From an uncultured Cetobacterium sp. (lineage in GTDB: Bacteria; Fusobacteriota; Fusobacteriia; Fusobacteriales; Fusobacteriaceae), in assembly GCF_945952365.1 (NCBI RefSeq), contig NZ_CAMFHX010000012.1:1-64000 (forward strand): DNA of 64,000 nt. The letters run 5' to 3'. The position numbers and the translations under genes were made by a program. Each line of letters starts with the position of its first letter. Positions within the stretch are counted from its first letter, which is position 1. Under the pieces are notes generated by a model. That model worked only from the letters and a program-made list of their open reading frames with translations, was not told the DNA's origin and made no database searches. Of the stretch, positions 1 through 64,000 are shown in pieces.

Positions 1-138
1 AAAATTACATCATTGCATTCTGCCAAAAAACCTACAATTTATTCTACCATTAACAGTATATCATATTTTATAGAAATAGGAAAGATGGAATGATATGAAA
101 AAAGAGAGATTTAGAGGTGTTTTTTATAAATAATCTTA

Positions 139-147
139 TGCTATAAT
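139..147 (+). promoter_or_regulatory. extended -10 promoter for the 27-residue peptide gene
   Basis: TG-C-TATAAT is a perfect extended -10 element, with no convincing -35. It lies about 35 nt upstream of the ATG at 181, with a strong ribosome site (GGAAGGGG) in between. It is inferred to drive the small peptide gene at 181. Confidence 0.55.
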
Positions 148-180
148 ATTTACAAGTCTAAGATAGGAAGGGGAATTTTG

Positions 181-264
181 ATGACTATTAAATTAAAAAT
201 GGAGAAGTGGGGAGTATTACGTATAATTTATGCAGCATATTTACTATTCTTTTGTAAAGAATAG
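181..264 (+). CDS. small hydrophobic peptide, 27 residues
   Basis: This short ORF starts with ATG 8 nt after a strong Shine-Dalgarno (GGAAGGGG) and has its own extended -10 promoter and a perfect terminator hairpin after it, so it looks like a complete transcription unit. The product has a basic, Trp-containing N-terminal third (MTIKLKMEKWG) and a hydrophobic C-terminal half (IIYAAYLLFF) ending CKE, which fits a membrane-associated peptide. No family is recognised. It could be a leader peptide, a type I toxin-like peptide or a small membrane protein. The signals around it are seen directly; translation is inferred. Confidence 0.5.
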   Translation: MTIKLKMEKWGVLRIIYAAYLLFFCKE

Positions 265-280
265 TAAAATCTGGGGTTTA

Positions 281-324
281 AATTAAAAATAGCAAGGTTA
301 ACTTATACCTTGCTATTTTTAATT
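281..324. terminator. bidirectional terminator with an 18-bp stem
   Basis: AATTAAAAATAGCAAGGT at 281-298 pairs perfectly with its reverse complement at 307-324 across an 8-nt loop. A/T tracts on both sides let it work in both directions. It ends the 27-residue peptide unit on the plus strand, and its stem includes the last codons of the minus-strand kinase-like gene. Confidence 0.85.
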
Positions 325-827
325 TCTTGTAATATAAGGTTATAAATATTCAACGGAATTTTTCCTTCTAATCTTCTAAGAAATTCTTTTCTATTATATT
401 TGGAAAATTTAATATGTTTGTAGTCTTCTAAATCAAGAGCGTAGATTTCATTGTTTTTTAAAATGAAATTATCTAAGCTTAGATCACCGCAATAGATTTT
501 ATTTTTTAAAAGGATTAGTATAATATGAACATATTTGTTAATAATTTTAAGATCATTAGGATTTCTTTCTAAAAAATTTTCTAGAGATTCTCCATGTAGA
601 TTTGCAGTTTCAATATGATATTTTGAGTAGTTTATAACTATGGGTGTTTTGATGTTCAAGGAATTTAATAAATTACATATGTAATAGAAATTGTTGCCAG
701 GATATAATCGTAAATTTATAAAAAATTTAAAACGATTTATAAGTTTTGGTGAAAATGTTTTGATAAATGTGTCAGTTTTTGAATTGTAGAAAACAGAGCT
801 TCTGGCATGACTTACTATAATTTTCAT
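303..827 (-). CDS. LPS-kinase-like protein (protein-kinase fold)
   Basis: A 174-residue protein whose C-terminal half carries a degenerate kinase catalytic loop (YCGDLSLDNFIL, around residues 112-123, with Cys in place of the usual His) followed by a metal-binding-like ALDLED segment. This layout matches the small LPS core kinases (RfaY/WaaY, InaA-like) better than Ser/Thr kinases. It is short for the family and the N-lobe is hard to recognise, so activity is uncertain. The start is supported by AAGGAGATAAC just upstream. It is transcribed away from the LPS cluster and ends in the shared hairpin at 281-324. The likely role is phosphorylation of LPS core sugar in the cytoplasm before export, which is inferred. 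Confidence 0.6.
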   Translation of the reverse strand: MKIIVSHARSSVFYNSKTDTFIKTFSPKLINRFKFFINLRLYPGNNFYYICNLLNSLNIKTPIVINYSKYHIETANLHGESLENFLERNPNDLKIINKYVHIILILLKNKIYCGDLSLDNFILKNNEIYALDLEDYKHIKFSKYNRKEFLRRLEGKIPLNIYNLILQEIKNSKV

Positions 828-904
828 ATGTTATCTCCTTCATGTTATTAAATAACATTATTATAGCATAAAATGCCTAGCATGTTAAAAAAAAACTTAA
901 AGTG

Positions 905-913
905 TGCTACAAT
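905..913 (+). promoter_or_regulatory. extended -10 promoter of the LPS cluster
   Basis: TG-C-TACAAT lies about 42 nt upstream of the ATG at 955, in the gap between the divergent kinase-like genes. It is the best candidate promoter for the plus-strand run that starts at 955. No clear -35 hexamer is visible. Confidence 0.45.
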
Positions 914-954
914 AAAATATAAAAATAAAAAATGAATATAAGGTAGGGTATAGA

Positions 955-1674
955 ATGGAAAAATATTTATACAAGGATAAAACGCTATTTTATTATGATG
1001 AAAGATATAGAGATATTTTAAAAGCTATTTTAGATAGAAATATGAAAGTTCTAAAAATTTTAAAAGAAAATCGTAGAAGTTATATAGCTGTGGTTGATGT
1101 GAATGGGGAAAAGTATATAATAAAAGAAAGTAGAAATGAATATAGAATATTTCAAAGAAAATTAATGAGTTTATTTAAAAAGGGGGAGTTTGTAGTAACT
1201 TTAGAAAATATCCACAAAATGATATATGAAGAGGGCATGTTAGAGTATGCAGAACCTTTCGGAGCAGTTTTAGAGAGAAAAAACGGAATGATATCTTATA
1301 ATCTTTTGCTAATGGAATATGTAGGTGAAGAGATATTTCCAGATAATTTTCAAAATATGATGAAAACTATTCAAAAGATTCATAAAAAAGGCTATTATCA
1401 TGGAGATTTCAACCCTTCAAACTTTATTCTTAATTCAAGTGGAAAGATAAGAGTCATTGATACTCAAGGGAAAAAGATGGGGTTTGGAAACTATAGAGCA
1501 CATTATGATTTAATAACAATGCAGATGGACAATTATCCTGAGATGATTTATCCATATAAAAAAAATATATTTTATTATGTAGCTTTGGGAATGAAGAAGT
1601 TTAAAAGAAATAAAATTGTAAGTGCTATAAAAGCTTTTAAAAATAGGATGAGAGATAGAAGATATAACGATTAG
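955..1674 (+). CDS. lipopolysaccharide core kinase (RfaY/WaaY-like)
   Basis: A 239-residue protein with the kinase-fold signature of LPS core heptose kinases: a lysine-bearing strand near residues 60-62 (KYIIKES), the catalytic loop YYHGDFNPSNFIL near residues 147-159 and the metal-binding VIDTQG that follows. Family members phosphorylate core heptose or Kdo using ATP on the cytoplasmic side of the inner membrane. It heads the plus-strand glycan cluster, with the next glycosyltransferase 10 nt downstream, so it is probably co-transcribed. It is only distantly similar to the minus-strand kinase-like gene next door. The exact sugar acceptor cannot be read from sequence. Confidence 0.75.
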   Translation: MEKYLYKDKTLFYYDERYRDILKAILDRNMKVLKILKENRRSYIAVVDVNGEKYIIKESRNEYRIFQRKLMSLFKKGEFVVTLENIHKMIYEEGMLEYAEPFGAVLERKNGMISYNLLLMEYVGEEIFPDNFQNMMKTIQKIHKKGYYHGDFNPSNFILNSSGKIRVIDTQGKKMGFGNYRAHYDLITMQMDNYPEMIYPYKKNIFYYVALGMKKFKRNKIVSAIKAFKNRMRDRRYND

Positions 1675-1684
1675 GAGATGAGTT

Positions 1685-2848
1685 ATGAAAAAGAAGATAG
1701 TTTTTTCTATTGATACACTACTTGTAGGTGGAATAGAGAAAGTTTTAATTGAATTATTAAAAAATATCTCAAAAGAGAGATATGAAGTAACACTTTTAAT
1801 AGGCTATAAAATGGATGAACTCGAGAAATTAAAAAATGAAATTCCTAAAGAGGTTGAAATAAAATATATATTAGAAGAGAATATTTATACCGATGGAAAA
1901 AAAAGAAAAGCTATGGGAACTTTAGATAAATTAGGAAAAATATTTTTTGAAGCGACATCATTTATTAGAAAAATAGCTTTTAAAAAAAGACTGCTGGAGT
2001 ATGTAAAAGGTGCAGATACAGTTATTGATTTTGATATGACATTAGCGTCTTATGCAAAAGATGTAGATAAGAACATAGTAACTTTCTGCCATTTTAGTCC
2101 AAAAAATTATAATAGAGGAATAAAGAGAAGACAGGAAAGACATGGGAAAAAACTAGCTATGTACGATAAAGTTGTAGTTATATCTGAGGATATGAAAAAA
2201 GAAGCAGAAGAGATGTATCCTTTTTTAAGTAATAAGCTAGTAACAATTTATAACTCTTTTAATATTGATGAACTTTTAAGAAAATCTAATGAGAGTATAG
2301 ATGAAAATGATAAAAAATTAATGGCTAAAAAGTATATACTTTCAATTGGAAGACTAGAAGAAACTCAAAAAGATTTTACTACACTGATTAAGGCTTATAA
2401 AAATGCTAGTAAAAAAATAGAGGAAAAATTATATATAATAGGTGATGGTAGACATAGAGAAAATTTAGAAAAACTGATTGAAGAACTTGATTTAAAAGAT
2501 AGAGTGGTTCTTTTAGGGTTTAGGAAAAATCCTTATCCTTGGATAAAAAATGCAAGTTTCTTTGTTCATAGTTCTAAATTTGAAGGATTACCTACAGTTT
2601 TAATAGAGGCATCAATTTTGGGTAAAGCGATAATATCTACAGATTGTCCAACAGGTCCGAGAGAGATTTTACTTGATGGTGAAACTGGAATCTTGACTAA
2701 AATTGGAGATTCAGAAGATTTAGGAAAAGCAATAGAAAAAATGAGTCAGAGTGAAGAGTTAAAAGCTAAATATAGTATCTTAGCAAAAGAAAAATCAAAG
2801 AGATTTAGTTCAGAAGAAGTTATGAAAAAAGTAGAAATGGTTATTTAG
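1685..2848 (+). CDS. GT4-family glycosyltransferase
   Basis: A 387-residue GT-B glycosyltransferase. The N-terminal domain opens with a strand and a GGIEKV loop typical of GT4 enzymes. The C-terminal nucleotide-sugar domain carries ILSIGRLEETQKDF, a VHSSKFEGLPTVLIEA segment with the E-x7-E-type acidic residues, and DCPTGPREIL. It lies in a tightly packed run (9-10 nt gaps) and shares its architecture with the next gene, suggesting successive additions to LPS outer core. Donor and acceptor sugars are unknown. Confidence 0.85.
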   Translation: MKKKIVFSIDTLLVGGIEKVLIELLKNISKERYEVTLLIGYKMDELEKLKNEIPKEVEIKYILEENIYTDGKKRKAMGTLDKLGKIFFEATSFIRKIAFKKRLLEYVKGADTVIDFDMTLASYAKDVDKNIVTFCHFSPKNYNRGIKRRQERHGKKLAMYDKVVVISEDMKKEAEEMYPFLSNKLVTIYNSFNIDELLRKSNESIDENDKKLMAKKYILSIGRLEETQKDFTTLIKAYKNASKKIEEKLYIIGDGRHRENLEKLIEELDLKDRVVLLGFRKNPYPWIKNASFFVHSSKFEGLPTVLIEASILGKAIISTDCPTGPREILLDGETGILTKIGDSEDLGKAIEKMSQSEELKAKYSILAKEKSKRFSSEEVMKKVEMVI

Positions 2849-2857
2849 GGGGGAGTT

Positions 2858-3979
2858 ATGAAAAAAATAGTTTTTAATACAGACTCTCTTATATTAGGTG
2901 GAGCTGAAAAAATAGCTTTAGATTATGTTGCAATATTATCTAAAAAATATGAAGTTGAGTTATTAATAAATGAAGATAATGGAGCTGGGAATAAGTTAAT
3001 TGAATCTATTCCAAAAAATGTAAAATATAGATATGTCGTATCTAAAGAGACAATTGAAAAAATAAATAGATATAGAGATAAAAAGAAAAATATTTTATAT
3101 AAAATTTTATACAGTTATTTTTTAAAGAAAAGAAGAGCTGAGTATAAAAAAAATATAGTTCAAATATTAAAGGATATGGAGTACGATTATCTTTTTGATT
3201 TCTATTGCAAAATTCCTATAGAAAGTTTAGATCAAAGAGCAATTACTTTTTTACATTCAAGTTTGGGAGAACTTAAAGATAAAAAAAGAAAAGAGCTTCA
3301 GAAAAGATTTGATGCTGTAGGTAAAATTATTGTGGTGAGTGATTCTTTAAAAAATGAGGTTCAAAAGAACTTTAAGGAATATAATAGTAAATTGAAAAGA
3401 ATATATAATTTCTTTGATTTTAAAAAGTTAAAAGAGTTATCAAAAGAAAAGATTGAGTATGAGAAAAAATATATTTTAGCATGTTCAAGGTTAGATAAAA
3501 ACAAGGATTTAATAACATTAATTAAAGCTTTTAAAAGTATAGAAAGTAAGGTTGAAGAGAGTCTATATATAGTTGGGGATGGACCAGAATATAAAAATAT
3601 TAATAATTTTATAAAAGAAAATAGATGTGAAGATAAAGTTAAAATGATTGGGCAACAATCTAATCCATATAAATGGATGAAAAATTGTGAACTTTTTGTC
3701 CACAGCTCTAAAAGAGAAGGATTTGGGATGGTTTTAGTTGAAGCTATGAGTTTTGGAAAAAATGTAGTTGCAACGGATTGCCCGATAGGACCAAGTGAAA
3801 TTTTAGGAGAGGGAAGATATGGAGAGTTAGTATCTGTTGGAGATTGGAAGAAGTTAGGAGAATCATTAGTTATATCTTTAGAAAAAAAATCTAGATTTAA
3901 TGAAGATAATATAGATAGAGCTTTAGAATTTTCAAAAGAGAACATAGAGGAAGAGATATATAACTTGATAGGAGAGTAA
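2858..3979 (+). CDS. GT4-family glycosyltransferase
   Basis: A 373-residue GT-B enzyme closely related in layout to the preceding gene: LILGGAEKIA near the N-terminus, ACSRLDKNKDLITLIKA opening the C-terminal domain, and FVHSSKREGFGMVLVEAMS followed by DCPIGPSEIL. The start is preceded by a GGGGGAG ribosome site. The reading frame is intact. It is probably a cytoplasmic LPS-core or O-unit glycosyltransferase acting on a lipid-linked acceptor; specificity is unknown. Confidence 0.85.
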   Translation: MKKIVFNTDSLILGGAEKIALDYVAILSKKYEVELLINEDNGAGNKLIESIPKNVKYRYVVSKETIEKINRYRDKKKNILYKILYSYFLKKRRAEYKKNIVQILKDMEYDYLFDFYCKIPIESLDQRAITFLHSSLGELKDKKRKELQKRFDAVGKIIVVSDSLKNEVQKNFKEYNSKLKRIYNFFDFKKLKELSKEKIEYEKKYILACSRLDKNKDLITLIKAFKSIESKVEESLYIVGDGPEYKNINNFIKENRCEDKVKMIGQQSNPYKWMKNCELFVHSSKREGFGMVLVEAMSFGKNVVATDCPIGPSEILGEGRYGELVSVGDWKKLGESLVISLEKKSRFNEDNIDRALEFSKENIEEEIYNLIGE

Positions 3980-3982
3980 AGT

Positions 3983-4738
3983 ATGAAAAAAGAGATACCA
4001 GTTTTAATGTATCATCAATTTGTAGATAAAGCATTAAAAAATAGTAAAGTGCATACCTATGTAACAGCAAAACAATTTGATTTACAGCTTAGAATGTTAA
4101 AACTTTTAGGATATGAAACTATAACCTTCAAGGATTTGAATAAAATAGGATTGGAAAATAGATTTAAAAAAAAGTATATAGTTTTAACTGTAGATGATGG
4201 TTATGTTAATAATTATGAATTTATGTTGCCAATATTGAAAAAGCATAATATGAAAGCTGTTGTTTATTTGGTTGAAGGGATTAAATATAACAGATGGGAT
4301 GTAGAGAAGTTTGGTGAAAGTGAAAAACTACCTATAATGGAAACAGAGATGGTAAAAGATTTGATAAGAAGTGGTCTTATTGAGATTGGAGGGCATACTT
4401 ATACTCATCCAAGCTTACCAAAGTTAACCTTGGAAGATAAAAGAAAAGAGATTGTTGAATCTAAAAAAGCGACAGAGGAGAAGTATGGAATAAAGCTAGT
4501 TAGCTTTGCATATCCTTATGGACATTTAGATGAAGAGAGTGTACAAGTTGTAAAAGAAGCTGGTTATAAATTTGCAGTTTCAACAGACACAGGAACTGGA
4601 GTTTTTACAGATAATTTATTTGATATAAGACGAAGTGGAATCGATAAAACAACTATTTTTGATTTTTTAAGAAAAATATCTTATAAATATTCTATTTATA
4701 AAGGAAGAAAATATTCACAAAAAAAAGAGAGAAGGTAA
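3983..4738 (+). CDS. polysaccharide deacetylase (NodB/CE4 fold)
   Basis: A 251-residue protein with the CE4 metal-dependent deacetylase motifs: VLTVDDGYVNN (motif 1, first Asp as base and second as metal ligand, near residues 71-81), GGHTYTHPSL (motif 2, H-x3-H metal ligands, near 137-146) and SFAYPYGH (motif 3, near 173-180). Such enzymes remove N-acetyl groups from amino sugars. No signal peptide is visible, so it may act on a cytoplasmic glycolipid intermediate, as in LPS modification, rather than on peptidoglycan. It sits 3 nt after a glycosyltransferase and 1 nt before another, so it belongs to the same operon. Confidence 0.85.
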   Translation: MKKEIPVLMYHQFVDKALKNSKVHTYVTAKQFDLQLRMLKLLGYETITFKDLNKIGLENRFKKKYIVLTVDDGYVNNYEFMLPILKKHNMKAVVYLVEGIKYNRWDVEKFGESEKLPIMETEMVKDLIRSGLIEIGGHTYTHPSLPKLTLEDKRKEIVESKKATEEKYGIKLVSFAYPYGHLDEESVQVVKEAGYKFAVSTDTGTGVFTDNLFDIRRSGIDKTTIFDFLRKISYKYSIYKGRKYSQKKERR

Positions 4739-4739
4739 T

Positions 4740-5651
4740 ATGTTAAGTATAATTGTTCCAGTTTATAATGTAGAGAAATATTTAGAACAATGTTTAGATT
4801 CATTATTGAAATTGGATTTAGAAAAAGAGATTATAGTAGTAAATGATGGATCAAAAGATAAAAGTTCAGAAATTTTAAAAAAATATGAGAATATGAATTT
4901 AAATAATTTTTTAGTGATAAAAAAAGAGAATGAGGGCTTATCTGAAGCTAGAAATGTAGGGATGAGCTTAGCTAATGGAGATTATATCTATTTTATTGAT
5001 AGTGACGACTTTTTGAATCCAGTTAAATTTGAAAAAATGTATACTGAAGGTATAAAAAATAAAGTTGACATAATAGTAGGGAGTGGAGTCTATTATTATG
5101 ATTCTGGGAAGATTGAAAGTATAAAACGGGGACAAAGATTATGGGGAGCCTATGGTGCAGAGATTGGAAATATATTGCTATATCTTCTATCTAAGAAAAA
5201 TTATGAAACAGTTGTTTGGCTCAATATTTATAAAAAGGATTTGTTAGAAAAAAATAATCTTAGCTTTGAAAAAGGTTATTTACATGAGGATGAAATTTTT
5301 ACTCCACGAGCACTATATTATGCAAAGAGTATATATGTAGATTTAGATGAATTTTATTACTATCGTCAGAGAGAAGGAAGTATAGTTAGTTCGAAAGGAA
5401 AAAAATATCATGTAGATTTGAATCATATGGTAGATCTTTTGATTGATTTTACGCTGAAAGAGAATATAATAGATAGAAAATGGTGCGATAGAATTTTTTG
5501 GCTATATTATTCTAATTTGAGGGATGGGGGATACTATTCGCAAGCAACATATAAAAGGTTGGGTAAAATCAATTGTGGAATGAATTTATTGAAAAAAGTA
5601 AAGATTTATTTTGAAGTAAAATTCTCAAAGGGTTTAGAGGTAATATCATGA
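4740..5651 (+). CDS. GT2-family glycosyltransferase
   Basis: A 303-residue GT-A enzyme: IIVPVYNVEKYLEQCLDSLL at the N-terminus, IIVVNDGSKDKS (nucleotide binding), SEARNVGMSLANGDYIYFIDSDD with the DxD-type metal motif near residue 85, and a C-terminal LHEDEIFTPRA segment with the catalytic acid. It overlaps the next GT4 gene by 4 nt (translational coupling). It is a clear paralogue of the GT2 gene at 25406-26335, which is also followed by a related GT4 gene. Confidence 0.87.
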   Translation: MLSIIVPVYNVEKYLEQCLDSLLKLDLEKEIIVVNDGSKDKSSEILKKYENMNLNNFLVIKKENEGLSEARNVGMSLANGDYIYFIDSDDFLNPVKFEKMYTEGIKNKVDIIVGSGVYYYDSGKIESIKRGQRLWGAYGAEIGNILLYLLSKKNYETVVWLNIYKKDLLEKNNLSFEKGYLHEDEIFTPRALYYAKSIYVDLDEFYYYRQREGSIVSSKGKKYHVDLNHMVDLLIDFTLKENIIDRKWCDRIFWLYYSNLRDGGYYSQATYKRLGKINCGMNLLKKVKIYFEVKFSKGLEVIS

Positions 5652-6769
5652 AGAGAAAAGTTCTAATAGTTATAGATTCATTGACTGGTGGTGGTGCTGA
5701 AAAGGTATTGTATGATATTTTAAAAAGATTGGACAAAGATAAATTTATAATTGATGTATTTTTATTTTCAAAAAGTGGAGTATATTTAGAAAGAGTAAAA
5801 AAAGAGATAAATAAAGTTTATGGTTTTGATCCGAAAATAAAAGATAAAACTAAATTAATAAGTTTAATAAAGAATCGTTGGAGAAAAATATATAGATTTC
5901 TTGTATTGAAAAAAATGATTCCGCTATTGCCAAATAACTATGATGTTGAGATAGCTTTTTTAGAGGGTGAAAGTACTAAGTTTATATCTGAAAGAAAAAA
6001 CAAAGCAAAAAAAATAGCTTGGATTCATACTGATTTAGCAAAGCATAGAGTTTTAAGTAAGGAAGTAGAAAAGGAAGTTTATAAAGGAATAGATAAAATA
6101 ATCTGTGTATCAAATGATTCTAAAAATAATTTTATAGAGATTTATCCAGAATTTAAAGAAAAAGTTGAGGTGATTTATAATTTAATAGCAAAAGATGAAA
6201 TTTTAGAAAAGTCATCAGAATTAAATGAAAAAGCAAATCAACCAACCAAAATTACTATTATTTCTGTCGGAAGATTAATAAGTGTAAAAGGATATGATAT
6301 TTTACTAAAAGCTCATAAAATAAATTTAAATTTAGATTTGGATTATAATTTAAGAATTTTAGGAGAGGGATCGTTGAAAGATGAGTTACTGCAATATATA
6401 AAACAAAGTAAAATAGAAAATAATACTGAAATTTTAGAGTTTAAAGAAAATCCATATCCATTTATGAAAAATGCGGATATATTTGTGCTATCATCTAGAT
6501 ACGAAGGGTTGCCTTTAGTGTTATGTGAAGCTCTAGTATTAGGATTACCTATCATTTCTACGAACTGTGTTGGACCAAAAGAGCTTTTAAAAAATGGAGA
6601 GATAGGAAAAATAGTTGAAGTTGAAGATGTAGAAAATCTAGCTTTAGCTATAAGAGAATTAATAGAAGATGAAGAGAAGCGAATTTATTATTCAAAAATG
6701 TCAAAAGACAGAGCAAAAATATTTGACGAGTCTGAAACAATAAGAAAAATTGAGGTAATACTTCAATAG
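5648..6769 (+). CDS. GT4-family glycosyltransferase
   Basis: A 373-residue GT-B enzyme with LTGGGAEKVLYDILKRL at the N-terminus, the shared IAFLEGESTKFIS and KIAWIHTDLAKHR blocks, and a C-terminal donor-binding region (VGRLISVKGYDILLKA, FVLSSRYEGLPLVLCEA, NCVGPKELL). It overlaps the upstream GT2 gene by 4 nt. Its closest relative in the window is the gene at 26347-27474; the shared blocks continue through the whole length, so the two are paralogues. Confidence 0.87.
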   Translation: MKRKVLIVIDSLTGGGAEKVLYDILKRLDKDKFIIDVFLFSKSGVYLERVKKEINKVYGFDPKIKDKTKLISLIKNRWRKIYRFLVLKKMIPLLPNNYDVEIAFLEGESTKFISERKNKAKKIAWIHTDLAKHRVLSKEVEKEVYKGIDKIICVSNDSKNNFIEIYPEFKEKVEVIYNLIAKDEILEKSSELNEKANQPTKITIISVGRLISVKGYDILLKAHKINLNLDLDYNLRILGEGSLKDELLQYIKQSKIENNTEILEFKENPYPFMKNADIFVLSSRYEGLPLVLCEALVLGLPIISTNCVGPKELLKNGEIGKIVEVEDVENLALAIRELIEDEEKRIYYSKMSKDRAKIFDESETIRKIEVILQ

Positions 6770-6770
6770 T

Positions 6771-7331
6771 ATGAGGGGGATAAAAGTGAAGGATTTGATA
6801 TTAAAGTTAAGAAATAAGATTACTCTTGATAAAGGAAATGAGATAATTCAAGAAAATGGAATTAAAATTAGGGACTGTGTTATAAAAGTTAGAGGAAAGG
6901 GAAATAAGATTATTTTTAAAAAGAACTCTAATTTAAACAAGGTTAATATAGAGATAAGAGGTAATAATTGTACTTTAGAAATTGGTGAAGAAACAGTTAT
7001 AGGTAAAAATACATATTTTTCTGTAAAAGGAGAAGCTAAAAGTATTGTTGTTGGAAAAGATTGTATGTTTTCTAGGAATAATAAAATAATGACAGATGAT
7101 GGTCATGATATCTTTATGGATGGTAAAAAAATTAATGAATCTAAAAGTATAAAAATATGTGATGAAGTTTGGCTAGCAGATAGCTCAACAATTTTAAAAG
7201 GTGTTCAAATATCAAAAGGAAGTGTAGTTGGATTAGGGTCTTTAGTAACTAAAAGTTGTTTTGAAGAAAGGGTTATTTTAGTTGGAAATCCTGCAAAAAT
7301 TATAAAAAGAGGAATAATATGGAAAAAATAA
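6771..7331 (+). CDS. hexapeptide-repeat acyltransferase
   Basis: A 186-residue left-handed beta-helix protein. Its imperfect [LIV]-G-x4 hexapeptide turns run from about residue 40 to 165 and include VGKDCMFSRNNKIMTDDGHDIF, where His is the likely catalytic base, and GSVVGLGSLVT. Members of this group acetylate sugar hydroxyls or amines using acetyl-CoA. It starts 1 nt after the GT4 gene and overlaps the O-antigen-ligase-like gene by 13 nt, so all three are translationally linked. It likely O-acetylates an LPS sugar; the exact substrate is unknown. Confidence 0.8.
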   Translation: MRGIKVKDLILKLRNKITLDKGNEIIQENGIKIRDCVIKVRGKGNKIIFKKNSNLNKVNIEIRGNNCTLEIGEETVIGKNTYFSVKGEAKSIVVGKDCMFSRNNKIMTDDGHDIFMDGKKINESKSIKICDEVWLADSSTILKGVQISKGSVVGLGSLVTKSCFEERVILVGNPAKIIKRGIIWKK

Positions 7332-8566
7332 TAAGATATAGAGATAAAATAGAAAAAGTAGGATTAGCTGGAGTATTTATATATGGAATATCTCTTGTGG
7401 CAGCAAAAGGTGGAGTTAATATAGGGTTAGCATTAATGACTTTATCGGCATTATTTTTTATAAAAGATTTGAAGTTAAATAAAATAGAGAAAGAATATAA
7501 ATTTTTATTAATTATACTCTTTCTGACACCGATATTTGATATTTTTTCACCAGGTGGAGTGAAGTCTTCAAAAGAGAGTATAAGTCAAATGTATAGATTA
7601 TTACCGTTATTTATAGCACCTATTTTTCTAACGTCTAAAGAGAGAATAGAAAAATTCTTATATCTTATAACAGGTTCGGTGCTAGTTAATTGTGTGTATG
7701 GATTAAATGTTTATAGATTAGCAAAATGGAACTTTAAATTAAGATATCAAAGCATAACGAATATAATGGATAGTGCCCATGCTCTTGTAGGGTTATCTTT
7801 TATAGTTTTAACATTGATTGTACTAGAAATAAAGAATAAAAAATATAAAAGATTAGCTTATTTACTGCCAGTATATTTTTTAAATTTAACATGTATTTTA
7901 CTAGGACAAACTAGAGGAGCTTGGCTAGCTTTAATTGGTGGATTAGGAATATTTGCGTTATTGGGATTGACTAGAAAGATGTTATTTACAGTTATAGTAG
8001 GAATTACATTACTAATTGGATTTAATGTTAAAAATTTACAAAATAATAGGTATATTAAGAGGCTCCAAAGTATATCAAATGCCAAAAAAGATGATTCTAG
8101 TAAGATAAGACTACTTATGTGGGAGGCATCTACTGATATTTATTTAAAGCATCCTGTTTTTGGAGTTGGAAAAGATAATTCATCAAGCTATTATTTAGAA
8201 TACTTTGAAAAAAATAACTCTTATAATAAGGTTGCAAAGTGGTCAGTTCCTATGATGAAAAGTGTTGCTACAGCAGGAAACCCTCATAATATGTATTTCG
8301 AAAACTTAGTAGATATGGGGGCTTTATTCTTTGGTTTATTAGCTTTTTGGGGGTATATACTTTATATCGCTTTAAAAGCAACGATAAAAAGTGAAAAGAA
8401 TAGTGATGTTTATTGGTTATATTTAATGTCAACCTCGATGATAATAGCATACTATATAACTGGATTAACAGAGGCTTCGTGGGGGAATTTTATAAAAAGA
8501 CACGTATATCTAGTAGCTATAATTGTTTATATATCTAATAAGAGGTTAAGTAATGCTCAAAAGTAA
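7319..8566 (+). CDS. O-antigen ligase-like membrane protein (WaaL type)
   Basis: A 415-residue polytopic membrane protein with about 10-12 hydrophobic segments and a large periplasmic loop (about residues 240-320) holding the Wzy_C-like motifs: LLGQTRGAWLALIGG before the loop, IRLLMWEASTDIY, HPVFGVGKDN and GNPHNMYFENLVDMG. These are typical of WaaL ligases, which join lipid-linked O-polysaccharide to the lipid A-core. A Wzy polymerase is less likely because a separate candidate lies at 24292 in the O-unit cluster. It overlaps both neighbouring genes. Confidence 0.75.
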   Translation: MEKIIRYRDKIEKVGLAGVFIYGISLVAAKGGVNIGLALMTLSALFFIKDLKLNKIEKEYKFLLIILFLTPIFDIFSPGGVKSSKESISQMYRLLPLFIAPIFLTSKERIEKFLYLITGSVLVNCVYGLNVYRLAKWNFKLRYQSITNIMDSAHALVGLSFIVLTLIVLEIKNKKYKRLAYLLPVYFLNLTCILLGQTRGAWLALIGGLGIFALLGLTRKMLFTVIVGITLLIGFNVKNLQNNRYIKRLQSISNAKKDDSSKIRLLMWEASTDIYLKHPVFGVGKDNSSSYYLEYFEKNNSYNKVAKWSVPMMKSVATAGNPHNMYFENLVDMGALFFGLLAFWGYILYIALKATIKSEKNSDVYWLYLMSTSMIIAYYITGLTEASWGNFIKRHVYLVAIIVYISNKRLSNAQK

Positions 8567-9563
8567 AAAGAGAATTTGTAATATTTTTTATATAAAGACT
8601 AGTTATACACTTATGATTGCATTACTACTTTTAGATAAAAATAGGCGTGGTAGATATTTTATATTGAGTGATTCTATTTCCAATAAAATAAAAAATGAGA
8701 TTTTGAAGAGATACGAAGGAATTTCTATAGATGAAAGAATTTCTTCAAAAAGATTTGGAAAATATTTAAATAAGCTAACTATAGCAGGAAAAGTTAATAA
8801 AGTAAGAAAAAATATATCTAGAAATTCTATAGTTTACGGATATATTTATAATACTTTTTTAGGGGATATATTAAAAAGTAAGTTTAGATATTGTATTTTA
8901 GAAGATGGATTAGCTAATTATGAATTGAAACATAGAAATAAAAAAAAGATTAACTTTAAAAACTTTTTATTAGGTGGAAGTCTTTTTGAATATGAATCTT
9001 ATGGAGTTGGAGATGAGACCAAAAGAATATATTTAACAGGATTAGCTGAAATACCAAAAGAGATAAAAGAGAAAGTTGTATTGGTTAATTTAAAGGAGAT
9101 GTGGGATTTGAAGAGTGAGGATGAAAAAAAAGAAATCCTAGATATTTTCTCGATTTATCCTTCAGAAATAGAAGTGTTAAAGAATGCAAAAAATATTTTA
9201 TTCACTCAGCCACTATCAGAAGATAGTATTCTTTCAGAAGAGGAAAAAGTAGAGTTGTACAAAAAAATAATGAGAAATTATTCAGAAAAAGAGGTTTTAA
9301 TTAAGCCTCATCCAAGAGAAAAAACAGATTATAAAAAAGTTTTTGAAAAAGCAACTATCTTAAAAAGAGAAATACCATTTGAATTGCTTGTATTACTAGG
9401 TGTTAAATTTGAAAAAGCAATAACAATATTTTCAACAGCAGCATTTTCTTTAGGAGAGAAGGTAAAGGTAGATTTTTATGGAACAGAGATTCATCAAAAT
9501 ATATATAAAAATTTTGGAAGTTTAGAAAATATAAAGATAGAGAGAAGAAAGTTAGAGGAATAA
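8553..9563 (+). CDS. GT52-family glycosyltransferase, probable LPS sialyltransferase (Lst-like)
   Basis: A 336-residue protein with the signature of glycosyltransferase family 52 (Neisseria/Haemophilus Lst-type): ILFTQPLSEDSILS near residue 214, VLIKPHPREKTDYKK near 248, REIPFELLVLLG and TIFSTAAFSLG near the C-terminus. Family members move N-acetylneuraminic acid from CMP-Neu5Ac to a terminal galactose of lipooligosaccharide. The call is strengthened by the CMP-sialate synthetase gene 2 nt downstream. GT52 also includes enzymes with other donors (glucose, GlcNAc), so sialic acid is inferred from family plus context. The N-terminus overlaps the upstream ligase gene by 14 nt. Confidence 0.8.
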   Translation: MLKSKKRICNIFYIKTSYTLMIALLLLDKNRRGRYFILSDSISNKIKNEILKRYEGISIDERISSKRFGKYLNKLTIAGKVNKVRKNISRNSIVYGYIYNTFLGDILKSKFRYCILEDGLANYELKHRNKKKINFKNFLLGGSLFEYESYGVGDETKRIYLTGLAEIPKEIKEKVVLVNLKEMWDLKSEDEKKEILDIFSIYPSEIEVLKNAKNILFTQPLSEDSILSEEEKVELYKKIMRNYSEKEVLIKPHPREKTDYKKVFEKATILKREIPFELLVLLGVKFEKAITIFSTAAFSLGEKVKVDFYGTEIHQNIYKNFGSLENIKIERRKLEE

Positions 9564-9565
9564 AA

Positions 9566-10276
9566 GTGTATAAAGATAAAAAAATATTAGCTATAATCCC
9601 AGCAAGAGGTGGAAGTAAGGGTATTCCTAAGAAGAATATAATAGATCTATTAGGAAAGCCATTACTTTATTACTCTATTAAGGGCGCTAAGGAATCAAAA
9701 TATCTAGATAAGATAGTCGTTTCAACAGATGATAAAGAGATTGCAGAGGTAACAGAATCTTTAGGAATAGATGTTCCTTTTTTAAGACCAAAGGAGTTGT
9801 CACAGGATAACTCTAAAAGTATAGACGCTTTTATTCATTCAATTAAAGAGATAGAAAAATTAGGTAAAAGATATGACTATATTCTTTTATTACAAAATAC
9901 GAGTCCTTTGAGACAAAGTTGGCATATCGATGAAGCTATAGAAAAGCTTTTGGAAAGTGACGAAAGAAGTCTAGTTTCAGTTTCAGAAGTGACTGAGCAT
10001 CCTTGCATAATGAGAACCTTAGATGAAAAAGGAAATACATTACCACTAATCTCTATGACAGGAGATATGAGAAGACAGGATTTTCCACCTATATATATAG
10101 TTAATGGAGCGATATATATTCAAAAAAATGATGAACATTTAAATTTGAATACAAACTTGAATGGTGGTAAGTTAGCTTATGTTATGGAAAGAGAGTATTC
10201 TGTAGATATAGATGAATATTTAGATTTAGAGATAGCAACACATTATTTAAAAAGAATGAAAGAAGAGAATCTATGA
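9566..10276 (+). CDS. neuA: CMP-N-acetylneuraminate cytidylyltransferase
   Basis: A 236-residue nucleotidyltransferase. The N-terminal IPARGGSKGIPKKNI (residues 10-24) is the CTP-binding signature of CMP-sialate synthetases. VVSTDDKEIAEV, LLLQNTSPLR, RRQDFPPIYIVNGAIY and VDIDEYLDLEIA complete the family pattern. It activates sialic acid (or a related nonulosonate) with CTP. The start is GTG. It overlaps the symporter gene by 4 nt (ATGA), which couples their translation. No neuB or neuC gene is in the window, so the sugar may come from outside or from genes elsewhere. Pseudaminate or legionaminate activation is an alternative. Confidence 0.85.
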   Translation: MYKDKKILAIIPARGGSKGIPKKNIIDLLGKPLLYYSIKGAKESKYLDKIVVSTDDKEIAEVTESLGIDVPFLRPKELSQDNSKSIDAFIHSIKEIEKLGKRYDYILLLQNTSPLRQSWHIDEAIEKLLESDERSLVSVSEVTEHPCIMRTLDEKGNTLPLISMTGDMRRQDFPPIYIVNGAIYIQKNDEHLNLNTNLNGGKLAYVMEREYSVDIDEYLDLEIATHYLKRMKEENL

Positions 10277-11745
10277 ATTGGGATTGGTTGAACTGGATAG
10301 TTATTTTTATTTATTTTTCAATAATATTAGGAATTGGAATCTATTTTAACAGAAAAAATAAAAATACAGAGGATTATTTTAGAGGCAGTGGAAGCATTCC
10401 AACTTTAGTTACAGCTTGTAGTATCTATGCGACATCATTATCGTCACTTTCTTTTATTGGAATTCCAGGCTCTGTATATAAAAATGGATGGATAATGGGA
10501 ATGGCACCACTTGGAATTATTTTAATGGTGATTTGGGCAGCTGAAACCTTTGTTCCATTTTTTAGAGAGTTAAAAGTTGAAACTGCATATGAATATTTAG
10601 AGATTCGATTTGGAAAAGAGTTTAGAGTTATAGGAAGTTTATCTTTTATAATCTTTCATATAATTAGAATTGCAATAATTTTATATTTACCAGTATTAGC
10701 TTTAGGTATTGTTCTACCGAGTATAAATCCAACTGTTTTAGTAGTTCTAGTTAGTAGCTTTTGTATAGTTTATACATCTTTGGGTGGAATAAAAGCTGTG
10801 GTTTGGTCTGATGCATTTCAAACAATAGTTTTACTTTTAGGAGCGAGTGTTATAATATTTCTAGGAATCTCTTCAATTCCTAAAAATGTAGATATTGTTG
10901 AAATTTTTAGTATGAAGGATATGATAAAAAGTCCTGAGATATTTAAAGTAAGTTTTAGTGGAAAAACTTTATTAGGAATGATTGTAGGAGGTTTTTTAAA
11001 CTCTATATATTCATATGTTGGAAGCCAAGATATAGTTCAAAGGTATGCAACAACAGAATCAACGAATGAAGCTAAAAAAAGTTTATATATGAATATTCCT
11101 TTGTTGTTAATCAGTATTTTTATATTTGTTGGTATGGGATCTGGATTATATATGTTTTTTAAGTATTCAGTAACCTTACCACAAGATATAGTTGGAAATG
11201 CGATACTGCCATATTTTGTTATAAACTATATTCCAAAAGGATTAAGCGGCTTAGTTATAGCAGCTATTTTTGCAGCAACTCAATCTACAGTTTCTTCGAG
11301 TTTAAACTCTATAAGCGTTTGCATAACTTCAGATTTATTGAAGAGTGTAACTAAATGCAGATGTGAAAAAATAAAATTGAAAATAGCTAAATGTATGAGC
11401 TGGGCTGTTGGAATTTTAAGTTCTTTACTTGCTTTGAGATTTTTAAAAATAGGTCAGAGTGATATATTTTTATATTTCCAATCGATTACAGGTTTGTTAG
11501 GAGGACCAATAGCAGGGATATTCTTAGTTGGAATATTTATAAAAAAAGCTGACAGATATTCAGCATGGGTAGGATTTTTAGTCTCTTTATTGACTGCTTT
11601 TTATATTGGAAATCCCATGAAAATTATGAATATATTTTCATGGTATAGAGAGCCAAAAGTTTTTGAATTTTTAATCTCTTTATTTGTAATTGGAAATTGT
11701 GTTTTATCAGCGTGGATAATAAGTTTTATGAGAGCTAAGGATTAA
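10273..11745 (+). CDS. sodium:solute symporter, candidate sialic acid transporter
   Basis: A 490-residue SSS-family protein with about 13 membrane helices. SSS signatures are ATSLSSLSFIGIPGSVY, YTSLGGIKAVVWSDAFQ (the conserved GG-x-KAV-x-TD-like block near residue 170) and AAIFAATQSTVSSSLNSIS, where Ser residues typically form the second sodium site. Known SSS members include SiaT/NanT-type Neu5Ac transporters. Its 4-nt overlap with the CMP-sialate synthetase gene, which lies just after a GT52 gene, makes sialic acid import the best hypothesis; substrate identity is inferred from context. The operon ends in the hairpin at 11731-11765. Confidence 0.8.
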   Translation: MNWDWLNWIVIFIYFSIILGIGIYFNRKNKNTEDYFRGSGSIPTLVTACSIYATSLSSLSFIGIPGSVYKNGWIMGMAPLGIILMVIWAAETFVPFFRELKVETAYEYLEIRFGKEFRVIGSLSFIIFHIIRIAIILYLPVLALGIVLPSINPTVLVVLVSSFCIVYTSLGGIKAVVWSDAFQTIVLLLGASVIIFLGISSIPKNVDIVEIFSMKDMIKSPEIFKVSFSGKTLLGMIVGGFLNSIYSYVGSQDIVQRYATTESTNEAKKSLYMNIPLLLISIFIFVGMGSGLYMFFKYSVTLPQDIVGNAILPYFVINYIPKGLSGLVIAAIFAATQSTVSSSLNSISVCITSDLLKSVTKCRCEKIKLKIAKCMSWAVGILSSLLALRFLKIGQSDIFLYFQSITGLLGGPIAGIFLVGIFIKKADRYSAWVGFLVSLLTAFYIGNPMKIMNIFSWYREPKVFEFLISLFVIGNCVLSAWIISFMRAKD

Positions 11746-11765
11746 ATCCCTAGCTCTTTTTTTAA
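11731..11765. terminator. bidirectional terminator between convergent genes
   Basis: AGAGCTAaGGAT and ATCCcTAGCTCT form a stem around a 3-nt loop, followed by a T-run on the plus strand. It overlaps the last codons of both convergent genes. The AGAGCTAG / CTAGCTCT stem recurs in several terminators of this window. Confidence 0.85.
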
Positions 11766-12677
11766 TTTTTCAGAATAGATATCCACGATATTGGCATCAT
11801 ATTTTGTGCAATCCTTTTGGAACTTCTGAAGAATCTCTTTTGGATTACAGCTACCGATCTCTTTGAAATAGCTCAGATAGTAGTTATAATTTCCTACAAC
11901 AACTCTACGAGTTTTCTCATCATCAGAGATGTTACTGCTTTCATCTGAAATTTGAGTTCTAAATTTCCAACGTCCATTTATCGCTAACACAAGACCAGCG
12001 TTTATATCCTTACAAAAGTTCTTTTTATACTCTAGCAGTATTCGTTTATAGATATTTTGAAACTCCTCTAGAGTTAGATTGGGATTAGCATTTAGGATAT
12101 TGGCTGCTGTCTTTTCATCTACAACAGAACATATAAACTCTCTAAGAGTTAGTTTAGTATTTTTTTTGTTTAGATTTTTTTGGTTAGAAATAGTCTTAGT
12201 AATATCTTTATTAGTATAGGGGGCATTTTCCAGTTGTGGAGTATCCACATCTGGAATACTCATATCTGGAATATCCACATGTGGGATATCCATATCTGGG
12301 GAAGTGGGTAGTGGTGCAATCAAAGGAAGTTGCGAAGTAGATTCCAGAGCACCCTCAGGAAAAGTTTCTTTCAGAAGTTCTTTACAATCAAACATGTAGT
12401 AAAAAACTTTCTGTTCGCCCTTTTTAGCAAACTGGACATTCGTCAGTTTGTAGATATACCCATTTTTTTCGAGTGCTGAGAGTAGTTTCAACACTCGATC
12501 CTTACCAATTTTTAACTCTTTCATAAGCCCATTTGGATTTATATTCCAATCAGGTGGCTTTGAAAGCAGCAAAGTCGCGAAACCTAGAACCTCTAGGTTG
12601 TATTTACAGTTGTGAATAATTTCATTATATAGTTGAGTATAGTTGTTTATACTGTTATTTTTTATTATATATCTCAT
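11742..12677 (-). CDS. Rep-like winged-helix protein with pentapeptide repeats
   Basis: A 311-residue protein. The N-terminal domain (about residues 1-105) looks like a winged helix (MKELKIGKDRVLKLLSALEKNGYIYK). It is followed by a low-complexity linker of five-residue repeats (DIPHV, DIPDM, SIPDV, DTPQL, about residues 123-147), a Lys/Asn-rich stretch and a helical C-terminal domain with WKFRTQ. Proline-rich pentads between a HTH domain and a C-terminal region are typical of replication-initiator-like proteins of Firmicute plasmids and phages, so a Rep-like role is likely but unproven. It is the last gene of a three-gene operon with overlapping ends. Confidence 0.5.
   Translation of the reverse strand: MRYIIKNNSINNYTQLYNEIIHNCKYNLEVLGFATLLLSKPPDWNINPNGLMKELKIGKDRVLKLLSALEKNGYIYKLTNVQFAKKGEQKVFYYMFDCKELLKETFPEGALESTSQLPLIAPLPTSPDMDIPHVDIPDMSIPDVDTPQLENAPYTNKDITKTISNQKNLNKKNTKLTLREFICSVVDEKTAANILNANPNLTLEEFQNIYKRILLEYKKNFCKDINAGLVLAINGRWKFRTQISDESSNISDDEKTRRVVVGNYNYYLSYFKEIGSCNPKEILQKFQKDCTKYDANIVDIYSEKLKKELGI
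12232..12306 (-). repeat. 15-bp tandem repeat inside the Rep-like gene
   Basis: Five imperfect 15-nt units start at 12232, 12247, 12262, 12277 and 12292. In the coding direction each encodes a five-residue unit around a central Ile/Thr-Pro. The period is a multiple of three, so copy-number change would keep the frame. Confidence 0.8.
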
Positions 12678-13008
12678 AGTCCCCCTTTATATAATTTTTA
12701 TAGTATCGGTTACATAAAAGTTTTCCGACCTCTAGGATAAAAAGCATCTCCGAGTTATTGATAGCATATTTACGGATATTTTTATTTTTTATATTTTCAT
12801 CTAGAGTAGCTTCATATATAGGCAGAGTTTTTAAAATTATTGTTTTAGGTTGAATTTCACCAAAATTTTCAAGTAGAAGTTGATTAAAAATAACTGAAAA
12901 ATTATCAAATGTAAGGTTAGAAGGTAAGCAGTTAGAATTTTTTCTTAAAAAATCACAAAAGTTTTCTTTAGGAAAGTCATCACTTTTTTTCATCACTCTT
13001 TTCTTCAT
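12655..13008 (-). CDS. unknown protein of the Rep-like operon
   Basis: A 117-residue protein of no recognised family. The N-terminus is basic (MKKRVMKKSDD), the middle is predicted helical and the C-terminal 30 residues are rich in Lys, Tyr and Asn. It overlaps the Rep-like gene by 23 nt and touches the upstream HTH gene (1-nt overlap), so the three are co-translated. No catalytic motif is visible. Its place between a small HTH protein and a Rep-like protein suggests an accessory replication or control role, which is inference only. Confidence 0.6.
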   Translation of the reverse strand: MKKRVMKKSDDFPKENFCDFLRKNSNCLPSNLTFDNFSVIFNQLLLENFGEIQPKTIILKTLPIYEATLDENIKNKNIRKYAINNSEMLFILEVGKLLCNRYYKNYIKGDYEIYNKK

Positions 13009-13205
13009 TAAATCGCCTCCGCTATTAAGAATTGAATTAAATCCTCTTTTTTAAAATAATAGATATTACTAGTTTTGTAGGCTATAAGTTTGTTAGTGTT
13101 GATTATTCTTCGAATAGTAGAATCAGATTTGTTAAGAAAATTGATAAGTTGCTTTATACCAAAAAAATCGTCAAGTAGATGAACTAGTTCATAAAGTGTT
13201 TTCAT
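13008..13205 (-). CDS. small helix-turn-helix DNA-binding protein
   Basis: A 65-residue protein with an excisionase/MerR-like HTH: FGIKQLINFLNKSDSTIRRI (about residues 15-34) followed by a short wing (LIAYKTSNIYYFKKEDLIQFL). This is the usual size of Xis-like factors or plasmid/phage helix-turn-helix regulators. The start has a ribosome site (AGGTGATG). It is the first gene of the leftward three-gene operon and faces the repeat-bearing control region at 13206-13452. Confidence 0.65.
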   Translation of the reverse strand: MKTLYELVHLLDDFFGIKQLINFLNKSDSTIRRIINTNKLIAYKTSNIYYFKKEDLIQFLIAEAI

Positions 13206-13230
13206 AATACATCACCTCTAAATTTTTTTA

Positions 13231-13248
13231 TGGTCATTAAAAGGACCA
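13231..13248. promoter_or_regulatory. inverted repeat, possible operator
   Basis: ATGGTC-ATTAAA-AGGACCAT-type symmetry (TGGTC and GACCA arms) lies between the HTH gene start and its probable promoter. Its position fits an operator for autoregulation by the HTH protein. This is inference from symmetry and place only. Confidence 0.4.
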
Positions 13249-13302
13249 TTAGTAAGAATATAATATGAAAAAAGTAAAAAATCAATATTTGTATTACGTT
13301 TT

Positions 13303-13366
13303 TTTTCTAAACTAGTCAAAAATAAAAATAGTATGAAAATAAAAATAGTATTTTCTAAACTAGTCA
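13303..13366. repeat. direct repeat pair TTTTCTAAACTAGTCA (iteron-like)
   Basis: TTTTCTAAACTAGTCA occurs at 13303-13318 and 13351-13366, 48 bp apart. AAAATAAAAATAGTAT-like sequence lies between and is itself partly repeated. Next to a HTH / Rep-like operon, such repeats could be iterons or operator sites. Two copies are too few to claim an origin. Confidence 0.5.
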
Positions 13367-13392
13367 GATTTTATGACTTTGTTTTTTTCTTG

Positions 13393-13401
13393 TGATATGA
13401 T
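13393..13401 (+). promoter_or_regulatory. extended -10 promoter
   Basis: TG-A-TATGAT lies about 50 nt upstream of the ATG at 13453, with an excellent ribosome site (AGGAGGTAG) in between. It is the likely promoter of the two-gene unit 13453-13939 and lies just downstream of the direct repeats. Confidence 0.5.
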
Positions 13402-13452
13402 TAAACCATCTCGAGAGAAAAAGTAAAAATAAAAATTTTAGGAGGTAGTAGA

Positions 13453-13776
13453 ATGACAAACCAAGAAGCAAAATGGATTTTAGAGGCTGAGATTGAGAAG
13501 AAAAAGAAGTCGATAGCAAATGAGAGTAATTTTTTAAGAGAACTTACAGATGACAGATCAGTTTTAATGTATATTGAGATTCTGCAAAGCGAAGGAAAGC
13601 CACTACCAGCAGGTTCAGGATATGATTCATACACAGAGTGGAAAACTCAGATAGAGAAGGAGATCAAATCAGGAGAGACATCTTTAGTTAGAATAGAGAC
13701 AGAGAGAGCAGAGCTTAGAGCATTTGAATTTTTCGTAGAGAATGCACCATTAGTGGATAGTCCATCAGAGGCCTAG
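13453..13776 (+). CDS. small coiled-coil protein, unknown function
   Basis: A 107-residue, highly charged protein, mainly helical with Lys/Glu heptad-like character (about residues 8-35 and 57-90) around a central GKPLPAGSGYDSYTEWK segment. No family is recognised. The start is firm: ATG preceded by AGGAGGTAGTAGA. It forms a two-gene unit with the small membrane peptide at 13781, which begins 4 nt after its stop across the 12-bp palindrome AGGCCTAGGCCT. It may be a phage or plasmid structural/chaperone-like protein, but nothing in sequence proves this. Confidence 0.65.
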   Translation: MTNQEAKWILEAEIEKKKKSIANESNFLRELTDDRSVLMYIEILQSEGKPLPAGSGYDSYTEWKTQIEKEIKSGETSLVRIETERAELRAFEFFVENAPLVDSPSEA

Positions 13777-13780
13777 GCCT

Positions 13781-13939
13781 ATGGTAAAGATACTAAAAAT
13801 ATTATATATAATCCTTTCAATAGCTGGAATGGCAGTTACAGGAAGCAACACCTTAGTGTTAAAAGATATCGGAGTGAAGGTGAGTAAACTAAACAGTGTT
13901 CCTCAAGTAACTTCACACTCGCAGATACATATAAATTAA
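13781..13939 (+). CDS. small membrane or secreted peptide, 52 residues
   Basis: A 52-residue ORF with a hydrophobic N-terminal segment (ILKILYIILSIAGMAVTG, about residues 4-21) preceded by Lys, then a polar tail. This fits a signal-anchor or signal peptide. It starts 4 nt after the previous stop and ends immediately before a terminator hairpin, so it is placed as the second gene of a complete unit. No good separate ribosome site is present, so it would rely on coupling. Function is unknown. Confidence 0.5.
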   Translation: MVKILKILYIILSIAGMAVTGSNTLVLKDIGVKVSKLNSVPQVTSHSQIHIN

Positions 13940-13941
13940 AT

Positions 13942-13977
13942 AAAAAGGGTCTAGGATATTTCCTAGGCCTTTTGTCT
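13942..13977 (+). terminator. rho-independent terminator
   Basis: AAAAGGgtCTAGG and CCTAGgCCTTTT form a stem with a small internal loop around ATATTT, ending in TTTTGTCTTT. It closes the 13453-13939 unit and insulates the O-antigen operon that follows. Confidence 0.8.
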
Positions 13978-14103
13978 TTAATTAGATTACCAAAATCATT
14001 CTTAAAATTCGAATAGAATACAAAAAAATATTTTAAAAGATACTTCTTGAAGGTTTTTTAAATAAAAATAAAAAAGTTTCTACTTTTTTTAGTGTTAGAA
14101 AAA

Positions 14104-14112
14104 TGTTATAAT
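14104..14112 (+). promoter_or_regulatory. extended -10 promoter of the O-antigen operon
   Basis: TG-T-TATAAT lies about 38 nt upstream of the ATG at 14151; a GGGAGAGGAAAGG ribosome site follows. No ops/JUMPstart-like sequence is visible nearby, so RfaH-type antitermination is not indicated. Confidence 0.6.
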
Positions 14113-14150
14113 ATTTCTGGAAAATAAAATTTTAAAAGGGAGAGGAAAGG

Positions 14151-16523
14151 ATGAAGCACGAAGTTTCTACAGAATTTAGGCACGATGACGACGAGATTGA
14201 TTTAATCGAGTTGTTGATGATACTTGTAAGAGAGAGAAAAACGATACTTATTACAGCGATAGTGGTTACGTTTTTATCATTGGGTGGGGCACTTTATGAA
14301 AGAAATATCTCTAAAAGAGCAGAGGTTATATTAACGCCAAAAAGTTCAACTTTTGGAGAGAGTAACTTTTTAGTAGCTGGTGTACTAGAAAAGGTGTATT
14401 CTGAAAATGATATAAGAGTAAAACAGAAGCTAACATTGGATGAATTCCGTGGTAAATTTAAAATAGAGGGCGTTGTACCAAAATCTATTCAAGATAGGCA
14501 GGCGTTTTTAGCTAAAAATGCAGAGACGTTAACATATAATCCAACATCATATAAGATTAGTTTAAGAGTTGGAAGTATATCAGAAAGTGAAAGAGTTCTT
14601 CAAAACTATGTAGAAAACTTAAACTCTTACTACAGAGAGCAACGTGAATCAACATATAGATTTAAAGAGTTTGACACAGGTATTTTAGAGGATAGCAGAT
14701 ATAACTATCAGGATTATATCAGAATTTTAGAATCTAGAAAGTCAGCACTAAAAGATTTGATAGATGGAAGAGAGACTTCGAGATTAGATTATGTTTCTTA
14801 CGGATTTGGATATAGAGAGATAAGAGTAGCGCTAGAAAATTTAGAGGGAATTAGAATCCAAGAGTTAAAAAACTACCTTTTAGCGACTAATATAGTTAGA
14901 GATAAAGAGAAATTTAGAAGTGAGTTTATAAATAGAAAGTTTAGATTGGAAAACAGCATCAAAGAGAAAAAAGATGAGGCTTTAAACTATAAAACTTTGG
15001 TGGATAATTATAAGTTTGAAAACAACGATATGATAGTTCCAAAAGGTGTAAAGATTGCTTTGGGGGATAACGCTAGAGAGAGATATTACACAGAACTGAT
15101 GTCAAGCTATTTAAAAGCAGAGAGTGAATCTCTGAATCTTCAAGAGGAGTTAAAAGAGTTGATCTATATAAACAAAAACTTAAGAGTGGCAAATGCTACT
15201 GAGCAAGAGTATATAGTGGAAAGATTAAAGATGATAATAACAGATTATAACGCGATAGTGGATAGAGCTAATAGATTGGAAGCAAAAGAGAACCATATAG
15301 ACAATGGAAAATTGATTCAAGTTGCAGCTCCAGTGGAGATAGCTTCAAATTCAAAAGCAAAGCTTATTTTAGCGGTTGGAGTTGTAATGGGAGTGTTCTT
15401 AGGGATAATGATGGCGTTTCTTAAAAACTTCTATTCATCGTTTAAAAAAGCTAGTAAAGGCTTAATGGCGATAGGGATGATCTTCTTTATCGGTGTAAAT
15501 TCATACTCGAAAGAGGAGGTTGTAATAGGGTTTACTCATAAAGAGATGAAGCAGGGATTGAATCCAGATAGAACAGCTTTCGATTTGTATGATGTTTTAC
15601 TGAAGGGATATCTAGTGGATAAACTTGGATTACCTATAAGCGAGATGAAGGATGTGAGTATCTCACCAATCTTCCCGATAGATAGTTTAAAAATGGTAGA
15701 AAACAGATTGAAAGATGGAGAGAGTGGATATCTTTATATTCCTACAGAGTATAGAGTGACTCTGAATTTAAAGGATTCTAAGATGGAGAAAGAGATGAAG
15801 GAGAAGTTAGTATTAGAGTTTCCAACATTCTATATAAACTACTTCTTAGAGATAAGTACAGCAAAGCACCCTGATTACTTAGATCAGTATGACAACTATA
15901 GAGATACAATGAAAGCCTTAACAAATCTGATGAATGGGCTAAAAGCTGAGATTGAACAGAGAAAGGCTAATGCACCAACAAAAGAGATATTCTATGAGTA
16001 TAACAACTTAGGAGTAGAGCTGAGTAAAACAAGTGACGTGAGATATAGAGATACAGTTAACTTTATAAGATCGAATCATCTGGTTAGAGATATCGCACTA
16101 GAAAAGATATTTTTAACAGGAGAGAACAGATATATAAATCTAACTTTAGAATCTCTGGCTAGCAAAAAGAAGACATATGTAAATATATTGAAAAACTATA
16201 CAACAGGAGAGCGTAGCGCTTCTATTTTAGAGAGTGGAGATCTAGCTATGAGTGCTGACTCTGGGTTACGTGAAAAGCAGTATATAGATATATCGAAAAC
16301 ATATGTAAACAATCTGAATGCTGAGAATAGTTTAAAAATCAGATTATTAGAGAATGAGCGTAACTTAAAAGAGATGAGACTACCTACAGAGGTAGAGATG
16401 GATAGATTGAAAAGAGAGTTTAAAGAGGTTCAAGAGGAGCTGAACTCTATCGTGGATAGAATGGTAGCCGTTGAGCTGAGAGACTACAGAAGAGAGTATG
16501 TAGGAAGTGTAAAGGTATTTTAA
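14151..16523 (+). CDS. Wzz-like polysaccharide co-polymerase with a duplicated periplasmic domain
   Basis: A 790-residue protein, about twice the usual Wzz length. Residues 1-430 look like a standard chain-length determinant: cytoplasmic N-terminus, first membrane helix about 33-52, a coiled-coil-rich periplasmic domain, and a second helix about 402-424 (LILAVGVVMGVFLGIMMAFL). A third hydrophobic segment (about 436-452, GLMAIGMIFFIGVNSYS), resembling a signal peptide, leads into a second roughly 340-residue periplasmic-type domain. Parts of the two halves align by eye: NPTSYKISLRV with IPTEYRVTLNL, and YNYQDYIRILESRKSALKDLI with DNYRDTMKALTNLMNGLKAEI. It heads the O-antigen operon and should set chain length with the Wzy candidate at 24292. 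Fusion of a Wzz gene with a secreted paralogue is the likely origin. Confidence 0.75.
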   Translation: MKHEVSTEFRHDDDEIDLIELLMILVRERKTILITAIVVTFLSLGGALYERNISKRAEVILTPKSSTFGESNFLVAGVLEKVYSENDIRVKQKLTLDEFRGKFKIEGVVPKSIQDRQAFLAKNAETLTYNPTSYKISLRVGSISESERVLQNYVENLNSYYREQRESTYRFKEFDTGILEDSRYNYQDYIRILESRKSALKDLIDGRETSRLDYVSYGFGYREIRVALENLEGIRIQELKNYLLATNIVRDKEKFRSEFINRKFRLENSIKEKKDEALNYKTLVDNYKFENNDMIVPKGVKIALGDNARERYYTELMSSYLKAESESLNLQEELKELIYINKNLRVANATEQEYIVERLKMIITDYNAIVDRANRLEAKENHIDNGKLIQVAAPVEIASNSKAKLILAVGVVMGVFLGIMMAFLKNFYSSFKKASKGLMAIGMIFFIGVNSYSKEEVVIGFTHKEMKQGLNPDRTAFDLYDVLLKGYLVDKLGLPISEMKDVSISPIFPIDSLKMVENRLKDGESGYLYIPTEYRVTLNLKDSKMEKEMKEKLVLEFPTFYINYFLEISTAKHPDYLDQYDNYRDTMKALTNLMNGLKAEIEQRKANAPTKEIFYEYNNLGVELSKTSDVRYRDTVNFIRSNHLVRDIALEKIFLTGENRYINLTLESLASKKKTYVNILKNYTTGERSASILESGDLAMSADSGLREKQYIDISKTYVNNLNAENSLKIRLLENERNLKEMRLPTEVEMDRLKREFKEVQEELNSIVDRMVAVELRDYRREYVGSVKVF

Positions 16524-16540
16524 TTTAGGGGGGAATAAAG

Positions 16541-18379
16541 GTGTTTAGAGAGAATATAATAACCGAGCTATTTTCAAATAGAAGAAATATAGTGAAGTTA
16601 GGAATAGACCTAGTATCAGTATTTTTCGGAATCTTTCTAGGCCTTTTAATCAGATATGAAGACAGTGTACTTTTGAATATTCATAGAAGCTATTTCATTG
16701 TATATGGAGTAGCATTTTTAGCTGTTTATCTGATTAGAAAAAATGGATTGAAAAGTTGGAGTTACACCAACTCGTTAGATGTATTGAATCTAACATTTAC
16801 GAATCTGGTGGCACTAATGATAACTCTATCATACTATGCTGTGTTTAGAGAGAGCTACTCAAGAACGGTTGTGCTTGTAGGATTTGTGCTGATATTGATG
16901 TTACAACTGCTTTGGAGATTCTTCTTCAGATTGAATAGATCATACAAGGTTATGCTAAGTAAAAATAAACCTAAGATGAATACCTTGATATATGGAGCTG
17001 GAGATGCTGGAGTTGCTTTAATTAGAGATGGGCTTACAAATCCAAATTATCCATACCATATTACGGCTATAGTGGATGATGATAGACGGAAGCGTGGAAC
17101 ATATATAAATGGTGTGAAGGTGTTTGGAGATTTCTATGATCTTGCAGATGTTGTGAGAGAGCAGAGCATCGAGATGGTGATAATAGCTATTCCAACTATA
17201 AAAAGAGAGCGTATAAAAGAGATAATTGATTTGACAAAGTGTTGTACAGATGTAAAGGTTAAAATTCTGCCTGGACTAGATGATATTCTTCAAGATGAGA
17301 ATATCGCTAATCAGGTGAGAGATGTAAGTATAGAGGATTTGCTTGGAAGAGAGCAGGTCTTAGTAAATGGAGATAATATAAAAGATATTATCGAGGATAA
17401 GGTTGTATTTGTAACTGGTGGAGCGGGAAGTATTGGAAGTGAGCTTGCACGTCAAATTGCTAGGTATAATCCCAAAAAGCTGGTGACAATAGATGTAAAT
17501 GAGAATGACCTTTACTTCTTAGAGTTAGAGCTAAAAAGAAGTTTTAAAGAACTGGATCTGCAAAGTGAGATTTGTAATATCAGAGAGGCTGATAAGGTTG
17601 AGTTACTATTTAACAGATACAAACCAAATATAGTTTTCCATGCAGCTGCTCATAAGCATGTGCCGTTGATGGAGCATAACCCAGAGGAAGCTATAAAAAA
17701 TAACATCTTTGGAACTAAAAAGGTTGCAGAGATGGCTATAAAGTATGGTGCTGAAAGATTTGTATTAATCTCTACAGATAAAGCTGTTAACCCAACGAAT
17801 ATAATGGGAGCAACAAAACGTGCTTGTGAGATTGTGGTTGAATCTATGAATGGAAAGAGTGATACAAAGTTTATGGCAGTAAGGTTTGGAAATGTTTTGG
17901 GAAGTAATGGTTCGGTTATTCCAATATTTAAAAAGCTGATAAGCGAAGGGAAAAACTTAACGCTGACTCACCCTGATATCACAAGATACTTTATGACAAT
18001 TCCAGAAGCAGCTCAACTGGTTATTGAAGCGGGATCGCTTGGAAAAGGTGGAGAGCTATTTATTTTAGACATGGGAGAGCCTGTAAAGATAATAGATCTA
18101 GCTCGTACTATGATAAAATTATCGAATGCTGATGTAGATATAGAGATAGTTGGACTACGTCCTGGAGAGAAACTTTATGAAGAGTTGCTTTATGATGTGA
18201 GTGCTGCTTTAAAAACAGAGAATAATAAGATATTTATAACTAAGATAGATCCTATGGATATTAAGTTAGAACATCATCTAGAAAAATTAGCAGAAGCTAT
18301 TAAAAATCCAGAGAAAGAGAATCTTAAAACTCTTATGAAGGAGTTTGTGATTACATATAAGGAGGCGAAGAATGACTAA
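16541..18379 (+). CDS. membrane-bound UDP-GlcNAc 4,6-dehydratase (PglF/WbpM/CapD type)
   Basis: A 612-residue protein. Four hydrophobic helices occupy about residues 15-130, a first nucleotide-binding-like domain follows (YGAGDAGVALIRDG), then a full SDR domain with VFVTGGAGSIGSELARQIA near 285-303 and the active-site block STDKAVNPTNIMGATKR near 410, which has Met where short SDRs have Tyr, as is normal in this long class. It should convert UDP-GlcNAc to UDP-2-acetamido-2,6-dideoxy-4-hexulose. The start is GTG after GGGGGGAATAAAG. It overlaps the aminotransferase gene by 8 nt, defining a 4-amino-sugar pathway. Confidence 0.9.
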   Translation: MFRENIITELFSNRRNIVKLGIDLVSVFFGIFLGLLIRYEDSVLLNIHRSYFIVYGVAFLAVYLIRKNGLKSWSYTNSLDVLNLTFTNLVALMITLSYYAVFRESYSRTVVLVGFVLILMLQLLWRFFFRLNRSYKVMLSKNKPKMNTLIYGAGDAGVALIRDGLTNPNYPYHITAIVDDDRRKRGTYINGVKVFGDFYDLADVVREQSIEMVIIAIPTIKRERIKEIIDLTKCCTDVKVKILPGLDDILQDENIANQVRDVSIEDLLGREQVLVNGDNIKDIIEDKVVFVTGGAGSIGSELARQIARYNPKKLVTIDVNENDLYFLELELKRSFKELDLQSEICNIREADKVELLFNRYKPNIVFHAAAHKHVPLMEHNPEEAIKNNIFGTKKVAEMAIKYGAERFVLISTDKAVNPTNIMGATKRACEIVVESMNGKSDTKFMAVRFGNVLGSNGSVIPIFKKLISEGKNLTLTHPDITRYFMTIPEAAQLVIEAGSLGKGGELFILDMGEPVKIIDLARTMIKLSNADVDIEIVGLRPGEKLYEELLYDVSAALKTENNKIFITKIDPMDIKLEHHLEKLAEAIKNPEKENLKTLMKEFVITYKEAKND

Positions 18380-19544
18380 AACAATAGGATTATCAATACC
18401 AAACTTAGATGTTGAGCCAATTGTAGAAAATTTAAGAGAGTGTATAGAATCTGGTTGGGTATCAACTGGAGGAAGGTTTATCGGTGAATTTGAAGAGAAG
18501 ATAGCTAAGTATGTAGGAGTGAAAGAAGCAGTTGGAGTTCAATCAGGAACTGCTGGATTACATACAGCATTAAGAGTGTTAGGAGTAGAGCCTGGAGATG
18601 AGGTATTAGTTCCAACATTAACATTTATAGCAGCAGTAAATCCTGTGACATATCATGGAGCAACTCCTGTATTTATAGGATGTGACGATACTCTTTGTAT
18701 GGACCCAAATCTTTTAGAGAAGTTTTTAGAGGAAGAGTGTGAATTTAAAAATGGATTTACATACAATAAAAAAACTGCTGCTAAAATATCAGCTTTAGCA
18801 GTAGTTCATGTATTTGGAAATATGGCAAATATGGAAAGAATAATGGATCTGTCTGCAAAGTATAACTTTAAAGTTTTAGAAGATGCCACAGAAGGTTTAG
18901 GAACTTATTATACAGAGGGAAGATATGCTGGTAAATATGCAGGAACAATTGCTCATGCAGGTGTGTACTCTTTCAATGCCAATAAGATAATTACTACTGG
19001 TGGAGGGGGAATGGTTGTATCAAACGATGCTGAGTTCTTAAATGAAATAAGATTCTTAACAACTCAAGCTAAGACAGATCAACTTTACTTTATCCATGAT
19101 GAAATAGGATATAACTATAGAATGTTAAATCTTCAAGCTGCACTAGGAACTAGTCAAATAGATAACTTAGAAAAGTTTATCGCTACAAAAGTTAAAAACT
19201 ATAATCTTTATAAAGAAGCTATTGAAAAGATTGAAGGATTGACTTTATTACCATTTAATGAAGATATCAGACCTAACTATTGGTTCTATTCAGTGGTTGT
19301 AGATGAAGAAAAATATGGAATGAATAAAGATGAGTTACTATTAAAGTTAGTTTCAGCTAATATTCAAACAAGACCTATCTGGGGATTGATTCATGAGCAA
19401 AAACCATATCAAAATCATCAAGCTTATGGAGTGGAAAAAGCAGTTTGGTATCACGATAGAGTGCTTAATATTCCATGTTCATCTAACTTAACAGAAGAGG
19501 ACGCTAAGTATGTGATAGAGAAGTTAAAGGAGTTTAAGAGATAA
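18372..19544 (+). CDS. DegT/DnrJ/EryC1-type sugar aminotransferase (LegC/PglE-like)
   Basis: A 390-residue PLP enzyme: VGVQSGTAGLHTALRVLG near residue 55, VLEDATEGLGTYY (PLP-pyridine Asp near 177) and SFNANKIITTGGGGM with the Schiff-base Lys near 205. It matches the LegC-like group that aminates UDP-4-keto-6-deoxy-GlcNAc. With the preceding dehydratase it would make UDP-2-acetamido-4-amino-2,4,6-trideoxyhexose. No dedicated N-acetyltransferase follows, so the 4-amino group may stay free or be acylated by another gene. It abuts the phosphoglycosyl transferase gene (1-nt overlap). Confidence 0.87.
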   Translation: MTKTIGLSIPNLDVEPIVENLRECIESGWVSTGGRFIGEFEEKIAKYVGVKEAVGVQSGTAGLHTALRVLGVEPGDEVLVPTLTFIAAVNPVTYHGATPVFIGCDDTLCMDPNLLEKFLEEECEFKNGFTYNKKTAAKISALAVVHVFGNMANMERIMDLSAKYNFKVLEDATEGLGTYYTEGRYAGKYAGTIAHAGVYSFNANKIITTGGGGMVVSNDAEFLNEIRFLTTQAKTDQLYFIHDEIGYNYRMLNLQAALGTSQIDNLEKFIATKVKNYNLYKEAIEKIEGLTLLPFNEDIRPNYWFYSVVVDEEKYGMNKDELLLKLVSANIQTRPIWGLIHEQKPYQNHQAYGVEKAVWYHDRVLNIPCSSNLTEEDAKYVIEKLKEFKR

Positions 19545-20146
19545 TGAAATTAAGCGTTAGAATTTTTGATTTAGTTTTAGCATTTATTTTATTTGTAATA
19601 TTACTGATTCCGATGAGTATAGTAGCTTTAATGATAAAATTAACGTCAAAAGGACCTACTATTTATAAGCAGTTGAGAACAGGATATAAAGAAAATGACT
19701 TTTATATTTATAAATTTAGAACAATGTCTGTTGGAAGTGACAAAACTGGAAGTATAACAATAGGAAATGATAGAAGGATAACAAAAATAGGAAAAATATT
19801 AAGAAAGACAAAAGTAGATGAATTTCCACAATTAATAAATATTTTTAGAGGTGAAATGTCATTTGTGGGACCAAGACCCGATACACCTGAATATACAGAA
19901 TATTATAAAAAATATAACAGTAGTTATTTTGATCTTGTACCTGGAATAACAGGAAAAGCTTCAATCTATTTATCAAATGAGGAAGAATTAATGTCTAAAG
20001 TGGAAAATCCAAAAGATTTCTATGTAAATGAAATAATTCCCAAAAAAGTTGGATTAAATAGTTATCACCTAAATCATTTTAATATTTTTGATAATTTAAA
20101 AATAATGATAGAAACTGTTTTTAAGGTTGTGAAAAATGATGAATGA
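19544..20146 (+). CDS. small monotopic phosphoglycosyl transferase (PglC-like)
   Basis: A 200-residue initiating sugar-phosphate transferase. The N-terminal hydrophobic re-entrant helix (about residues 8-32) is followed by KFRTM, the catalytic Asp-Glu pair in TKVDEFPQLINIFRGEMSF and the VGPRPDTPEY signature. It transfers a phospho-sugar from a UDP-sugar to undecaprenyl phosphate, beginning O-unit assembly. Its place after the dehydratase and aminotransferase suggests the 4-amino-trideoxy sugar as the first residue. It overlaps the next GT2 gene by 11 nt. Confidence 0.9.
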   Translation: MKLSVRIFDLVLAFILFVILLIPMSIVALMIKLTSKGPTIYKQLRTGYKENDFYIYKFRTMSVGSDKTGSITIGNDRRITKIGKILRKTKVDEFPQLINIFRGEMSFVGPRPDTPEYTEYYKKYNSSYFDLVPGITGKASIYLSNEEELMSKVENPKDFYVNEIIPKKVGLNSYHLNHFNIFDNLKIMIETVFKVVKNDE

Positions 20147-20906
20147 AAAATTAGTATCTGTGATTGTTCCAAATTATAATTGTGAAAAGTATATAGGAGA
20201 AACTTTAGGAAGTATTTTAGAGCAATCATATAAAAATATTGAAATAATAATAATAGATGATTGTTCAACGGATAACAGCTATTCAATAGCTTTAAATTAT
20301 TCAAAAAAATATTCAAATATAATAGTTGAAAAGTTAGAGAAAAATAGTGGAGCGGGAATTGCTAGAAATAGAGGAATAGAATTGGCTACTGGAGAATATA
20401 TAGCTTTTTTAGATTCAGATGATATATGGCATAAAGAAAAACTTAAAAATCAAATAAGATTTATGGAGAAAAATAATTATGCAATGTCGTTTACAAGCTA
20501 TGAGCACATAAATGAAGAAGGGAAGAGATTAGGATTAGAAATTAGAGTCCCTAAAAAAGTAAGTTATAATATGATGTTATGGCATGATTATCTAGGTTGT
20601 TTAACAGTAGTTTATAATCAAAGAATACACGGAAAAGTTTATAGTGAAGATATAAGAAAAAATAATGACTATTCATTATTTTTAAATATATTAAAAAAAG
20701 AGAAATATGCGTATGGCTTAAGAGAACCTTTGGCAAAATATAGAATACGAAAAGGTTCAATTTCTAGAAATAAACTTCAAACTATAAAGCCACACTATCA
20801 TCTAATAAGGAGTATTGAAAAAAAATCTGTTTTTAAATCTGTATTATGTATATTTAGTCACTTTTTAATAAAAAAAATTTATAAAGAAAAAAAATTAGTT
20901 AAATAA
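20136..20906 (+). CDS. GT2-family glycosyltransferase
   Basis: A 256-residue GT-A enzyme: VSVIVPNYNCEKYIGETL, IIIIDDCSTDNS, GAGIARNRGIELATGEYIAFLDSDD with the DxD motif near residue 92, and a short basic C-terminus (IKKIYKEKKL) that may touch the membrane. It probably adds the second O-unit sugar to the undecaprenyl-linked acceptor. The sugar is unknown. Confidence 0.87.
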   Translation: MMNEKLVSVIVPNYNCEKYIGETLGSILEQSYKNIEIIIIDDCSTDNSYSIALNYSKKYSNIIVEKLEKNSGAGIARNRGIELATGEYIAFLDSDDIWHKEKLKNQIRFMEKNNYAMSFTSYEHINEEGKRLGLEIRVPKKVSYNMMLWHDYLGCLTVVYNQRIHGKVYSEDIRKNNDYSLFLNILKKEKYAYGLREPLAKYRIRKGSISRNKLQTIKPHYHLIRSIEKKSVFKSVLCIFSHFLIKKIYKEKKLVK

Positions 20907-20928
20907 CAAAGATAATAGGGAGTTATAA

Positions 20929-22095
20929 ATGAGAGTAACTATAGCAGGAACAGGATATGTAGGATTATCTAATGCGATACTTTTAGCCCAAAATAATGAG
21001 GTAGTAGCACTAGATATAATCCCTGAAAAAGTAGAAATGATTAACAATAAAAAATCTCCAATAGTAGACAAAGAAATCAGTGAATTTTTAGCAACTAAAG
21101 ATTTAAATTTAAAGGCAACAACAGATAAAGAGTTAGCATATAAAGATGCAGAGTTTGTAGTGATAGCAACACCTACAGATTATGATCCAGAAAAAAATTA
21201 CTTTAATACAAACAGCGTAGAAGCGGTTATAAAAGATGTTTTAAGTATTAATCCAAAAGCCACTATGATAATAAAATCTACAGTACCGGTTGGATATACT
21301 GATAAAATTAGAAAAGAGTTTGGAATGGAGAATATTATATTCTCCCCAGAGTTTTTAAGAGAGGGAAAAGCTCTCTATGATAATCTTTACCCAAGTAGAA
21401 TAATAATGGGAGATAAATCAGAAGCAGCTAAAAAATTTGCAAATTTATTATTAGAAGGAGCCGTAAAAAAAGATACTCAAATGCTACTTATGAATAGTAC
21501 AGAAGCTGAAGCTGTAAAATTATTCTCAAATACATATTTAGCTTTAAGAGTAGCTTATTTTAATGAGTTAGACACATATGCAGAGCTAAGAGGATTAAAT
21601 ACTAAAGATATAATTGAAGGAGTAGGGCTTGATCCAAGAATAGGGTCACACTATAATAATCCTTCATTCGGATATGGTGGGTATTGCCTTCCTAAAGATA
21701 CAAAGCAATTAAGAGCAAACTATTTAGATGTTCCTAATAATCTGATTGAAGCTATAGTGGATTCAAATTCTACTAGAAAAGATCATGTAGCAGATAGTAT
21801 TATCAAGAGAAATCCTAAGATAGTTGGAATATATAGACTTACGATGAAAACGGATTCGGATAACTTCCGTGCTTCATCTATTCAAGGTGTTATGAAAAGA
21901 ATTAAAGCTAAAGGAATTGAAGTTGTAGTATATGAGCCAGTTTTAAAAGATGAAACATTCTTTAATTCAAGAGTAATAAAAGATTTTGAGGAGTTTAAAT
22001 CAATAAGCGACGTTATTGTAAGTAATAGACTATCAGAAGAGCTAATGAATGTAAAGAATAAAGTATATACGAGGGATTTATATGGAAGAGATTAG
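20929..22095 (+). CDS. ugd: UDP-glucose 6-dehydrogenase
   Basis: A 388-residue protein. The N-terminal NAD-binding [15 protein letters not shown] (residues 6-20), the [13 protein letters not shown] helix, [20 protein letters not shown] and the catalytic-Cys motif [15 protein letters not shown] (Cys near 253) identify it. It oxidises UDP-glucose twice to UDP-glucuronate using NAD+. The substrate can come from GalU at 32297 in the same cluster, so glucuronic acid or a derivative is likely in the O-unit. It overlaps the next glycosyltransferase by 14 nt. Confidence 0.93.
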
Positions 22096-23257
22096 TAAAA
22101 AAATATTTTGTCCAACTAAATTAAGAGGTTTTCAAAAGCATCTATTAAAAGAAATAGAAAAAGATTTTAAAGTTGAATTAAAAGAAGAAATATTTTTTGA
22201 AAAAATATCTTTAAAGAAATTAATTTTATCAAGGATAGTAAGAAGTAAAATAGCAGATTTATTAGGAATCATACAAGTCATAAAAGTAACAAAAAATTGT
22301 GATTTAGTATTTAGTTATAATAGGTTTATAAAAGGAAAAAAATATTTAATAAATTTAGAAAATCCAACAGCTTTATTTCACTATAGTCTTAACCGAAATA
22401 AAACTTTTTTAGGAAAGAGAATTTTAAAGAAAGAATTAAAAAGTCCAAAATTAAAGAAAATAATTTGTATATCAAAAGCTTGTGCTAGTACAGCCTTTCA
22501 AATATTGAACGAGAATATAACTGAAGAAAAAATAATTCAGATATATCCACTTATAGAAAATTTAAATATTTCAGAAAAAGAGTTGATTGAAAAATCAAAT
22601 AGAAAAAAAATAAAGTTGTTGTTTATAAGTTCGGAGTTTTACCTTAAAAGTGGTAAGGAAATATTAGATGCATTTTATGAAATTGATAGTTTAAATATTG
22701 AATTAACAATAATTACTCAAATAGATAAATTAAAAGTTAAAGAGTTAGAGCAAATAAAATTGAATAAAAAAATAAAGTTGCTAGAATTTAATTTAACATT
22801 TGATGAACTACAACAAGAATATAAGAGTGCTAATATACTACTTCATCCAACAAGACAAGATAGTTTTGCATTGGTTGTTTTAGAAGGAATAAAAAATGGA
22901 CTTCCATGTATTGGAACAAATGTTTATGCAATTCCAGAAATAATAGAAAATAATGAAAATGGATTTTTGATAGAACCAAGATTCTTCTTTTTTGATAGAA
23001 ATAATATTCCAAATCCGAATGTATGGAATAATAGAAAAAAAACAATCTATAGTGAATATATAGATTATAACATAACAAAATTTATAAAAGAAAAAATTTT
23101 GTTATACTATTTTGATAGAAATTTGCTGTATCAGCATAGCAGAAATAGCTATTTAAAATCTATTAACCAAGATTTTTCAAGTAGTGAGATATTAGAAAAG
23201 TGGAAAGAAATATTGGAGGAAGTTTTTAATGAGAAAAATATTAGTAGTAGACTTTAA
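22082..23257 (+). CDS. GT4-like glycosyltransferase
   Basis: A 391-residue GT-B protein. The recognisable part is the C-terminal donor domain: [45 protein letters not shown] and [17 protein letters not shown]. The N-terminal acceptor domain is diverged. It overlaps ugd upstream and the next gene downstream by 29 nt. Base composition is very AT-rich compared with the dehydratase and aminotransferase genes, fitting a strain-specific O-unit segment. Confidence 0.8.
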
Positions 23258-24299
23258 TGGAACTACACCTATATATACAAATTATTTTGCAAAAAATTTA
23301 AAATCAAATAAAACTGAAGTTGAAATACTAGGATATAAAAATGAAACTGAATTAAAATATTTAAAAAAAGAAGTTAAGTATATAGAAATAAACTTATATA
23401 GTAAATTATTAAATTATTTTTGTTACTGGGGGTATTTATTTATTTTTGCTAAAAAGTATGATATTTTGATTATTGAATGGTTACCTTTTTTAAAGTATTC
23501 AGTAATTGAATTATATTTGATAGGATTTTTACAAAAGAGAATAAAGAAATCAGAACTGTACTACACTGTTCATAATTTCTATCCGCACAATAGTCAAAAT
23601 ATAAAACTAAAAAAAAGATATGAAAAATTATATAAAAATCTTTCAAATTTATTAGTTCATACAAATGAAACTAAGATAAAACTAAAAAAAATAGGAGTAA
23701 ATGGAAAAATCTCAGAAATTAATCACGGTCCACTGTATTATGATATTGATATAGAGGAGAAAAAAGATATGAAAATGCTTTCAATGTTAGGAACTATTTC
23801 AGAGTATAAAGGAATTGAAGATGCTTTAAAAGCTATGGAGATTTTAAAAGAAAATAAATTCTATTTATATATAGCAGGTAAAGGAGATATAAAATATATA
23901 AATAAATTAAAAAAAATAATATGTGAAAAAAAAATGGAAAAAAATATATTTTTAAAAGAAGGATATTTATCAACTGAAGAAATTATAAAATTGACAAAAA
24001 AATCAGCAGTCACATTAATGCCATACAAACAGATAGAGCAAAGTGGTGTTGCATTAACCTCAATAGGATTAAATACTCCTATTGTAGGATATAAAGTAGG
24101 AGGGTTAAAAGATGTCATTGTAAATTCTTGGAATGGATATCTTGTAAATTCTGGAGATTATGAAAAATTAGCATATAAAGTAATTGAAACAATAGATAAT
24201 TATGAAAACATATTATTAAGAAGTAAAATATTAAGTGAGAGAAAAGGATGGCAGGAAAATTTAAAATTATTTTTAGAGTCTAGAGATTTAAATGAATAA
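23229..24299 (+). CDS. GT4-like glycosyltransferase
   Basis: A 356-residue GT-B protein with MLGTISEYKGIEDALKAME opening the C-terminal domain and LMPYKQIEQSGVALTSIGLNTP followed by GYKVGGLKDVI, where the usual FPSxxEG block is replaced. The overlap with both neighbours (29 and 8 nt) fixes the operon. It probably adds an O-unit sugar; specificity is unknown. Confidence 0.8.
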   Translation: MRKILVVDFNGTTPIYTNYFAKNLKSNKTEVEILGYKNETELKYLKKEVKYIEINLYSKLLNYFCYWGYLFIFAKKYDILIIEWLPFLKYSVIELYLIGFLQKRIKKSELYYTVHNFYPHNSQNIKLKKRYEKLYKNLSNLLVHTNETKIKLKKIGVNGKISEINHGPLYYDIDIEEKKDMKMLSMLGTISEYKGIEDALKAMEILKENKFYLYIAGKGDIKYINKLKKIICEKKMEKNIFLKEGYLSTEEIIKLTKKSAVTLMPYKQIEQSGVALTSIGLNTPIVGYKVGGLKDVIVNSWNGYLVNSGDYEKLAYKVIETIDNYENILLRSKILSERKGWQENLKLFLESRDLNE

Positions 24300-25380
24300 A
24301 GTTAATAATTCGTTATATAATATTTTACTTAATTTGTTTTTAACAGTTAATATTTTTTCATTTTTTCAAAGATTTATAGTCATAAATAATTTATATTTTG
24401 GTGATTTGAAGTTTATTTTTAAATTAAATTTTTTACTTGGAATAGTATTATTAATTTTAAAAAATAAACTGAACAAAAAAGATTTTTTGATAATATTTTT
24501 TGGAATTATATTATATTTTTTTCTAAAAGATGGAAATATTTTAATGATGATTATATTATCTATTTTATTAAAAAATAATAATATAAATAAAAGTATACGT
24601 TATTTAGTTAAAGTTTATATTATTATTTTTATTGGCATAATTTGTTCTCATTTATTAGGGCTAACTGAAAATATAGATTTAAATACATTAAGATATCAGG
24701 AAGACTCGGGAGAATTTTTAAAAAGATATTCGTTAGGATTTATAAATCCTAATACATTATATCTAAATTTTTTACCTATTTATAGTGTGTATATATTTTT
24801 CTTTTATGAAAAATGGAAGTTAAGAAACACGTTTCTTATGATCATTTCATCTGGAATGATATATTTTATAACTAAATCTAGAACAGTATTTTTAGCGATA
24901 TTATTAACTTTATTTTTAATTAATATTAAAAATTTTTTTATAAGAAAATTTTTTAGCAATATTTTTTTATATTTGACACTATTTACTTTGTTATGTGGAA
25001 AATATTTAGTAACAAATAATTTTTTAGTAAGAATAACATCAAATAGAATTGAGTTGTGGAGTCATTTTAGTAATTTTGACAATATAGGGTTATTTTCAAA
25101 AGAAATAAAAAATTATAGTGAAATAGTTAACTATGAATTAAGTTCTCATAATCTATTTTTATATATTTTAAATAGATACGGTATAGTTTTCTATTGTATT
25201 GTTATGTTGATATATTTTTTTATAATAAAAAAAAGTTTGCACGTGAAAAAAGACAAGTGGATAATAGTAATTTTTTTGAATTTAGTTGTTGGAATTTTTG
25301 AAGATGGTGTTTTGTTGTTTCCAATCAATATATTATCAATATATTTCTATAATTTTTTATTAGATGATAATATAACTTGA
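24292..25380 (+). CDS. O-antigen polymerase candidate (Wzy)
   Basis: A 362-residue polytopic membrane protein with about ten hydrophobic helices and extreme AT content. There is little sequence signature, as is normal for Wzy. Polar segments include GFINPNTLYLNFLPIYS, TKSRTVFLAI and SSHNLFLYILNRYG (an HN-x-(F/Y)L pattern often seen in Wzy/WaaL). Position inside the O-unit operon, between glycosyltransferases and before Wzx, supports polymerase function. It would join undecaprenyl-linked repeats at the periplasmic face. Confidence 0.75.
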   Translation: MNKVNNSLYNILLNLFLTVNIFSFFQRFIVINNLYFGDLKFIFKLNFLLGIVLLILKNKLNKKDFLIIFFGIILYFFLKDGNILMMIILSILLKNNNINKSIRYLVKVYIIIFIGIICSHLLGLTENIDLNTLRYQEDSGEFLKRYSLGFINPNTLYLNFLPIYSVYIFFFYEKWKLRNTFLMIISSGMIYFITKSRTVFLAILLTLFLINIKNFFIRKFFSNIFLYLTLFTLLCGKYLVTNNFLVRITSNRIELWSHFSNFDNIGLFSKEIKNYSEIVNYELSSHNLFLYILNRYGIVFYCIVMLIYFFIIKKSLHVKKDKWIIVIFLNLVVGIFEDGVLLFPINILSIYFYNFLLDDNIT

Positions 25381-25405
25381 ATGGTTAAAAAAGTAGGAGT
25401 GTGTA

Positions 25406-26335
25406 ATGGAAAAGATTGATTTAACAATAGTTGTACCAATATATAATGTTGAGAAGTACTTAGAAGAATGTTTGGAATCTATTTATAGATTATCAATAAA
25501 GAAGGAAGTAATATTAGTAAATGATGAATCACAAGATAATTCATATTTAATTATAGAAAAATTTAAAAGTTTGTACCCACAGATAACAGTTGTAATAACT
25601 CAGAAAAATAAAGGTTTATCAGGTGCTAGAAATTCTGGATTAGAAATAGCAAGAGGAAAATATATAGCATTTATTGATAGTGATGATTATATTAATACTG
25701 AAAATTACGAATGTTTTTTTAAAGAAAATAAAGATAAAAAATTAGATATAATAATGGGAAATTTTATAAGAAAAAAAAATGAAGTGGAAACAATTTGTAA
25801 TAAGAACAGATTTAAAATAGATAATATTGTTGAAGGAAAGTATTTTTTTGAAACTATGATTTTATACAATAACTTTTATGTTGAAGTTTGGGATGATATA
25901 TATAGAAAAGATTTTTTGGTCGAAAATAAACTAAAGTTTAAAGAAGGATTATTGCATGAAGATATATTGTTTTCAGTAGAGGTTTTTGAAAAAGCTAAAA
26001 GAGTAAAATATATTAATTCGGAAATATATACTTATAGAGAAAGAGAAGGAAGTATTACAAAAAATATGACTTTAAAAAATTCATACCATAAGTTATATAT
26101 AGCTAAAAATTTTTTAAAAAATACAGATATTCAAAGACTAAATAATTTAGAATTACTTATAATAAATATTTTATGGAGTGAGTTTAGATTTAATTCTCTT
26201 ATAGAAAAAGAAATTTTTATACACTTAATTAAAAGAATAAAAAAAATCTCAAAAATAAAAAGTATTTTAAAGTTAATGGTTATTTTTATTAGCTATCCAT
26301 TTTCAAAAAAAATTAAAGTAGAAAGTATAAAGTAA
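25406..26335 (+). CDS. GT2-family glycosyltransferase (paralogue of 4740-5651)
   Basis: A 309-residue GT-A enzyme: LTIVVPIYNVEKYLEECLES, VILVNDESQDNS, GLSGARNSGLEIARGKYIAFIDSDDY with the DxD motif, LLHEDILFSVEVF as the catalytic-acid block and a YREREGSIT motif. The same blocks, including YRQREGSIV, occur in the GT2 protein encoded at 4740. Each copy is followed by a related GT4 gene, so a GT2-GT4 pair appears twice in the window. Confidence 0.87.
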   Translation: MEKIDLTIVVPIYNVEKYLEECLESIYRLSIKKEVILVNDESQDNSYLIIEKFKSLYPQITVVITQKNKGLSGARNSGLEIARGKYIAFIDSDDYINTENYECFFKENKDKKLDIIMGNFIRKKNEVETICNKNRFKIDNIVEGKYFFETMILYNNFYVEVWDDIYRKDFLVENKLKFKEGLLHEDILFSVEVFEKAKRVKYINSEIYTYREREGSITKNMTLKNSYHKLYIAKNFLKNTDIQRLNNLELLIINILWSEFRFNSLIEKEIFIHLIKRIKKISKIKSILKLMVIFISYPFSKKIKVESIK

Positions 26336-26346
26336 GGTGAATTTGA

Positions 26347-27474
26347 TTGGTAAAGAAAATTTTAATCATAATTGAAACTTTAAATGGTGGTGGGGCTGAA
26401 AAAGTTTTACTAGATATATTAAAGAAATTAGATACTAAGAAATATTCAGTAGATATTTTTTTATTAAATAAAGAGGGGATTTACTTAAAAGAGGTTTCGG
26501 AAAGAGTTAATAGCTTAAAAGGATTAGCTCCTAGAAATAGAACGTACGATAAAAATATTTTATTCAGAAAAATAAACTCATTATATTTAAAAATAAGAGA
26601 TATGTTTTTTATAAATGGATATTTATGTAAAATTAAAAATGACTACGATATTGAAATAGCATTTTTAGAAGGTAAGAGTACCCAATATATTAGTAATAGA
26701 AAAAATAAAGCAGAAAAAATAGCATGGGTTCATACTGATTTAGAAAAACATAGAATGCTATCTAAAAGCTTAGAAAGAGAATGTTACTCTAGAATTGATC
26801 AAGTAATTTCAGTTTCTAAGGATTCTAAAAAATCTGTATTAAAATTATATCCAGAGCTGGAAAGTAAAACAAAAGTTATTTATAATCCGATTCCAAAATC
26901 TGATATTAGAGAAAAAGCTAATGAAGAGGTTGTGACTAATAAAAAATTAACATTAGTAACAGCCGGAAGATTAACAGATGCAAAAGGGTATGATATTCTT
27001 TTAAAAGCTCATAAGCAACTTCTAGATGAGGGTTTAAATTATAATCTACAAATTTTAGGAGAGGGTGGATTAAGGTCTGAGTTTGAAAAATATATTTCAG
27101 AAAATAATTTAACCCAAAATACAGAACTTTTAGGTTTTAAAAGAAATCCATATCCATATATAAAAGCAGCAGATTTATTTGTGGTTTCTTCTAGATTTGA
27201 AGGATTTTCTTTAGTTTTAGCAGAGGCTATTGTTTTAGAGAAGCCTATAATCTCAACTAAATGTGTGGGACCACTAGAAATTTTAGACAACGGTAAATAT
27301 GGAGAGTTGGTAGAAACTGAAGATGTAGATAGTTTAGCAAATGCTATGAGAAAATTGATTCTCGATAAACAGAAAAGACAGGAATATAAAAGGTTAGCAA
27401 AAGAAAGGTCTAGTTTCTTTGATGATGAGAAAATAATGAGAGAGATAGAGGATTTATTAGATGATAAAAAATAA
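26347..27474 (+). CDS. GT4-family glycosyltransferase (paralogue of 5648-6769)
   Basis: A 375-residue GT-B enzyme: LNGGGAEKVLLDILKKLD, IAFLEGKSTQYIS, KIAWVHTDLEKHRML, AGRLTDAKGYDILLKAHKQL, FVVSSRFEGFSLVLAEA and KCVGPLEIL. Nearly every block has a counterpart in the protein encoded at 5648. The start is TTG after AAGGTGAATTTGA. It overlaps the Wzx gene by 14 nt. Confidence 0.87.
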   Translation: MVKKILIIIETLNGGGAEKVLLDILKKLDTKKYSVDIFLLNKEGIYLKEVSERVNSLKGLAPRNRTYDKNILFRKINSLYLKIRDMFFINGYLCKIKNDYDIEIAFLEGKSTQYISNRKNKAEKIAWVHTDLEKHRMLSKSLERECYSRIDQVISVSKDSKKSVLKLYPELESKTKVIYNPIPKSDIREKANEEVVTNKKLTLVTAGRLTDAKGYDILLKAHKQLLDEGLNYNLQILGEGGLRSEFEKYISENNLTQNTELLGFKRNPYPYIKAADLFVVSSRFEGFSLVLAEAIVLEKPIISTKCVGPLEILDNGKYGELVETEDVDSLANAMRKLILDKQKRQEYKRLAKERSSFFDDEKIMREIEDLLDDKK

Positions 27475-28717
27475 ACTTATTAAAAATTTTTTATATCTTT
27501 TTTCAGGTACAACTCTGAGCAGTATTATAGGTATATTTAATACTGCTCTTTTAGTTAAAGCATTGGGTTTAGAAAATAATGGAATAATATTTTTAGGTTT
27601 AAGTTATGCTGGATTTTTCAATGCTCTTTTTAATTTTCAATCATTTGAAGCTGTTATAAAGTTTTTACCAAATTGTATGACTAAAAATAATTCAGAAGGT
27701 AAAAATATAATAAAGCAAGCATTGTATCTGGATTTTATAACTGCAATTTTTGCTTTGATAGTAGCTATAATGTTTATGCGAATAGCAGCAGAATATTTGA
27801 AGTGGGATTTGATGACAGTAAAAGTTGCTAAAATTTTGGTATATTCTATATTCTTTACTATTCCTGGATGTTTTATAGGAATTTTAAGAATATTTGAAAA
27901 ATTTAAATATATGTCTATGATAGAATTATCTTTAGCAATTTCGAACACTATTATTTATTCTGTTGGATTATTTTTGAATCAAGAGTTAATATACTATGTT
28001 TATGGAACAATCGCTTTAAGTTTTATAAATCTTTTAATTACCATGTTTTTAACTTATAAAACTTTAAAAGAGAATGAAATGCATCAACTAAATATTTTCA
28101 AGATAAAATTCCAAAAAGAGTTCATTAAATTTACAATATACACAAACTTATCAAGTACCCTTGATTTACCAATATTTCAATTGACCCCGTTTATAATAAA
28201 TAAATATTTAGGTGTAAGTGATGTAGCTGTATATAAGTTGCTTGAAAAAATTGGAGAATTAATAAAAAGAGTTACATCTATAATGGGGCAATCTATAATG
28301 CCAGAAATAAGTAAAAGATTAGCAAAAAACGATTGTGCTGGAGCAAAAAGAATAGGAGTTAAATTAGGTAAAATAATTTTATCAGTAGGTTGTTTAGGAA
28401 TTATATTTATAGCGTTAACAAAAGTGTTTTGGTTACACTGGTTTATACCAAATTATTTAGAGTATACATCTTCATTATATTTTTATGTTGTATTTGTAGT
28501 ATTTACTCAAACTTTTATAGCTCAGCATCCTTTATTTATATATTCTGGATATGTAAAAGAAAATACTCTTTTATTATTGATTGTAAACCCATTTTATATT
28601 TTTCTGCTATTTTCATTAGCAAAGAATTTTGGGTTAAATGGAATAATAGTTTCTAGAATAATACAAGCAGGAATAATATATATAGCTAAAGGGGTTATTT
28701 TTAAACTTAAGAAATAG
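27461..28717 (+). CDS. O-unit flippase (Wzx, MOP superfamily)
   Basis: A 418-residue membrane protein with about 12 helices and a Wzx-like N-terminus (LIKNFLYLFSGTTLSSIIGIFNTALLVKALG). The central KFTIYTNLSSTLDLPIFQLTPFIINKYLG and MGQSIMPEISKRLAKND segments are typical of polysaccharide flippases. It moves undecaprenyl-linked O-units across the inner membrane for Wzy polymerisation. It is the last gene before the IS3-like element, which separates it from manC. Confidence 0.85.
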   Translation: MIKNKLIKNFLYLFSGTTLSSIIGIFNTALLVKALGLENNGIIFLGLSYAGFFNALFNFQSFEAVIKFLPNCMTKNNSEGKNIIKQALYLDFITAIFALIVAIMFMRIAAEYLKWDLMTVKVAKILVYSIFFTIPGCFIGILRIFEKFKYMSMIELSLAISNTIIYSVGLFLNQELIYYVYGTIALSFINLLITMFLTYKTLKENEMHQLNIFKIKFQKEFIKFTIYTNLSSTLDLPIFQLTPFIINKYLGVSDVAVYKLLEKIGELIKRVTSIMGQSIMPEISKRLAKNDCAGAKRIGVKLGKIILSVGCLGIIFIALTKVFWLHWFIPNYLEYTSSLYFYVVFVVFTQTFIAQHPLFIYSGYVKENTLLLLIVNPFYIFLLFSLAKNFGLNGIIVSRIIQAGIIYIAKGVIFKLKK

Positions 28718-28814
28718 AAAGTGTGAACTTAAATATAAAGGGACTTGGTGCTGAATAAGTTTGTAGACATAAAATAACAAATCATGTAAACTAAGTCTTG
28801 AAGGAAGTGATTTT

Positions 28815-29083
28815 ATGTTTAAACGAAAAACTTATGATGAAGAGTTTAAAAAAATTCTTGTTAATTTAATTTTAAATGGTCAGCCTCTTAAAGAGGTATC
28901 TCGTGAATATGGTGTGTCTTCATTCAATCTTGTTCTTGGGAGAAAAAAATACAGTAATATTAATACCCAAAGCGATGAAGTTGTTACTCTTGATGATTTC
29001 AAAAGCTTCAAAAAGAACTAGCTGCTGCTAAAGAAGAGTGTGTTATTCTAAAAAAGGCTTTGACAATATTCGCGAAAAACTAG
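28815..29083 (+). pseudogene. IS3 orfA (HTH subunit), 1-nt frameshift
   Basis: The frame opens MFKRKTYDEEFKKILVNLI with a transposase HTH (GQPLKEVSREYGVSS), then goes out of frame near 28999-29012 and stops at 29019-29021. One base further the proper continuation appears (LQKELAAAKEECVILKKALT, ending FAKN) and runs to 29083. This fits loss of one A in GATTTCAAAA. The HTH half is intact but the leucine-zipper tail and the programmed shift into orfB are lost. Confidence 0.75.
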
Positions 29084-29949
29084 ATGATACTAAGATAACT
29101 GACCTTATCAAGCAATTAAAACCTAAATACAGCCAAGAAAAAATGTGTAAAATCTTTAAAATTAGTAGAGCTACTTACTACTTTAATCTCAATAAAACTA
29201 CTACTAAGACTCAAGAGAGATATGAATTATTATCTTCTCAAATCAAAAGAATTTATGAGGAAAATTCTAAAATTTATGGGGCTCCTAAAATACATGCAAT
29301 ACTTAATCGTGAGGGTTATCCCGCGAGTATAAAGCTAGTTCAAAGAATTATGAGAGCATTAGGTCTTTCATCTATTACTAGAAAAAAGTACAAGCCCCAG
29401 ACAATTAAATCAAAAGTTGAAGCACCTGCAAGTAATCTTTTAAAACAGGATTTTTCAACTACCTCAACAAACGAGAAAATAGTAGGAGATATTACATATA
29501 TTTACACAAAAGATTTTGGTTGGACATATTTAGCTTCATTTATGGATTTACATACAAACGAAATCAAAGGTTGGGAGTACTCCACAACAATGACAACAGA
29601 TATCGTTTTAAAAGCTCTTTCTAAACTTAATTTAAACAGTGATCTTACAGGCTGTATTATCCATACAGACCAAGGATCGCAGTATACGAGTAAAGATTAT
29701 GTAGCTAAAGTTAAAGATTTAGGTGCAACCCTTTCTTATTCAAGAAAGGGTAATCCTTATGATAACGCTCCTATAGAATCTTTTCATTCAGTTTTAAAGA
29801 AAGAGTTAATTTATCAAAGTAAACCAAAGACTTTTGAAGAAACTAAAAAGTCTTTATTTAAATATATAGAAGGCTGGTATAACAACCATAGAATTCAGAA
29901 AAAACTAGGTTATTTATCTCCAGCTGATTATCAGAAACAAGTTGCATAA
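29038..29949 (+). CDS. IS3 orfB transposase, DDE integrase domain
   Basis: A frame of about 303 codons, reached in intact elements by -1 frameshifting at A AAA AAG (29050-29056) rather than by its own start. The DDE catalytic residues are present: VGDITYIYT (first Asp), IIHTDQGSQYTS (second Asp) and GNPYDNAPIESFHSVLKKEL (Glu), followed by YNNHRIQKKLGYLSPADY. The catalytic domain is undamaged but, because orfA is shifted, a full OrfAB fusion cannot be made. The element could only be moved in trans. Confidence 0.85.
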   Translation: MCYSKKGFDNIREKLDDTKITDLIKQLKPKYSQEKMCKIFKISRATYYFNLNKTTTKTQERYELLSSQIKRIYEENSKIYGAPKIHAILNREGYPASIKLVQRIMRALGLSSITRKKYKPQTIKSKVEAPASNLLKQDFSTTSTNEKIVGDITYIYTKDFGWTYLASFMDLHTNEIKGWEYSTTMTTDIVLKALSKLNLNSDLTGCIIHTDQGSQYTSKDYVAKVKDLGATLSYSRKGNPYDNAPIESFHSVLKKELIYQSKPKTFEETKKSLFKYIEGWYNNHRIQKKLGYLSPADYQKQVA

Positions 29950-30083
29950 TTTATAAAATTATGTTTAAAAACTTGACTTAATATCAGTTTTAAAACAGAA
30001 AATAAACTTTAAATTTTATATGCTATCTCCATAGGAAATATATCATCTTATTGCACGATATGTGTAAAAAAATATTTTGTGAC

Positions 30084-30092
30084 TGATATAAT
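30084..30092 (+). promoter_or_regulatory. extended -10 promoter upstream of manC
   Basis: TG-A-TATAAT lies about 115 nt upstream of the manC start. It lies outside the IS element, so manC, the GT-B gene and galU could be expressed independently of the upstream operon. The 150-nt leader shows no clear riboswitch. Confidence 0.5.
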
Positions 30093-30207
30093 AGATTGTA
30101 AGATTTCGTGAGAGAAAGAACCAGATATGATTAATGTTCACAATTTTAATAAATACTTTATTTTTAAAGTCAATAAATTTTATTAAACTAGAAAGGAGAA
30201 AATAATT

Positions 30208-31293
30208 TTGTTAACAGCCCTAATAATGGCAGGGGGAAGTGGAGAAAGATTTTGGCCACTTTCAACACCAACAAAACCAAAACAATTGCTATCTCTTTTT
30301 TCAGATAAATCTATGATAAGAGAGACTGTTGATAGAATTTTACCAATAATATCAGCAGATAAGATTTTTATAGCAACTAATATTTTACAAGTAGATGAAA
30401 TAAAAAAAGAGTTACCAGATATTCCAGAAGAAAATATTATAATCGAACCAGCTTTTAAAGATACTGCAGCAGCAATAGGTTATACATCTATAATAATAGA
30501 GGAAAGATTTAAAAGCTCTGGTGAAAAGATAGAAGTAGCTGTATTAGCTTCTGATCATCTTATTCAAAATGACATTAACTTTAGAGAGGTTATTTTAAAG
30601 GCATCAGAGGAAGCTCATCAAAATTCAACTATTGTAACCTTAGGAATAAAACCAGATAAACCAGAAACAGGTTATGGTTATATTGAAGTTAATAATAGTG
30701 AAGATTTAATCTTAGACGAAGTTTATAAAGTTAGAAGATTCCGTGAAAAACCAAATAAGGAAACTGCAGAACAATATTTAGCTTCAGGAAAATACCTATG
30801 GAACTCTGGAATGTTTATATTTACAACAGAAACTATATTTAAAAATTTTCAAGTTCTTATGCCTGAACATACAGAAGTTTTTAATAAGATTAGAAGAGAA
30901 ATTCAAAAAGATGTCACTGGATTAGGACTTAGTAATCTTGTAAAACCATATTTTGATGAGTTTGAAAAGATATCTATTGATTTTGGAATAATGGAATATT
31001 CAAAAAATATAAAAGTTATACCTGTTTCTATTGGATGGAACGATATAGGAAGTTTTACAGCATTATCAGAAGTTTTTGAAGGAGATAATGCAGGAAATAT
31101 TATAAGAGATACAGAAGCTATAATACATGATGCAAATAATAATATTGTTATATGTGATGATTGTACTGTTTCACTGTTAGGAGTTAAAAATCTAATAGTA
31201 GTTAAAAATGGTGATAATATTTTAATATCTCATAAAGACAGTGCTCAAGATATAAAGAAAATAGTTTCAAAATATAATCAGTTGAAAAAGTAG
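30208..31293 (+). CDS. manC: mannose-1-phosphate guanylyltransferase (single-domain)
   Basis: A 361-residue protein. ALIMAGGSGERFWPLSTPTKPKQ (residues 4-26) is the GDP-mannose pyrophosphorylase signature. AVLASDHLIQN, the FREKPNKETAEQYL block and YLWNSGMFIF follow. It makes GDP-mannose from mannose-1-phosphate and GTP. It lacks the roughly 110-residue C-terminal cupin of bifunctional ManC/AlgA enzymes, so it is monofunctional. The start is TTG with AAAGGAG 10-11 nt upstream. ManA and ManB must be encoded elsewhere. Confidence 0.9.
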   Translation: MLTALIMAGGSGERFWPLSTPTKPKQLLSLFSDKSMIRETVDRILPIISADKIFIATNILQVDEIKKELPDIPEENIIIEPAFKDTAAAIGYTSIIIEERFKSSGEKIEVAVLASDHLIQNDINFREVILKASEEAHQNSTIVTLGIKPDKPETGYGYIEVNNSEDLILDEVYKVRRFREKPNKETAEQYLASGKYLWNSGMFIFTTETIFKNFQVLMPEHTEVFNKIRREIQKDVTGLGLSNLVKPYFDEFEKISIDFGIMEYSKNIKVIPVSIGWNDIGSFTALSEVFEGDNAGNIIRDTEAIIHDANNNIVICDDCTVSLLGVKNLIVVKNGDNILISHKDSAQDIKKIVSKYNQLKK

Positions 31294-31301
31294 GTAAATT
31301 T

Positions 31302-32291
31302 ATGTATGATATTTGGTATGTATCTTGTCATGGCTTTGGTCATATAACAAGGTCTCTAGCTCAATTAGAAAAAAAGTTAGATGAGAATTCTAATTTCAAA
31401 TGTATTATTGTATCTGGAGAGAAGCAGATAGAGTTTGCTAAATTATATTTTAAGGATTATTACGATAGAGTTATATTTAGAGAAATTTTAACAGATGTTG
31501 GTCTTATAAATAAAAAGAATAGCCTAGATGTAGATAAAGAACTTTTAGAAATAAAGTTAAAAGATTTTATTTCTAAGTGGGATAAACTTGTTGAGGAAGA
31601 GATAAATTTTTTAAAAGATTATCATTTAGGAGATATATTTTGTGATATATCTCCTATTGGAATTTTGGTTAGCAAGAATCTGAAGAAAAAAATAAATCTT
31701 ATAAGCAATTTTACTTGGTATCAGCAGTATAGTTATTTAAATTTGGATTCAGAAATAACTCAAAAATATTTAGAGTTAGATGAAATGATAGATAATCTAT
31801 ATTTGTATCCTTTAAATTTAGATTTCTCTTATATATCTCCTAAAATAATTAAAATGGATTTTATTTCTAGAAAAATTAGTATTAAAAAGGTCGAAGAGAT
31901 AAAAGTGCAATATGGTAAATCAATTTTTATATCTTGTGGAAAATCAGCTCAAATCGATGAGATTACTATAAGTAATTTTAAAGGGACAGTATTTACAACT
32001 AGTGGTGTAAAAGTTAAAAATATTGATGGAAAAGTATTAGAACTTCCAGTAGATATATTAGATACACAAAATTATATTGCAGCTTCAGATTTTATTATAG
32101 CTAAAGCTGGATGGGGAACTGTGGCTGAAGCAGTTTGTGCTGAGACTCCTATGATTTTATTAGAAAGAGAAGGGGTTTTAGAGGATACTCATATAATAGG
32201 ATTAGCAAAAGAAAAATTTGGAGCTAAATCTATAAAGTTAAAAGAATTAATTTATTTTGATTATAATAAAGTTAAAAGAAACCGGAGATAA
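31302..32291 (+). CDS. GT-B glycosyltransferase-like protein (MurG/GT28-like)
   Basis: A 329-residue protein. The N-terminus WYVSCHGFGHITRSLAQLEK carries a glycine-rich HGxGH loop. The C-terminus has IFISCGKSAQIDEI and ASDFIIAKAGWGTVAEAVCAETPMILLERE, the donor-site pattern of GT28/MurG-like and L-arabinokinase-type N-terminal domains. It may act on a nucleotide-sugar or lipid acceptor, or be a sugar-nucleotide-related enzyme without transferase activity. It sits between manC and galU with spacings of 8 and 5 nt, so it belongs to that unit. Confidence 0.65.
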   Translation: MYDIWYVSCHGFGHITRSLAQLEKKLDENSNFKCIIVSGEKQIEFAKLYFKDYYDRVIFREILTDVGLINKKNSLDVDKELLEIKLKDFISKWDKLVEEEINFLKDYHLGDIFCDISPIGILVSKNLKKKINLISNFTWYQQYSYLNLDSEITQKYLELDEMIDNLYLYPLNLDFSYISPKIIKMDFISRKISIKKVEEIKVQYGKSIFISCGKSAQIDEITISNFKGTVFTTSGVKVKNIDGKVLELPVDILDTQNYIAASDFIIAKAGWGTVAEAVCAETPMILLEREGVLEDTHIIGLAKEKFGAKSIKLKELIYFDYNKVKRNRR

Positions 32292-32296
32292 AAATT

Positions 32297-33172
32297 ATGA
32301 AAAAAATAACTAAAGCAGTTATTCCAGCAGCGGGATTAGGAACAAGAGTTTTACCTGCAACTAAAGCCCAACCGAAGGAAATGTTGGTGATAGTTGATAA
32401 ACCATCACTACAATACATAGTAGAGGAGCTAGTAGAGTCTGGAATAGAAGATATATTAATAGTAACAGGAAGAAATAAAAACTCAATAGAGGATCACTTT
32501 GATCACTCGTTTGAGTTAGAAAACACATTAGCTAGAGGTGGAAAGGATGAACTTTTACAAAAAGTTGAAACTATTCATGGTATGGCTAATATATATTATG
32601 TAAGACAAAACCATCCTTTAGGATTAGGACATGCTGTATTAAAAGCTAAGAGTTTTATAGGAGATGATCCTTTTGTAATAGCTCTTGGGGATGATATAAT
32701 GTATAATCCTAATAAAGAGGTAACAGCACAACTTATAGAGAAGTATAATCAATATGGTTCTTCTATAATAGGTGTTCAAGAGGTTGACCCAAAGGATGTA
32801 TCTAAATATGGAGTAGTAAAACCAGTAGAGGATCTTGATTCTAGAACTGTAGTTATATCTGATTTTGTTGAGAAACCAAAGTTAGAAGAAGCTCCATCAC
32901 TGAAAGCATGTTTAGGAAGATATCTATTAACATCGGATATATTTAACTACTTAGAAAAAACAGAAGCTGGTAAAGGTGGAGAGATTCAGCTTACAGATGC
33001 TATCTTAGCTATGATAAATGATAATAAAAAAGTTTTAGCCTATGACTTCGAGGGAAAAAGGTACGATATAGGTAATAAAATAGGATTATTAAAAGCTAAT
33101 ATAGAGTTTGGACTACGTAGTTCTGAAACAAGTGAGGATTTAAAAGAGTATCTGAAATCGATAAAACTATAA
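32297..33172 (+). CDS. galU: UTP-glucose-1-phosphate uridylyltransferase
   Basis: A 291-residue protein with AVIPAAGLGTRVLPATKAQPKEMLVIVDKP (residues 8-37), IVTGRNKNSIEDHFD, ALGDDIMYN, SDFVEKPK and GGEIQLTDAI: the complete GalU pattern. It makes UDP-glucose, the substrate for the dehydrogenase at 20929. It is the last gene of the cluster, followed by the hairpin at 33181-33223. Confidence 0.93.
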   Translation: MKKITKAVIPAAGLGTRVLPATKAQPKEMLVIVDKPSLQYIVEELVESGIEDILIVTGRNKNSIEDHFDHSFELENTLARGGKDELLQKVETIHGMANIYYVRQNHPLGLGHAVLKAKSFIGDDPFVIALGDDIMYNPNKEVTAQLIEKYNQYGSSIIGVQEVDPKDVSKYGVVKPVEDLDSRTVVISDFVEKPKLEEAPSLKACLGRYLLTSDIFNYLEKTEAGKGGEIQLTDAILAMINDNKKVLAYDFEGKRYDIGNKIGLLKANIEFGLRSSETSEDLKEYLKSIKL

Positions 33173-33180
33173 AAATTAAA

Positions 33181-33223
33181 AAACCTTCTAGATTGATAAC
33201 GCGCTTATCCCTCTAGAGGGTTT
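33181..33223 (+). terminator. hairpin ending the O-antigen operon
   Basis: AAACCTTCTAGA pairs with TCTAGAGGGTTT (one G-U), and a nested GATAA/TTATC helix occupies the loop. The T-run after it is short, so termination may be modest. It lies directly after galU. From here to 33428 there is otherwise only AT-rich sequence with a TATAAT near 33370. Confidence 0.6.
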
Positions 33224-33428
33224 AAATCTAAATTTAAAATAGTCCTATAAATATAAAATAAAAGAATAGAATTATAGAAAAACAATACTTTTGTTTATAA
33301 ACTTAATCTTGAAGAAATTTTAAAAATATTAAAAAAAGTTTCAAATAGAGAATAAATGAAATAAAGGTTATAATATAACTATTAATTAGTGGTGGGAAAC
33401 TAGTTTAAAAACAAAAATGGGAGGACAA

Positions 33429-34499
33429 ATGAAAAGAGGAACAAAAGTAGTTAAAGATTTGAACATTCATTAGGGGTAATGAAGTTAGCAATGGATTTTT
33501 TCAATGAGATTAAAGATGGTTTTAAAATTGAGTATGAAAAAATAGTTGGAGCATGTGATGATGATATATTGAAGTATTATGAGGATAATTTGAAAATAGC
33601 CTCACTTCTACATGATTTAGGTCATGCACCACTGTCACATTTAGGAGAGGGATTTTATGAAAAAAAGTTAATAAAAGAGGAGTTAAAGCCTAAGTGTGGT
33701 TATAAAAATATAAATTTTGAAGAGGTATTTGGAGAGAAATCAAATGGCTCTGCTCATGAAGTTATGTCATGCTATTGTATTCTAGAAAATATGGTACCTT
33801 TATTGGATAAAAATAAAAATATAGATTACGAATTTATATGTAGAATAATAACTGGAAATCTTTATAAGAAAGAGAGTGGCTTAAAGGACTATTGGGCAAA
33901 AAATATAATGATATCGATAGTGAACTCAGATAGTATTGACGTGGATAAACTTGACTATTTGATGAGAGATAATCATATGTGTGGATATCCAGCTCCGCAT
34001 ATAGATGTGCCTAGACTTTTAAGAGCTATGTATATAGAGAATAAGAAGTTGTGTTTCTCTAGTAGTGGAATACCGGCGTTGCAATCTATAATAGATTCAA
34101 GAGATATGTTGTATCTATGGGTGTATAATCATCATATTCCTGTTTATACTGACTATATAACTTCTGATATTAATTGTTAAAGGATAGGTATCTGGATTCT
34201 GTAAATGGGAGAGAAGAGGATGATTTCATTAAAAAGAATATAGTTCAATTGTTTACAGGGGATTTCTTGAAGCCAACTTGGAAGACGATATATGAGTATA
34301 GTGATTTCTTGGAGAAAGAGATTGTGGATGAGAATATGCTGACATATATTAAAGAGAAGCTTTTGGATAATGATAGAAGGGATTTAAGGGTTGATATTGT
34401 TAAGAAGATGAGAACTAAGCTGGGGTTGGATTCGGGAGATCTGTTTATAATAACAAGGCCGCATTTATTGAGATTGTGAAAGAGCAGCTAGGGAATTAA
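33429..34499 (+). pseudogene. decayed HD-domain phosphohydrolase (dNTPase-like)
   Basis: The longest open part (from 33479) has HD-superfamily motifs: SLLHDLGHAPLSHLGEG, SIDVDKLDYLMRDNHMCGY and IDSRDMLYLWVYNHH, as in COG1078/dGTPase-like enzymes. The ATG at 33429 begins MKRGTKVVKD, the usual N-terminus, but the frame then stops; FEHSLGVMKLAMDFF continues in another frame from 33458, implying an internal deletion that removed the first metal-site region. A second break occurs near 34165-34180, and a third near 34455, after which NKAAFIEIVKEQLGN runs to 34499. With three lesions it is non-functional. Confidence 0.8.
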
Positions 34500-34556
34500 A
34501 AGGTTATATGACTATACTCAAAAATTGATTTAATAAATATAAGGATGTGATACTGA

Positions 34557-35087
34557 ATGATAGAAATACTTAAAAATAACTTGGAGATATTGATATCAAT
34601 AATAGCGATAATTATCTCAGGCTTGACGATTTATTTTCAGCAGAAGCACAATAAAAATAGTGTTAAACCCTTAGGAGGAATAATAATCGAAGACTATGAA
34701 AATAAAATAAGTATAAAAATTGTTAATAGTGGAGTAGGTCCATTAATCGTAAAAGAGCTGATTTGTAAGTTTGATGATGAAGAATCAACATCTATTCTTA
34801 TAGAATTATTAAAAGAAACATTAGAGAATAGATATGTAAATAATTTTGTTGAAGATATTGTAAATAGAGTAATTTCACCGAATGGTAAAATTGTTTTATT
34901 TGAAATTAAAAATAATTTATTAGATGATGAAATAAAACAGAAACTAAGAAAAAAATTATCAAATATAACTATTGAGCTTAGATATAAAAATATTTATAAT
35001 GAAAACTTTAGTGTCAGAAGAAAATTAGATTTTTTTGGACGTCATTCGAAAAAATGTAATAGAGTGATGGATTACAAAAAAATATAA
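34557..35087 (+). CDS. membrane-anchored protein of unknown function
   Basis: A 176-residue protein with one N-terminal membrane helix (LEILISIIAIIISGLTIYFQQ, about residues 9-29) and a cytoplasmic beta-rich domain with IKIVNSGVGPLIVKELI, a pattern common in small bacterial proteins of unknown function. A ribosome site (AAGGATGTG) precedes the ATG. Nothing in it points to an enzyme. It is followed by a bidirectional hairpin facing the GntR-type regulator gene. Confidence 0.65.
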   Translation: MIEILKNNLEILISIIAIIISGLTIYFQQKHNKNSVKPLGGIIIEDYENKISIKIVNSGVGPLIVKELICKFDDEESTSILIELLKETLENRYVNNFVEDIVNRVISPNGKIVLFEIKNNLLDDEIKQKLRKKLSNITIELRYKNIYNENFSVRRKLDFFGRHSKKCNRVMDYKKI

Positions 35088-35109
35088 AATAAAAGATTAT
35101 TAATAATGA

Positions 35110-35155
35110 TTTTTTATAGTAGGTAGATTTACTAAATCTATCTACTATAAAAGGT
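35110..35155. terminator. bidirectional terminator
   Basis: TTTTATAGTAGgTAGATT and its near-perfect complement ATCTAtCTACTATAAAA form a stem of about 17 bp around a short loop, flanked by T/A runs on both sides. It separates the convergent membrane-protein and regulator genes. Confidence 0.8.
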
Positions 35156-35172
35156 ATTTTTAGATGAGTATT

Positions 35173-35856
35173 CTACTCAAAATAATTAGGAAACTTTTCC
35201 TTAAAAATTTCTAATTGAGGGCATATATTTCTAAGGTGTTCTGAGATAACTTCATTAAAGAAATCCTCATCTTTTTTTTCAATAGCCTCAATTATAGCGG
35301 TATGTTGTTCAATAACTTTTGTGGCATTTATTTTAGATATAGTATCTAAAAATCTAAACCTATTATAATCTTGGCTAATATTTTCTATTGAGTTCCAAAT
35401 TGTAGAGAAACCACATTTATTAAAAATAGTAGCATGAAACTGGTTATCTAGATAGAAAAACTCTTTGATATCACTTCCAAACTCTAAAATCCCCTCTTGA
35501 AACTTAACCAATTTTCTTAATTCAGTTATATCTTCTGCTGACAATTTATTTATAGCAACTTTAAAAACAGACTTTTCAAGAGAATCTCTCATAAAAATAG
35601 CTTCATCAAGTCTAGCAACATTTATCTTAGAGATAAAAGTTCCTTTTTGTGGATAGATACTAACTAAGTTATCCTCGGATAGTTTAATAAAAGCTTCTCT
35701 TATAGGCGTTCGGCTCATTTCAAAGGCAGCACAAATCTCTGGTTCACTAATCATATCACCAGGAACATATGAAAAATTGATAATGTTTTCTTTAAGTGTT
35801 CTATATACATATTCCCGATTACTTTCTTTTGCTTTTTTTAAAATAAATTTAATCAT
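35173..35856 (-). CDS. GntR/FadR-family regulator (FCD domain), likely hexuronate-pathway repressor
   Basis: A 227-residue regulator. The N-terminal winged helix is FSYVPGDMISEPEICAAFEMSRTPIREAFIKL (about residues 27-58), and the C-terminal all-helical FCD ligand domain has conserved Asp/His positions (MRDSLEKSV, FHATIFNKC, EQHTAIIEAIEKKD). FadR-subfamily proteins of this kind (UxuR/ExuR-like) respond to hexuronates or aldonates. It is divergent from the TRAP/uxu operon, and identical 14-bp sites in mirror orientation overlap both promoters. Repression of both, relieved by a pathway sugar acid, is the natural model. Confidence 0.85.
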   Translation of the reverse strand: MIKFILKKAKESNREYVYRTLKENIINFSYVPGDMISEPEICAAFEMSRTPIREAFIKLSEDNLVSIYPQKGTFISKINVARLDEAIFMRDSLEKSVFKVAINKLSAEDITELRKLVKFQEGILEFGSDIKEFFYLDNQFHATIFNKCGFSTIWNSIENISQDYNRFRFLDTISKINATKVIEQHTAIIEAIEKKDEDFFNEVISEHLRNICPQLEIFKEKFPNYFE

Positions 35857-35887
35857 CTTAAATCCTCCTAGAATTTAATTCTTTATT

Positions 35888-35901
35888 CAACTTGTATATT
35901 A
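35888..35901 (-). promoter_or_regulatory. operator copy overlapping the regulator promoter
   Basis: On the minus strand this reads TAATATACAAGTTG and starts at the -10 (TAATAT) of a promoter with -35 TTGCTT 17 bp upstream. The same 14 bases occur in opposite orientation at 36025-36038. It is probably the binding site through which the FadR-type protein controls its own gene. Confidence 0.65.
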
Positions 35902-35992
35902 GCATTTTTAAATATTTAAAGCAACATATCGCTATATATATTTTATTTATGACTTATTTTGATATTTTAAATACAGAAAAAAAACAAAAAAT

Positions 35993-36021
35993 TTGACAAA
36001 AAAACACATTTAGAGTATATA
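35993..36021 (+). promoter_or_regulatory. sigma70-type promoter of the hexuronate operon
   Basis: TTGACA, a 17-nt spacer and TATATA. The spacing is ideal. It is followed directly by the 14-bp operator at 36025-36038, which would cover the transcription start. The first gene begins at 36071 after a GGAGG ribosome site. Confidence 0.75.
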
Positions 36022-36024
36022 TAT

Positions 36025-36038
36025 TAATATACAAGTTG
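36025..36038 (+). promoter_or_regulatory. operator copy downstream of the operon promoter
   Basis: TAATATACAAGTTG is an exact inverted copy of the site at 35888-35901. It sits at about the transcription start of the TRAP/uxu promoter. It resembles a half of the TTGTATACAA-type sites of the UxuR/FadR group. Confidence 0.65.
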
Positions 36039-36070
36039 AGAGAAAGATAAAAAATGGAGGTTTAAAAATT

Positions 36071-37048
36071 ATGAGAAGAATTTTAAATTTAGTTTTATTT
36101 CTGTTTATTGCAACAATTAGCTTTTCTTTTTTCGGTGGTAAAGGAAAATCCGTGGAATGGAAATTAGGTCATAACGCTAATACAGACCATATTTGGCATG
36201 AAACAGCAGTGAAATTTTCTGAGATAGTTGATGAAAAAACGGATGGAAAATTAAAAGTTAAAATTTTTCCAAATGGACAATTGGGATCTGAAACAGATAT
36301 GATCAATAGTGTGAGATTAGGAACGCTAGATATGGTTCTAACAGGAGAAACATTACAAAACTGGGCGCCAAAAGCTGCACTAATGGCTGTACCTTATGCT
36401 TTCAGAGATTTAGATCATATGAATACAGTTTTAAATGGACCAATAGGTGAAGAGATAAAAACAAATATACAAGCTAACGCAGGATTAATTCCTTTGTATT
36501 ATCATGAAAGAGCACCTAGAAATCTGACTACAAATAGAGATATAAAATCAGTAGAGGATTTAAAAGGTTTAATAATTAGAGTTCCAGATGTACCAATTTT
36601 CGTTAAAACTTGGGAAGTTTTAGGGGCTAAACCAACACCGATGTCATTACAAGAGGTGTTTACATCACTTCAGCAAAATACAATACATGCTCAAGAAAAT
36701 CCATATGATTTAGTTTATAGTTTAGGATTCTATGAGGTTCAAAAGAATGCCTATGAAACAGAGCATGTAATTCAGTGGATATATGCCACTGTAGGAGAAA
36801 AACAGTTCAATAAATTATCGCCAGAGATGCAAAAAGCTGTTTTAGAAGCATCTGAAGAAGCACAAATATATGCTCAAGGAAAGTTTAAAGATTTTGTGGT
36901 TACAGCTAAGCAGAATCTAATAGATAAAGGAATGAAAATAATTCCTGTAAATAAAGAGGAGTATCAAAATAAAATAATGCCAGAGATGCAAAAGATTTTA
37001 ACACCAGAGCAATATGAGTTATATCTAAAAATAGTTGAAACAAAATAG
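36071..37048 (+). CDS. TRAP transporter substrate-binding protein (DctP)
   Basis: A 325-residue secreted protein: signal peptide about residues 1-20 (ILNLVLFLFIATISFSFF), then a mature DctP fold with KLGHNANTDHIWHETAVKF, DLKGLIIRVPDVPIFVKTWEVLGAKPTPM (the conserved Arg that binds the carboxylate) and QENPYDLVYSLGFYEV. It captures a carboxylated sugar in the periplasm. With mannonate/fructuronate genes downstream, the substrate is probably a hexuronate or an aldonate such as gulonate. It is the first gene of the operon and is regulated by the 14-bp operator. Confidence 0.88.
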   Translation: MRRILNLVLFLFIATISFSFFGGKGKSVEWKLGHNANTDHIWHETAVKFSEIVDEKTDGKLKVKIFPNGQLGSETDMINSVRLGTLDMVLTGETLQNWAPKAALMAVPYAFRDLDHMNTVLNGPIGEEIKTNIQANAGLIPLYYHERAPRNLTTNRDIKSVEDLKGLIIRVPDVPIFVKTWEVLGAKPTPMSLQEVFTSLQQNTIHAQENPYDLVYSLGFYEVQKNAYETEHVIQWIYATVGEKQFNKLSPEMQKAVLEASEEAQIYAQGKFKDFVVTAKQNLIDKGMKIIPVNKEEYQNKIMPEMQKILTPEQYELYLKIVETK

Positions 37049-37063
37049 AAAGGAACGGTAATT

Positions 37064-37576
37064 ATGAAAAAGGGGTATATAGAAAAAACATTAGAGATTA
37101 TGGTAATACTAAGTTTCTTTATGTTGATATCAGTTGTTTTTCTACAAGTATTTGCAAGGTTCTTTTTACCAAAAGCTCCATCTTGGACAGAGGAGCTTTC
37201 AAGATTTTTATTTATATATTCAATTATGACAGCGGCACCTTTAGCTTTAAAAAGAAAAGAGTTTGTTAGAGTTGATATTATCTTAATAAAATTGAATAAA
37301 AAAGTTCAAGAGGTATTAGAGGTAATAACATATATATTACTAAACATATTTTTCTTAATTATAGCGTATGAAGGGTATACATTTGGAGCGTTGGGATTGA
37401 GACAAACATCTCCTGCTATGGGAATACCAATGTATTTATCATATGGAACAATTTGCTATTCGGGTGTGTTTCTACTAATATATGGTCTTCAAATTCTTAA
37501 AGAGAAGATTTTAAAGAACTCTGAAAAAGAAATTGAAAACCCAGTTTTAGAGGAGGGAGAGGTAGAATGGAACTAG
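37064..37576 (+). CDS. TRAP transporter small membrane subunit (DctQ)
   Basis: A 170-residue protein with four membrane helices, the DctQ-typical ARFFLPKAPSWTEELSRFLFIYSIMTAAPLALKR block (about residues 28-64) and LRQTSPAMGIPMYLSYG near the last helices. It partners with the large DctM subunit, whose gene overlaps its end by 10 nt. Together with DctP they form a sodium-driven importer. Confidence 0.88.
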   Translation: MKKGYIEKTLEIMVILSFFMLISVVFLQVFARFFLPKAPSWTEELSRFLFIYSIMTAAPLALKRKEFVRVDIILIKLNKKVQEVLEVITYILLNIFFLIIAYEGYTFGALGLRQTSPAMGIPMYLSYGTICYSGVFLLIYGLQILKEKILKNSEKEIENPVLEEGEVEWN

Positions 37577-38841
37577 TACTGTTTGGAATATTTTTTATAC
37601 TTCTATTCATAGGAGTACCAGTAGCATTTTGTTTGGGGCTTTCATCGTTTGTATACCTATTACTAGCAGATATCCCTCTTGTTGTAATTCCTCAAAAGAT
37701 GTATGCAGGAATAGATTCATTTACTCTTCTATGTATTCCTGGATTTGTATTAGCTGGAAATCTAATGAATGGTGGTGGAATAACAGAAAGAATTATAAAG
37801 TTTTGTAACGCTTTTGTGGGACATATAAAAGGTGGGTTAGGATTAGCCAATATAGGGTCTTCGATGGTATTTGCAGGAATATCTGGAACAGCTTTAGCTG
37901 ATACAGCGAGTATTGGTGGAATAATGATACCTGCTATGAAAAAAGAGGGGTATAATGCTGATTATGCTGTTGCAGTTACAGCAGCCTCATCAACAATAGG
38001 ACCAATAATACCTCCAAGTTTACCTATGATTATTGTTGGAACTCTTACAGGAATATCTGTATCAAAGATGTTTTTAGCGGGAGCTATTCCCGGCTTACTT
38101 TTAGGACTTGGAATGATGGCAGTTTCATATAGAATATCATTGAAAAAAGGTCATCCTCAAGGGGTTAAAGTCAGTTTAAAAGAGAAAATAATCTGCTTTA
38201 AGGATGCTTTTTGGGCAATAATGCTGACAGTATTGATTTTATTTGGAATTTTAGGAGGGGTATTTACTCCAACTGAAGCTTCTATAGCAGCGGTTTTATA
38301 TGCAATTATAGTTGGTAAATTTATATACAAAGAGCTTAAATTGAAAGATCTTCCAAAAATTTTATTGGACTCTATGGTAGGAACTTCAGCAATAATGTTA
38401 TTGGTTGGATTTGCAAATATCTTTGCTTGGATTTTAACAAGTCAACAAGTCCCCCAAGCTATAGCTGAAGGTGTACTGGGGATATCACAAAACAAATATG
38501 TTGTGTTGATATTAATAAATCTACTTTTACTATTTGTTGGAACGTTTATGGAAACTATAGCAGCTTTAGTTATACTGTTTCCAGTTTTATTAGGTATAGT
38601 TACTCCGTTAGGAGTAGATCCTATTCAATTTGGTGTAATAGTTGTTTTAAATTTAATAATAGGATTGACTACACCACCGGTTGGAGTATGCTTATTCGTA
38701 GCATCAAGTATAGGAAAAATTTCTATGGGAGAAGCAATAAAAGCGATTATGCCGTTTTTATTAATCAGTTTAGTTGTACTAGGAATGGTAACATTTATTC
38801 CAGAGATAAGTTTGTATTTACCAAATCTAATATTAGGATAA
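37567..38841 (+). CDS. TRAP transporter large permease subunit (DctM)
   Basis: A 424-residue polytopic protein with the DctM patterns: FLLIG-type start (FFILLFIGVPVAFCLGLSSF), the SGTALADTASIGGIMIPAMKKEGY block, AASSTIGPIIPPSLPMII, and VLNLIIGLTTPPVGVCLFVASSIG near the C-terminus. This subunit carries the substrate and sodium path. Its overlap with the small-subunit gene indicates coupled translation. Confidence 0.9.
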   Translation: MELVLFGIFFILLFIGVPVAFCLGLSSFVYLLLADIPLVVIPQKMYAGIDSFTLLCIPGFVLAGNLMNGGGITERIIKFCNAFVGHIKGGLGLANIGSSMVFAGISGTALADTASIGGIMIPAMKKEGYNADYAVAVTAASSTIGPIIPPSLPMIIVGTLTGISVSKMFLAGAIPGLLLGLGMMAVSYRISLKKGHPQGVKVSLKEKIICFKDAFWAIMLTVLILFGILGGVFTPTEASIAAVLYAIIVGKFIYKELKLKDLPKILLDSMVGTSAIMLLVGFANIFAWILTSQQVPQAIAEGVLGISQNKYVVLILINLLLLFVGTFMETIAALVILFPVLLGIVTPLGVDPIQFGVIVVLNLIIGLTTPPVGVCLFVASSIGKISMGEAIKAIMPFLLISLVVLGMVTFIPEISLYLPNLILG

Positions 38842-38853
38842 AAAGGAGAGCAA

Positions 38854-39870
38854 ATGAAGGCGATAATAGTTTCTAAACCAAAAGAGTTACAGATTGTAGA
38901 AAGAGAGATACCAAAAATATCAGAAGCAACAGATGTACTAGTAAAAATAAAAGCAGCAGGAATTTGTGGTTCTGATGTTCATATATATCATGGAACATCA
39001 CCCGTAGCAACTTATCCAAGAGTAATAGGACATGAGATGGTAGGAGAGGTTGTAGGTTTAGGAGAGGATGTTAGAGATTTAAAAGTTGGTGATAAAGTTG
39101 TAGTTGAACCTATGATAGCATGTTGTGAATGTTATGCATGTAAATCAGGAAGACCAAATGCGTGTTCGAGTTTAAAAGTTAGAGGTTGTCATGTAGATGG
39201 AGGATTCCAAGAGTATTATATAGCTCCGAGAAAAAATATATTTAAATTTGATGATTCAATATCATGGGAAGAAGCAGCTATGATTGAACCTTATACAATA
39301 GCAGATCAAATAACATGGAGAGCTGATATAAGAAAAGGTGATTATGTATTTATAATTGGAGCAGGTCCTATAGGACTTTGTGTCCTAGAGATGGCAAAAT
39401 TAAAGGGTGGAATTTGTATAATTTCAGATTTTAACGAAAAGAGATTGGGTGTTGCAAAAGAACTTGGAGCTGATTATGTAATAAATCCAAATTTAGAGGA
39501 TCCTTTAGCTAGAGTTAAAGAGATAACAAATGGAATGGGATCAAACGTTACTATAGATGCAGTTTGTTTACCGAAAACTTTTGAGCAAGCTATTGAGATA
39601 ACATCTGTAGCTGGAAGAGTTATGTGTTTAGGATTCTCGAAAGATACCTCAGAGATAGCTCAGCTAGGAATAACAATAAAAGAGTTAGATGTAAGAGGAT
39701 CAAGACATCAAACACATAAGTTTGCAAATGTTGTTCAACTTTTCAATGATAGAAAATTACAAGCTAAAAGATTGGTATCAAATGTAATTCCTTTTGAAGA
39801 GGTTGATAAGGCTATGGACTTAATTGAAAATAAACCAAATGAAATTTGTAAAATAGTACTAACATTCTAA
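38854..39870 (+). CDS. zinc-dependent sugar-acid dehydrogenase (MDR family)
   Basis: A 338-residue medium-chain dehydrogenase. Catalytic zinc ligands are in AGICGSDVHIYHG and GHEMVGEVVG, the structural zinc cysteines in CCECYACKSGRPNAC (about residues 89-103), and the NAD-binding VFIIGAGPIGLCVLEMAK near 166. It resembles the RspB/LgoD/GulD type that oxidises L-gulonate or L-galactonate at C5, giving fructuronate or tagaturonate. Since UxuB and UxuA follow, L-gulonate to D-fructuronate is the best fit, but an L-idonate-type activity cannot be ruled out. No glucuronate isomerase gene (uxaC) is in the operon. Confidence 0.75.
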   Translation: MKAIIVSKPKELQIVEREIPKISEATDVLVKIKAAGICGSDVHIYHGTSPVATYPRVIGHEMVGEVVGLGEDVRDLKVGDKVVVEPMIACCECYACKSGRPNACSSLKVRGCHVDGGFQEYYIAPRKNIFKFDDSISWEEAAMIEPYTIADQITWRADIRKGDYVFIIGAGPIGLCVLEMAKLKGGICIISDFNEKRLGVAKELGADYVINPNLEDPLARVKEITNGMGSNVTIDAVCLPKTFEQAIEITSVAGRVMCLGFSKDTSEIAQLGITIKELDVRGSRHQTHKFANVVQLFNDRKLQAKRLVSNVIPFEEVDKAMDLIENKPNEICKIVLTF

Positions 39871-39890
39871 TCAGGGAGAGATAAAATAAT

Positions 39891-40964
39891 ATGAAGATGA
39901 CTTTTAGATGGTATGGAGAGGGAAATGATAGCGTTGAGCTATCTCAAATTAGACAGATTCCTGGAGTAGAAGGAGTTGTTTGGGCTTTACATGATGTTCC
40001 AGTAGGAGATGTGTGGCCTATGGAAAGAATATTAGAAGTTAAAAATCAAGCTGAAAAAGCAGGGTTACATATAGATGTTGTTGAAAGTGTAAATGTGCAT
40101 GAGGATATAAAGTTAGGCCTACCAACAAGAGATATGTATATAGAGAACTACAAGAAAACTATTGAGAATTTAGCTAAAGTAGGAGTTAAAGTTATATGTT
40201 ATAACTTTATGCCTGTGTTTGATTGGACAAGAACTGATTTATTTAAAGAGTTAGAAGACGGATCAACAGCTCTTTTTTATGAAAATGCAAAAGTTGCAGA
40301 TGTAGATCCAATGGAACTTATAAAAACTGTAAGTAAAGGTAGTGAAGGGTATACAATGCCTGGATGGGAACCTGAAAAATTTGCTAGACTTGAAAGTTTA
40401 TTTGCAGCGTATAAGGATATAGATGATGAGAAATTATGGGAAAATTTAAAATATTTCTTAGAGCAGATAGTCCCTGTAGCAGAGATAAATGGAATAAAAA
40501 TGGCGATTCATCCAGATGATCCACCTTGGTCAATCTTTGGGTTACCAAGACTTATGACATCTGGAGATAATCTTAGAAGATTACTTAATTTAGTAGATAG
40601 TCCTTCAAATGGATTAACACTTTGTTCGGGATCTTTAGGTGCTAGTCCTAAAAATGATATTCCAAGTATTGTTAGAGAGTTTGCAGATAGAATTCCATTT
40701 ACTCATATAAGAAATGTTAAGATATATGAAAATGGAGATTTTATTGAAACATCTCATAGAACTTGTGATGGATCAATAGATATATATGATGTAGTTAAAG
40801 CGTATCACGAGGCAGGATTTAAAGGATATGCAAGACCAGATCATGGAAGACATATATGGGGAGAAAAGTGCAGACCAGGTTATGGATTATATGATAGAGC
40901 TCTAGGAATAATGTATATGTGGGGAATTTGGGATAGTTTAAACAGACAGGAAAAGAGGGACTAG
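39891..40964 (+). CDS. uxuA: mannonate dehydratase
   Basis: A 357-residue TIM-barrel protein: MTFRWYGEGNDSVELSQIRQIPGVEGVVWALHDVPVGDVW at the N-terminus, CYNFMPVFDWTRTD, MAIHPDDPPWSIFGLPR (metal-binding His/Asp), FTHIRNVK and DHGRHIWGEKCRPGYGLYDRALGIMYM near the end, all hallmarks of UxuA. It dehydrates D-mannonate to 2-keto-3-deoxygluconate. The KDG kinase and aldolase are not in the window. It is followed 3 nt later by the fructuronate reductase gene. Confidence 0.93.
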   Translation: MKMTFRWYGEGNDSVELSQIRQIPGVEGVVWALHDVPVGDVWPMERILEVKNQAEKAGLHIDVVESVNVHEDIKLGLPTRDMYIENYKKTIENLAKVGVKVICYNFMPVFDWTRTDLFKELEDGSTALFYENAKVADVDPMELIKTVSKGSEGYTMPGWEPEKFARLESLFAAYKDIDDEKLWENLKYFLEQIVPVAEINGIKMAIHPDDPPWSIFGLPRLMTSGDNLRRLLNLVDSPSNGLTLCSGSLGASPKNDIPSIVREFADRIPFTHIRNVKIYENGDFIETSHRTCDGSIDIYDVVKAYHEAGFKGYARPDHGRHIWGEKCRPGYGLYDRALGIMYMWGIWDSLNRQEKRD

Positions 40965-40967
40965 ATT

Positions 40968-42446
40968 ATGAATGAAAAAATTAAACTTCAATCTCCAAAA
41001 TGGCTTCACTTTGGTGCTGGAAATATATTTAGAGCATATATGGGAAAGGTTCAACAAACTCTTATAGAAAAAGGTTTAGAAAATAGTGGAATTGTTGTAG
41101 CAGAAACTTTTGATGGAGAGATTATACAAAAAGCTTTTAAGCCATATGATAACAAAACTATCTTGGTTACTTTAGATAAAAAAGGGGAATTTAAACCAGA
41201 AATTATTTGGAGTATAGTTGAGAGTATTGATGTAACATCAGATGGAATGAGTATAGTTGAAGAGATCTGTCAGGATGAGAAGTTACAAATAATAAGTTTT
41301 ACAATAACAGAGAAGGGGTATAGCTTCAGAGATGGAATCATTACTTCTGATCACTTGATGTCTAAGGTGACATCATTGCTTTATTCACGTTATAAAAAAA
41401 ATGCAGCACCGATAGCACTGTTAAGCATGGATAATTGTTCTGCTAATGGAGATAAGCTGAAAAATGCGATTGTATCTGTTGCACAAGAGTGGGTAAAAAA
41501 TGATGTTGTAGAAAAAGAATTTTTAGATTATCTTTTAGATGAGAAGAAAGTTAGTTATCCAATAACAATGATAGATAAGATAACTCCAAGACCAGCCATA
41601 GAGGTTAAAAAGTTTTTAGAAGAAGCTGGTTTTGAAAATATGGATATAGTTATAACAAGTAAAAATACTTATACAGCCCCATTTGTAAATGCTGAAGTTC
41701 CGGAATATTTTGTTGTTGAAGATAAGTTTCCAAATGGAAGACCAAAATTTGAAGAAGCTGGGGTTATATTGACTGATAGAGAGTCTGTCGAAAAAGCTGA
41801 AAGAATGAAGGTAACTACTTGTCTTAATCCATTACATACAGCATTAGCAATATATGGGTGTTTACTAAATAAAAAGACTATCGCAGAGTGTATGCAGGAT
41901 CAGGTTTTAAGTAATTTAGTTAGAAAGATAGGATATGAAGAGTCGCTTATAGTTGTTGAGAATCCGAAAATAATAGATCCTAAAAAGTTTTTAGAAGAGG
42001 TGTTAGAAGAAAGATTTGCTAATCCATTTATTCCAGATCAACCACAAAGGATAGCAACAGATACTTCTCAAAAAGTTGGGATTAGATTTGGTGAAACTAT
42101 TAAAGCGTATGTAGCAGATGAAAAGTTAGATGTAAGAAATTTAAAGTATATTCCTTTAGTTATAGCTGGTTGGATGCGTTATCTAATGGGAGTAGATGAT
42201 AGTGGAGCGATGATGACTTTGAGTAGTGATCCACTATTAGAAGAGTTGAAAGCTAATTTGAATAGTATAAAATACTTAGATTCTAGTAGTTATGAAAAAG
42301 GAAAGCTGAATAAGATTCTTTCAAATAAAAATATATTTGGAGTTGATTTAGTTCAAATTGGAATGGCTGATTTAATTGAAGAGTATTTCTTAGGTATGAT
42401 GAAAGAGGTTGGTGGAGTTAGGAAAACTTTGGAAAGAATATTATAA
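40968..42446 (+). CDS. uxuB: D-fructuronate reductase (mannitol dehydrogenase family)
   Basis: A 492-residue long-chain polyol dehydrogenase: LHFGAGNIFRAYMGKV (NAD binding), SFTITEKGYS, SMDNCSANGDKLKNAI, PITMIDKITPRP (catalytic Lys-x5-10-type block) and CLNPLHTALAIYG. It reduces D-fructuronate to D-mannonate with NADH, feeding UxuA. It is the last gene of the hexuronate operon, which ends in the hairpin at 42451-42481. Confidence 0.9.
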   Translation: MNEKIKLQSPKWLHFGAGNIFRAYMGKVQQTLIEKGLENSGIVVAETFDGEIIQKAFKPYDNKTILVTLDKKGEFKPEIIWSIVESIDVTSDGMSIVEEICQDEKLQIISFTITEKGYSFRDGIITSDHLMSKVTSLLYSRYKKNAAPIALLSMDNCSANGDKLKNAIVSVAQEWVKNDVVEKEFLDYLLDEKKVSYPITMIDKITPRPAIEVKKFLEEAGFENMDIVITSKNTYTAPFVNAEVPEYFVVEDKFPNGRPKFEEAGVILTDRESVEKAERMKVTTCLNPLHTALAIYGCLLNKKTIAECMQDQVLSNLVRKIGYEESLIVVENPKIIDPKKFLEEVLEERFANPFIPDQPQRIATDTSQKVGIRFGETIKAYVADEKLDVRNLKYIPLVIAGWMRYLMGVDDSGAMMTLSSDPLLEELKANLNSIKYLDSSSYEKGKLNKILSNKNIFGVDLVQIGMADLIEEYFLGMMKEVGGVRKTLERIL

Positions 42447-42450
42447 GTAG

Positions 42451-42481
42451 AAAAGAGCTAGTTTCGCCACTAGCTCTTTTT
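42451..42481. terminator. bidirectional terminator, AGAGCTAG stem
   Basis: AAAAGAGCTAG and CTAGCTCTTTT around a TTTCGCCA loop. It ends the hexuronate operon on the plus strand. On the minus strand it is the 3' hairpin of the small-RNA-like element that ends the operon coming from 44444. Confidence 0.85.
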
Positions 42482-42518
42482 AAATACAACGAAACTTACG
42501 TCATTGAATATTTTGTTT
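42451..42518 (-). ncRNA. antitoxin-like RNA element (second copy) in the 3' UTR
   Basis: The minus-strand sequence is a homologue of the small RNA at 48688-48762 over about 65 nt: an A-rich start, the hairpin CAATGA-CGTAAGTT-TCGTTG (one arm base changed, A-U becoming G-U paired), then the AGAGCTAG terminator. It lies right after the stop codon of the 42517 gene and has no clear promoter of its own, so it is probably a 3'-UTR segment or processed RNA. Its loop matches 11 nt of the 19-residue toxin-like mRNA leader at 48.62 kb. Confidence 0.6.
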
Positions 42519-43098
42519 AATTAGTTGAGTTACTCACTACTTTATCTTGAGAGTTTTCATTCGTTTTTTTATTACTTTTAGCAAAAATAACTTTGATAAT
42601 TTCTTCAATTTTCCCCATAACCTCGTGTGCCCCAAATCCAACTAAAAACCCTATTCCAACTTGGAAGTATAGAGATTCTGTTGTTTCAATATTAGTAGTA
42701 TTTAAGCTTATAAAACCATGTTGAAATAAGCAAATCATAATAGCAGCTAAAACAGCACCTTGAAGAGGTCTATAAAAATACCATAAGAACCATACTTTGA
42801 TATTGAGTGGTCGATAATATTTTTGATTAATAGGTGTTACAGAATGACCTATATTTTGATAAAGAGCTCTTAGTGAGTAAGATGCTCCTCCAATTAATCC
42901 TGCAATAAATACATGGAAAATAATTGAATATATTTTATTATCAGATAAAATATATTGTTTAAAAGTATCGAATATATTTGTGAATAGTGAAGATATTCCG
43001 AAGAGTATAAAGACTAGATTGCAGAAAGCTATAAGTATTATTAAGCTTATATCAGTTTTGTCTAATTTATCTATTTTTACCAAATTATCTGTAGTCAT
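42517..43098 (-). CDS. multi-pass membrane protein, unknown
   Basis: A 193-residue protein with about four hydrophobic segments (near residues 20-42, 60-80, 110-128 and 145-162), a GLIGGASYSLRALYQN motif and a charged, Lys/Asn-rich C-terminal tail. No family is recognised. It has a strong ribosome site (AAAGGAG) and lies 14 nt after the 147-residue gene in the leftward operon headed by the MBL-fold gene. It could be a membrane effector or anchor for the other two proteins; this is inferred from operon layout only. Confidence 0.6.
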   Translation of the reverse strand: MTTDNLVKIDKLDKTDISLIILIAFCNLVFILFGISSLFTNIFDTFKQYILSDNKIYSIIFHVFIAGLIGGASYSLRALYQNIGHSVTPINQKYYRPLNIKVWFLWYFYRPLQGAVLAAIMICLFQHGFISLNTTNIETTESLYFQVGIGFLVGFGAHEVMGKIEEIIKVIFAKSNKKTNENSQDKVVSNSTN

Positions 43099-43112
43099 AG
43101 TTAATCTCCTTT

Positions 43113-43556
43113 TTATATTTTATTGAAAGCATGTCTAAATTTAGGCATACCTGATTTTTTATTGGAATTAAAAAGATTCAGTTCAGAGTGAGTTATATTA
43201 AAAGAAAAATTGAATTCTTCACCAACTAAGAGGTCACTCGTACCATCTTTATTCTGTTCTGAAATATAAATTTTTTTATATTTCAGATGTTTTAGAGTTT
43301 TTAAATTATTAATTTGACATGAATTAATAATTAATCTTTTTTCTAAAATATTTGTATTTATTAAAAAGTTTTTAACAAGATTAGAATGACCACTAATAAA
43401 AAAAACGTCTAATTTATTAGCTGGAAAACTACTATAGATACAAAATTCATTTTTATGCTCTTTGAAGAAAAATTTGAGCTTAAAAATAGTTTCTAAGAAT
43501 TCTAGTCTATTTTTTACCTCATCTTTAGATGTACTTTTATGAATGGCATATCTCAA
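43113..43556 (-). CDS. unknown small protein with GHS...NSC motifs
   Basis: A 147-residue protein of no recognised family. Two adjacent strand-like segments end in DVFFISGHSN (about residues 50-59) and RLIINSCQIN (about 73-82), a His/Cys pair reminiscent of caspase/CHAT folds, although the 23-residue gap between His and Cys is shorter than usual. The C-terminus holds DGTSDLLVGEEFNFSFN and a basic tail. The start is TTG immediately after the MBL gene's stop, with that gene's end (GGAGGAGATGAG) serving as ribosome site, so the two are tightly coupled. It may bind a partner or a substrate of the MBL protein. Confidence 0.55.
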   Translation of the reverse strand: MRYAIHKSTSKDEVKNRLEFLETIFKLKFFFKEHKNEFCIYSSFPANKLDVFFISGHSNLVKNFLINTNILEKRLIINSCQINNLKTLKHLKYKKIYISEQNKDGTSDLLVGEEFNFSFNITHSELNLFNSNKKSGMPKFRHAFNKI

Positions 43557-44444
43557 TTACTCATCTCCTCCTAAGTTACCAGCAATAGAGGCTGAAGAGC
43601 TAAGGAGTAGTGAACATAAAATTTGTCCATCACGTGTATTTTTCATTTTATATCCTGGTTTTTTATAAATCTTATCAGAACCCCCAATTGTGCTTCCGGT
43701 ATTATCAGATACATAATAAATGATATCGTTTTTTCCATAATTTGTTGCCCAGATTTTTAAGGCTTGTTGCTCTTTTCCATGATGCGGTAGCTGAATATGA
43801 TTGTGATCTTTAATAACCTCTTCAATAGCATCAAAACAACTATCTCCGCAAAGTAAGACTTTTGTGTTATTAAATGTAACAGAAACTTGTGTACTAACAG
43901 CATTAATAATAGTTTCATTATTAATAGTATCGCCTTCCCGAGAGTCTAAAGCTTTAGCAACAGCTTCTAAAGTATAGTTTATATCAGGTCCAAGTATCTT
44001 AACATGTGGTGTGATTAGGGTGTTAATACTAGTTAATGTGTCGCAGAGAATCACATTTGTGTTGTTGCTAAGAGAATAAATATTATTGTAGATTTCGGTA
44101 ATATTTTTAGTTACAGACTCTCTAGTTTTTCGATTATCTCCAATTAATTCTAAAAGTTTATCTTTATGTTTAAGAAGTAAAAGTGTGTAAAGGTGAGAAA
44201 TTTTATTATTTTCTATAAGGTGAGGAACTCCCATAAAATGATCGGCATCTTGGTGTGAAAGAATGAGAATAGCTTTCTCATAGTTATTAGTCTTCATATA
44301 TTTAATAACTTCATTAGCGTGCTCAATTGAACCACAATCATAAATAACAAGCTTTCCATTAATATCAATTAAAACACAATCTCCATAATTTGTTGTTGTT
44401 GCATTTGTGTAATGTTTTGAACTTAAAAAATTAATATTTGGCAT
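43557..44444 (-). CDS. MBL-fold hydrolase (ComEC/Rec2-type metallo-beta-lactamase domain)
   Basis: A 295-residue cytoplasmic protein. The N-terminus NYGDCVLIDINGKLVIYDCGS and the metal motif ILSHQDADHFMG (HxDxDH, near residues 63-68), then VLLCGDSCFDAIEEV and IQLPHHGKEQQA (near 212-223), are the ComEC-type MBL signatures. There are no membrane segments, so it is a stand-alone enzyme, not a DNA-uptake channel. Substrates of such proteins are often nucleic acids or nucleotides, but none can be assigned. It is first in the leftward three-gene operon; ribosome site GGAGGG. Confidence 0.8.
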   Translation of the reverse strand: MPNINFLSSKHYTNATTTNYGDCVLIDINGKLVIYDCGSIEHANEVIKYMKTNNYEKAILILSHQDADHFMGVPHLIENNKISHLYTLLLLKHKDKLLELIGDNRKTRESVTKNITEIYNNIYSLSNNTNVILCDTLTSINTLITPHVKILGPDINYTLEAVAKALDSREGDTINNETIINAVSTQVSVTFNNTKVLLCGDSCFDAIEEVIKDHNHIQLPHHGKEQQALKIWATNYGKNDIIYYVSDNTGSTIGGSDKIYKKPGYKMKNTRDGQILCSLLLSSSASIAGNLGGDE

Positions 44445-44589
44445 TTAATTCCCTCCACAAAATATAAAAGTAATAAAAATAGACTCACATCTATACAAGC
44501 CTTAGTAATTATAATGAAAAAATTATTAAGGAAAACTTATGATTGATCAACATATTTATATTATCATAAAATATGTAAAAAATAAATAG

Positions 44590-44640
44590 TTTTACGTAAA
44601 AAACGTAAAAAATGTAAAATAAAGTTAAAAAAACTTTACA
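44590..44640. promoter_or_regulatory. operator region of the HTH / MBL divergent promoters
   Basis: TTTTACGTAAAA (perfect palindrome), a second ACGTAAAA and a third ATGTAAAA occur in a row, followed by the palindrome AAAGTT-AAAAAA-AACTTT, which runs into the -35 of the HTH gene. The 224-bp gap between divergent operons contains nothing else recognisable. These are likely sites for the HTH protein. Confidence 0.55.
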
Positions 44641-44662
44641 AAATGAAAGGTGATGATATAAT
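44635..44662 (+). promoter_or_regulatory. promoter giving a probable leaderless mRNA
   Basis: TTTACA, a 16-nt spacer and TATAAT with the TG-A extension. The expected start of transcription, about 7 nt after TATAAT, falls on the ATG at 44669. The purine stretch AAAGG lies upstream of the -10 and so would not be in the transcript. Confidence 0.6.
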
Positions 44663-44668
44663 AGTGTC

Positions 44669-45364
44669 ATGAAGATAAAAGAAAAATTAAAAAAATATGA
44701 AATTACATTAAATGAATTTGCAGAAGTTTTAAATTTATCGAGACCAACTTTAAATACTTATATTAACCAGTTTGAAGCTGGAGATCAAATTGGTAATAAA
44801 AATTATCAAGAGATTTTTGTAAAATTATTTGGAACGCATGATATAACACGTGAAAAGTTTGAAGAGGTTTATCAAAATTTAAATTTTAAAGCAAATAAAG
44901 ATGAATACACAAAAGAGAATCGTGAAATAATGGATTCAATAATTAAAAAAGTAAAAGAGGATTTAAGAGGAAAAAAGGAAACTGTAGCTTTGTATAAATT
45001 TATAAATAGTGCAATTCATAACTATGAAAAAGATAAGGCTTTAACAGGTTACATAAATTATAACCTGTATCTAAACGGATTAAAGTCGATGGAAAAAATA
45101 AAATTTAAAGATAAAAAATTAATATCAAATTTATTTCCTGTAATGAAAAATTATATTGATTGTAAGCTGAAGTTAAATTTAGAGCAATATAAAAAATTTA
45201 AGGAAAGAACACAAGAAATCGAATTAGGAAGAGTAAAGAAACAAGAAGAGTTAAAAGTAGAAATTGAAAAAAAAATTCGTGAAGAGATAGAAAGAAAAAT
45301 GGAACAAGGATTAGGAATTGAAAGTATAGATATTGAAAATATTTTAAATAGTATTAAGATATAA
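44669..45364 (+). CDS. helix-turn-helix regulator with a coiled-coil tail
   Basis: A 231-residue protein. The N-terminal HTH is KKYEITLNEFAEVLNLSRPTLNTYINQFE (about residues 8-36). The rest is helical, with a long charged coiled coil (about 165-215) full of Glu/Lys/Arg. It probably represses itself and the divergent MBL operon through the sites at 44590-44640. It is followed 67 nt later by an ImmA/IrrE-type metallopeptidase gene, the classic partner that cleaves such repressors in phage and ICE control. The predicted transcript is leaderless. Confidence 0.7.
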   Translation: MKIKEKLKKYEITLNEFAEVLNLSRPTLNTYINQFEAGDQIGNKNYQEIFVKLFGTHDITREKFEEVYQNLNFKANKDEYTKENREIMDSIIKKVKEDLRGKKETVALYKFINSAIHNYEKDKALTGYINYNLYLNGLKSMEKIKFKDKKLISNLFPVMKNYIDCKLKLNLEQYKKFKERTQEIELGRVKKQEELKVEIEKKIREEIERKMEQGLGIESIDIENILNSIKI

Positions 45365-45431
45365 AGATAAAAAATGATATAATTGAAATTAGGATAGTAA
45401 TAAATTAAATTAAATTAAAAAGGTGGTAAAA

Positions 45432-45950
45432 ATGTTTGAAAAGAAGGAGATTTCAGACCTAGTAAATAAACTCCTAGAGACAAATGGAATGTCAACAATG
45501 CCTTTGATAGACTTAGATTTGTTATTAAAGTCAGAAGGTATCAAATTATTTAAGTTTTCAAAATCAGAGTGGAAGGATAAAAATTTTCCAGATGCGTCAG
45601 CAATATTGCTAAAAAGTGGTAATGAAAAAATTATAATAATAAATGAACAGGCCCATAAGTTAGAAGAGGATAAGATATTTACGATAGCTCATGAAATAGG
45701 ACATTTCTTTTTGCATACTACAGAAGAAAAACCATATGTTTTATGTAGACATGGACAATCAGGAGATAAAGAGAAAGAGGATGAAGCAGACTACTTCGCA
45801 GCTTGTTTATTGATGCCAGAAAAGATTTTTAAGGAATTAGTTAATAAAGTTGAGATTCCTAGTGTGAAAGTATTTGCAAAAATCTTTGGAGTATCAGAAA
45901 CAACAACAAGAAAAAGATTTTCTGAATTGAACATATTTTGCGTAGACTAA
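45432..45950 (+). CDS. ImmA/IrrE-family metallopeptidase
   Basis: About 172 residues starting at the ATG at 45432, which has AAGGTGG 7 nt upstream (a GTG at 45423 would overlap that site). The zinc motif FTIAHEIGHFFLH (HExxH near residues 88-92) is followed by a distal acidic residue in EKEDEADYFAACLLMP. Family members cleave HTH repressors (ImmR/DdrO) upon DNA damage or other signals. The adjacent HTH protein is the likely target, so the pair is expected to switch this island's promoters. Confidence 0.85.
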   Translation: MFEKKEISDLVNKLLETNGMSTMPLIDLDLLLKSEGIKLFKFSKSEWKDKNFPDASAILLKSGNEKIIIINEQAHKLEEDKIFTIAHEIGHFFLHTTEEKPYVLCRHGQSGDKEKEDEADYFAACLLMPEKIFKELVNKVEIPSVKVFAKIFGVSETTTRKRFSELNIFCVD

Positions 45951-45976
45951 GAGGAATATTAACTTAGGAGAAGATA

Positions 45977-46561
45977 ATGCCAAATAACAATCTTGAAATA
46001 GCGGATATACTTGGGTCGATTGAGGGTAAAGATGAGTTTAAAGTAGATCGTGAAAATGAAAAGAAAATAAGTAATGAAACATTGAATGAATTAACGAAAG
46101 ATATTTGCAAAAAGTTGATAGGGATTATTGAACATTCTGAAAATTGGCGTAAGTTTATTTTAAAACTTATTTTGATAGTGGTATTCTCTACAGTGTTGAT
46201 AGGAATTCCAACAGGTTTGTATCTATTGGGTGAAATTTATTTAGAAGCTTATATAAAAAATCCTGAATTAAAAATGTTAGACCCTTTGGGCTTGGTGGCA
46301 ATATTATTCACATCTTGGAAGATAATATCGGTGACATTAAATAAAATCGTGGATAATATATTTGGTATTGATAAAACATTGGTAAAGGTTCTATTGAGGC
46401 TTTTGAATAAAGAAGAGATGGAGTTTAAATCTGAAAAAGGTCTTATAAAAGATGAGAAAGATACGGACTATATTAAAATTTCTAGACCAACAAGTGTAAA
46501 GAATGTGGTTTGTGGAATATTGGAGTATTTAAAGGCTGTATTTGAAGCCGTGTTAAAGTAA
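45977..46561 (+). CDS. membrane protein, unknown
   Basis: A 194-residue protein with two membrane helices (about residues 58-82 and 105-120), a cytoplasmic N-terminal domain (about 1-50) and a charged C-terminal region. No family is recognised. It begins 26 nt after the peptidase gene with TAGGAGAAG as ribosome site and is the last gene of the rightward HTH operon, which closes at the 46585 hairpin. It might be the effector of the switch or an unrelated cargo gene. Confidence 0.6.
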   Translation: MPNNNLEIADILGSIEGKDEFKVDRENEKKISNETLNELTKDICKKLIGIIEHSENWRKFILKLILIVVFSTVLIGIPTGLYLLGEIYLEAYIKNPELKMLDPLGLVAILFTSWKIISVTLNKIVDNIFGIDKTLVKVLLRLLNKEEMEFKSEKGLIKDEKDTDYIKISRPTSVKNVVCGILEYLKAVFEAVLK

Positions 46562-46584
46562 TTAAAATAAGTTGGTTGTATGGA

Positions 46585-46612
46585 AAAGAGTTAGGAAACT
46601 AGCTCTTTTTTT
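46585..46612 (+). terminator. rho-independent terminator
   Basis: AAGAGTTAG and CTAGCTCTT around GAAA, followed by seven T. It is followed directly by the shared promoter module (TTTGATGAG..TTTTAGAATG-TGGTATAAT) of the first Rpn gene. Confidence 0.85.
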
Positions 46613-46630
46613 GATGAGAATTTTAGAATG

Positions 46631-46639
46631 TGGTATAAT
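46631..46639 (+). promoter_or_regulatory. extended -10 of rpn copy 1 (shared module)
   Basis: TG-G-TATAAT about 25 nt upstream of the ATG at 46664. The block around it (TTTTAGAATGTGGTATAATA) recurs upstream of rpn copy 2 (47595) and of the DUF1703 gene (49017). Confidence 0.6.
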
Positions 46640-46663
46640 ATATTAAAAAAAGGATGTGATAGT

Positions 46664-47497
46664 ATGTGTACAAGCTTATTAGATCCAAAGATGGATTTTA
46701 TATTTAAAAGTATATTTGGAAATGAAAAAGAGAAGAGTGTGTTGTTATCATTTTTGAATTCTGCGATAAAATCAGAATCACCGTTAGTAGATGTAGAGTT
46801 AAGAAATGTAGAGATAACAAAAGAAGCGATAGAGGATAAAAATAGTAGGTTAGATGTAAAAGCAGTAGCCAATGATGGAACTATTATAAATGTAGAGATT
46901 CAACTTAGAAATGAATATAATATGCCAAAGAGAACACTTTATTACTGGAGTAAGCTTTACTCAGAGCAACTAAAAGAGGGAGAGAACTATTTAAATCTAA
47001 ATAGAACTATCTGTATAAATATATTAAATTTCATACAATTTAAAGAAACACAAAATTATCATAGTGTATTTAAAATTATAGAGGAGAAAGAGAATATAGT
47101 TTTAAATAAAGACCTTGAAATTCACTTTTTAGAGCTTCCAAAGTTGGTGGAGTTTAGAGTTGATGATCCATTATCTGGATGGGGGATGTTTTTAAAAGAA
47201 CCTTCTAGTGATATAGTAGAAGAAGCAGAAGAAACTGTTAAAGAGATAAAATTAGCAAAGAAAAAGCTGTATGTAATAAGTTCAGATGAGGATGAACGTG
47301 AAAAATATAGAATGAGAGAGAAAGCTAGGTTAGATGCAGCCAGTGCTTTAGCTACAGCAGAGTTGAAAGGCAAAGCTGAAGGGGAAAGGTTAGCAAAATT
47401 ATCAATAGCAAAGAGTTTGTTAGGGATAATACCAAATGAATTAATAGCTGAAAAAACAGGATTAAGTATAGAAGAGATAGAGCTACTAAAATATTAG
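46664..47497 (+). CDS. Rpn-family PD-(D/E)XK nuclease, tandem copy 1
   Basis: A 277-residue protein starting at the ATG at 46664 (AAAGGATG ribosome site); an upstream ATG at 46628 would place the promoter inside the gene. It opens LLDPKMDFIFKSIFGNEKEKSV, the Rpn/PDDEXK-transposase signature, with SRLDVKAVANDGTIINVEIQLR containing the D...E-x-Q catalytic block. Rpn proteins are DNA nucleases that promote recombination, and some act in phage defence with an intragenic C-terminal antitoxin. An in-frame ATG at 47312 could start such a C-terminal piece, though its ribosome site is weak. DNA identity with copy 2 is complete for about 600 bp, and only the last 25-30 codons diverge. Confidence 0.85.
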   Translation: MCTSLLDPKMDFIFKSIFGNEKEKSVLLSFLNSAIKSESPLVDVELRNVEITKEAIEDKNSRLDVKAVANDGTIINVEIQLRNEYNMPKRTLYYWSKLYSEQLKEGENYLNLNRTICINILNFIQFKETQNYHSVFKIIEEKENIVLNKDLEIHFLELPKLVEFRVDDPLSGWGMFLKEPSSDIVEEAEETVKEIKLAKKKLYVISSDEDEREKYRMREKARLDAASALATAELKGKAEGERLAKLSIAKSLLGIIPNELIAEKTGLSIEEIELLKY

Positions 47498-47538
47498 AGA
47501 TTAAAATTAGAAAATAGTATGGGAATTTCATTGTATAA

Positions 47539-47573
47539 GAAAGAGCTAGGAGTGAGAAACTAGCTCTTTTTTT
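47539..47573 (+). terminator. rho-independent terminator between rpn copies
   Basis: AAGAGCTAG and CTAGCTCTT around a GAGTGAGAAA loop plus seven T, the same stem family as at 46585. The rpn copy 2 promoter module follows. Confidence 0.85.
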
Positions 47574-47624
47574 GATGAGATTTTTAGAATGTGGTATAAT
47601 ATATTAAAAAAAGGATGTGATAGT

Positions 47625-48461
47625 ATGTGTACAAGCTTATTAGATCCAAAGATGGATTTTATATTTAAAAGTATATTTGGAAATGAAAAAGAGAAGAGTG
47701 TGTTGTTATCATTTTTGAATTCTGCGATAAAATCAGAATCACCGTTAGTAGATGTAGAGTTAAGAAATGTAGAGATAACAAAAGAAGCGATAGAGGATAA
47801 AAATAGTAGGTTAGATGTAAAAGCAGTAGCCAATGATGGAACTATTATAAATGTAGAGATTCAACTTAGAAATGAATATAATATGCCAAAGAGAACACTT
47901 TATTACTGGAGTAAGCTTTACTCAGAGCAACTAAAAGAGGGAGAGAACTATTTAAATCTAAATAGAACTATCTGTATAAATATATTAAATTTCATACAAT
48001 TTAAAGAAACACAAAATTATCATAGTGTATTTAAAATTATAGAGGAGAAAGAGAATATAGTTTTAAATAAAGACCTTGAAATTCACTTTTTAGAGCTTCC
48101 AAAGTTGGTGGAGTTTAGAGTTGATGATCCATTATCTGGATGGGGGATGTTTTTAAAAGAACCTTCTAGTGATATAGTAGAAGAAGCAGAAGAGACTGTA
48201 AAAGAGATAAAATTAGCAAAGAAAAAGCTATATGTAATAAGTTCAGATGAAGATGAACGTGAAAAGTATAGAATGAGAGAAAAAGCTAGGTTAGATGCAG
48301 CCAGTGCTTTAGCCACAGCAGAGTTAAAAGGTAAAGCTGAAGGGGAAAGATTAGCAAAATTAAAGATTGCTAAAAATGCTCTTCAAAATGGGATGAGTTC
48401 TGAAATTGTTTCAGGCATAACAGGATTGAGTGTAGAGGAGATAGAGCTACTAAAATATTAG
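47625..48461 (+). CDS. Rpn-family PD-(D/E)XK nuclease, tandem copy 2
   Basis: A 278-residue protein 961 bp downstream of copy 1 and identical to it in the first about 200 residues. Differences are silent at first and then, after GKAEGERLAKL, the C-terminal tail is distinct: KIAKNALQNGMSSEIVSG in place of SIAKSLLGIIPNELIAEK, before both end EIELLKY. The same promoter block is used (extended -10 at 47592-47600), and the start at 47625 is chosen as for copy 1. A diversified C-terminus on a constant nuclease domain fits the published idea that Rpn C-termini encode or bind cognate inhibitors; this is inferred. Confidence 0.85.
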   Translation: MCTSLLDPKMDFIFKSIFGNEKEKSVLLSFLNSAIKSESPLVDVELRNVEITKEAIEDKNSRLDVKAVANDGTIINVEIQLRNEYNMPKRTLYYWSKLYSEQLKEGENYLNLNRTICINILNFIQFKETQNYHSVFKIIEEKENIVLNKDLEIHFLELPKLVEFRVDDPLSGWGMFLKEPSSDIVEEAEETVKEIKLAKKKLYVISSDEDEREKYRMREKARLDAASALATAELKGKAEGERLAKLKIAKNALQNGMSSEIVSGITGLSVEEIELLKY

Positions 48462-48520
48462 AGATTAAAAATTAGAAAATAGTATGAGAATTTTAGAATC
48501 TTGTATAATTTAACTGAAAA

Positions 48521-48550
48521 TAAAAAGACTAGGTGGGCGAACACCTAGTC
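48521..48550 (-). terminator. terminator of the toxin-like transcript
   Basis: GACTAGGTG-TTCGC-CCACCTAGTC followed by TTTTTATTTT on the minus strand, with a 9-bp stem. It is well placed 9 nt after the stop codon of the 19-residue peptide. Confidence 0.9.
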
Positions 48551-48559
48551 AGTGATTAT

Positions 48560-48619
48560 CTAGTACCCTTTTTTAACTAGTAGGAAAAAAAGGACAATAA
48601 CAAAAAAGATTCTTAACAT
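48560..48619 (-). CDS. putative type I toxin, 19-residue hydrophobic peptide
   Basis: ATG at 48619 to TAG at 48560 encodes MLRIFFVIVLFFLLVKKGY. This is one membrane-spanning hydrophobic stretch with a basic residue near each end, and size and pattern recall the Ibs family (18-19 residues, also ending in -Y); homology is not claimed. The Shine-Dalgarno AAAGGGGGTGA lies 10 nt upstream and is sequestered in a leader hairpin. The space between it and the ATG (TGAAACTTACGT) is complementary to the loop of the small RNA encoded just upstream. The peptide is inferred to depolarise or disturb the inner membrane when translated. Confidence 0.7.
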   Translation of the reverse strand: MLRIFFVIVLFFLLVKKGY

Positions 48620-48665
48620 ACGTAAGTTTCACCCCCTTTCTAGAGGTAGATAACCACTAAAAATA

Positions 48666-48671
48666 ATTATA
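48666..48671 (-). promoter_or_regulatory. -10 of the toxin-like gene
   Basis: TATAAT on the minus strand, just after the small RNA terminator. The -35 region is T-rich without a clear hexamer, so this promoter looks weaker than that of the antitoxin RNA. Confidence 0.5.
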
Positions 48672-48687
48672 CCCCAATGAATAAAAT

Positions 48688-48762
48688 AAAAAAAGAGCTA
48701 GTTTTCGCCCCTAGCTCTTTTTCATACAATGAAACTTACGTCATTGAATCTTTTTGTTTGTT
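48688..48762 (-). ncRNA. putative antitoxin small RNA (about 75 nt)
   Basis: It is predicted from a promoter (TTGATT-17-TATAAT) to a terminator (AGAGCTAG...CTAGCTCT plus T-run). Its 5' part carries the hairpin CAATGA-CGTAAGTT-TCATTG. The ACGTAAGTTTCA in and next to the loop is the exact complement of the 12 nt TGAAACTTACGT between the Shine-Dalgarno and the start codon of the toxin-like gene, with two more G-U pairs. Binding would block ribosomes. It is encoded upstream in tandem on the same strand rather than antisense over the target. A second copy of the RNA lies at 42451-42518. Confidence 0.75.
48693..48720. terminator. AGAGCTAG-type terminator
   Basis: AAAAGAGCTAG and CTAGCTCTTTT around TTTTCGCCC. 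It ends the small RNA on the minus strand and could work in both directions. Confidence 0.85.
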
Positions 48763-48768
48763 AGAAAT

Positions 48769-48797
48769 ATTATACTCTTATTCTAAATAAAAATCAA
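48769..48797 (-). promoter_or_regulatory. sigma70-type promoter of the antitoxin RNA
   Basis: TTGATT, a 17-nt spacer and TATAAT on the minus strand, one of the better promoters in the window. It is stronger-looking than the toxin promoter, as expected for an abundant antitoxin. Confidence 0.75.
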
Positions 48798-48845
48798 TAA
48801 AATTATAAAAATCTTAAGAAAACCTAAGTGTAATTAAAAGAGTTT

Positions 48846-48874
48846 TTGACTTTTTGAAATAAATAGTTTAAAAT
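48846..48874 (+). promoter_or_regulatory. sigma70-type promoter of a candidate small RNA
   Basis: TTGACT, a 17-nt spacer and TAAAAT on the plus strand, divergent from the antitoxin RNA promoter. The start is expected near 48881. Confidence 0.7.
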
Positions 48875-48880
48875 TAATTC

Positions 48881-48995
48881 AAGGACCTTAAAGGAACTTT
48901 GGTTGTATAAAAAACGTGATGATATAGGCTTTCACTTCGGTGGAAGCTTATTTCATGTGTATAAGTTAGTCACGACCCTTTAGGGGTCTTTTTTT
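48881..48995 (+). ncRNA. candidate structured small RNA (about 115 nt)
   Basis: It runs from the promoter at 48846 to the terminator GACCC-TTTAG-GGGTC plus T-run. In between is a UUCG-capped 8-bp hairpin (GCTTTCAC-TTCG-GTGGAAGC) inside an outer CGTGA/TCACG stem. A 26-codon frame starting with TTG at 48903, with AAAGGA upstream, also fits and ends in the terminator loop, so it could instead encode a small peptide. The structure looks more like a non-coding RNA, but this is not settled. Confidence 0.55.
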
Positions 48996-49013
48996 GATGA
49001 GAGTTTTAGAATG

Positions 49014-49022
49014 TGGTATAAT
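49014..49022 (+). promoter_or_regulatory. extended -10 of the DUF1703 gene (shared module)
   Basis: TG-G-TATAAT in the same TTTTAGAATG block used by the rpn genes, again directly after a T-run terminator and TTTGATGAG. It is 26 nt upstream of the ATG at 49048. Confidence 0.6.
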
Positions 49023-49047
49023 ATATTAAAAAAAGGTGGTGGAAAGT

Positions 49048-50697
49048 ATGGAGAGAAAAAAATTACCAATCGGTGTGAGCGACTTTAAAAAGCTGATAGA
49101 AGAAAACTACTATTACATTGATAAAACAGGATTTATAGAGGAGATTTTAGAAAAAAAAGCAGAAGTTACACTGATATGTAGACCAAGACGTTTTGGTAAG
49201 ACTCTGAATATGAGTACTTTGAAATACTTTTTAGATAGAAAAAATGCAGAGAAGAATAATCAACTTTTTAGAGGTTTAAATATAGAAAAGAGTAAATATA
49301 TGGCTGAGGCAGGAAAATATCCAGTTATATTTTTAACTATGAAGGGAATTAATGGAGAGAACTATTCTAAATTTTTACAAAAGTTCAGCTCGGTTTTGAG
49401 TGATTTATATAATGACTATGAAGATCTCAGAGAGTCTCTTAATCTGAAAGAGAAGATGTATTTTGACAAAGTTTGGTTAGGAGAACCCGATACAGATTTG
49501 ACAAGAGCTTTAAAATTTTTGAGTGATATTGTATATAAATATTCTGGAATAAAGCCAGTGCTACTAATAGATGAGTATGATTCGCCAATGATAGTGGCTC
49601 ATGAAAAAGGTTATTATGAAGAGGTAAAAGAGCTGATAGGAGATTTTTATGGTGAAGCCTTAAAGGATGCACCGATCTCTTTTGCAGTGGTAACTGGGAT
49701 TTTGAGAGTGGCAAAAGAGTCTATATTTTCTAGTTTAAATAACTTGAAAGTTTCTACGCTATTAACAAATAATTACAATCATTTTGGAATGACAGAGGGT
49801 GAAGTAGAAACTATTTTAAAGTATTATGGATTAGAAACAGAGCTCGATTTAGCTAAGAGTTGGTATAACGGTTATACTTTTGGAAATGAAAAAGTGTATA
49901 ACCCTTGGAGTATATTAAATCACTGTGAGAATGGAGATTTAATATCTTACTGGGTAAATACAAGTGCGAATACTCTTATTATGCAACTTTTAAAAGATGC
50001 TGATGAGGATATAAATGATACTTTCTATGAACTATTGAGAGGTGGTGTTGCAAGAGCTATTTTGGATGATAATATGATATTTGGTGAAAAATATAGTGAT
50101 AGTACAATTTTGTATTTAATGTTTTCTGCTGGGTATTTAACGATAGATAGAGTTGGAGAAAGACGGAGAGAGTATTATCTTAGAATACCAAACGAAGAGG
50201 TAAAAGATTATTTCAGAAAAACATTCGTTGAAATAGCTGATTCTGCTGGAGAAAATAGTTTTTCAAAGTTAGAAGAAGCACTTTTAGTTGGGAAAATTTT
50301 TGGTAATAACTCTGTGGAAGCGAAGATAAACTCTATGTTTCAGACGAGTATGAGTTACCTAGATGGATCAAAACAAGAGAAGTTTTATCACAACTTGATA
50401 CTCGGGATGATGATAGGCTTAGATGATAAGTTTTACATACATTCAAATCGAGAAGAGGGGTTAGGGCGTTATGACTTAGCTCTAGAGCCAAAGAGTAAAA
50501 GTGGAATTGGATATATTTTCGAATTTAAAGTAGCGGTTTCAAGCTCAGAACATGACTTTGATCAGGCAGGAGCTGAGGCATTAGCTCAGATAGATAAAAA
50601 AATATATGAAACAGGACTAAGAGAGCGTGGAGTAGAAAAGATTATTAAAATAGGGATGGTCTTTGCTAGTAAGGTGCTAAAACTATACGTGAAATAG
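49048..50697 (+). CDS. AAA-ATPase-like protein with PD-(D/E)XK nuclease domain (DUF1703 type), copy 1
   Basis: About 549 residues from the ATG at 49048 (AAGGTGG ribosome site; upstream GTGs would overlap it). LPIGVSDFKKLIEENYYYIDKT leads to the P-loop LICRPRRFGKTLNMS (about residues 42-56) and the Walker B PVLLIDEYDSPM (about 170-181). The C-terminal region has HSNREEGLGRYDLALEP and GYIFEFKVA, a D...E-x-K nuclease-like site near 470-493. The family is common in Fusobacteria and Bacteroidetes, with unknown cellular role. It is about 75 percent identical by eye to the gene at 59351. It shares its promoter block with the rpn genes. Confidence 0.85.
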   Translation: MERKKLPIGVSDFKKLIEENYYYIDKTGFIEEILEKKAEVTLICRPRRFGKTLNMSTLKYFLDRKNAEKNNQLFRGLNIEKSKYMAEAGKYPVIFLTMKGINGENYSKFLQKFSSVLSDLYNDYEDLRESLNLKEKMYFDKVWLGEPDTDLTRALKFLSDIVYKYSGIKPVLLIDEYDSPMIVAHEKGYYEEVKELIGDFYGEALKDAPISFAVVTGILRVAKESIFSSLNNLKVSTLLTNNYNHFGMTEGEVETILKYYGLETELDLAKSWYNGYTFGNEKVYNPWSILNHCENGDLISYWVNTSANTLIMQLLKDADEDINDTFYELLRGGVARAILDDNMIFGEKYSDSTILYLMFSAGYLTIDRVGERRREYYLRIPNEEVKDYFRKTFVEIADSAGENSFSKLEEALLVGKIFGNNSVEAKINSMFQTSMSYLDGSKQEKFYHNLILGMMIGLDDKFYIHSNREEGLGRYDLALEPKSKSGIGYIFEFKVAVSSSEHDFDQAGAEALAQIDKKIYETGLRERGVEKIIKIGMVFASKVLKLYVK

Positions 50698-50755
50698 AAA
50701 ATGTTGATTTTTATTTTTAGAGATAACTTTAATATAGAAAAGCTTTTTTAGAGTA

Positions 50756-50764
50756 TGATATAAT
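50756..50764 (+). promoter_or_regulatory. extended -10 of the ATPase-nuclease pair
   Basis: TG-A-TATAAT about 60 nt upstream of the start at 50824. The leader contains a GGAGTGGGAAAG ribosome site. No -35 is evident. Confidence 0.5.
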
Positions 50765-50823
50765 ATACAGAAAAGATAAGAGATAAGTAACTGTTGGCAT
50801 AAAGCTGAAGGAGTGGGAAAGTT

Positions 50824-52059
50824 ATGATAGAGTTATTGATAGAAAATATAGGAAAAGTAAAGTTAGCAGATATAAAGTTAGATACAATTACGATTGTGGC
50901 TGGAGTAAATAACACTGGAAAAAGTACAATTAGTAAAATTTTATATTCAGGAATGAAGCCAAGCTCTGAAATTGGAAGAGAAAGAGTTTGTGTAGAGCTT
51001 TCAGATGAAGTTGTGAACTGTTTAGAGAATTTAAGTGAAAAAACAAAAGAAAAAGTAGGGAATTTAATAGATTTAATTTATACAGAGTTGAAAAATAAAA
51101 GATTTACTCTTTTACAAAGAAGAATTGAAGAGTTAGAAGTGATTGTAGAAGAAGATGGAGATGATAACGACAGTTTATTAGTTTCAAATTTAAAAATAAA
51201 CCTTCTAATTAAAGATACAGATATATTAAAAAATTATTTAGAGGATGATTTTGGAAATCTTTTAAATGAAGATATAAATAGAGAGAAAAGAATAAAAATT
51301 AAAAGAGATGATATAGAGCTGATTGACTATAATCCTAAAAATAATAATGAAGATAATAAAACTCTTATGAGAATGGGAATAGTTAGAAATAATGAGATTT
51401 ATAATGTTCTTTATATTTCAACACCATATATTTTAGATAAAATAAAATACTCAACTAACTTTTTAACTATGATTGAAGAGGATTTAATGAATGATTTTCA
51501 ACGTAATTTCTTTTCGAGAGGAGTTATAAATCTGTCGAAAACAAAAAGTACTCGTAGGGAGATAGAGGAGATTATAGAAAATATAATTGGTGGTAATTTA
51601 TATTTAAAGACACCTCAAGAGATTGTCTATAAAATGAAAAAAGGAGAAGAAGTTCAAGATGTAAGTTTAAATAATACTGCAACTGGAATAAAGTCTTTAG
51701 GAATATTATTACAACTGCTATCAAATGCATCAATAAAAGAGAATAGTATTTTGATTCTAGATGAACCAGAGGTACATTTACACCCCGAGTGGCAGGTTAA
51801 ATTAGCTGAGATTTTAATTAAACTGACAATTCATTTAAATATAAAAATATTCATAAACTCTCATAGTTCAGAATTTATAGAAGCTTTACAGGTATACTCA
51901 ATAAAAAATAAAGTAACCGGTTTAAATGCATATTTAGCAGAAGAAGAGAATGGAGTTACAATATTTAAAGATAAAACAAATGAATTTGGAGAGATATACA
52001 GAGAGTTAGGAAAAGGCTATGATATTTTAGATAAAGTAAAAATGGAACTAGGGAATTAG
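50824..52059 (+). CDS. AAA ATPase of OLD/RecF-like (AAA15) type
   Basis: A 411-residue ABC/SMC-like ATPase. Walker A is VAGVNNTGKSTISKIL (about residues 25-40), a long helical insertion spans about 70-270, the signature-like NNTATGIKSLGILLQLL lies near 285, Walker B is ILILDEPEVHLHPEWQ (about 309-324), and INSHSSEFIEAL follows near 344. It has no C-terminal Toprim, so it is not a full OLD nuclease. A partner gene starts 3 nt downstream and encodes a PD-(D/E)XK-like protein. ATPase plus nuclease two-gene units are frequent phage-defence modules; this role is inferred. Confidence 0.75.
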   Translation: MIELLIENIGKVKLADIKLDTITIVAGVNNTGKSTISKILYSGMKPSSEIGRERVCVELSDEVVNCLENLSEKTKEKVGNLIDLIYTELKNKRFTLLQRRIEELEVIVEEDGDDNDSLLVSNLKINLLIKDTDILKNYLEDDFGNLLNEDINREKRIKIKRDDIELIDYNPKNNNEDNKTLMRMGIVRNNEIYNVLYISTPYILDKIKYSTNFLTMIEEDLMNDFQRNFFSRGVINLSKTKSTRREIEEIIENIIGGNLYLKTPQEIVYKMKKGEEVQDVSLNNTATGIKSLGILLQLLSNASIKENSILILDEPEVHLHPEWQVKLAEILIKLTIHLNIKIFINSHSSEFIEALQVYSIKNKVTGLNAYLAEEENGVTIFKDKTNEFGEIYRELGKGYDILDKVKMELGN

Positions 52060-52062
52060 AAT

Positions 52063-52728
52063 ATGCATAGAAAAAAGATAAAACCAAAAGCACCAATCGA
52101 AATAAGAAGTTTAAATAAATATACACACTATTTAGAGAATATAACACAACTTAGTTTTTCGAGTCATAGTGGATCGCTAGTAGTAAATTCAAGAGGGATG
52201 ATAAATTTAGATAAGGTAGTCGATGCCCTTAAAATAGATGTGAAATCAACAGATGCTATTCACTATAATCTTTTAGAAAATAAGCTTTACCTAGTTGAAT
52301 TTAAGAATGGTAGTATCTTAGAGAAAGAAGATGAAAAGGAATTTAGTTGCCATTTGGAAGCTCCAAGTTGTAAAGTAAAAAAGAATGCACGTAAATTAAA
52401 AAATGAAGAAATAAAAGCTAATTTAGCATTAAAAGGAGTGGATACTTTTCTAATTGTCTTGAAGAATATTTTAAATGTTGAAGAGTACAAAATGATTTGT
52501 GAAAAGAAAATTAAATTAAACTATGTTATAGTAAATACTAAACCCAAAGAAACAACAATTGGAAATTCACGAAAACAGAATAGACTTGAAACGCTATCTA
52601 ATCTGAATTCTATTGGGGAGCTTATACCGAGTATTTTTAAAAGGTATGAAGGTGTAATATTTGATAAGGTTATATTTACTGACGAAGTATATTTTGAGCA
52701 GTGCTTATTAGATATGATTTTAGGATAA
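52063..52728 (+). CDS. PD-(D/E)XK-like partner of the AAA ATPase
   Basis: A 221-residue protein. Residues 60-84 read STDAIHYNLLENKLYLVEFKNG, matching the Asp ... Glu-x-Lys core of a PD-(D/E)XK nuclease. The downstream part is helical with several Lys-rich stretches (CKVKKNARKLKNEE). No closer family is recognised. It starts 3 nt after the ATPase gene. Nuclease activity is inferred from the motif only, and a regulatory or DNA-binding role is possible. Confidence 0.6.
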   Translation: MHRKKIKPKAPIEIRSLNKYTHYLENITQLSFSSHSGSLVVNSRGMINLDKVVDALKIDVKSTDAIHYNLLENKLYLVEFKNGSILEKEDEKEFSCHLEAPSCKVKKNARKLKNEEIKANLALKGVDTFLIVLKNILNVEEYKMICEKKIKLNYVIVNTKPKETTIGNSRKQNRLETLSNLNSIGELIPSIFKRYEGVIFDKVIFTDEVYFEQCLLDMILG

Positions 52729-52770
52729 TATTTTAATTTATAAAAAAGAGAAAAGGAGAGAACTATATCT

Positions 52771-55700
52771 ATGAGTAAATTTTTAGAAGATTTAGAATAC
52801 TCAGCAGGGGAAAAGGTTACTGAAAGAGGGCGAGCTTACTTTAGAAATCATAAAATCCTAGAGCAGAAGATAGTAGAGATTGAAGATAAGTATATCCCAA
52901 ACCTGCATGTTATTGGTGCAATAGTTGAAGGAAGCTACTATCAAACCTACAGAACAAAAGTTGTCTTCAATGAAGATGAAGTTATAAATACTGAATGCTC
53001 TTGTGAATATGCTATAACAAATAGAAGAGTTTGTAAGCATATGATAGCAGTAGCTATAGCTGCTGAAAAATATATGATTCAGAAAAAGAGAAGAGATGCC
53101 GAAGCAGCAACTCCTGATTTTCATTTAGACCTTTTCAAACCCGCTGAAACTAAAAGCAAAGAGCTAATATTTTTAAATGTAATTCCAAATGTTCAAAATT
53201 TATCGGGATATATAAAATTTTCTTTGGATATAGAGGTTGTAAGTAAATCTAAAAAATATAAAATAAACAGCAAAATAAATAAGTTTTTAATGGCGTATGA
53301 AGAGGAGAGTTTTAATTTTGGAAAAGCCTATACTTACGAGCCAGGAAGGGACTATTTTCAAGGGTGGGATAAAAAGTTTATAGAGCTTTTGAAAGAGTAT
53401 TCAACAATGTTTAAAAATCAATACTACTCAGAGTTGAAGATAGACACTGTACTTTCTAATCCGTATAGTTTTGATAGAGTAATGGAGTTTTTAAGTGAGG
53501 GTGGAAAGCTAGATTTGAAAAAAACTAGTTTGAATGAGATTTTAAATGTAAAGATAAGTAAAAATGAGGGTAGAGATATAGCTTTAGAGTTTAAAAATTT
53601 GAATAAACTTTTCAGAAGAGGAAAAAGTACATTTTTAGATTTTACTGCATCAGGAGAGCCAATTTTCTATAAGTTAAGCTCTGAAGATATAGAACTCTAT
53701 AAAAAACTATCTAAAAAAACAGCTCGTAGCTCAAAGATGGTAATCAGTCAGAAAAATCTACCTCTTGTGATAAACTCGGTTCAAAAGATGGCTAAGATAG
53801 AGGTGGCAAAAGAACTAGAGACTCATATATACACTCCAGAAAAGATAGAGGATAAAATATATATAGATTCATATAACACTTACGGTTTAAGAGTTTATTC
53901 AAAAAGGTTTTTTGATGGCGAACCAGAGGAGAAGTTAGAAAATAAGATAATTATGAGCTCTGCTGTTGAGGTGAGTAGTCTTTATAAGCAGATTTTAGAA
54001 AAGTATAAAAATAGCTTTGAAAACGGGTCTTACCACATAACTGATGTTGAAAGTATCTACTCTTTTGTGATGGACGCTATTCCTGAGCTTGAAAAACAGT
54101 ACCAAATATATTATTCAGAGGCTTTTAAAGCTAAAAGTTTTACATCGGCAAGTTATAAAATAGAGAGCAAAGTGAAGGACCTTTTAGAGATAAAGTTTAG
54201 CATAGATGGCATTGAGAAAGAGGAGATATACAACTTTTTAAACGCTGTTCGTGAAAAGAAAAAGTATTATCTACTTAAAAATGGAGGAATACTTTCTATA
54301 GCTGATGGTGAGGAATTAGATAAACTGAATGACGTTTTGGATATATCTGAAGCGAGTCGAAAAGAGATAGAGGCAGGGGTTATATCTCGAACTAAAAACT
54401 ATAGCTATTTCTTAGCTTCGACATTGAAAAAGATAAAGGATGTCTTTTTAGATGAGAACTTTGTGGCTATGGATAGAGAGTTGAGAGAGATATCGTCAGC
54501 TGATGATGAGAAAGAGATAATGTCTCTTTTCCCAATGCTGAGAGAGTATCAACTACATGGAGTTTGTTGGTTAAATACTTTGAAAAAATTGGGACTTGGT
54601 GGAATCTTAGCAGATGATATGGGACTGGGGAAAACTTTACAAACGATAGCGTATTTGGCTATTGAGAAAAGAGAGTTACCAACTTTGATTGTAGCACCTA
54701 AATCACTTGTGTATAACTGGAAAAGTGAGTTTCAAAAGTTTGCATCACATCTAGAGGTGAAGATGTGTATAGGTACAAAATCAGAAAGAGGATCGATGAT
54801 AAAAAATCTGAAATCTGGTGAGGTTATCATAACGACTTATGGAGTGCTGAAAAATGATATCGAACTTTATGGTGAGTTACCTTTTGAGAAGGGGTTTGCT
54901 AATATAATTATAGATGAAGCACAGAATATTAAAAATATGATGGGGAAAACAGCAGCTGCTATAAAAGAGATTCGTGGTGAAACGAAGATTGCTTTAACGG
55001 GAACTCCTATAGAGAACAATATCTTAGAGCTTTGGAGTATATTTGACTTCGCTTTCCCGGGGTATCTTGGAAAGCATACGACTTTCAAGAAAAGATATTT
55101 AGATAACTTGAAAAGTTTGAAGTCTGTTGTGGGACCGTTTATTTTGAGACGTACGAAAGGCGAGGTTTTAAAAGAGTTGCCTGATAAAATAGAGCAGGAT
55201 GTCGTTGTTGAGCTAGATTCAGCTCAGAAAAAGGTTTATTTGGCGTATTTGGAGAGATATAAAAGAGAGTTGGCTACAGATGGGCAGGATGCTATAAAGA
55301 TCCTGGGATATCTGACGAGACTTCGTCAAATATGTAATCACCCGAAGCTTTTTGTTGAGGATTATAAAGGTAGTAGTGCAAAAGTTGAGGCTCTTTTAGA
55401 GATTTTAGAGGAAGCGAAAAGTGGTGGGCATAGAGTTTTACTATTCTCACAGTTTACAGAGATGTTAGCTCTTATAAAGGAAAGTTTGGATGGAAAGTTT
55501 GATTACCTATACTTAGATGGGAAGACAGAGGCGAAAGAGAGGTTGAATCTTGTGGATAGATTTAACTCTGGAGAGGGGGATCTGTTTATAATATCTCTAA
55601 AAGCTGGTGGAAGTGGATTGAATCTGACAGAGGCGGATACTGTTATTCACTTTGATCCGTGGTGGAACCCATCAGTTGAAAACCAGGCGACTGATAGAGC

Positions 55701-55878
55701 ACACAGAATGGGACAGAAAAATGTTGTGAACGTATTTCGTCTTATAACAAAGGGGACTATCGAGGAGAAAATCAATCTTATAAAAGGTGAGAAATCGAAG
55801 GTTATAAGTGAGGTTTTAGATGGGAAAACATCGGATATAATGAAGATGAATCGTGATGAGTTATTGAATCTGTTTTAG
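52771..55878 (+). CDS. SNF2-family helicase with SWIM zinc finger
   Basis: A 1035-residue protein: N-terminal SWIM finger [16 protein letters not shown] (CxC...CxH, about residues 76-92), a bacterial SNF2-associated middle region, then the RecA-like motor with [20 protein letters not shown] (motif I, about 611-630), [10 protein letters not shown] (motif II, about 714), [15 protein letters not shown] (motif III) and [42 protein letters not shown] (motifs V-VI). It is a DNA translocase of the RapA/HepA-like group; its target is unknown. The reading frame is intact and the size is normal. Confidence 0.9.
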
Positions 55879-55913
55879 AGTGTGATATTTTTTATAAAAA
55901 AAGAGGTGAAGGG

Positions 55914-56774
55914 ATGAAAGGTATAATTTTAGCAGGTGGCACAGGAAGTAGGTTGTATCCGGTGACGGCAGTTATCAGTAAGCAGGTAGTTCCTATATAT
56001 GATAAACCGATGATATATTACCCTCTCTCTGTGCTGATGTTGGCTAATATAAAAGAGATACTGCTTATAAGTACGGCAAGGGATTTGCCGATGTTTCGTG
56101 AGCTACTAGGTGATGGAAGCAGTCTTGGGATAAGTATAAGCTATGAAATTCAAGACTCACCGAAAGGATTAGCCGAGGCTTTTATAATTGGAGAGAATTT
56201 CATAGGTGATGACTCTGTGGCTCTTATTCTCGGGGACAACCTTTTCTATGGGCATGGATTCACTGGGATGCTAGAACGTGCTAGCTCTTTGGAGAATGAG
56301 GCCAATATATTTGGATATTTTGTGAAGAATCCAAAGGAGTTTGGGGTGGTGGAGTTTTCTAGTGATGGGAAGGTGCTGTCGTTAGAGGAGAAGCCGGAGA
56401 TACCAAAATCAAACTACGCTGTTCCAGGGATATACTTCTATGATAACAGTGTGATAGAGAAAGCTAAAAGAGTGCTACCTTCAGAGCGTGGTGAGTTAGA
56501 GATTACCTCTATAAATAGGATGTATTTAGAAGAGGGGCGATTGAACGTTATCAATTTGGGGCGTGGAATGGCGTGGCTTGATACAGGGACTTTCGATGGG
56601 CTTTTAGAGGCGAGTAACTTCGTGAAGACGATTCAGAGTCGGCAAGGGATAATGATAGCATGTTTAGAGGAGATAGCTTATCTAAAGGGGTGGATAGGTA
56701 GAGAGACTCTGCTAAAAAGAGGAGCTGAACTTTCCAAAACTGCTTATGGAGAGTATCTTCTGAGTTGTATATAG
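55914..56774 (+). CDS. rfbA: glucose-1-phosphate thymidylyltransferase
   Basis: A 286-residue protein: [41 protein letters not shown] (residues 3-43), [31 protein letters not shown] and [19 protein letters not shown]. It makes dTDP-glucose from glucose-1-phosphate and dTTP, step one of dTDP-L-rhamnose synthesis. Ribosome site AAGAGGTGAAGGG. The epimerase gene follows after 50 nt, then the fused reductase/dehydratase gene. Confidence 0.95.
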
Positions 56775-56824
56775 TAGCAGATATTTTTTATGAGAATTTT
56801 AGTAAATGAAACAAGGAGTAGGTC

Positions 56825-57382
56825 ATGATAAAAGGATTGGTGTTGATAGAGCCTAAGATATATAGTGATGAAAGGGGTTTTTTCTATGAGTTTTTCAATT
56901 GTAAAACTTTGGAAAAATATAATATAGATGTAAATTTTGTGCAGGGAAATCACTCGAAGAGTGAGTTTGGTGTTTTGAGGGGCTTACACCTTCAAAAAGT
57001 TCAACCTCAAGCAAAACTTATAAGGGTTTTAAAAGGTGAGATTTTAGATGTTGTTGTGGATTTGAGGGATGGCAGTGAAACTTTTGGTGAAATTTATAAA
57101 GTTATTTTGAGTGAGGAAAATAGAAAACAGCTTTATATACCAGAGGGGTTTGCTCATGGGTTTTTGAGTTTAAAGGAAAACACAGAAATAGAGTATCTTT
57201 GTAGTGATTACTATGCACCTCAATATGAATCGGGGATATTTCCATTTGATTCGGATTTAAGTATCGATTGGGAGTTGGAAAAATATGGGTTATCTTCTGA
57301 GGACTTGATAATATCTTCTAAGGATAAAAATCTACCTAGTTTTAAAGAGTTCTGTGAGAACTTGAAAGAGGTGATGAGATGA
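56825..57382 (+). CDS. rfbC: dTDP-4-dehydrorhamnose 3,5-epimerase
   Basis: A 185-residue cupin: GLVLIEPKIYSDERGFFYEFFN, FVQGNHSKSEFGVLRGLHLQ (catalytic His in LRGLH-x-Q), VVVDLRDGSETFG, LYIPEGFAHGFLSL and EYLCSDYYAP. It converts dTDP-4-keto-6-deoxyglucose to dTDP-4-keto-L-rhamnose. It overlaps the RmlD-RmlB gene by 4 nt. Confidence 0.94.
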   Translation: MIKGLVLIEPKIYSDERGFFYEFFNCKTLEKYNIDVNFVQGNHSKSEFGVLRGLHLQKVQPQAKLIRVLKGEILDVVVDLRDGSETFGEIYKVILSEENRKQLYIPEGFAHGFLSLKENTEIEYLCSDYYAPQYESGIFPFDSDLSIDWELEKYGLSSEDLIISSKDKNLPSFKEFCENLKEVMR

Positions 57383-59295
57383 TATTGATAACTGGTGGAG
57401 CAGGGCAACTGGCTCAAGAGTTCTCTAGGTTTTTTAAAGAGAATAGTATAGAATTTACAGCTCCTAAAAGAGCTGAGTTGGATATAAGGGATTTTGAAAA
57501 GGTGAGAGAGTTTGTAAAGAGTAATGGTGTGACTTTAATTATAAACTGTGCTGCTTATAACTTTGTAGATAAAGCTGAGGAGGAGCCAGAGATTGCTAAC
57601 GCTGTTAACGCTTTTGCTGTAGAGAATTTGGCTAAGGTGGCAAAAGAGTTAGAGATAGAGTTTGTGACATATTCGACTGATTTTGTTTTCGATGGAGAGA
57701 AGTTAGGAGCTTACACTGAAGAGGATGAGGTGAATCCAATCTCTGTTTACGGGAAAAGTAAGGCGTTAGGGGAGAGTTTAGCTTTAGAGGCTAATGATAA
57801 GACGTATATATTTAGAGTGTCATGGGTGTTTGGAAAAGATGGGATGAATTTTATAGAGCAGGTTAAAAGTTGGTCGAAGAGAGATAAAATAGCTTTAGCG
57901 AGTGACCAAATCTCATCTCCTACGAGTACAATCGATATAGTTAATATAACTATGAAGATGTTAGGATTGAAAGAGAAAAGATATGGTATATATCATCTAA
58001 GTGGAGAGGAAGAGGTTTCACGTTACGAGCAGGGAAGGTATATTTTGGAAAAGTTGGGATATAAAGGTGAAGTTGTTCAGGCTCGTTGCTCTGACTTTAC
58101 ACCTTATGATATAAGACCAAAATATTCGAAATTATGTAGCTCGAAGATAGAGAAACTCTTGGAAATTGAAATTCCAAGTTGGAAGATACGTACAGATGAG
58201 TATCTTGAAGTAAAAAAAAGGTATCTTGTGACAGGTGGTGCTGGGTTTATCGGTGCTAACTTTGTGAAATATATGTTAGAAAAATATGAAGCTATAGAGA
58301 TAGTTATCTTAGATAAGTTAACTTACGCCGGGAATCTTGGGACTATAAGAGAGGAGTTAAAGGATAACAGAGTAACTTTCTTTAAGGGAGATATCTGTAA
58401 CCGTGAGTTAGTAGAGAATATATTTATGGCTCATGATATAGATGCAGTAGTTAACTTTGCTGCTGAGTCTCATGTGGATCGTAGTATAGAAAATCCTGGG
58501 ATATTCTTAGAGACAAATATTCTTGGAACACAAAACCTGATGGAGGTTGCTAAAGCTTTCTGGACTATTGGAAAGGATGGTAACGGGTATCCTATCTATA
58601 AAGAGGGTAAGAAGTTCCATCATGTTTCAACAGATGAGGTGTATGGAAGTTTAAGTTTAGATGACCCAATGTTTACAGAGAGAACTCCGCTTGATCCACG
58701 TAGCCCATATTCAGCTTCAAAAGCTTCGGCTGATATGATGGTGGTTGCATATGGAGAGACTTACAAGTTCCCATTCAATATAACTAGATGTTCTAATAAC
58801 TACGGACCTTATCACTTCCCAGAGAAGTTGATTCCTCTGATTATTAAAAATATCTTGGCTGGTAAGAAACTGCCAGTTTATGGAAAGGGAGATAACATAA
58901 GAGATTGGCTTTATGTTGTGGACCACTGTAAAGCAATTGATATAGTGCTATCTCAGGCTCCGACTCATCAGATTTACAATATTGGTGGATTCAACGAAGA
59001 GCAAAATATCAACATTGTAAAATTAACTATAGATACTATAGCTAGAATAATGAAGAATGAGCCTCAATATAGAAGTGTGTTGACTACAGAGGTAGAGAAT
59101 ATCAACTATGATCTAATCACTTATGTTCAGGATAGACTAGGGCATGATGCTAGATATGCCATTGATCCTACAAAGATTGTAAATGAGTTGGGATGGTATC
59201 CAGAGACTGAGTTTACTGATGGAATAGAAAAGACTATCAGATGGTATCTAGATAACCAAGCTTGGGTTGAAGAGGTAGCTTCTGGTGACTACTAG
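57379..59295 (+). CDS. fused dTDP-4-dehydrorhamnose reductase and dTDP-glucose 4,6-dehydratase (RmlD-RmlB)
   Basis: A 638-residue fusion. Residues 1-275 are RmlD: ILITGGAGQLAQEF, INCAAYNFVDKAEEEPE, YSTDFVFDGEK and YGKSKALGE. Residues about 279-638 are a complete RmlB: YLVTGGAGFIGANFVKYML, DKLTYAGNL, AAESHVDRSIENP, HVSTDEVYGSL and the catalytic PYSASKASADMMV (Tyr near 444). The two dehydrogenase-type domains are joined without an evident linker. Both active sites look intact. It would carry the second and fourth steps of dTDP-rhamnose synthesis in one chain, with RmlA and RmlC encoded upstream. Confidence 0.92.
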   Translation: MILITGGAGQLAQEFSRFFKENSIEFTAPKRAELDIRDFEKVREFVKSNGVTLIINCAAYNFVDKAEEEPEIANAVNAFAVENLAKVAKELEIEFVTYSTDFVFDGEKLGAYTEEDEVNPISVYGKSKALGESLALEANDKTYIFRVSWVFGKDGMNFIEQVKSWSKRDKIALASDQISSPTSTIDIVNITMKMLGLKEKRYGIYHLSGEEEVSRYEQGRYILEKLGYKGEVVQARCSDFTPYDIRPKYSKLCSSKIEKLLEIEIPSWKIRTDEYLEVKKRYLVTGGAGFIGANFVKYMLEKYEAIEIVILDKLTYAGNLGTIREELKDNRVTFFKGDICNRELVENIFMAHDIDAVVNFAAESHVDRSIENPGIFLETNILGTQNLMEVAKAFWTIGKDGNGYPIYKEGKKFHHVSTDEVYGSLSLDDPMFTERTPLDPRSPYSASKASADMMVVAYGETYKFPFNITRCSNNYGPYHFPEKLIPLIIKNILAGKKLPVYGKGDNIRDWLYVVDHCKAIDIVLSQAPTHQIYNIGGFNEEQNINIVKLTIDTIARIMKNEPQYRSVLTTEVENINYDLITYVQDRLGHDARYAIDPTKIVNELGWYPETEFTDGIEKTIRWYLDNQAWVEEVASGDY

Positions 59296-59308
59296 AAATA
59301 TTATAATA

Positions 59309-59317
59309 TGATATAAT
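59309..59317 (+). promoter_or_regulatory. extended -10 of the second DUF1703 gene
   Basis: TG-A-TATAAT right after the RmlD-RmlB stop, with no terminator between. It is followed by AGAGAGAAGGTGGAAAGT, the same leader end as at the first DUF1703 gene. Confidence 0.5.
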
Positions 59318-59350
59318 ATATAAAAATAATATAGAGAGAAGGTGGAAAGT

Positions 59351-61012
59351 ATGGATAAGAAAAAATTACCAGTGGGTGTGAGCAATTTTAAAGAGTTGAT
59401 AAAAGAAAATTATTACTATGTTGATAAAACGGGATTTATAGAGGAGATTTTGGAAAAAAGAGCAAATGTAACTTTGATTTGTAGGCCAAGACGTTTTGGT
59501 AAAACTTTAAATATGAGTACACTGAAGTATTTTTTAGATAGAGATAATGCTCAGGAAAATAGAAGGCTTTTCAATGGCCTAAAGATAGAGAAGACTGAGT
59601 ATATGAGAGAACAAGGGAAATATCCAGTTATATTTTTAAGTATGAAAGGAGTTAAGGGCGAAAGTTATTCTAAATTTTTACAAAAATTTAGTTCGGTTTT
59701 AATTGATTTATATAATGAATATGAAGTTTTTAGAGAAAAGTTAAATATGAGTGAGAAGATGTATTTTGATAAAGTTTGGTTAGGGGATCCTGATGCAGAC
59801 CTTTCAAAGGCTCTAAAGTTTTTAGGTGATATACTATATAAATACTCAGGAATAAAGCCTGTTTTATTAATAGATGAATACGATTCTCCAATGATAGTAG
59901 CAAATGAAAAAGGGTATTACGAAGAGGCAAAAGAGTTAATAGGAGATTTTTATGGGGATGGACTAAAGGATGCACCAATTTCTTTTGCAGTGGTAACAGG
60001 AATCCTTAGGGTGGCGAAAGAGTCTATATTTTCAACTCTTAACAATTTGAAAGTTTCAACGCTGTTAACCGAAAACTATAATCATTTTGGTATGACTGAG
60101 TATGAGGTAGAAACTATTCTAAAATATTACGGATTGGAAACAACTGTGGATGCTGCTAAGAGTTGGTATAATGGTTATACGTTTGGAGATGAAAAAGTAT
60201 ATAATCCTTGGAGTATATTAAATCACTGTGAGAATGGAAAGTTGATCTCTTATTGGGTAAATACGAGTGCTAATACTCTTATTATGAAACTATTAAAAGA
60301 TGCGGATAATGATATCAATGATATTTTTTACGAGTTATTGAGAGGAAGAGCTGCAAAAACTATACTAGATGACAGTATGATATTTGGTGAAAAATATAGT
60401 AACAGTACAATTTTATATTTGATGTTTTCAGCAGGGTATTTGACAATAGATAGGATTGGCGAGGAAGAGGACCAATACTATTTAAGAATACCAAATTTAG
60501 AAGTAAAAAAGTATTTTAGGAAAACGTTTATAGAGATTTTGACACCGAAGAGTAAGGATAGTTTTTCTAAGTTAAAAGAGGCTCTAGTGATAGGAAAAAT
60601 TCGTGGAAATGATTCAATTGAGGAAAAGATAAATGGATTTTTCATGGCTAGTATGAGTTATTTAGATGGAGCTAAAGAGGAGAAGTTTTATCATAACTTA
60701 ATTTTGGGGATGATGATAGGATTGGATGATAAATTTTATATTCATAGTAACCGTGAAGAGGGATTGGGGCGTTATGACTTAGCTCTTGAACCACGTGATA
60801 AAAATGCTGTTGGATATATCTTTGAATTTAAGGTTGCTGAATCTACATCAGAAAGTGATTTTAAAAAGGCAGGAGCTGAAGCTCTATCTCAGATAGATAA
60901 AAAAATTTATGAAGTTGGCTTAAGAGAACGTGGTATTCAGAAAATCGTTAAAATTGGAATGGTATTTTCTGGTAAAATTATGAAGCTTTATATAAAAGAG
61001 AAGGTTGGATAG
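59351..61012 (+). CDS. AAA-ATPase-like protein with PD-(D/E)XK nuclease domain (DUF1703 type), copy 2
   Basis: About 553 residues from the ATG at 59351. LICRPRRFGKTLNMS, KPVLLIDEYDSPMIV, the HSNREEGLGRYDLALEP motif and IFEFKVAES all match copy 1 at 49048, with differences spread evenly, so the duplication is old compared with the rpn copies. Both copies share the GGTGGAAAGTATGGA leader, which suggests mobility or gene conversion of the unit. Role is unknown: it may be DNA-related, given the nuclease-like C-terminus. Confidence 0.85.
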   Translation: MDKKKLPVGVSNFKELIKENYYYVDKTGFIEEILEKRANVTLICRPRRFGKTLNMSTLKYFLDRDNAQENRRLFNGLKIEKTEYMREQGKYPVIFLSMKGVKGESYSKFLQKFSSVLIDLYNEYEVFREKLNMSEKMYFDKVWLGDPDADLSKALKFLGDILYKYSGIKPVLLIDEYDSPMIVANEKGYYEEAKELIGDFYGDGLKDAPISFAVVTGILRVAKESIFSTLNNLKVSTLLTENYNHFGMTEYEVETILKYYGLETTVDAAKSWYNGYTFGDEKVYNPWSILNHCENGKLISYWVNTSANTLIMKLLKDADNDINDIFYELLRGRAAKTILDDSMIFGEKYSNSTILYLMFSAGYLTIDRIGEEEDQYYLRIPNLEVKKYFRKTFIEILTPKSKDSFSKLKEALVIGKIRGNDSIEEKINGFFMASMSYLDGAKEEKFYHNLILGMMIGLDDKFYIHSNREEGLGRYDLALEPRDKNAVGYIFEFKVAESTSESDFKKAGAEALSQIDKKIYEVGLRERGIQKIVKIGMVFSGKIMKLYIKEKVG

Positions 61013-61035
61013 TCTAAATCCAACCTCTTCTTTTT
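60998..61035. terminator. bidirectional terminator
   Basis: GGTTGGAT and ATCCAACC around AGTCTAA, extended by GAGAAG and CTCTTC, with TTTTTATATA after it. It overlaps the end of the DUF1703 gene and faces the aminopeptidase gene on the other strand. Confidence 0.75.
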
Positions 61036-61042
61036 ATATAGA

Positions 61043-62437
61043 CTATAAATTATAGAAAGCTAAGTAAGCTCTGTAAGTTTCGTAAACATCAAGCTTTGAT
61101 GAAATCTCCATAGGTGCATGCATAGAAAGTAGTGCAGGCCCAACGTCGATAGTTTGGATTCCTTTTTGAGCTAAGAACATAGCAACTGTTCCTCCGCCAC
61201 CCTCGTCAACCTTTCCAAGCATTCCAATCTGCCACACAATATCATTTTTATTTAGCATGTTTCTAATCTCTGCTACATACTCAGCGTCAGCGTCGTTTGT
61301 ACCACTTTTCCCTCTAGCTCCAGTATATTTTGTGATAACTATACCGTTGTTTAGCTTAGCGGCATTCATAGGATCGTGAACACCTTTGAAGATAGGGTCC
61401 ATAGCAACGTTTACATCTGACGACAGAGCCTTTGAGTTCCAAAGAGTTTTTTGAAGATCAAAACCATTGAAACTACCTTTCACTTTTAAAATAAGCTCAG
61501 TTGTGAAATACTCTAAGTAGTTTGATTGAAGACCAGTCGATCCATTTGAACCAGTTTCCTCTTTATCAGCTAAGAAACATACTACAGTTCTCTTTGGAGT
61601 CTCTTTTAAATCTAAGATAGCCTTAAGTGATGTGTAAGCACAGATTCTATCATCTTGCCCATACCCAGCAACCATCGATCTATCAAGTCCTAAATCTCTA
61701 GCTTTTCCAGCTGGAACAAGCTGTAACTCAGCTGAAACGAAGTCCTCTTCTCCAAAACCATACTTCGCTTTTAAAATCTCTAAGATATGAGTTTTGATAA
61801 GCTCTTTTGACTCACACTCCTCTAAATACATAGGCATAGAACCAACTAAAATCTGTAGCTCCTCTCCTAAGAAAACTTCGGGTGCCTTTCTCTCAGCTTG
61901 TGATTTTCCCCAAAGGTGTGGAAGAAGATCAGGTATCATTAGGATAGGGTCATTCTCACACTCTCCAATTGTCAACTCTACTTTTGTACCATTCTCTAGG
62001 ATAACAACTCCATGAAGAGCAAGAGGGATAGTCGCCCATTGGTACTTTTTAATTCCACCGTAGTAGTGAGTTTTCATATATGCTAAATCTAAATCCTCAT
62101 ATAGTGGATTAGCTTTTATATCAATTCTTGGTGAATCAATATGTGAAACGATATAGTTGATTCCTTTTAAAATATCATTTTCTCCAATAACACTTAAAAC
62201 GATATTTTTATTTCTATTGATAAAGTAAACCTTATCTCCAGCTTTTAAAGTTTCTACTTCGTCGATATGAACGAAGCCACTCTCTTCTGCTAACTTCTTA
62301 GAGATTTCAACAACTTCTCTCTCTGTCTTTCCCTCATCTAAGAACTTTTTGTATCCCTCTGAGAAGTCAAGTATAGTAGCTTTATCTTCAACTCTCTCTT
62401 TCGTCCAACCATTTTTTCTAAACATAATTTTTTTCAC
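61043..62437 (-). CDS. M18-family aspartyl/general aminopeptidase
   Basis: A 464-residue cytosolic zinc peptidase. Ligands and catalytic residues lie in IVSHIDSPRIDIKANP (His-x-Asp, about residues 93-108), FLADKEETGSNGSTGLQSNYLE (Glu pair near 290-292), LSSDVNVAMDP (Asp) and LSMHAPMEISSKLDVYETY (C-terminal His). It clips N-terminal residues from peptides, supporting amino-acid fermentation. It is followed downstream (to the left) by a shared terminator, and the permease gene lies 15 nt upstream of its start, so the two may be co-transcribed. Confidence 0.9.
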   Translation of the reverse strand: MKKIMFRKNGWTKERVEDKATILDFSEGYKKFLDEGKTEREVVEISKKLAEESGFVHIDEVETLKAGDKVYFINRNKNIVLSVIGENDILKGINYIVSHIDSPRIDIKANPLYEDLDLAYMKTHYYGGIKKYQWATIPLALHGVVILENGTKVELTIGECENDPILMIPDLLPHLWGKSQAERKAPEVFLGEELQILVGSMPMYLEECESKELIKTHILEILKAKYGFGEEDFVSAELQLVPAGKARDLGLDRSMVAGYGQDDRICAYTSLKAILDLKETPKRTVVCFLADKEETGSNGSTGLQSNYLEYFTTELILKVKGSFNGFDLQKTLWNSKALSSDVNVAMDPIFKGVHDPMNAAKLNNGIVITKYTGARGKSGTNDADAEYVAEIRNMLNKNDIVWQIGMLGKVDEGGGGTVAMFLAQKGIQTIDVGPALLSMHAPMEISSKLDVYETYRAYLAFYNL

Positions 62438-62452
62438 CTCTTCTAATATTTT

Positions 62453-63967
62453 TTAAGCAACGTGTTTCTTCTTATGAAGATACCCTATTTCGTATCTTTT
62501 GTAAATAGTTAATGCTAATAAAATGAAGAACACAGGACCGATAGTCATCCAGATTGTATCATCTATCTTACCATTTAAAGCGGGTTCTACGATTGTAGCT
62601 ATATTGGCAAACCCAACAAGTAAAACAGTGAAGAATGTAGCTATTTTAACAGAAAGCTCAGTTTTGAATATAACGAAAGGTTTTTCAATCTTATCGTTTT
62701 TCTTAAATATAGGGAAGGCTGCTGCTATTAAAAGGTAAGGAATTGTCATAGCAACGTTTGTCATAAGAGTCAGTTTCATAAAGAAAGCCTCTGCTCCTTG
62801 CCCACCAAAAGTTATTCCTAAAATGAATAAAACAACGATTCCCCACTGACACCACATAGCATTTTGAGGCATTCCATCTTTAATCTCTGATATCTTAGCT
62901 GGCCACATCTCTTTTGGTGCTCCCTCAATAAGTTGCTTTAAAGGTGAATAGATAAGAGTAAAGAAAGCTCCTGTTAAACATAAAACAATAGAGATTCCCA
63001 TATATCTAGACATAATCTGCCCAATAGTTACAGCTGTTGAATGAGCTAGATTGAAAGAGATAGCTATTTGGTACCCAAGGTTTTCCATACAAACGTATGA
63101 GAAGTTACCTATATGAACATTTCCTTTGTTGATTAAAAATTCCCAGTTAGTGAACATACCCACAAAGAAGATTCCGATAGCATATCCAACAGCTATAACA
63201 ATAGCAGCGATAGAGATACCTTTTGGGAAGTTCTTTTCAGGATTTTCTGTTTTGTCAACCAATCCACCTACAACTTCGATTCCTCCATACGCAAAGATGG
63301 CGAAAACTAAAAACGAAGCAATAGATAATCCACTTAGATAGTTAGGATTAGGTGATGTGAAAAAAGCACCACTGATAGATTCGATAGGTTGTGCTAAAGT
63401 GAATCCATTGTTGATGAAAACAATAAGTGAACCAAAAAGAAGAACTAGATTTAAAAGAGTAACTGCAACCCCACCAACCGAAGCGATTTTAGTTATCTTA
63501 TTTAAACCTTTTGAAGCGATGTAAGTGAATGCTGTTATAAGTCCAACCCCTAATAGACCCATACTTTGTGTTGAATTTAAACCGAATAGATTCAGTTGAT
63601 GAGTTAAATCCTTTCCAAAAACAGCTGTAGAAACTACTACCCAAATTCCAGAAGATATATTTACAAGCCAAATAACATATGATGAATACCACATAAATGT
63701 TGTGATGAAGGCATATTTTGGACCAACGGATTTCTCCATCCAAGAATAGATTCCTCCAGTTTCTTTTTTGAAAGCTGATCCGTATTCAGCCATCATAAAT
63801 GCGTAAGGAATAAAGAATAGTACCCCTGAGAAAATATACCAAGGTATTGCAGAGTATCCCATAAGATAAAATGATCTTGGGATGTTATTGAAACCGAAAA
63901 CTGAAGTGAAGATCATCAGAATTAGAGGTATCAATTTCATTTTGTTGCCTGTGTGTGCTTTTTCCAT
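62453..63967 (-). CDS. yjeM: APC-superfamily amino acid permease (YjeM-like)
   Basis: A 504-residue protein with about 12 helices. LIPLILMIFTSVFGFNNIPRSFYLMGYSAIPWYIFSG and FLVFAIFAYGGIEVVGGLVDKTENPEKNFPKGI are YjeM-type signatures, and ITLIYSPLKQLIEGAPK-like and KPFVIFKTELSV blocks follow. It transports an amino acid or peptide-derived substrate; none is proven for YjeM. Its coupling to an aminopeptidase gene suggests use of peptide breakdown products. The upstream promoter is only partly inside the window. Confidence 0.85.
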   Translation of the reverse strand: MEKAHTGNKMKLIPLILMIFTSVFGFNNIPRSFYLMGYSAIPWYIFSGVLFFIPYAFMMAEYGSAFKKETGGIYSWMEKSVGPKYAFITTFMWYSSYVIWLVNISSGIWVVVSTAVFGKDLTHQLNLFGLNSTQSMGLLGVGLITAFTYIASKGLNKITKIASVGGVAVTLLNLVLLFGSLIVFINNGFTLAQPIESISGAFFTSPNPNYLSGLSIASFLVFAIFAYGGIEVVGGLVDKTENPEKNFPKGISIAAIVIAVGYAIGIFFVGMFTNWEFLINKGNVHIGNFSYVCMENLGYQIAISFNLAHSTAVTIGQIMSRYMGISIVLCLTGAFFTLIYSPLKQLIEGAPKEMWPAKISEIKDGMPQNAMWCQWGIVVLFILGITFGGQGAEAFFMKLTLMTNVAMTIPYLLIAAAFPIFKKNDKIEKPFVIFKTELSVKIATFFTVLLVGFANIATIVEPALNGKIDDTIWMTIGPVFFILLALTIYKRYEIGYLHKKKHVA

Positions 63968-64000
63968 TTTAACTCTCCCCGTTTGATGTTATTTTATTAA

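Follow-up and report, generated by a model that had tools for sequence, protein, structure and literature searches.

The window, a 64,000-nucleotide stretch of contig 12 of a 2.5-Mb genome available as a draft in 61 contigs, carries two neighbouring genes, rpn-1 and rpn-2, offset by 961 bp. The features of this tandem pair are the following:

46604-46658, + strand: promoter module of rpn-1, a 55-nt repeat comprising an upstream terminator T-tract, a promoter (TTTTAGAAT..TGGTATAAT) and a Shine-Dalgarno (SD) sequence
46621-47232, + strand: identical tract of 612 bp, every base equal to 47582-48193 in the pairwise alignment
46664-47497, + strand: rpn-1, Rpn-family PD-(D/E)XK nuclease of 277 aa with a type I tail (PF12784, E=8.8e-65; TIGR01784, E=1.9e-58)
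47233-47401, + strand: codons 190-246 of rpn-1, with ten synonymous and zero amino-acid differences from rpn-2
47312-47497, + strand: RpnS frame of 61 aa from an internal ATG, as proposed by a first-pass annotation of this DNA; start unsupported, no SD
47402-47455, + strand: type I tail patch, SIAKSLLGIIPNELIAEK, rpn-1 codons 247-264 (18 codons, 54 bp), 41% identical in nucleotides to the rpn-2 patch
47456-47506, + strand: C-terminal end common to both genes, TGLSIEEIELLKY, with the rpn-1 3' flank; 94% identity to 48419-48470 across 52 nt
47565-47619, + strand: promoter module of rpn-2, 98% identical to 46604-46658
47625-48461, + strand: rpn-2, Rpn-family PD-(D/E)XK nuclease of 278 aa with a type II tail (PF12784, E=8.8e-65; TIGR01784, E=2.1e-63)
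48363-48419, + strand: type II tail patch, KIAKNALQNGMSSEIVSGI, rpn-2 codons 247-265 (19 codons, 57 bp)

The first-pass annotation had identified both genes as Rpn nucleases, and this identity is borne out by whole-length matches of rpn-1 and rpn-2 to PF12784 (219 bits; cut-off 27.4) and by TIGR01784 scores of 198.5 and 214.7 bits, respectively (cut-off 52.1; model positions 1-271 of 273). The PD-(D/E)XK-type residues D64, E78 and Q80 (D...E-x-Q) are kept in both proteins and are invariant across the aligned relatives. As also described in that annotation, the two copies 961 bp apart have a common promoter, a common start and some 600 bp of common DNA, which we measure at 612 bp. This identical tract spans a -10-like TATAAT, the Shine-Dalgarno sequence AAAGG and the first 189 codons, with a single A/T mismatch (46620/47581) lying just 5' of it; since the genome is a 61-contig draft, the exactness of the identity could be inflated by assembler bubble merging. 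The few silent differences reported to follow it number ten, all of them synonymous and all within codons 190-242. Finally, the last 25-30 codons were said to differ. Sequence and length do differ ahead of a common EIELLKY, but over only 18 or 19 codons, which form an internal patch, and the last 13 residues are alike in both proteins (TGLS[I/V]EEIELLKY). The number of four-residue repeats is equal in the two genes and it is the cassette after the repeats that differs. Because identity is 97% over the ten codons upstream of the patch and 92% over the 13 codons downstream, and because the end is common, the variable piece is a swapped internal patch and not a wholly different tail. A change of this extent, next to some 240 codons that stayed the same, cannot be put down to random point mutations.

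In a structure model, the C-terminal 70 residues are predicted as one long helix (209-254) and, after it, two short ones (259-266 and 270-277), with a pLDDT of about 78-88; the model is shallow, built from five sequences, with a mean pLDDT of 62 and a poor nuclease part. The type I patch corresponds to the end of the long C-terminal helix, the loop and the next helix. A fold search of the PDB with this model returned nothing below E 0.001 and is uninformative because of the poor nuclease part. The rpn-2 tail aligns collinearly and without gaps over 39 residues with the RpnA-S antitoxin structure 7TH0, a weak match (E=0.12). Repeat insertions in RpnA occur at H261 (PMC10327210), the residue preceding IAK in the 7TH0 alignment, so that the insertion site would coincide with the left edge of the patch. 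The RpnS C-terminal domain, whose fold is related to helix-turn-helix proteins, has been shown directly to dimerise and inhibit, and it is an antitoxin with cognate-only action: RpnA-S fails to block RpnB-L, and one added four-residue repeat abolishes inhibition (PMC10327210). Tail hypervariability, repeat variation, an intragenic antitoxin and stand-alone RpnS genes are already published for the Rpn family (PMC10327210, PMC5350276).

Tails were compared with bodies in 133 full-length relatives, drawn for the most part from Fusobacteriota and from the family to which the Sarcina ventriculi genome belongs. The tails fall largely into two types, type I (AKxLLDxLDxETIxxKTGLS) and type II (about AKxxLxxGLDxExIxxxTGLS, one residue longer), which have conserved motifs and are common to bodies only 35% identical. 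Across the 133 relatives, the correlation between body identity and tail identity is only 0.24. For pairs at least 80% identical elsewhere, 31-column windows are on average 0.83-0.93 identical up to column 198 and 0.53-0.63 identical from column 222. Along the body tree, the 127 typed rows show 24 switches of tail type (shuffled: mean 40.8, minimum 30); each of six body segments, clustered in the same way as the tails, switches 1-4 times. The tails of relatives are therefore modular, which the first-pass annotation had proposed to check, and vary far more than the bodies; its refuting case, tails that vary no more than the body, is clearly not what is found. For a breakpoint test, pairs were chosen solely on columns far from the junction. 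Changepoints within columns 236-256, which hold the four-residue repeat tract, make up 83% of 71 and are found in 13 of 19 disjoint pairs, placing the junctions mostly in that tract, directly before the IAK motif.

High-identity tails on divergent bodies mostly have a synonymous identity that is just slightly raised, 0.65 against 0.56, which suggests that many of the exchanges took place long ago or are kept up by selection. Recent exchange at the DNA level is clear in the sister genome G001 and is suggested in a few clostridial pairs, but is not general; tails shared outside these cases may be older. The mosaic, the two discrete tail types on unlike bodies, the body-independent exchange of tails and the repeat-tract junctions are established as far as sequence comparison reaches, and the tail is very probably a module that is inherited on its own and can be exchanged. 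Such exchange at the repeats would add to the published hypervariability and repeat variation; in the accessible text of the two Rpn papers (PMC10327210, PMC5350276) we found no description of module exchange at the repeat tract.

Genes of this kind are sporadic, PF12784 being present in 6 of 61 genomes of the bacterial family. The sister genome G001 contains a three-gene rpn array with one common tail: two body-A genes of 283 and 287 aa differ by one four-residue repeat, and the third gene, whose body B is window-like, has lost an internal segment in frame. Bodies A and B are 51-67% identical in DNA, rising to 97-99% in the tail, and the rpn-1 patch is 76% identical in nucleotides to this array tail. 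The array shows the reverse of the window pair: unlike bodies and one tail, as against like bodies and unlike tails. Another body-B derivative in G001, of 156 aa and with the nuclease middle deleted in frame, bears a type II tail. In the window's own genome (G000), an orphan gene of 81 aa on another contig (G000:C18, about 45981-46271, minus strand; L049) has a type II tail and keeps the rpn promoter, the start and the full C-terminal domain, the nuclease having been lost in frame; its intact orthologue lies in the same gene neighbourhood in G004 (G004:C16). The orphan is a candidate for a stand-alone antitoxin that arose through a deletion. Nucleotide identity between its patch and that of rpn-2 is 84%, compared with 67% in the ten codons preceding the patch. 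Together, the G001 array, the 156-aa derivative, and the orphan with the rpn-2 patch indicate that both tail types occur on both body types. Three deletion derivatives have lost the nuclease yet retain an intact, in-frame C-terminal domain. Besides the orphan, two Rpn derivatives with the nuclease deleted in frame and the N-terminus and tail kept were noted in G001, at L015 972-1442 and L011 4977-5591.

Sibling copies within genomes were counted by genome position. Eleven same-genome pairs in 9 genomes, including the near-complete two-contig G062, combine a body identity of at least 0.85 with a tail identity of at most 0.6; like bodies with unlike tails are thus seen in 9 of the 20 genomes having like-bodied pairs. 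The 24 sibling clusters comprise 59 copies with 57 distinct C-terminal domains, near-identical copies nearly always differing in repeat number or tail. Among same-tail siblings, the repeat tract differs in 42 of 45 within-genome pairs, every difference being a multiple of four residues. Since 18 of 24 same-tail pairs between genomes differ as well, the within-genome excess of differing repeats is borderline (equal repeat number in 3 of 45 within genomes versus 6 of 24 between; Fisher p=0.056), and distinct sibling tails could reflect merely fast change. Variation by four-residue repeats, a trait of RpnL/RpnS, is seen in the G001 copies and in all same-tail sibling pairs of differing length, not between rpn-1 and rpn-2. 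Six tandem rpn genes at G106:C1:2078582-2084538 (L119) have nearly identical bodies and tails and four repeat-tract lengths.

The rpn genes of E. coli and C. difficile encode an internally started antitoxin (PMC10327210), and the ATG at 47312 had been put forward as an internal start in rpn-1. This ATG (48273 in rpn-2) is the sole canonical in-frame start past codon 175 that lies upstream of the tail and is common to both copies. It was rejected: SD pairing is +0.3 kcal/mol in rpn-1 and -0.6 in rpn-2, compared with -6.5 at the true start, methionine is found there in just 26% of relatives, and the pairing 5' of it is poorer than under a synonymous null. Past codon 175, no in-frame ATG, GTG or TTG of rpn-1 or rpn-2 has SD pairing better than -1 kcal/mol. 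About 45 of the 133 relatives have an in-frame start with a strong SD (often AAGGAGG) at alignment columns 187-193, where rpn-1 and rpn-2 are without a start codon; in about half of these relatives the SD is stronger than in synonymous shuffles, and an RpnS made from this start would mostly be 80-105 residues long. In clostridial rpn genes, the ATG at columns 187-193 is likely a conserved internal start; examples with AAGGAGG and an in-frame ATG are L127, L160 and L164. The antitoxin model is well founded for the Rpn family and is putative for rpn-1 and rpn-2.

The reading that we favour, at a probability of roughly two in three, is that of a tandem Rpn toxin pair with homogenised bodies and an exchangeable C-terminal cassette giving insulated toxin-antitoxin units. 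The tandem nuclease toxin genes would have arisen by duplication, and the promoter, start and nuclease would have been recently homogenised (or recently duplicated), the copies retaining different alleles of a short exchangeable cassette predicted to be part of a C-terminal RpnS-like helical domain. From the E. coli Rpn papers we infer that the antitoxin form binds the full-length toxin at the C-terminal domain and that matching domains are needed, in which case a differing cassette (the rpn pair) or a differing repeat number (most other siblings) would make each toxin respond to its own inhibitor only. Two copies of one nuclease would then coexist as insulated toxin-antitoxin units against phage. 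Since the published antitoxin action of RpnS is cognate-only, it is probable that the tail swap insulates rpn-1 and rpn-2 from each other, and the "own specificity" which the first-pass annotation attributed to each copy is plausible as antitoxin specificity. A broader Rpn cassette system, in which discrete C-terminal inhibitor modules would be swapped between resident copies at the 12-bp repeats encoding the four-residue tract, possibly stimulated by Rpn nucleases, and would yield mutually insulated toxins in one cell, is a tentative extension that we consider possible but rather doubtful.

Other explanations of the unlike tails were weighed. The tail might set the DNA or phage-target preference of the nuclease instead of antitoxin recognition, the two copies cutting different targets. 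Target preference has been proposed for E. coli Rpn, with truncation of the RpnD tail lowering activity (Kingston et al. 2017, PMC5350276), and the helix-turn-helix relationship of the RpnS fold (PMC10327210) is in line with it; the same paper, however, reports RpnA as a nonspecific endonuclease, dimerisation and inhibition by the domain are direct data (PMC10327210), and the variable unit is the end of the dimerisation helix plus one short helix. We regard target preference as improbable. It is likewise unlikely that the genes are a neutral outcome, tandem paralogues in which gene conversion acted on the conserved portion while the tail, under weak constraint, drifted fast with no effect on function. 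Although the synonymous differences beside the patch represent older divergence outside the converted tract, and the repeat tract is prone to length change in all genomes, the patch is non-random, coming in two recurring types with conserved motifs on bodies 35% identical, and the C-terminal domain of the three deletion derivatives has outlived the nuclease intact and in frame.

An assembly artefact, which would either have made two diverged or distant copies identical or have created a tandem that does not exist, is very unlikely, even in a draft of 61 contigs where an identical tract is the place at which assembler bubbles might merge. The stretch between the copies starts and ends in the repeat, which would leave the tandem order as the sole simple graph path; bubble merging leaves the patch itself unaffected; and like bodies with unlike tails recur in other assemblies, including that of G062 in two contigs. 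We give hardly any credence to a spread of rpn copies as transposable elements whose tails mark different source elements: the family was once named putative transposase and the promoter module is common to several genes, but no inverted terminal repeats or target duplications were found around the pair, and for the family none were found and arrays were interpreted as tandem duplications (PMC10327210).

The insulated tandem pair with an exchangeable cassette resembles E. coli RpnL/RpnS (Zhong et al. 2023, PMC10327210; 7TH0) in its match to TIGR01784, which also matches the E. coli control genome, in the E-x-Q motif, in a predicted long helix that has four-residue repeats and precedes two short ones, in tandem arrays and in stand-alone C-terminal genes. 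The window genes differ in matching PF12784, in having equal repeats with a different cassette and in lacking a recognisable internal ribosome-binding site; inhibition here is putative. The Rpn/YhgA-like proteins of Kingston et al. 2017 (PMC5350276) have the same layout of conserved nuclease, conserved segment and variable tail, but there the tail differs between diverged paralogues, whereas in the window it differs between identical bodies and the exchange points are mapped. The type I restriction subunit HsdS (EcoR124, a comparison made in PMC10327210) is alike in outline: a repeat separates its modules, and specificity shifts when the repeat number is altered or a module is exchanged. HsdS is not homologous to Rpn, and nothing in this analysis points to DNA reading by the Rpn tail. 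Rpn proteins, toxin-antitoxin nucleases that act against phage, are widespread, and their tail hypervariability has so far been explained by repeat-number change. Modular tail exchange would be a second route to new specificity. With equal repeats and nearly the same protein, apart from 18 codons in one copy and 19 in the other, the window pair is a near-isogenic comparison supplied by nature for asking whether toxin-antitoxin recognition depends on the tail alone.

A third copy of the promoter module (48987-49041, 95% identical to 46604-46658) precedes an unrelated AAA-ATPase/PDDEXK_9 gene, and the module is also found 5' of the G000:C18 orphan and of the G004:C16 rpn gene, with copies elsewhere in G000 and G004. 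The 42.5-52.7 kb region around the pair encodes a metallo-beta-lactamase-fold protein, an ImmA/IrrE-type peptidase, the AAA-ATPase/PDDEXK_9 protein and an AAA_15/21 ATPase with its partner gene; several of these genes match defence-related models, and the rpn pair sits in what we call a defence-like island. In none of 11 further genomes of the genus was the stretch 42450-46600 found whole. PADLOC gave no Rpn model match at the pair's locus, and Rfam gave no match over 42300-49100. A viral-contig scan returned no relative with a single-protein query and one distant relative with an alignment query, while a plasmid search gave distant matches only, apart from a short hairpin that matches a plasmid of Cetobacterium somerae. 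Relatedness searches place the window's genome in the Fusobacteria, and with this plasmid match of a repeat the genus is probably Cetobacterium or a near one.

Some further elements were noted in the window. A 19-aa hydrophobic peptide, MLRIFFVIVLFFLLVKKGY (48560-48622, minus strand), has a strong SD and a terminator hairpin and lies within a repeat (48535-48770) that is also found at G000:C46, G000:C21, G004:C74 and G004:C43; this repeat has the appearance of a dispersed type I toxin-antitoxin element, and its hairpin is similar to the terminators that precede rpn-1 and rpn-2. Dispersed paralogues of an AAA-ATPase/PDDEXK_9 protein lie at 49036-50697, at 59342-61012 and on G000:C6, with 74-78% DNA identity in parts. 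Finally, 57379-59295 forms one frame of 638 aa that, by eye, is an apparent fusion of RmlD-like and RmlB-like sugar-nucleotide enzymes.

What the first reader, a model, noticed from the sequence alone, without database searches (positions are those of the whole stretch)
48518..48797. Putative new type I toxin-antitoxin system: 19-residue hydrophobic peptide with a tandem loop-complementary small RNA
Seen on the minus strand: a complete small RNA unit (TTGATT-17-TATAAT promoter, AGAGCTAG terminator) whose hairpin loop ACGTAAGTTTCA is the perfect 12-nt complement of TGAAACTTACGT, the stretch between the Shine-Dalgarno and the ATG of a 19-residue hydrophobic peptide gene directly downstream. The peptide mRNA also has its Shine-Dalgarno paired to its own leader (ACCTCT with AGGGGGT) and an 11-bp pairing between the 5' end and the segment just after the stop codon, as in self-inhibited type I toxin mRNAs. 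Known type I systems show these traits. The tandem, non-antisense arrangement and the peptide sequence are not ones I recognise. Location in an accessory island next to nucleases fits.
Basis: partly seen in the sequence, partly recalled or inferred. Interest (0 to 1): 0.92.

Follow-up and report, generated by a model that had tools for sequence, protein, structure and literature searches.

The report
Plasmid-linked RNA-controlled toxin with swappable address
A short membrane peptide gene sits just behind a small RNA whose hairpin loop is an exact mirror of the peptide's start site, and relatives on fusobacterial plasmids and chromosomes have all changed loop and target together, so this looks like a new family of RNA-controlled self-poisoning systems with interchangeable address codes.

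Summary
The minus strand carries an sRNA gene (TTGATT-17-TATAAT, hairpin, terminator) and, directly downstream on the same strand, a 19-codon hydrophobic ORF. The sRNA loop is complementary to the spacer between Shine-Dalgarno and start codon. The same Cetobacterium-type genome has two more intact copies with entirely different loops, and in each the leader has changed to match. Across 15 non-redundant tandem modules from Cetobacterium and Fusobacterium, each leader's best partner is its own upstream sRNA (15/15; 0 of 200,000 permutations as good). The 5'-3' pairing and anti-SD hairpin are also conserved. Many copies lie on Rep3 or mobilizable plasmids, including a complete 4.1-kb C. somerae plasmid and two co-resident F. 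varium plasmids with different specificities. Ten of ten window-type toxins have an sRNA, while 5 of 15 strong sRNA hits have no toxin. One relative (G011) has a divergently encoded antitoxin instead. Best explanation: a type I toxin-antitoxin family with a hypervariable, co-varying specificity block, serving mainly plasmid or island maintenance. Toxicity and transcription are untested. No Rfam or Pfam family matches, and I found no published type I system in Fusobacteriota. New variant of a known kind.

The parts
48769..48797 (-). sRNA promoter, TTGATT-17-TATAAT
   Evidence: TTGAYT-17-TATAAT, 22-23 nt before the hairpin, in 9 of 9 intact window-type modules
48688..48762 (-). antitoxin sRNA, about 75 nt (ends inferred from promoter and terminator)
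   Evidence: fold z = -4.3; covariance model R2 finds it and relatives
48732..48741 (-). hypervariable specificity loop ACGTAAGTTT, flanked by CAATG/CATTG stem (48746-48727)
   Evidence: complementary to 48620-48629; co-varies with it in all relatives
48688..48722 (-). sRNA terminator AAAGAGCTAG..CTAGCTCTTTTTTT
   Evidence: compensatory C-G to U-A and A-U to G-C changes
48666..48671 (-). toxin -10 element TATAAT (start about 48659)
   Evidence: sequence; present in most window-type relatives
48647..48658 (-). 5' arm of the long-range 5'-3' pairing, AGTGGTTATCTA
   Evidence: fold; two pairs with compensatory changes across relatives
48633..48646 (-). anti-SD hairpin CCTCT/AGGGG that closes the Shine-Dalgarno AAAGGGGG
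   Evidence: SD mostly paired (unpaired 0.01-0.23 in predicted full-length mRNAs) in 13 modules
48620..48629 (-). target block AAACTTACGT between SD and start codon
   Evidence: exact complement of the sRNA loop; least conserved block of the module together with the loop
48560..48619 (-). toxin ORF, MLRIFFVIVLFFLLVKKGY, ATG start, TAG stop
   Evidence: intact 17-23-aa hydrophobic homologues
48551..48562 (-). 3' arm of the 5'-3' pairing, TAGATAATCACT, overlapping the stop codon
48527..48550 (-). toxin mRNA terminator GACTAGGTGTTCGCCCACCTAGTC + T-run
42447..42509 (-). orphan sRNA with the same loop (ACGTAAGTTT) and terminator, at the 3' end of a 193-aa ORF, no toxin and no promoter of its own
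   Evidence: (E = 4e-10)
47512..47574 (+). truncated sRNA relic (3' stem arm and terminator) behind a PDDEXK_2 gene
   Evidence: (E = 1.9e-8)

Best explanation
A type I toxin-antitoxin module of a family not described before. A constitutive small RNA presents a specificity loop (about 10 nt plus the 3' stem arm) that pairs with the spacer between Shine-Dalgarno and start codon of the mRNA encoded just downstream. This blocks translation of a 17-23-residue membrane peptide. The mRNA is also self-inhibited by an anti-SD hairpin and a 5'-3' pairing that spans the stop codon. If the module is lost, the sRNA disappears first, the remaining mRNA is translated and the peptide damages the membrane, so the carrying plasmid or island is retained. 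Loop and target have diverged together into many specificities, which would keep co-resident modules from neutralising each other. Shown: gene layout, intact frame, co-varying pairing, conserved promoter and RNA folds, plasmid linkage, excess of antitoxin-only relics. Inferred: transcription, translation block, toxicity, order of decay, addiction.
For: Co-variation: own leader/sRNA duplex is best in 15/15 non-redundant modules, sum -237 vs -136 (sd 9.7) kcal/mol, 0/200,000 permutations. It holds separately for window-type (7/7) and divergent (8/8) modules, and with unresolved loci kept 16/17 are best. Within one genome the leader x sRNA matrix is diagonal: -18.3/-16.3/-16.6 own, -6.1 to -12.9 cross. 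Loop (0.42) and leader (0.38) are the least conserved segments, against ORF 0.77 and terminator 0.73. LDI and terminator have compensatory changes. sRNA promoter conserved 9/9. Toxin hits with sRNA 10/10; five strong sRNA hits lack the toxin, one keeping only the toxin's terminator. Plasmids: C. somerae 4104-bp circular plasmid; F. varium pFV113-g1-1 and -2 with different blocks in near-identical backbones; Rep3 plasmids.
Against: No transcript, translation or toxicity data. Amino-acid changes among close peptides are not depressed relative to silent ones; only hydrophobicity and frame are kept. Perfect pairing is 8-16 nt, at or below the 15 continuous nt that OrzO needs (PMC3919570), so loop-loop kinetics must suffice. 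Predicted SD occlusion persists after the 5' trimming I modelled, so how the mRNA becomes active is unknown. Some modules are chromosomal. No antitoxin was resolved for G050 and a few distant peptides.
Confidence: 0.85

Rival explanations
1. The sRNA does repress the small membrane peptide, but the peptide is not a toxin: it is a regulated small membrane protein (signal, plasmid function) and the pair is an ordinary sRNA-target switch.
For: No toxicity test exists. Frame and hydrophobicity are kept without strong amino-acid constraint.
Against: Three layers of repression, plasmid linkage, multiple orthogonal copies per genome and toxin-less sRNA relics but no sRNA-less window-type toxin are what a toxin-antitoxin pair predicts. 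A regulatory switch would not need a new private specificity for each copy.
Confidence: 0.1
2. The sRNA is a general trans-acting regulator of host genes; the downstream peptide mRNA is one target or a sponge.
For: Free-standing sRNA copies exist with their own promoters.
Against: The loop is the least conserved part, and it changes with the adjacent leader. A regulator of host genes would keep its seed.
Confidence: 0.03
3. [quoted passage not shown]
For: Same gene order RNA-terminator-toxin. Type III systems are reported in Fusobacteria (PMC4147584).
Against: No tandem RNA repeats. The product is a 19-residue hydrophobic peptide, not an endoribonuclease. The RNA pairs with the leader and co-varies with it.
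Confidence: 0.01
4. Chance complementarity, or inverted repeats of a mobile element with no regulatory role.
For: Modules are repeated within genomes and on mobile elements.
Against: Inverted-repeat ends would be conserved between copies; here they are the most variable part yet always match each other. Random geometry gives a complement of 12 nt or more in 3 of 20,000 placements.
Confidence: 0.01

Closest known systems
zor/orz, tisB/istR, shoB/ohsC (type I, divergently encoded sRNA with short complementarity; E. coli)
   Same: Small hydrophobic toxin, non-overlapping sRNA gene, short pairing block, self-inhibited mRNA, and for zor/orz a variable pairing region that sets specificity between copies (PMC3919570, PMC11264685).
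   Different: Here the sRNA gene is upstream on the same strand; [quoted passage not shown] The whole block is replaced between copies. No sequence relation found. G011 in the same genus does have a divergent antitoxin.
ibs/sib (type I, E. coli)
   Same: 19-residue hydrophobic peptide; IbsC is also 19 aa with M-x-R start and terminal Y. Sib blocks the ribosome binding site (PMC4147584).
   Different: Sib is transcribed antisense over the whole ibs gene; here nothing overlaps. The peptide resemblance is weak (class-preserving shuffles reach it 0.5% of the time) and may be convergence.
aapA/isoA (type I, Helicobacter)
   Different: IsoA is antisense to the toxin gene (my recall, not tested); peptide and RNA sequences unrelated.
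par/Fst (RNA I/RNA II, plasmid pAD1)
   Same: Plasmid maintenance by short membrane toxin and small RNA.
   Different: Fst genes converge on a shared terminator with direct repeats (my recall, not tested); here tandem with two terminators.
type III toxIN
   Same: Order RNA gene, terminator, toxin gene.
   Different: No RNA repeats and no endoribonuclease; RNA targets mRNA.

Membership tests
type I toxin-antitoxin (general) | small hydrophobic toxin ORF | tested here: met
   17-23 aa, intact in all modules
type I toxin-antitoxin (general) | antitoxin is an RNA that base-pairs with toxin mRNA | tested here: met
   pairing and co-variation, 15/15 modules; by computation only
type I toxin-antitoxin (general) | antitoxin has its own promoter and terminator | tested here: met
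   sequence level only
type I toxin-antitoxin (general) | peptide is toxic when over-produced | not testable with these tools
   needs an inducible-expression assay
type I toxin-antitoxin (general) | RNA neutralises toxicity | not testable with these tools
   needs a co-expression assay
zor/orz-tisB/istR class | divergent sRNA gene | tested here: not met
   same strand, upstream, in the window and all tandem modules; met only in G011
zor/orz-tisB/istR class | pairing lies in the 5' UTR away from the initiation site | tested here: not met
   pairing covers the SD-start spacer
ibs/sib | sRNA antisense to the toxin gene | tested here: not met
   no antisense overlap; both genes on the minus strand
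par/Fst | convergent genes sharing a terminator and repeats | tested here: not met
   tandem genes, separate terminators
type III toxIN | tandem RNA repeats and endoribonuclease toxin | tested here: not met
   single hairpin; 19-aa hydrophobic peptide
any Rfam RNA family | match at gathering score | tested here: not met
   no hit in the 64-kb window
any Pfam peptide family | match at curated cut-off | tested here: not met
   four family peptides scanned, none above cut-off; the window peptide was given with one added residue to reach 20 aa

The most novel reading that the evidence does not exclude
A toxin-antitoxin family with a modular RNA address: a 10-16-nt loop/target block that is replaced as a matched pair, creating orthogonal plasmid-addiction specificities that let related plasmids coexist without cross-protection, while stranded antitoxins (as at window 42447-42509) act as anti-addiction elements. 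The same toxin family has switched between tandem and divergent antitoxin genes.
Probability: 0.55. Interest if true: 0.85.

Novelty: new variant of a known kind. Interest (0 to 1): 0.8.

Why it matters
As of 2025 type I systems were reported from Proteobacteria, Firmicutes and Tenericutes plus one case in Cyanobacteria (PMC12390103); this would add Fusobacteriota, in which F. nucleatum lacks the usual sRNA chaperones Hfq and ProQ (PMC11005410). It supplies 15 or more naturally matched RNA pairs differing most strongly in a short address block, so specificity, cross-talk and the origin of new matched pairs can be tested directly. The modules on small plasmids also give a simple explanation for plasmid stability in Cetobacterium and Fusobacterium.

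Tried and rejected
Rfam scan of the window: nothing. Exact family pattern in public genome contigs: only Cetobacterium sp. 2A plus three hits from unrelated phyla that I did not examine. Viral contigs: no hit, then one GC-rich unrelated hit. Phage records: none. Toxin covariance model R1 across 98 Fusobacteriota genomes: hits in G017, G019, G020, G069, G070, G054 and G084 inspected and dropped as ordinary coding or unrelated sequence. Peptide HMM search is noisy above E about 0.01. Testing the long 5' arm as the only cause of SD closure: trimming it in silico did not open the SD. dN/dS of the ORF: uninformative. Homology to IbsC: not convincing. One alignment contained a sequence in the wrong orientation and two folds used wrong coordinates; these were not used.

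Full report
Observation. The sRNA folds far better than shuffled sequence (z = -4.3), and so does the toxin mRNA (z = -3.6). In the mRNA the Shine-Dalgarno is closed by CCUCU/AGGGG and the 5' end pairs with the segment that begins at the stop codon (12 bp). The sRNA loop ACGTAAGTTT is the exact complement of AAACTTACGT between SD and ATG. The geometry arises by chance in about 3 of 20,000 placements.

Relatives in the same genome. The whole genome (2.5 Mb, 61 contigs) has two further intact copies at 76-79% identity. Their loops are unrelated to the window's loop, yet each leader has changed to match: TTTGTAAAG with CTTTACAAA (C46, TTG start) and TTAATGACTA with TAGTCGTTAA (C21, one G-U). The leader-by-sRNA energy matrix for the three is diagonal.

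The wider family. Searches by DNA, by a covariance model of the toxin mRNA, by the motif GAAAGGGGGTG and by a peptide profile across 98 Fusobacteriota genomes gave tandem modules in three genera. These include C. somerae (G007), Cetobacterium sp. 2A (G013, identified) and F. varium (G027, identified). Peptides are 17-23 aa, hydrophobic, usually with Lys/Arg near the start and a C-terminal K-x-x-Y/F/H. For the 20 loci in the test, chosen only by the SD motif (or by homology) and a hydrophobic ORF and not by any pairing, I computed the duplex of each leader with each upstream stretch. After removal of redundant loci and of the two without a tandem sRNA, the own sRNA is the best partner in 15 of 15. 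The summed energy is -237 kcal/mol against -136 +/- 9.7 for permuted partners, and none of 200,000 permutations reached it. With the two other loci kept, 16 of 17 are best and z = -10.7; the result also holds within window-type and within divergent modules separately. Loop and leader are the least conserved segments of the module (0.42 and 0.38, against 0.77 for the ORF; the stem and SD values there are fixed by how the segments were cut). The long-range pairing has compensatory changes, and the sRNA terminator too.

Plasmids and islands. A complete circular 4104-bp C. somerae plasmid carries replication initiator, MobC, relaxase and this module, which is not annotated. In F. varium Fv113-g1 two co-resident MOBQ plasmids carry the module at the same place in near-identical backbones, with different specificity blocks. 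Rep3-type initiators accompany the copies on G000:C46, G004:C74, G002:C1 and G013:C7. The window copy lies in an accessory region with two near-identical PDDEXK_2 genes, an AAA-ATPase/PDDEXK_9 gene and defence-like genes.

Stranded antitoxins. All ten window-type toxin loci have the sRNA, but five of fifteen strong sRNA hits (E <= 2.3e-9) have no toxin. In G004:C27 the toxin's terminator is left behind, and in G004:C21 the DNA is 97% identical to the window up to and including the sRNA. In the window itself an orphan sRNA with the same loop sits at 42447-42509 at the 3' end of another gene. Loss of the peptide gene first is what toxicity predicts.

Change of architecture. In G011 (same genus) two tandem toxin copies have no tandem sRNA. 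Each instead has a divergent sRNA-like unit with its own terminator and about 25 bp complementarity to its own leader (-28 kcal/mol each). Other related peptides with GGAGG-type SDs have a tandem complementary RNA (G008, G002:C56), or an antitoxin I could not resolve (G036, G014, G028, G050).

Mechanism. Shown by sequence: two transcription units in tandem; an accessible target block (unpaired probability around 0.5-0.7 in most predicted mRNAs) next to a closed SD; pairing that would cover the SD-start spacer and often the start codon. Inferred: translation block, probably RNase III cleavage, a labile sRNA and a stable mRNA, membrane damage by the peptide, post-segregational killing. Unknown: how the closed mRNA is activated, since trimming the 5' arm in silico does not open the SD.

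Comparison. [quoted passage not shown] It fails the defining layout of zor/orz-tisB/istR (divergent, pairing away from the initiation site), of ibs/sib (antisense) and of par/Fst, and is not type III. The nearest functional precedent is zor/orz, where a variable block sets specificity (PMC3919570, PMC11264685). A parallel orientation is mentioned as possible for trans-encoded antitoxins in a review (PMC8167048), so the layout alone is not unprecedented; the loop-based, wholly exchangeable address over the initiation spacer and the phylum are what is new. My literature search was limited to open papers.

Noticed in passing
L120 (G011:C20), minus strand, about 1720-1020: Two tandem copies of a related toxin whose antitoxins are divergently encoded; each leader has about 25 bp complementarity to its own divergent RNA. 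The start codon is probably AUU/AUA or an internal TTG.
   Followed up: partly
L054 (G010:C36), minus strand: Second module next to the first, peptide MTKIIYFVILFFILAKETY, with a matching tandem sRNA segment AAAGTCAATTTTTCC.
   Followed up: partly
L159, L163, L166, L183, L184: A further group of 22-23-aa hydrophobic peptides with AAGGAGGTG leaders; antitoxin not resolved.
   Followed up: no
window 46628-47497 and 47589-48461: Near-identical tandem duplicate of a PDDEXK_2 (Rpn-like) gene, each preceded by an sRNA-type terminator relic.
   Followed up: partly
window 42517-43098: 193-aa ORF on the minus strand whose 3' end runs into the orphan antitoxin RNA; possible 3'-UTR-derived antitoxin.
   Followed up: partly
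L059 (G001:C5): Module with intact loop/leader pairing and peptide but deleted 5' arm and anti-SD hairpin: a natural test of which layers of control are needed.
   Followed up: no
window 43557-46561: Accessory genes: metallo-beta-lactamase-fold protein, M78/capP-like metallopeptidase, HTH protein, membrane protein; possible defence operon.
   Followed up: no
L192 (G000:C46): Rep3-type contig that also encodes a type ISP restriction-modification enzyme beside the toxin-antitoxin module.
   Followed up: no
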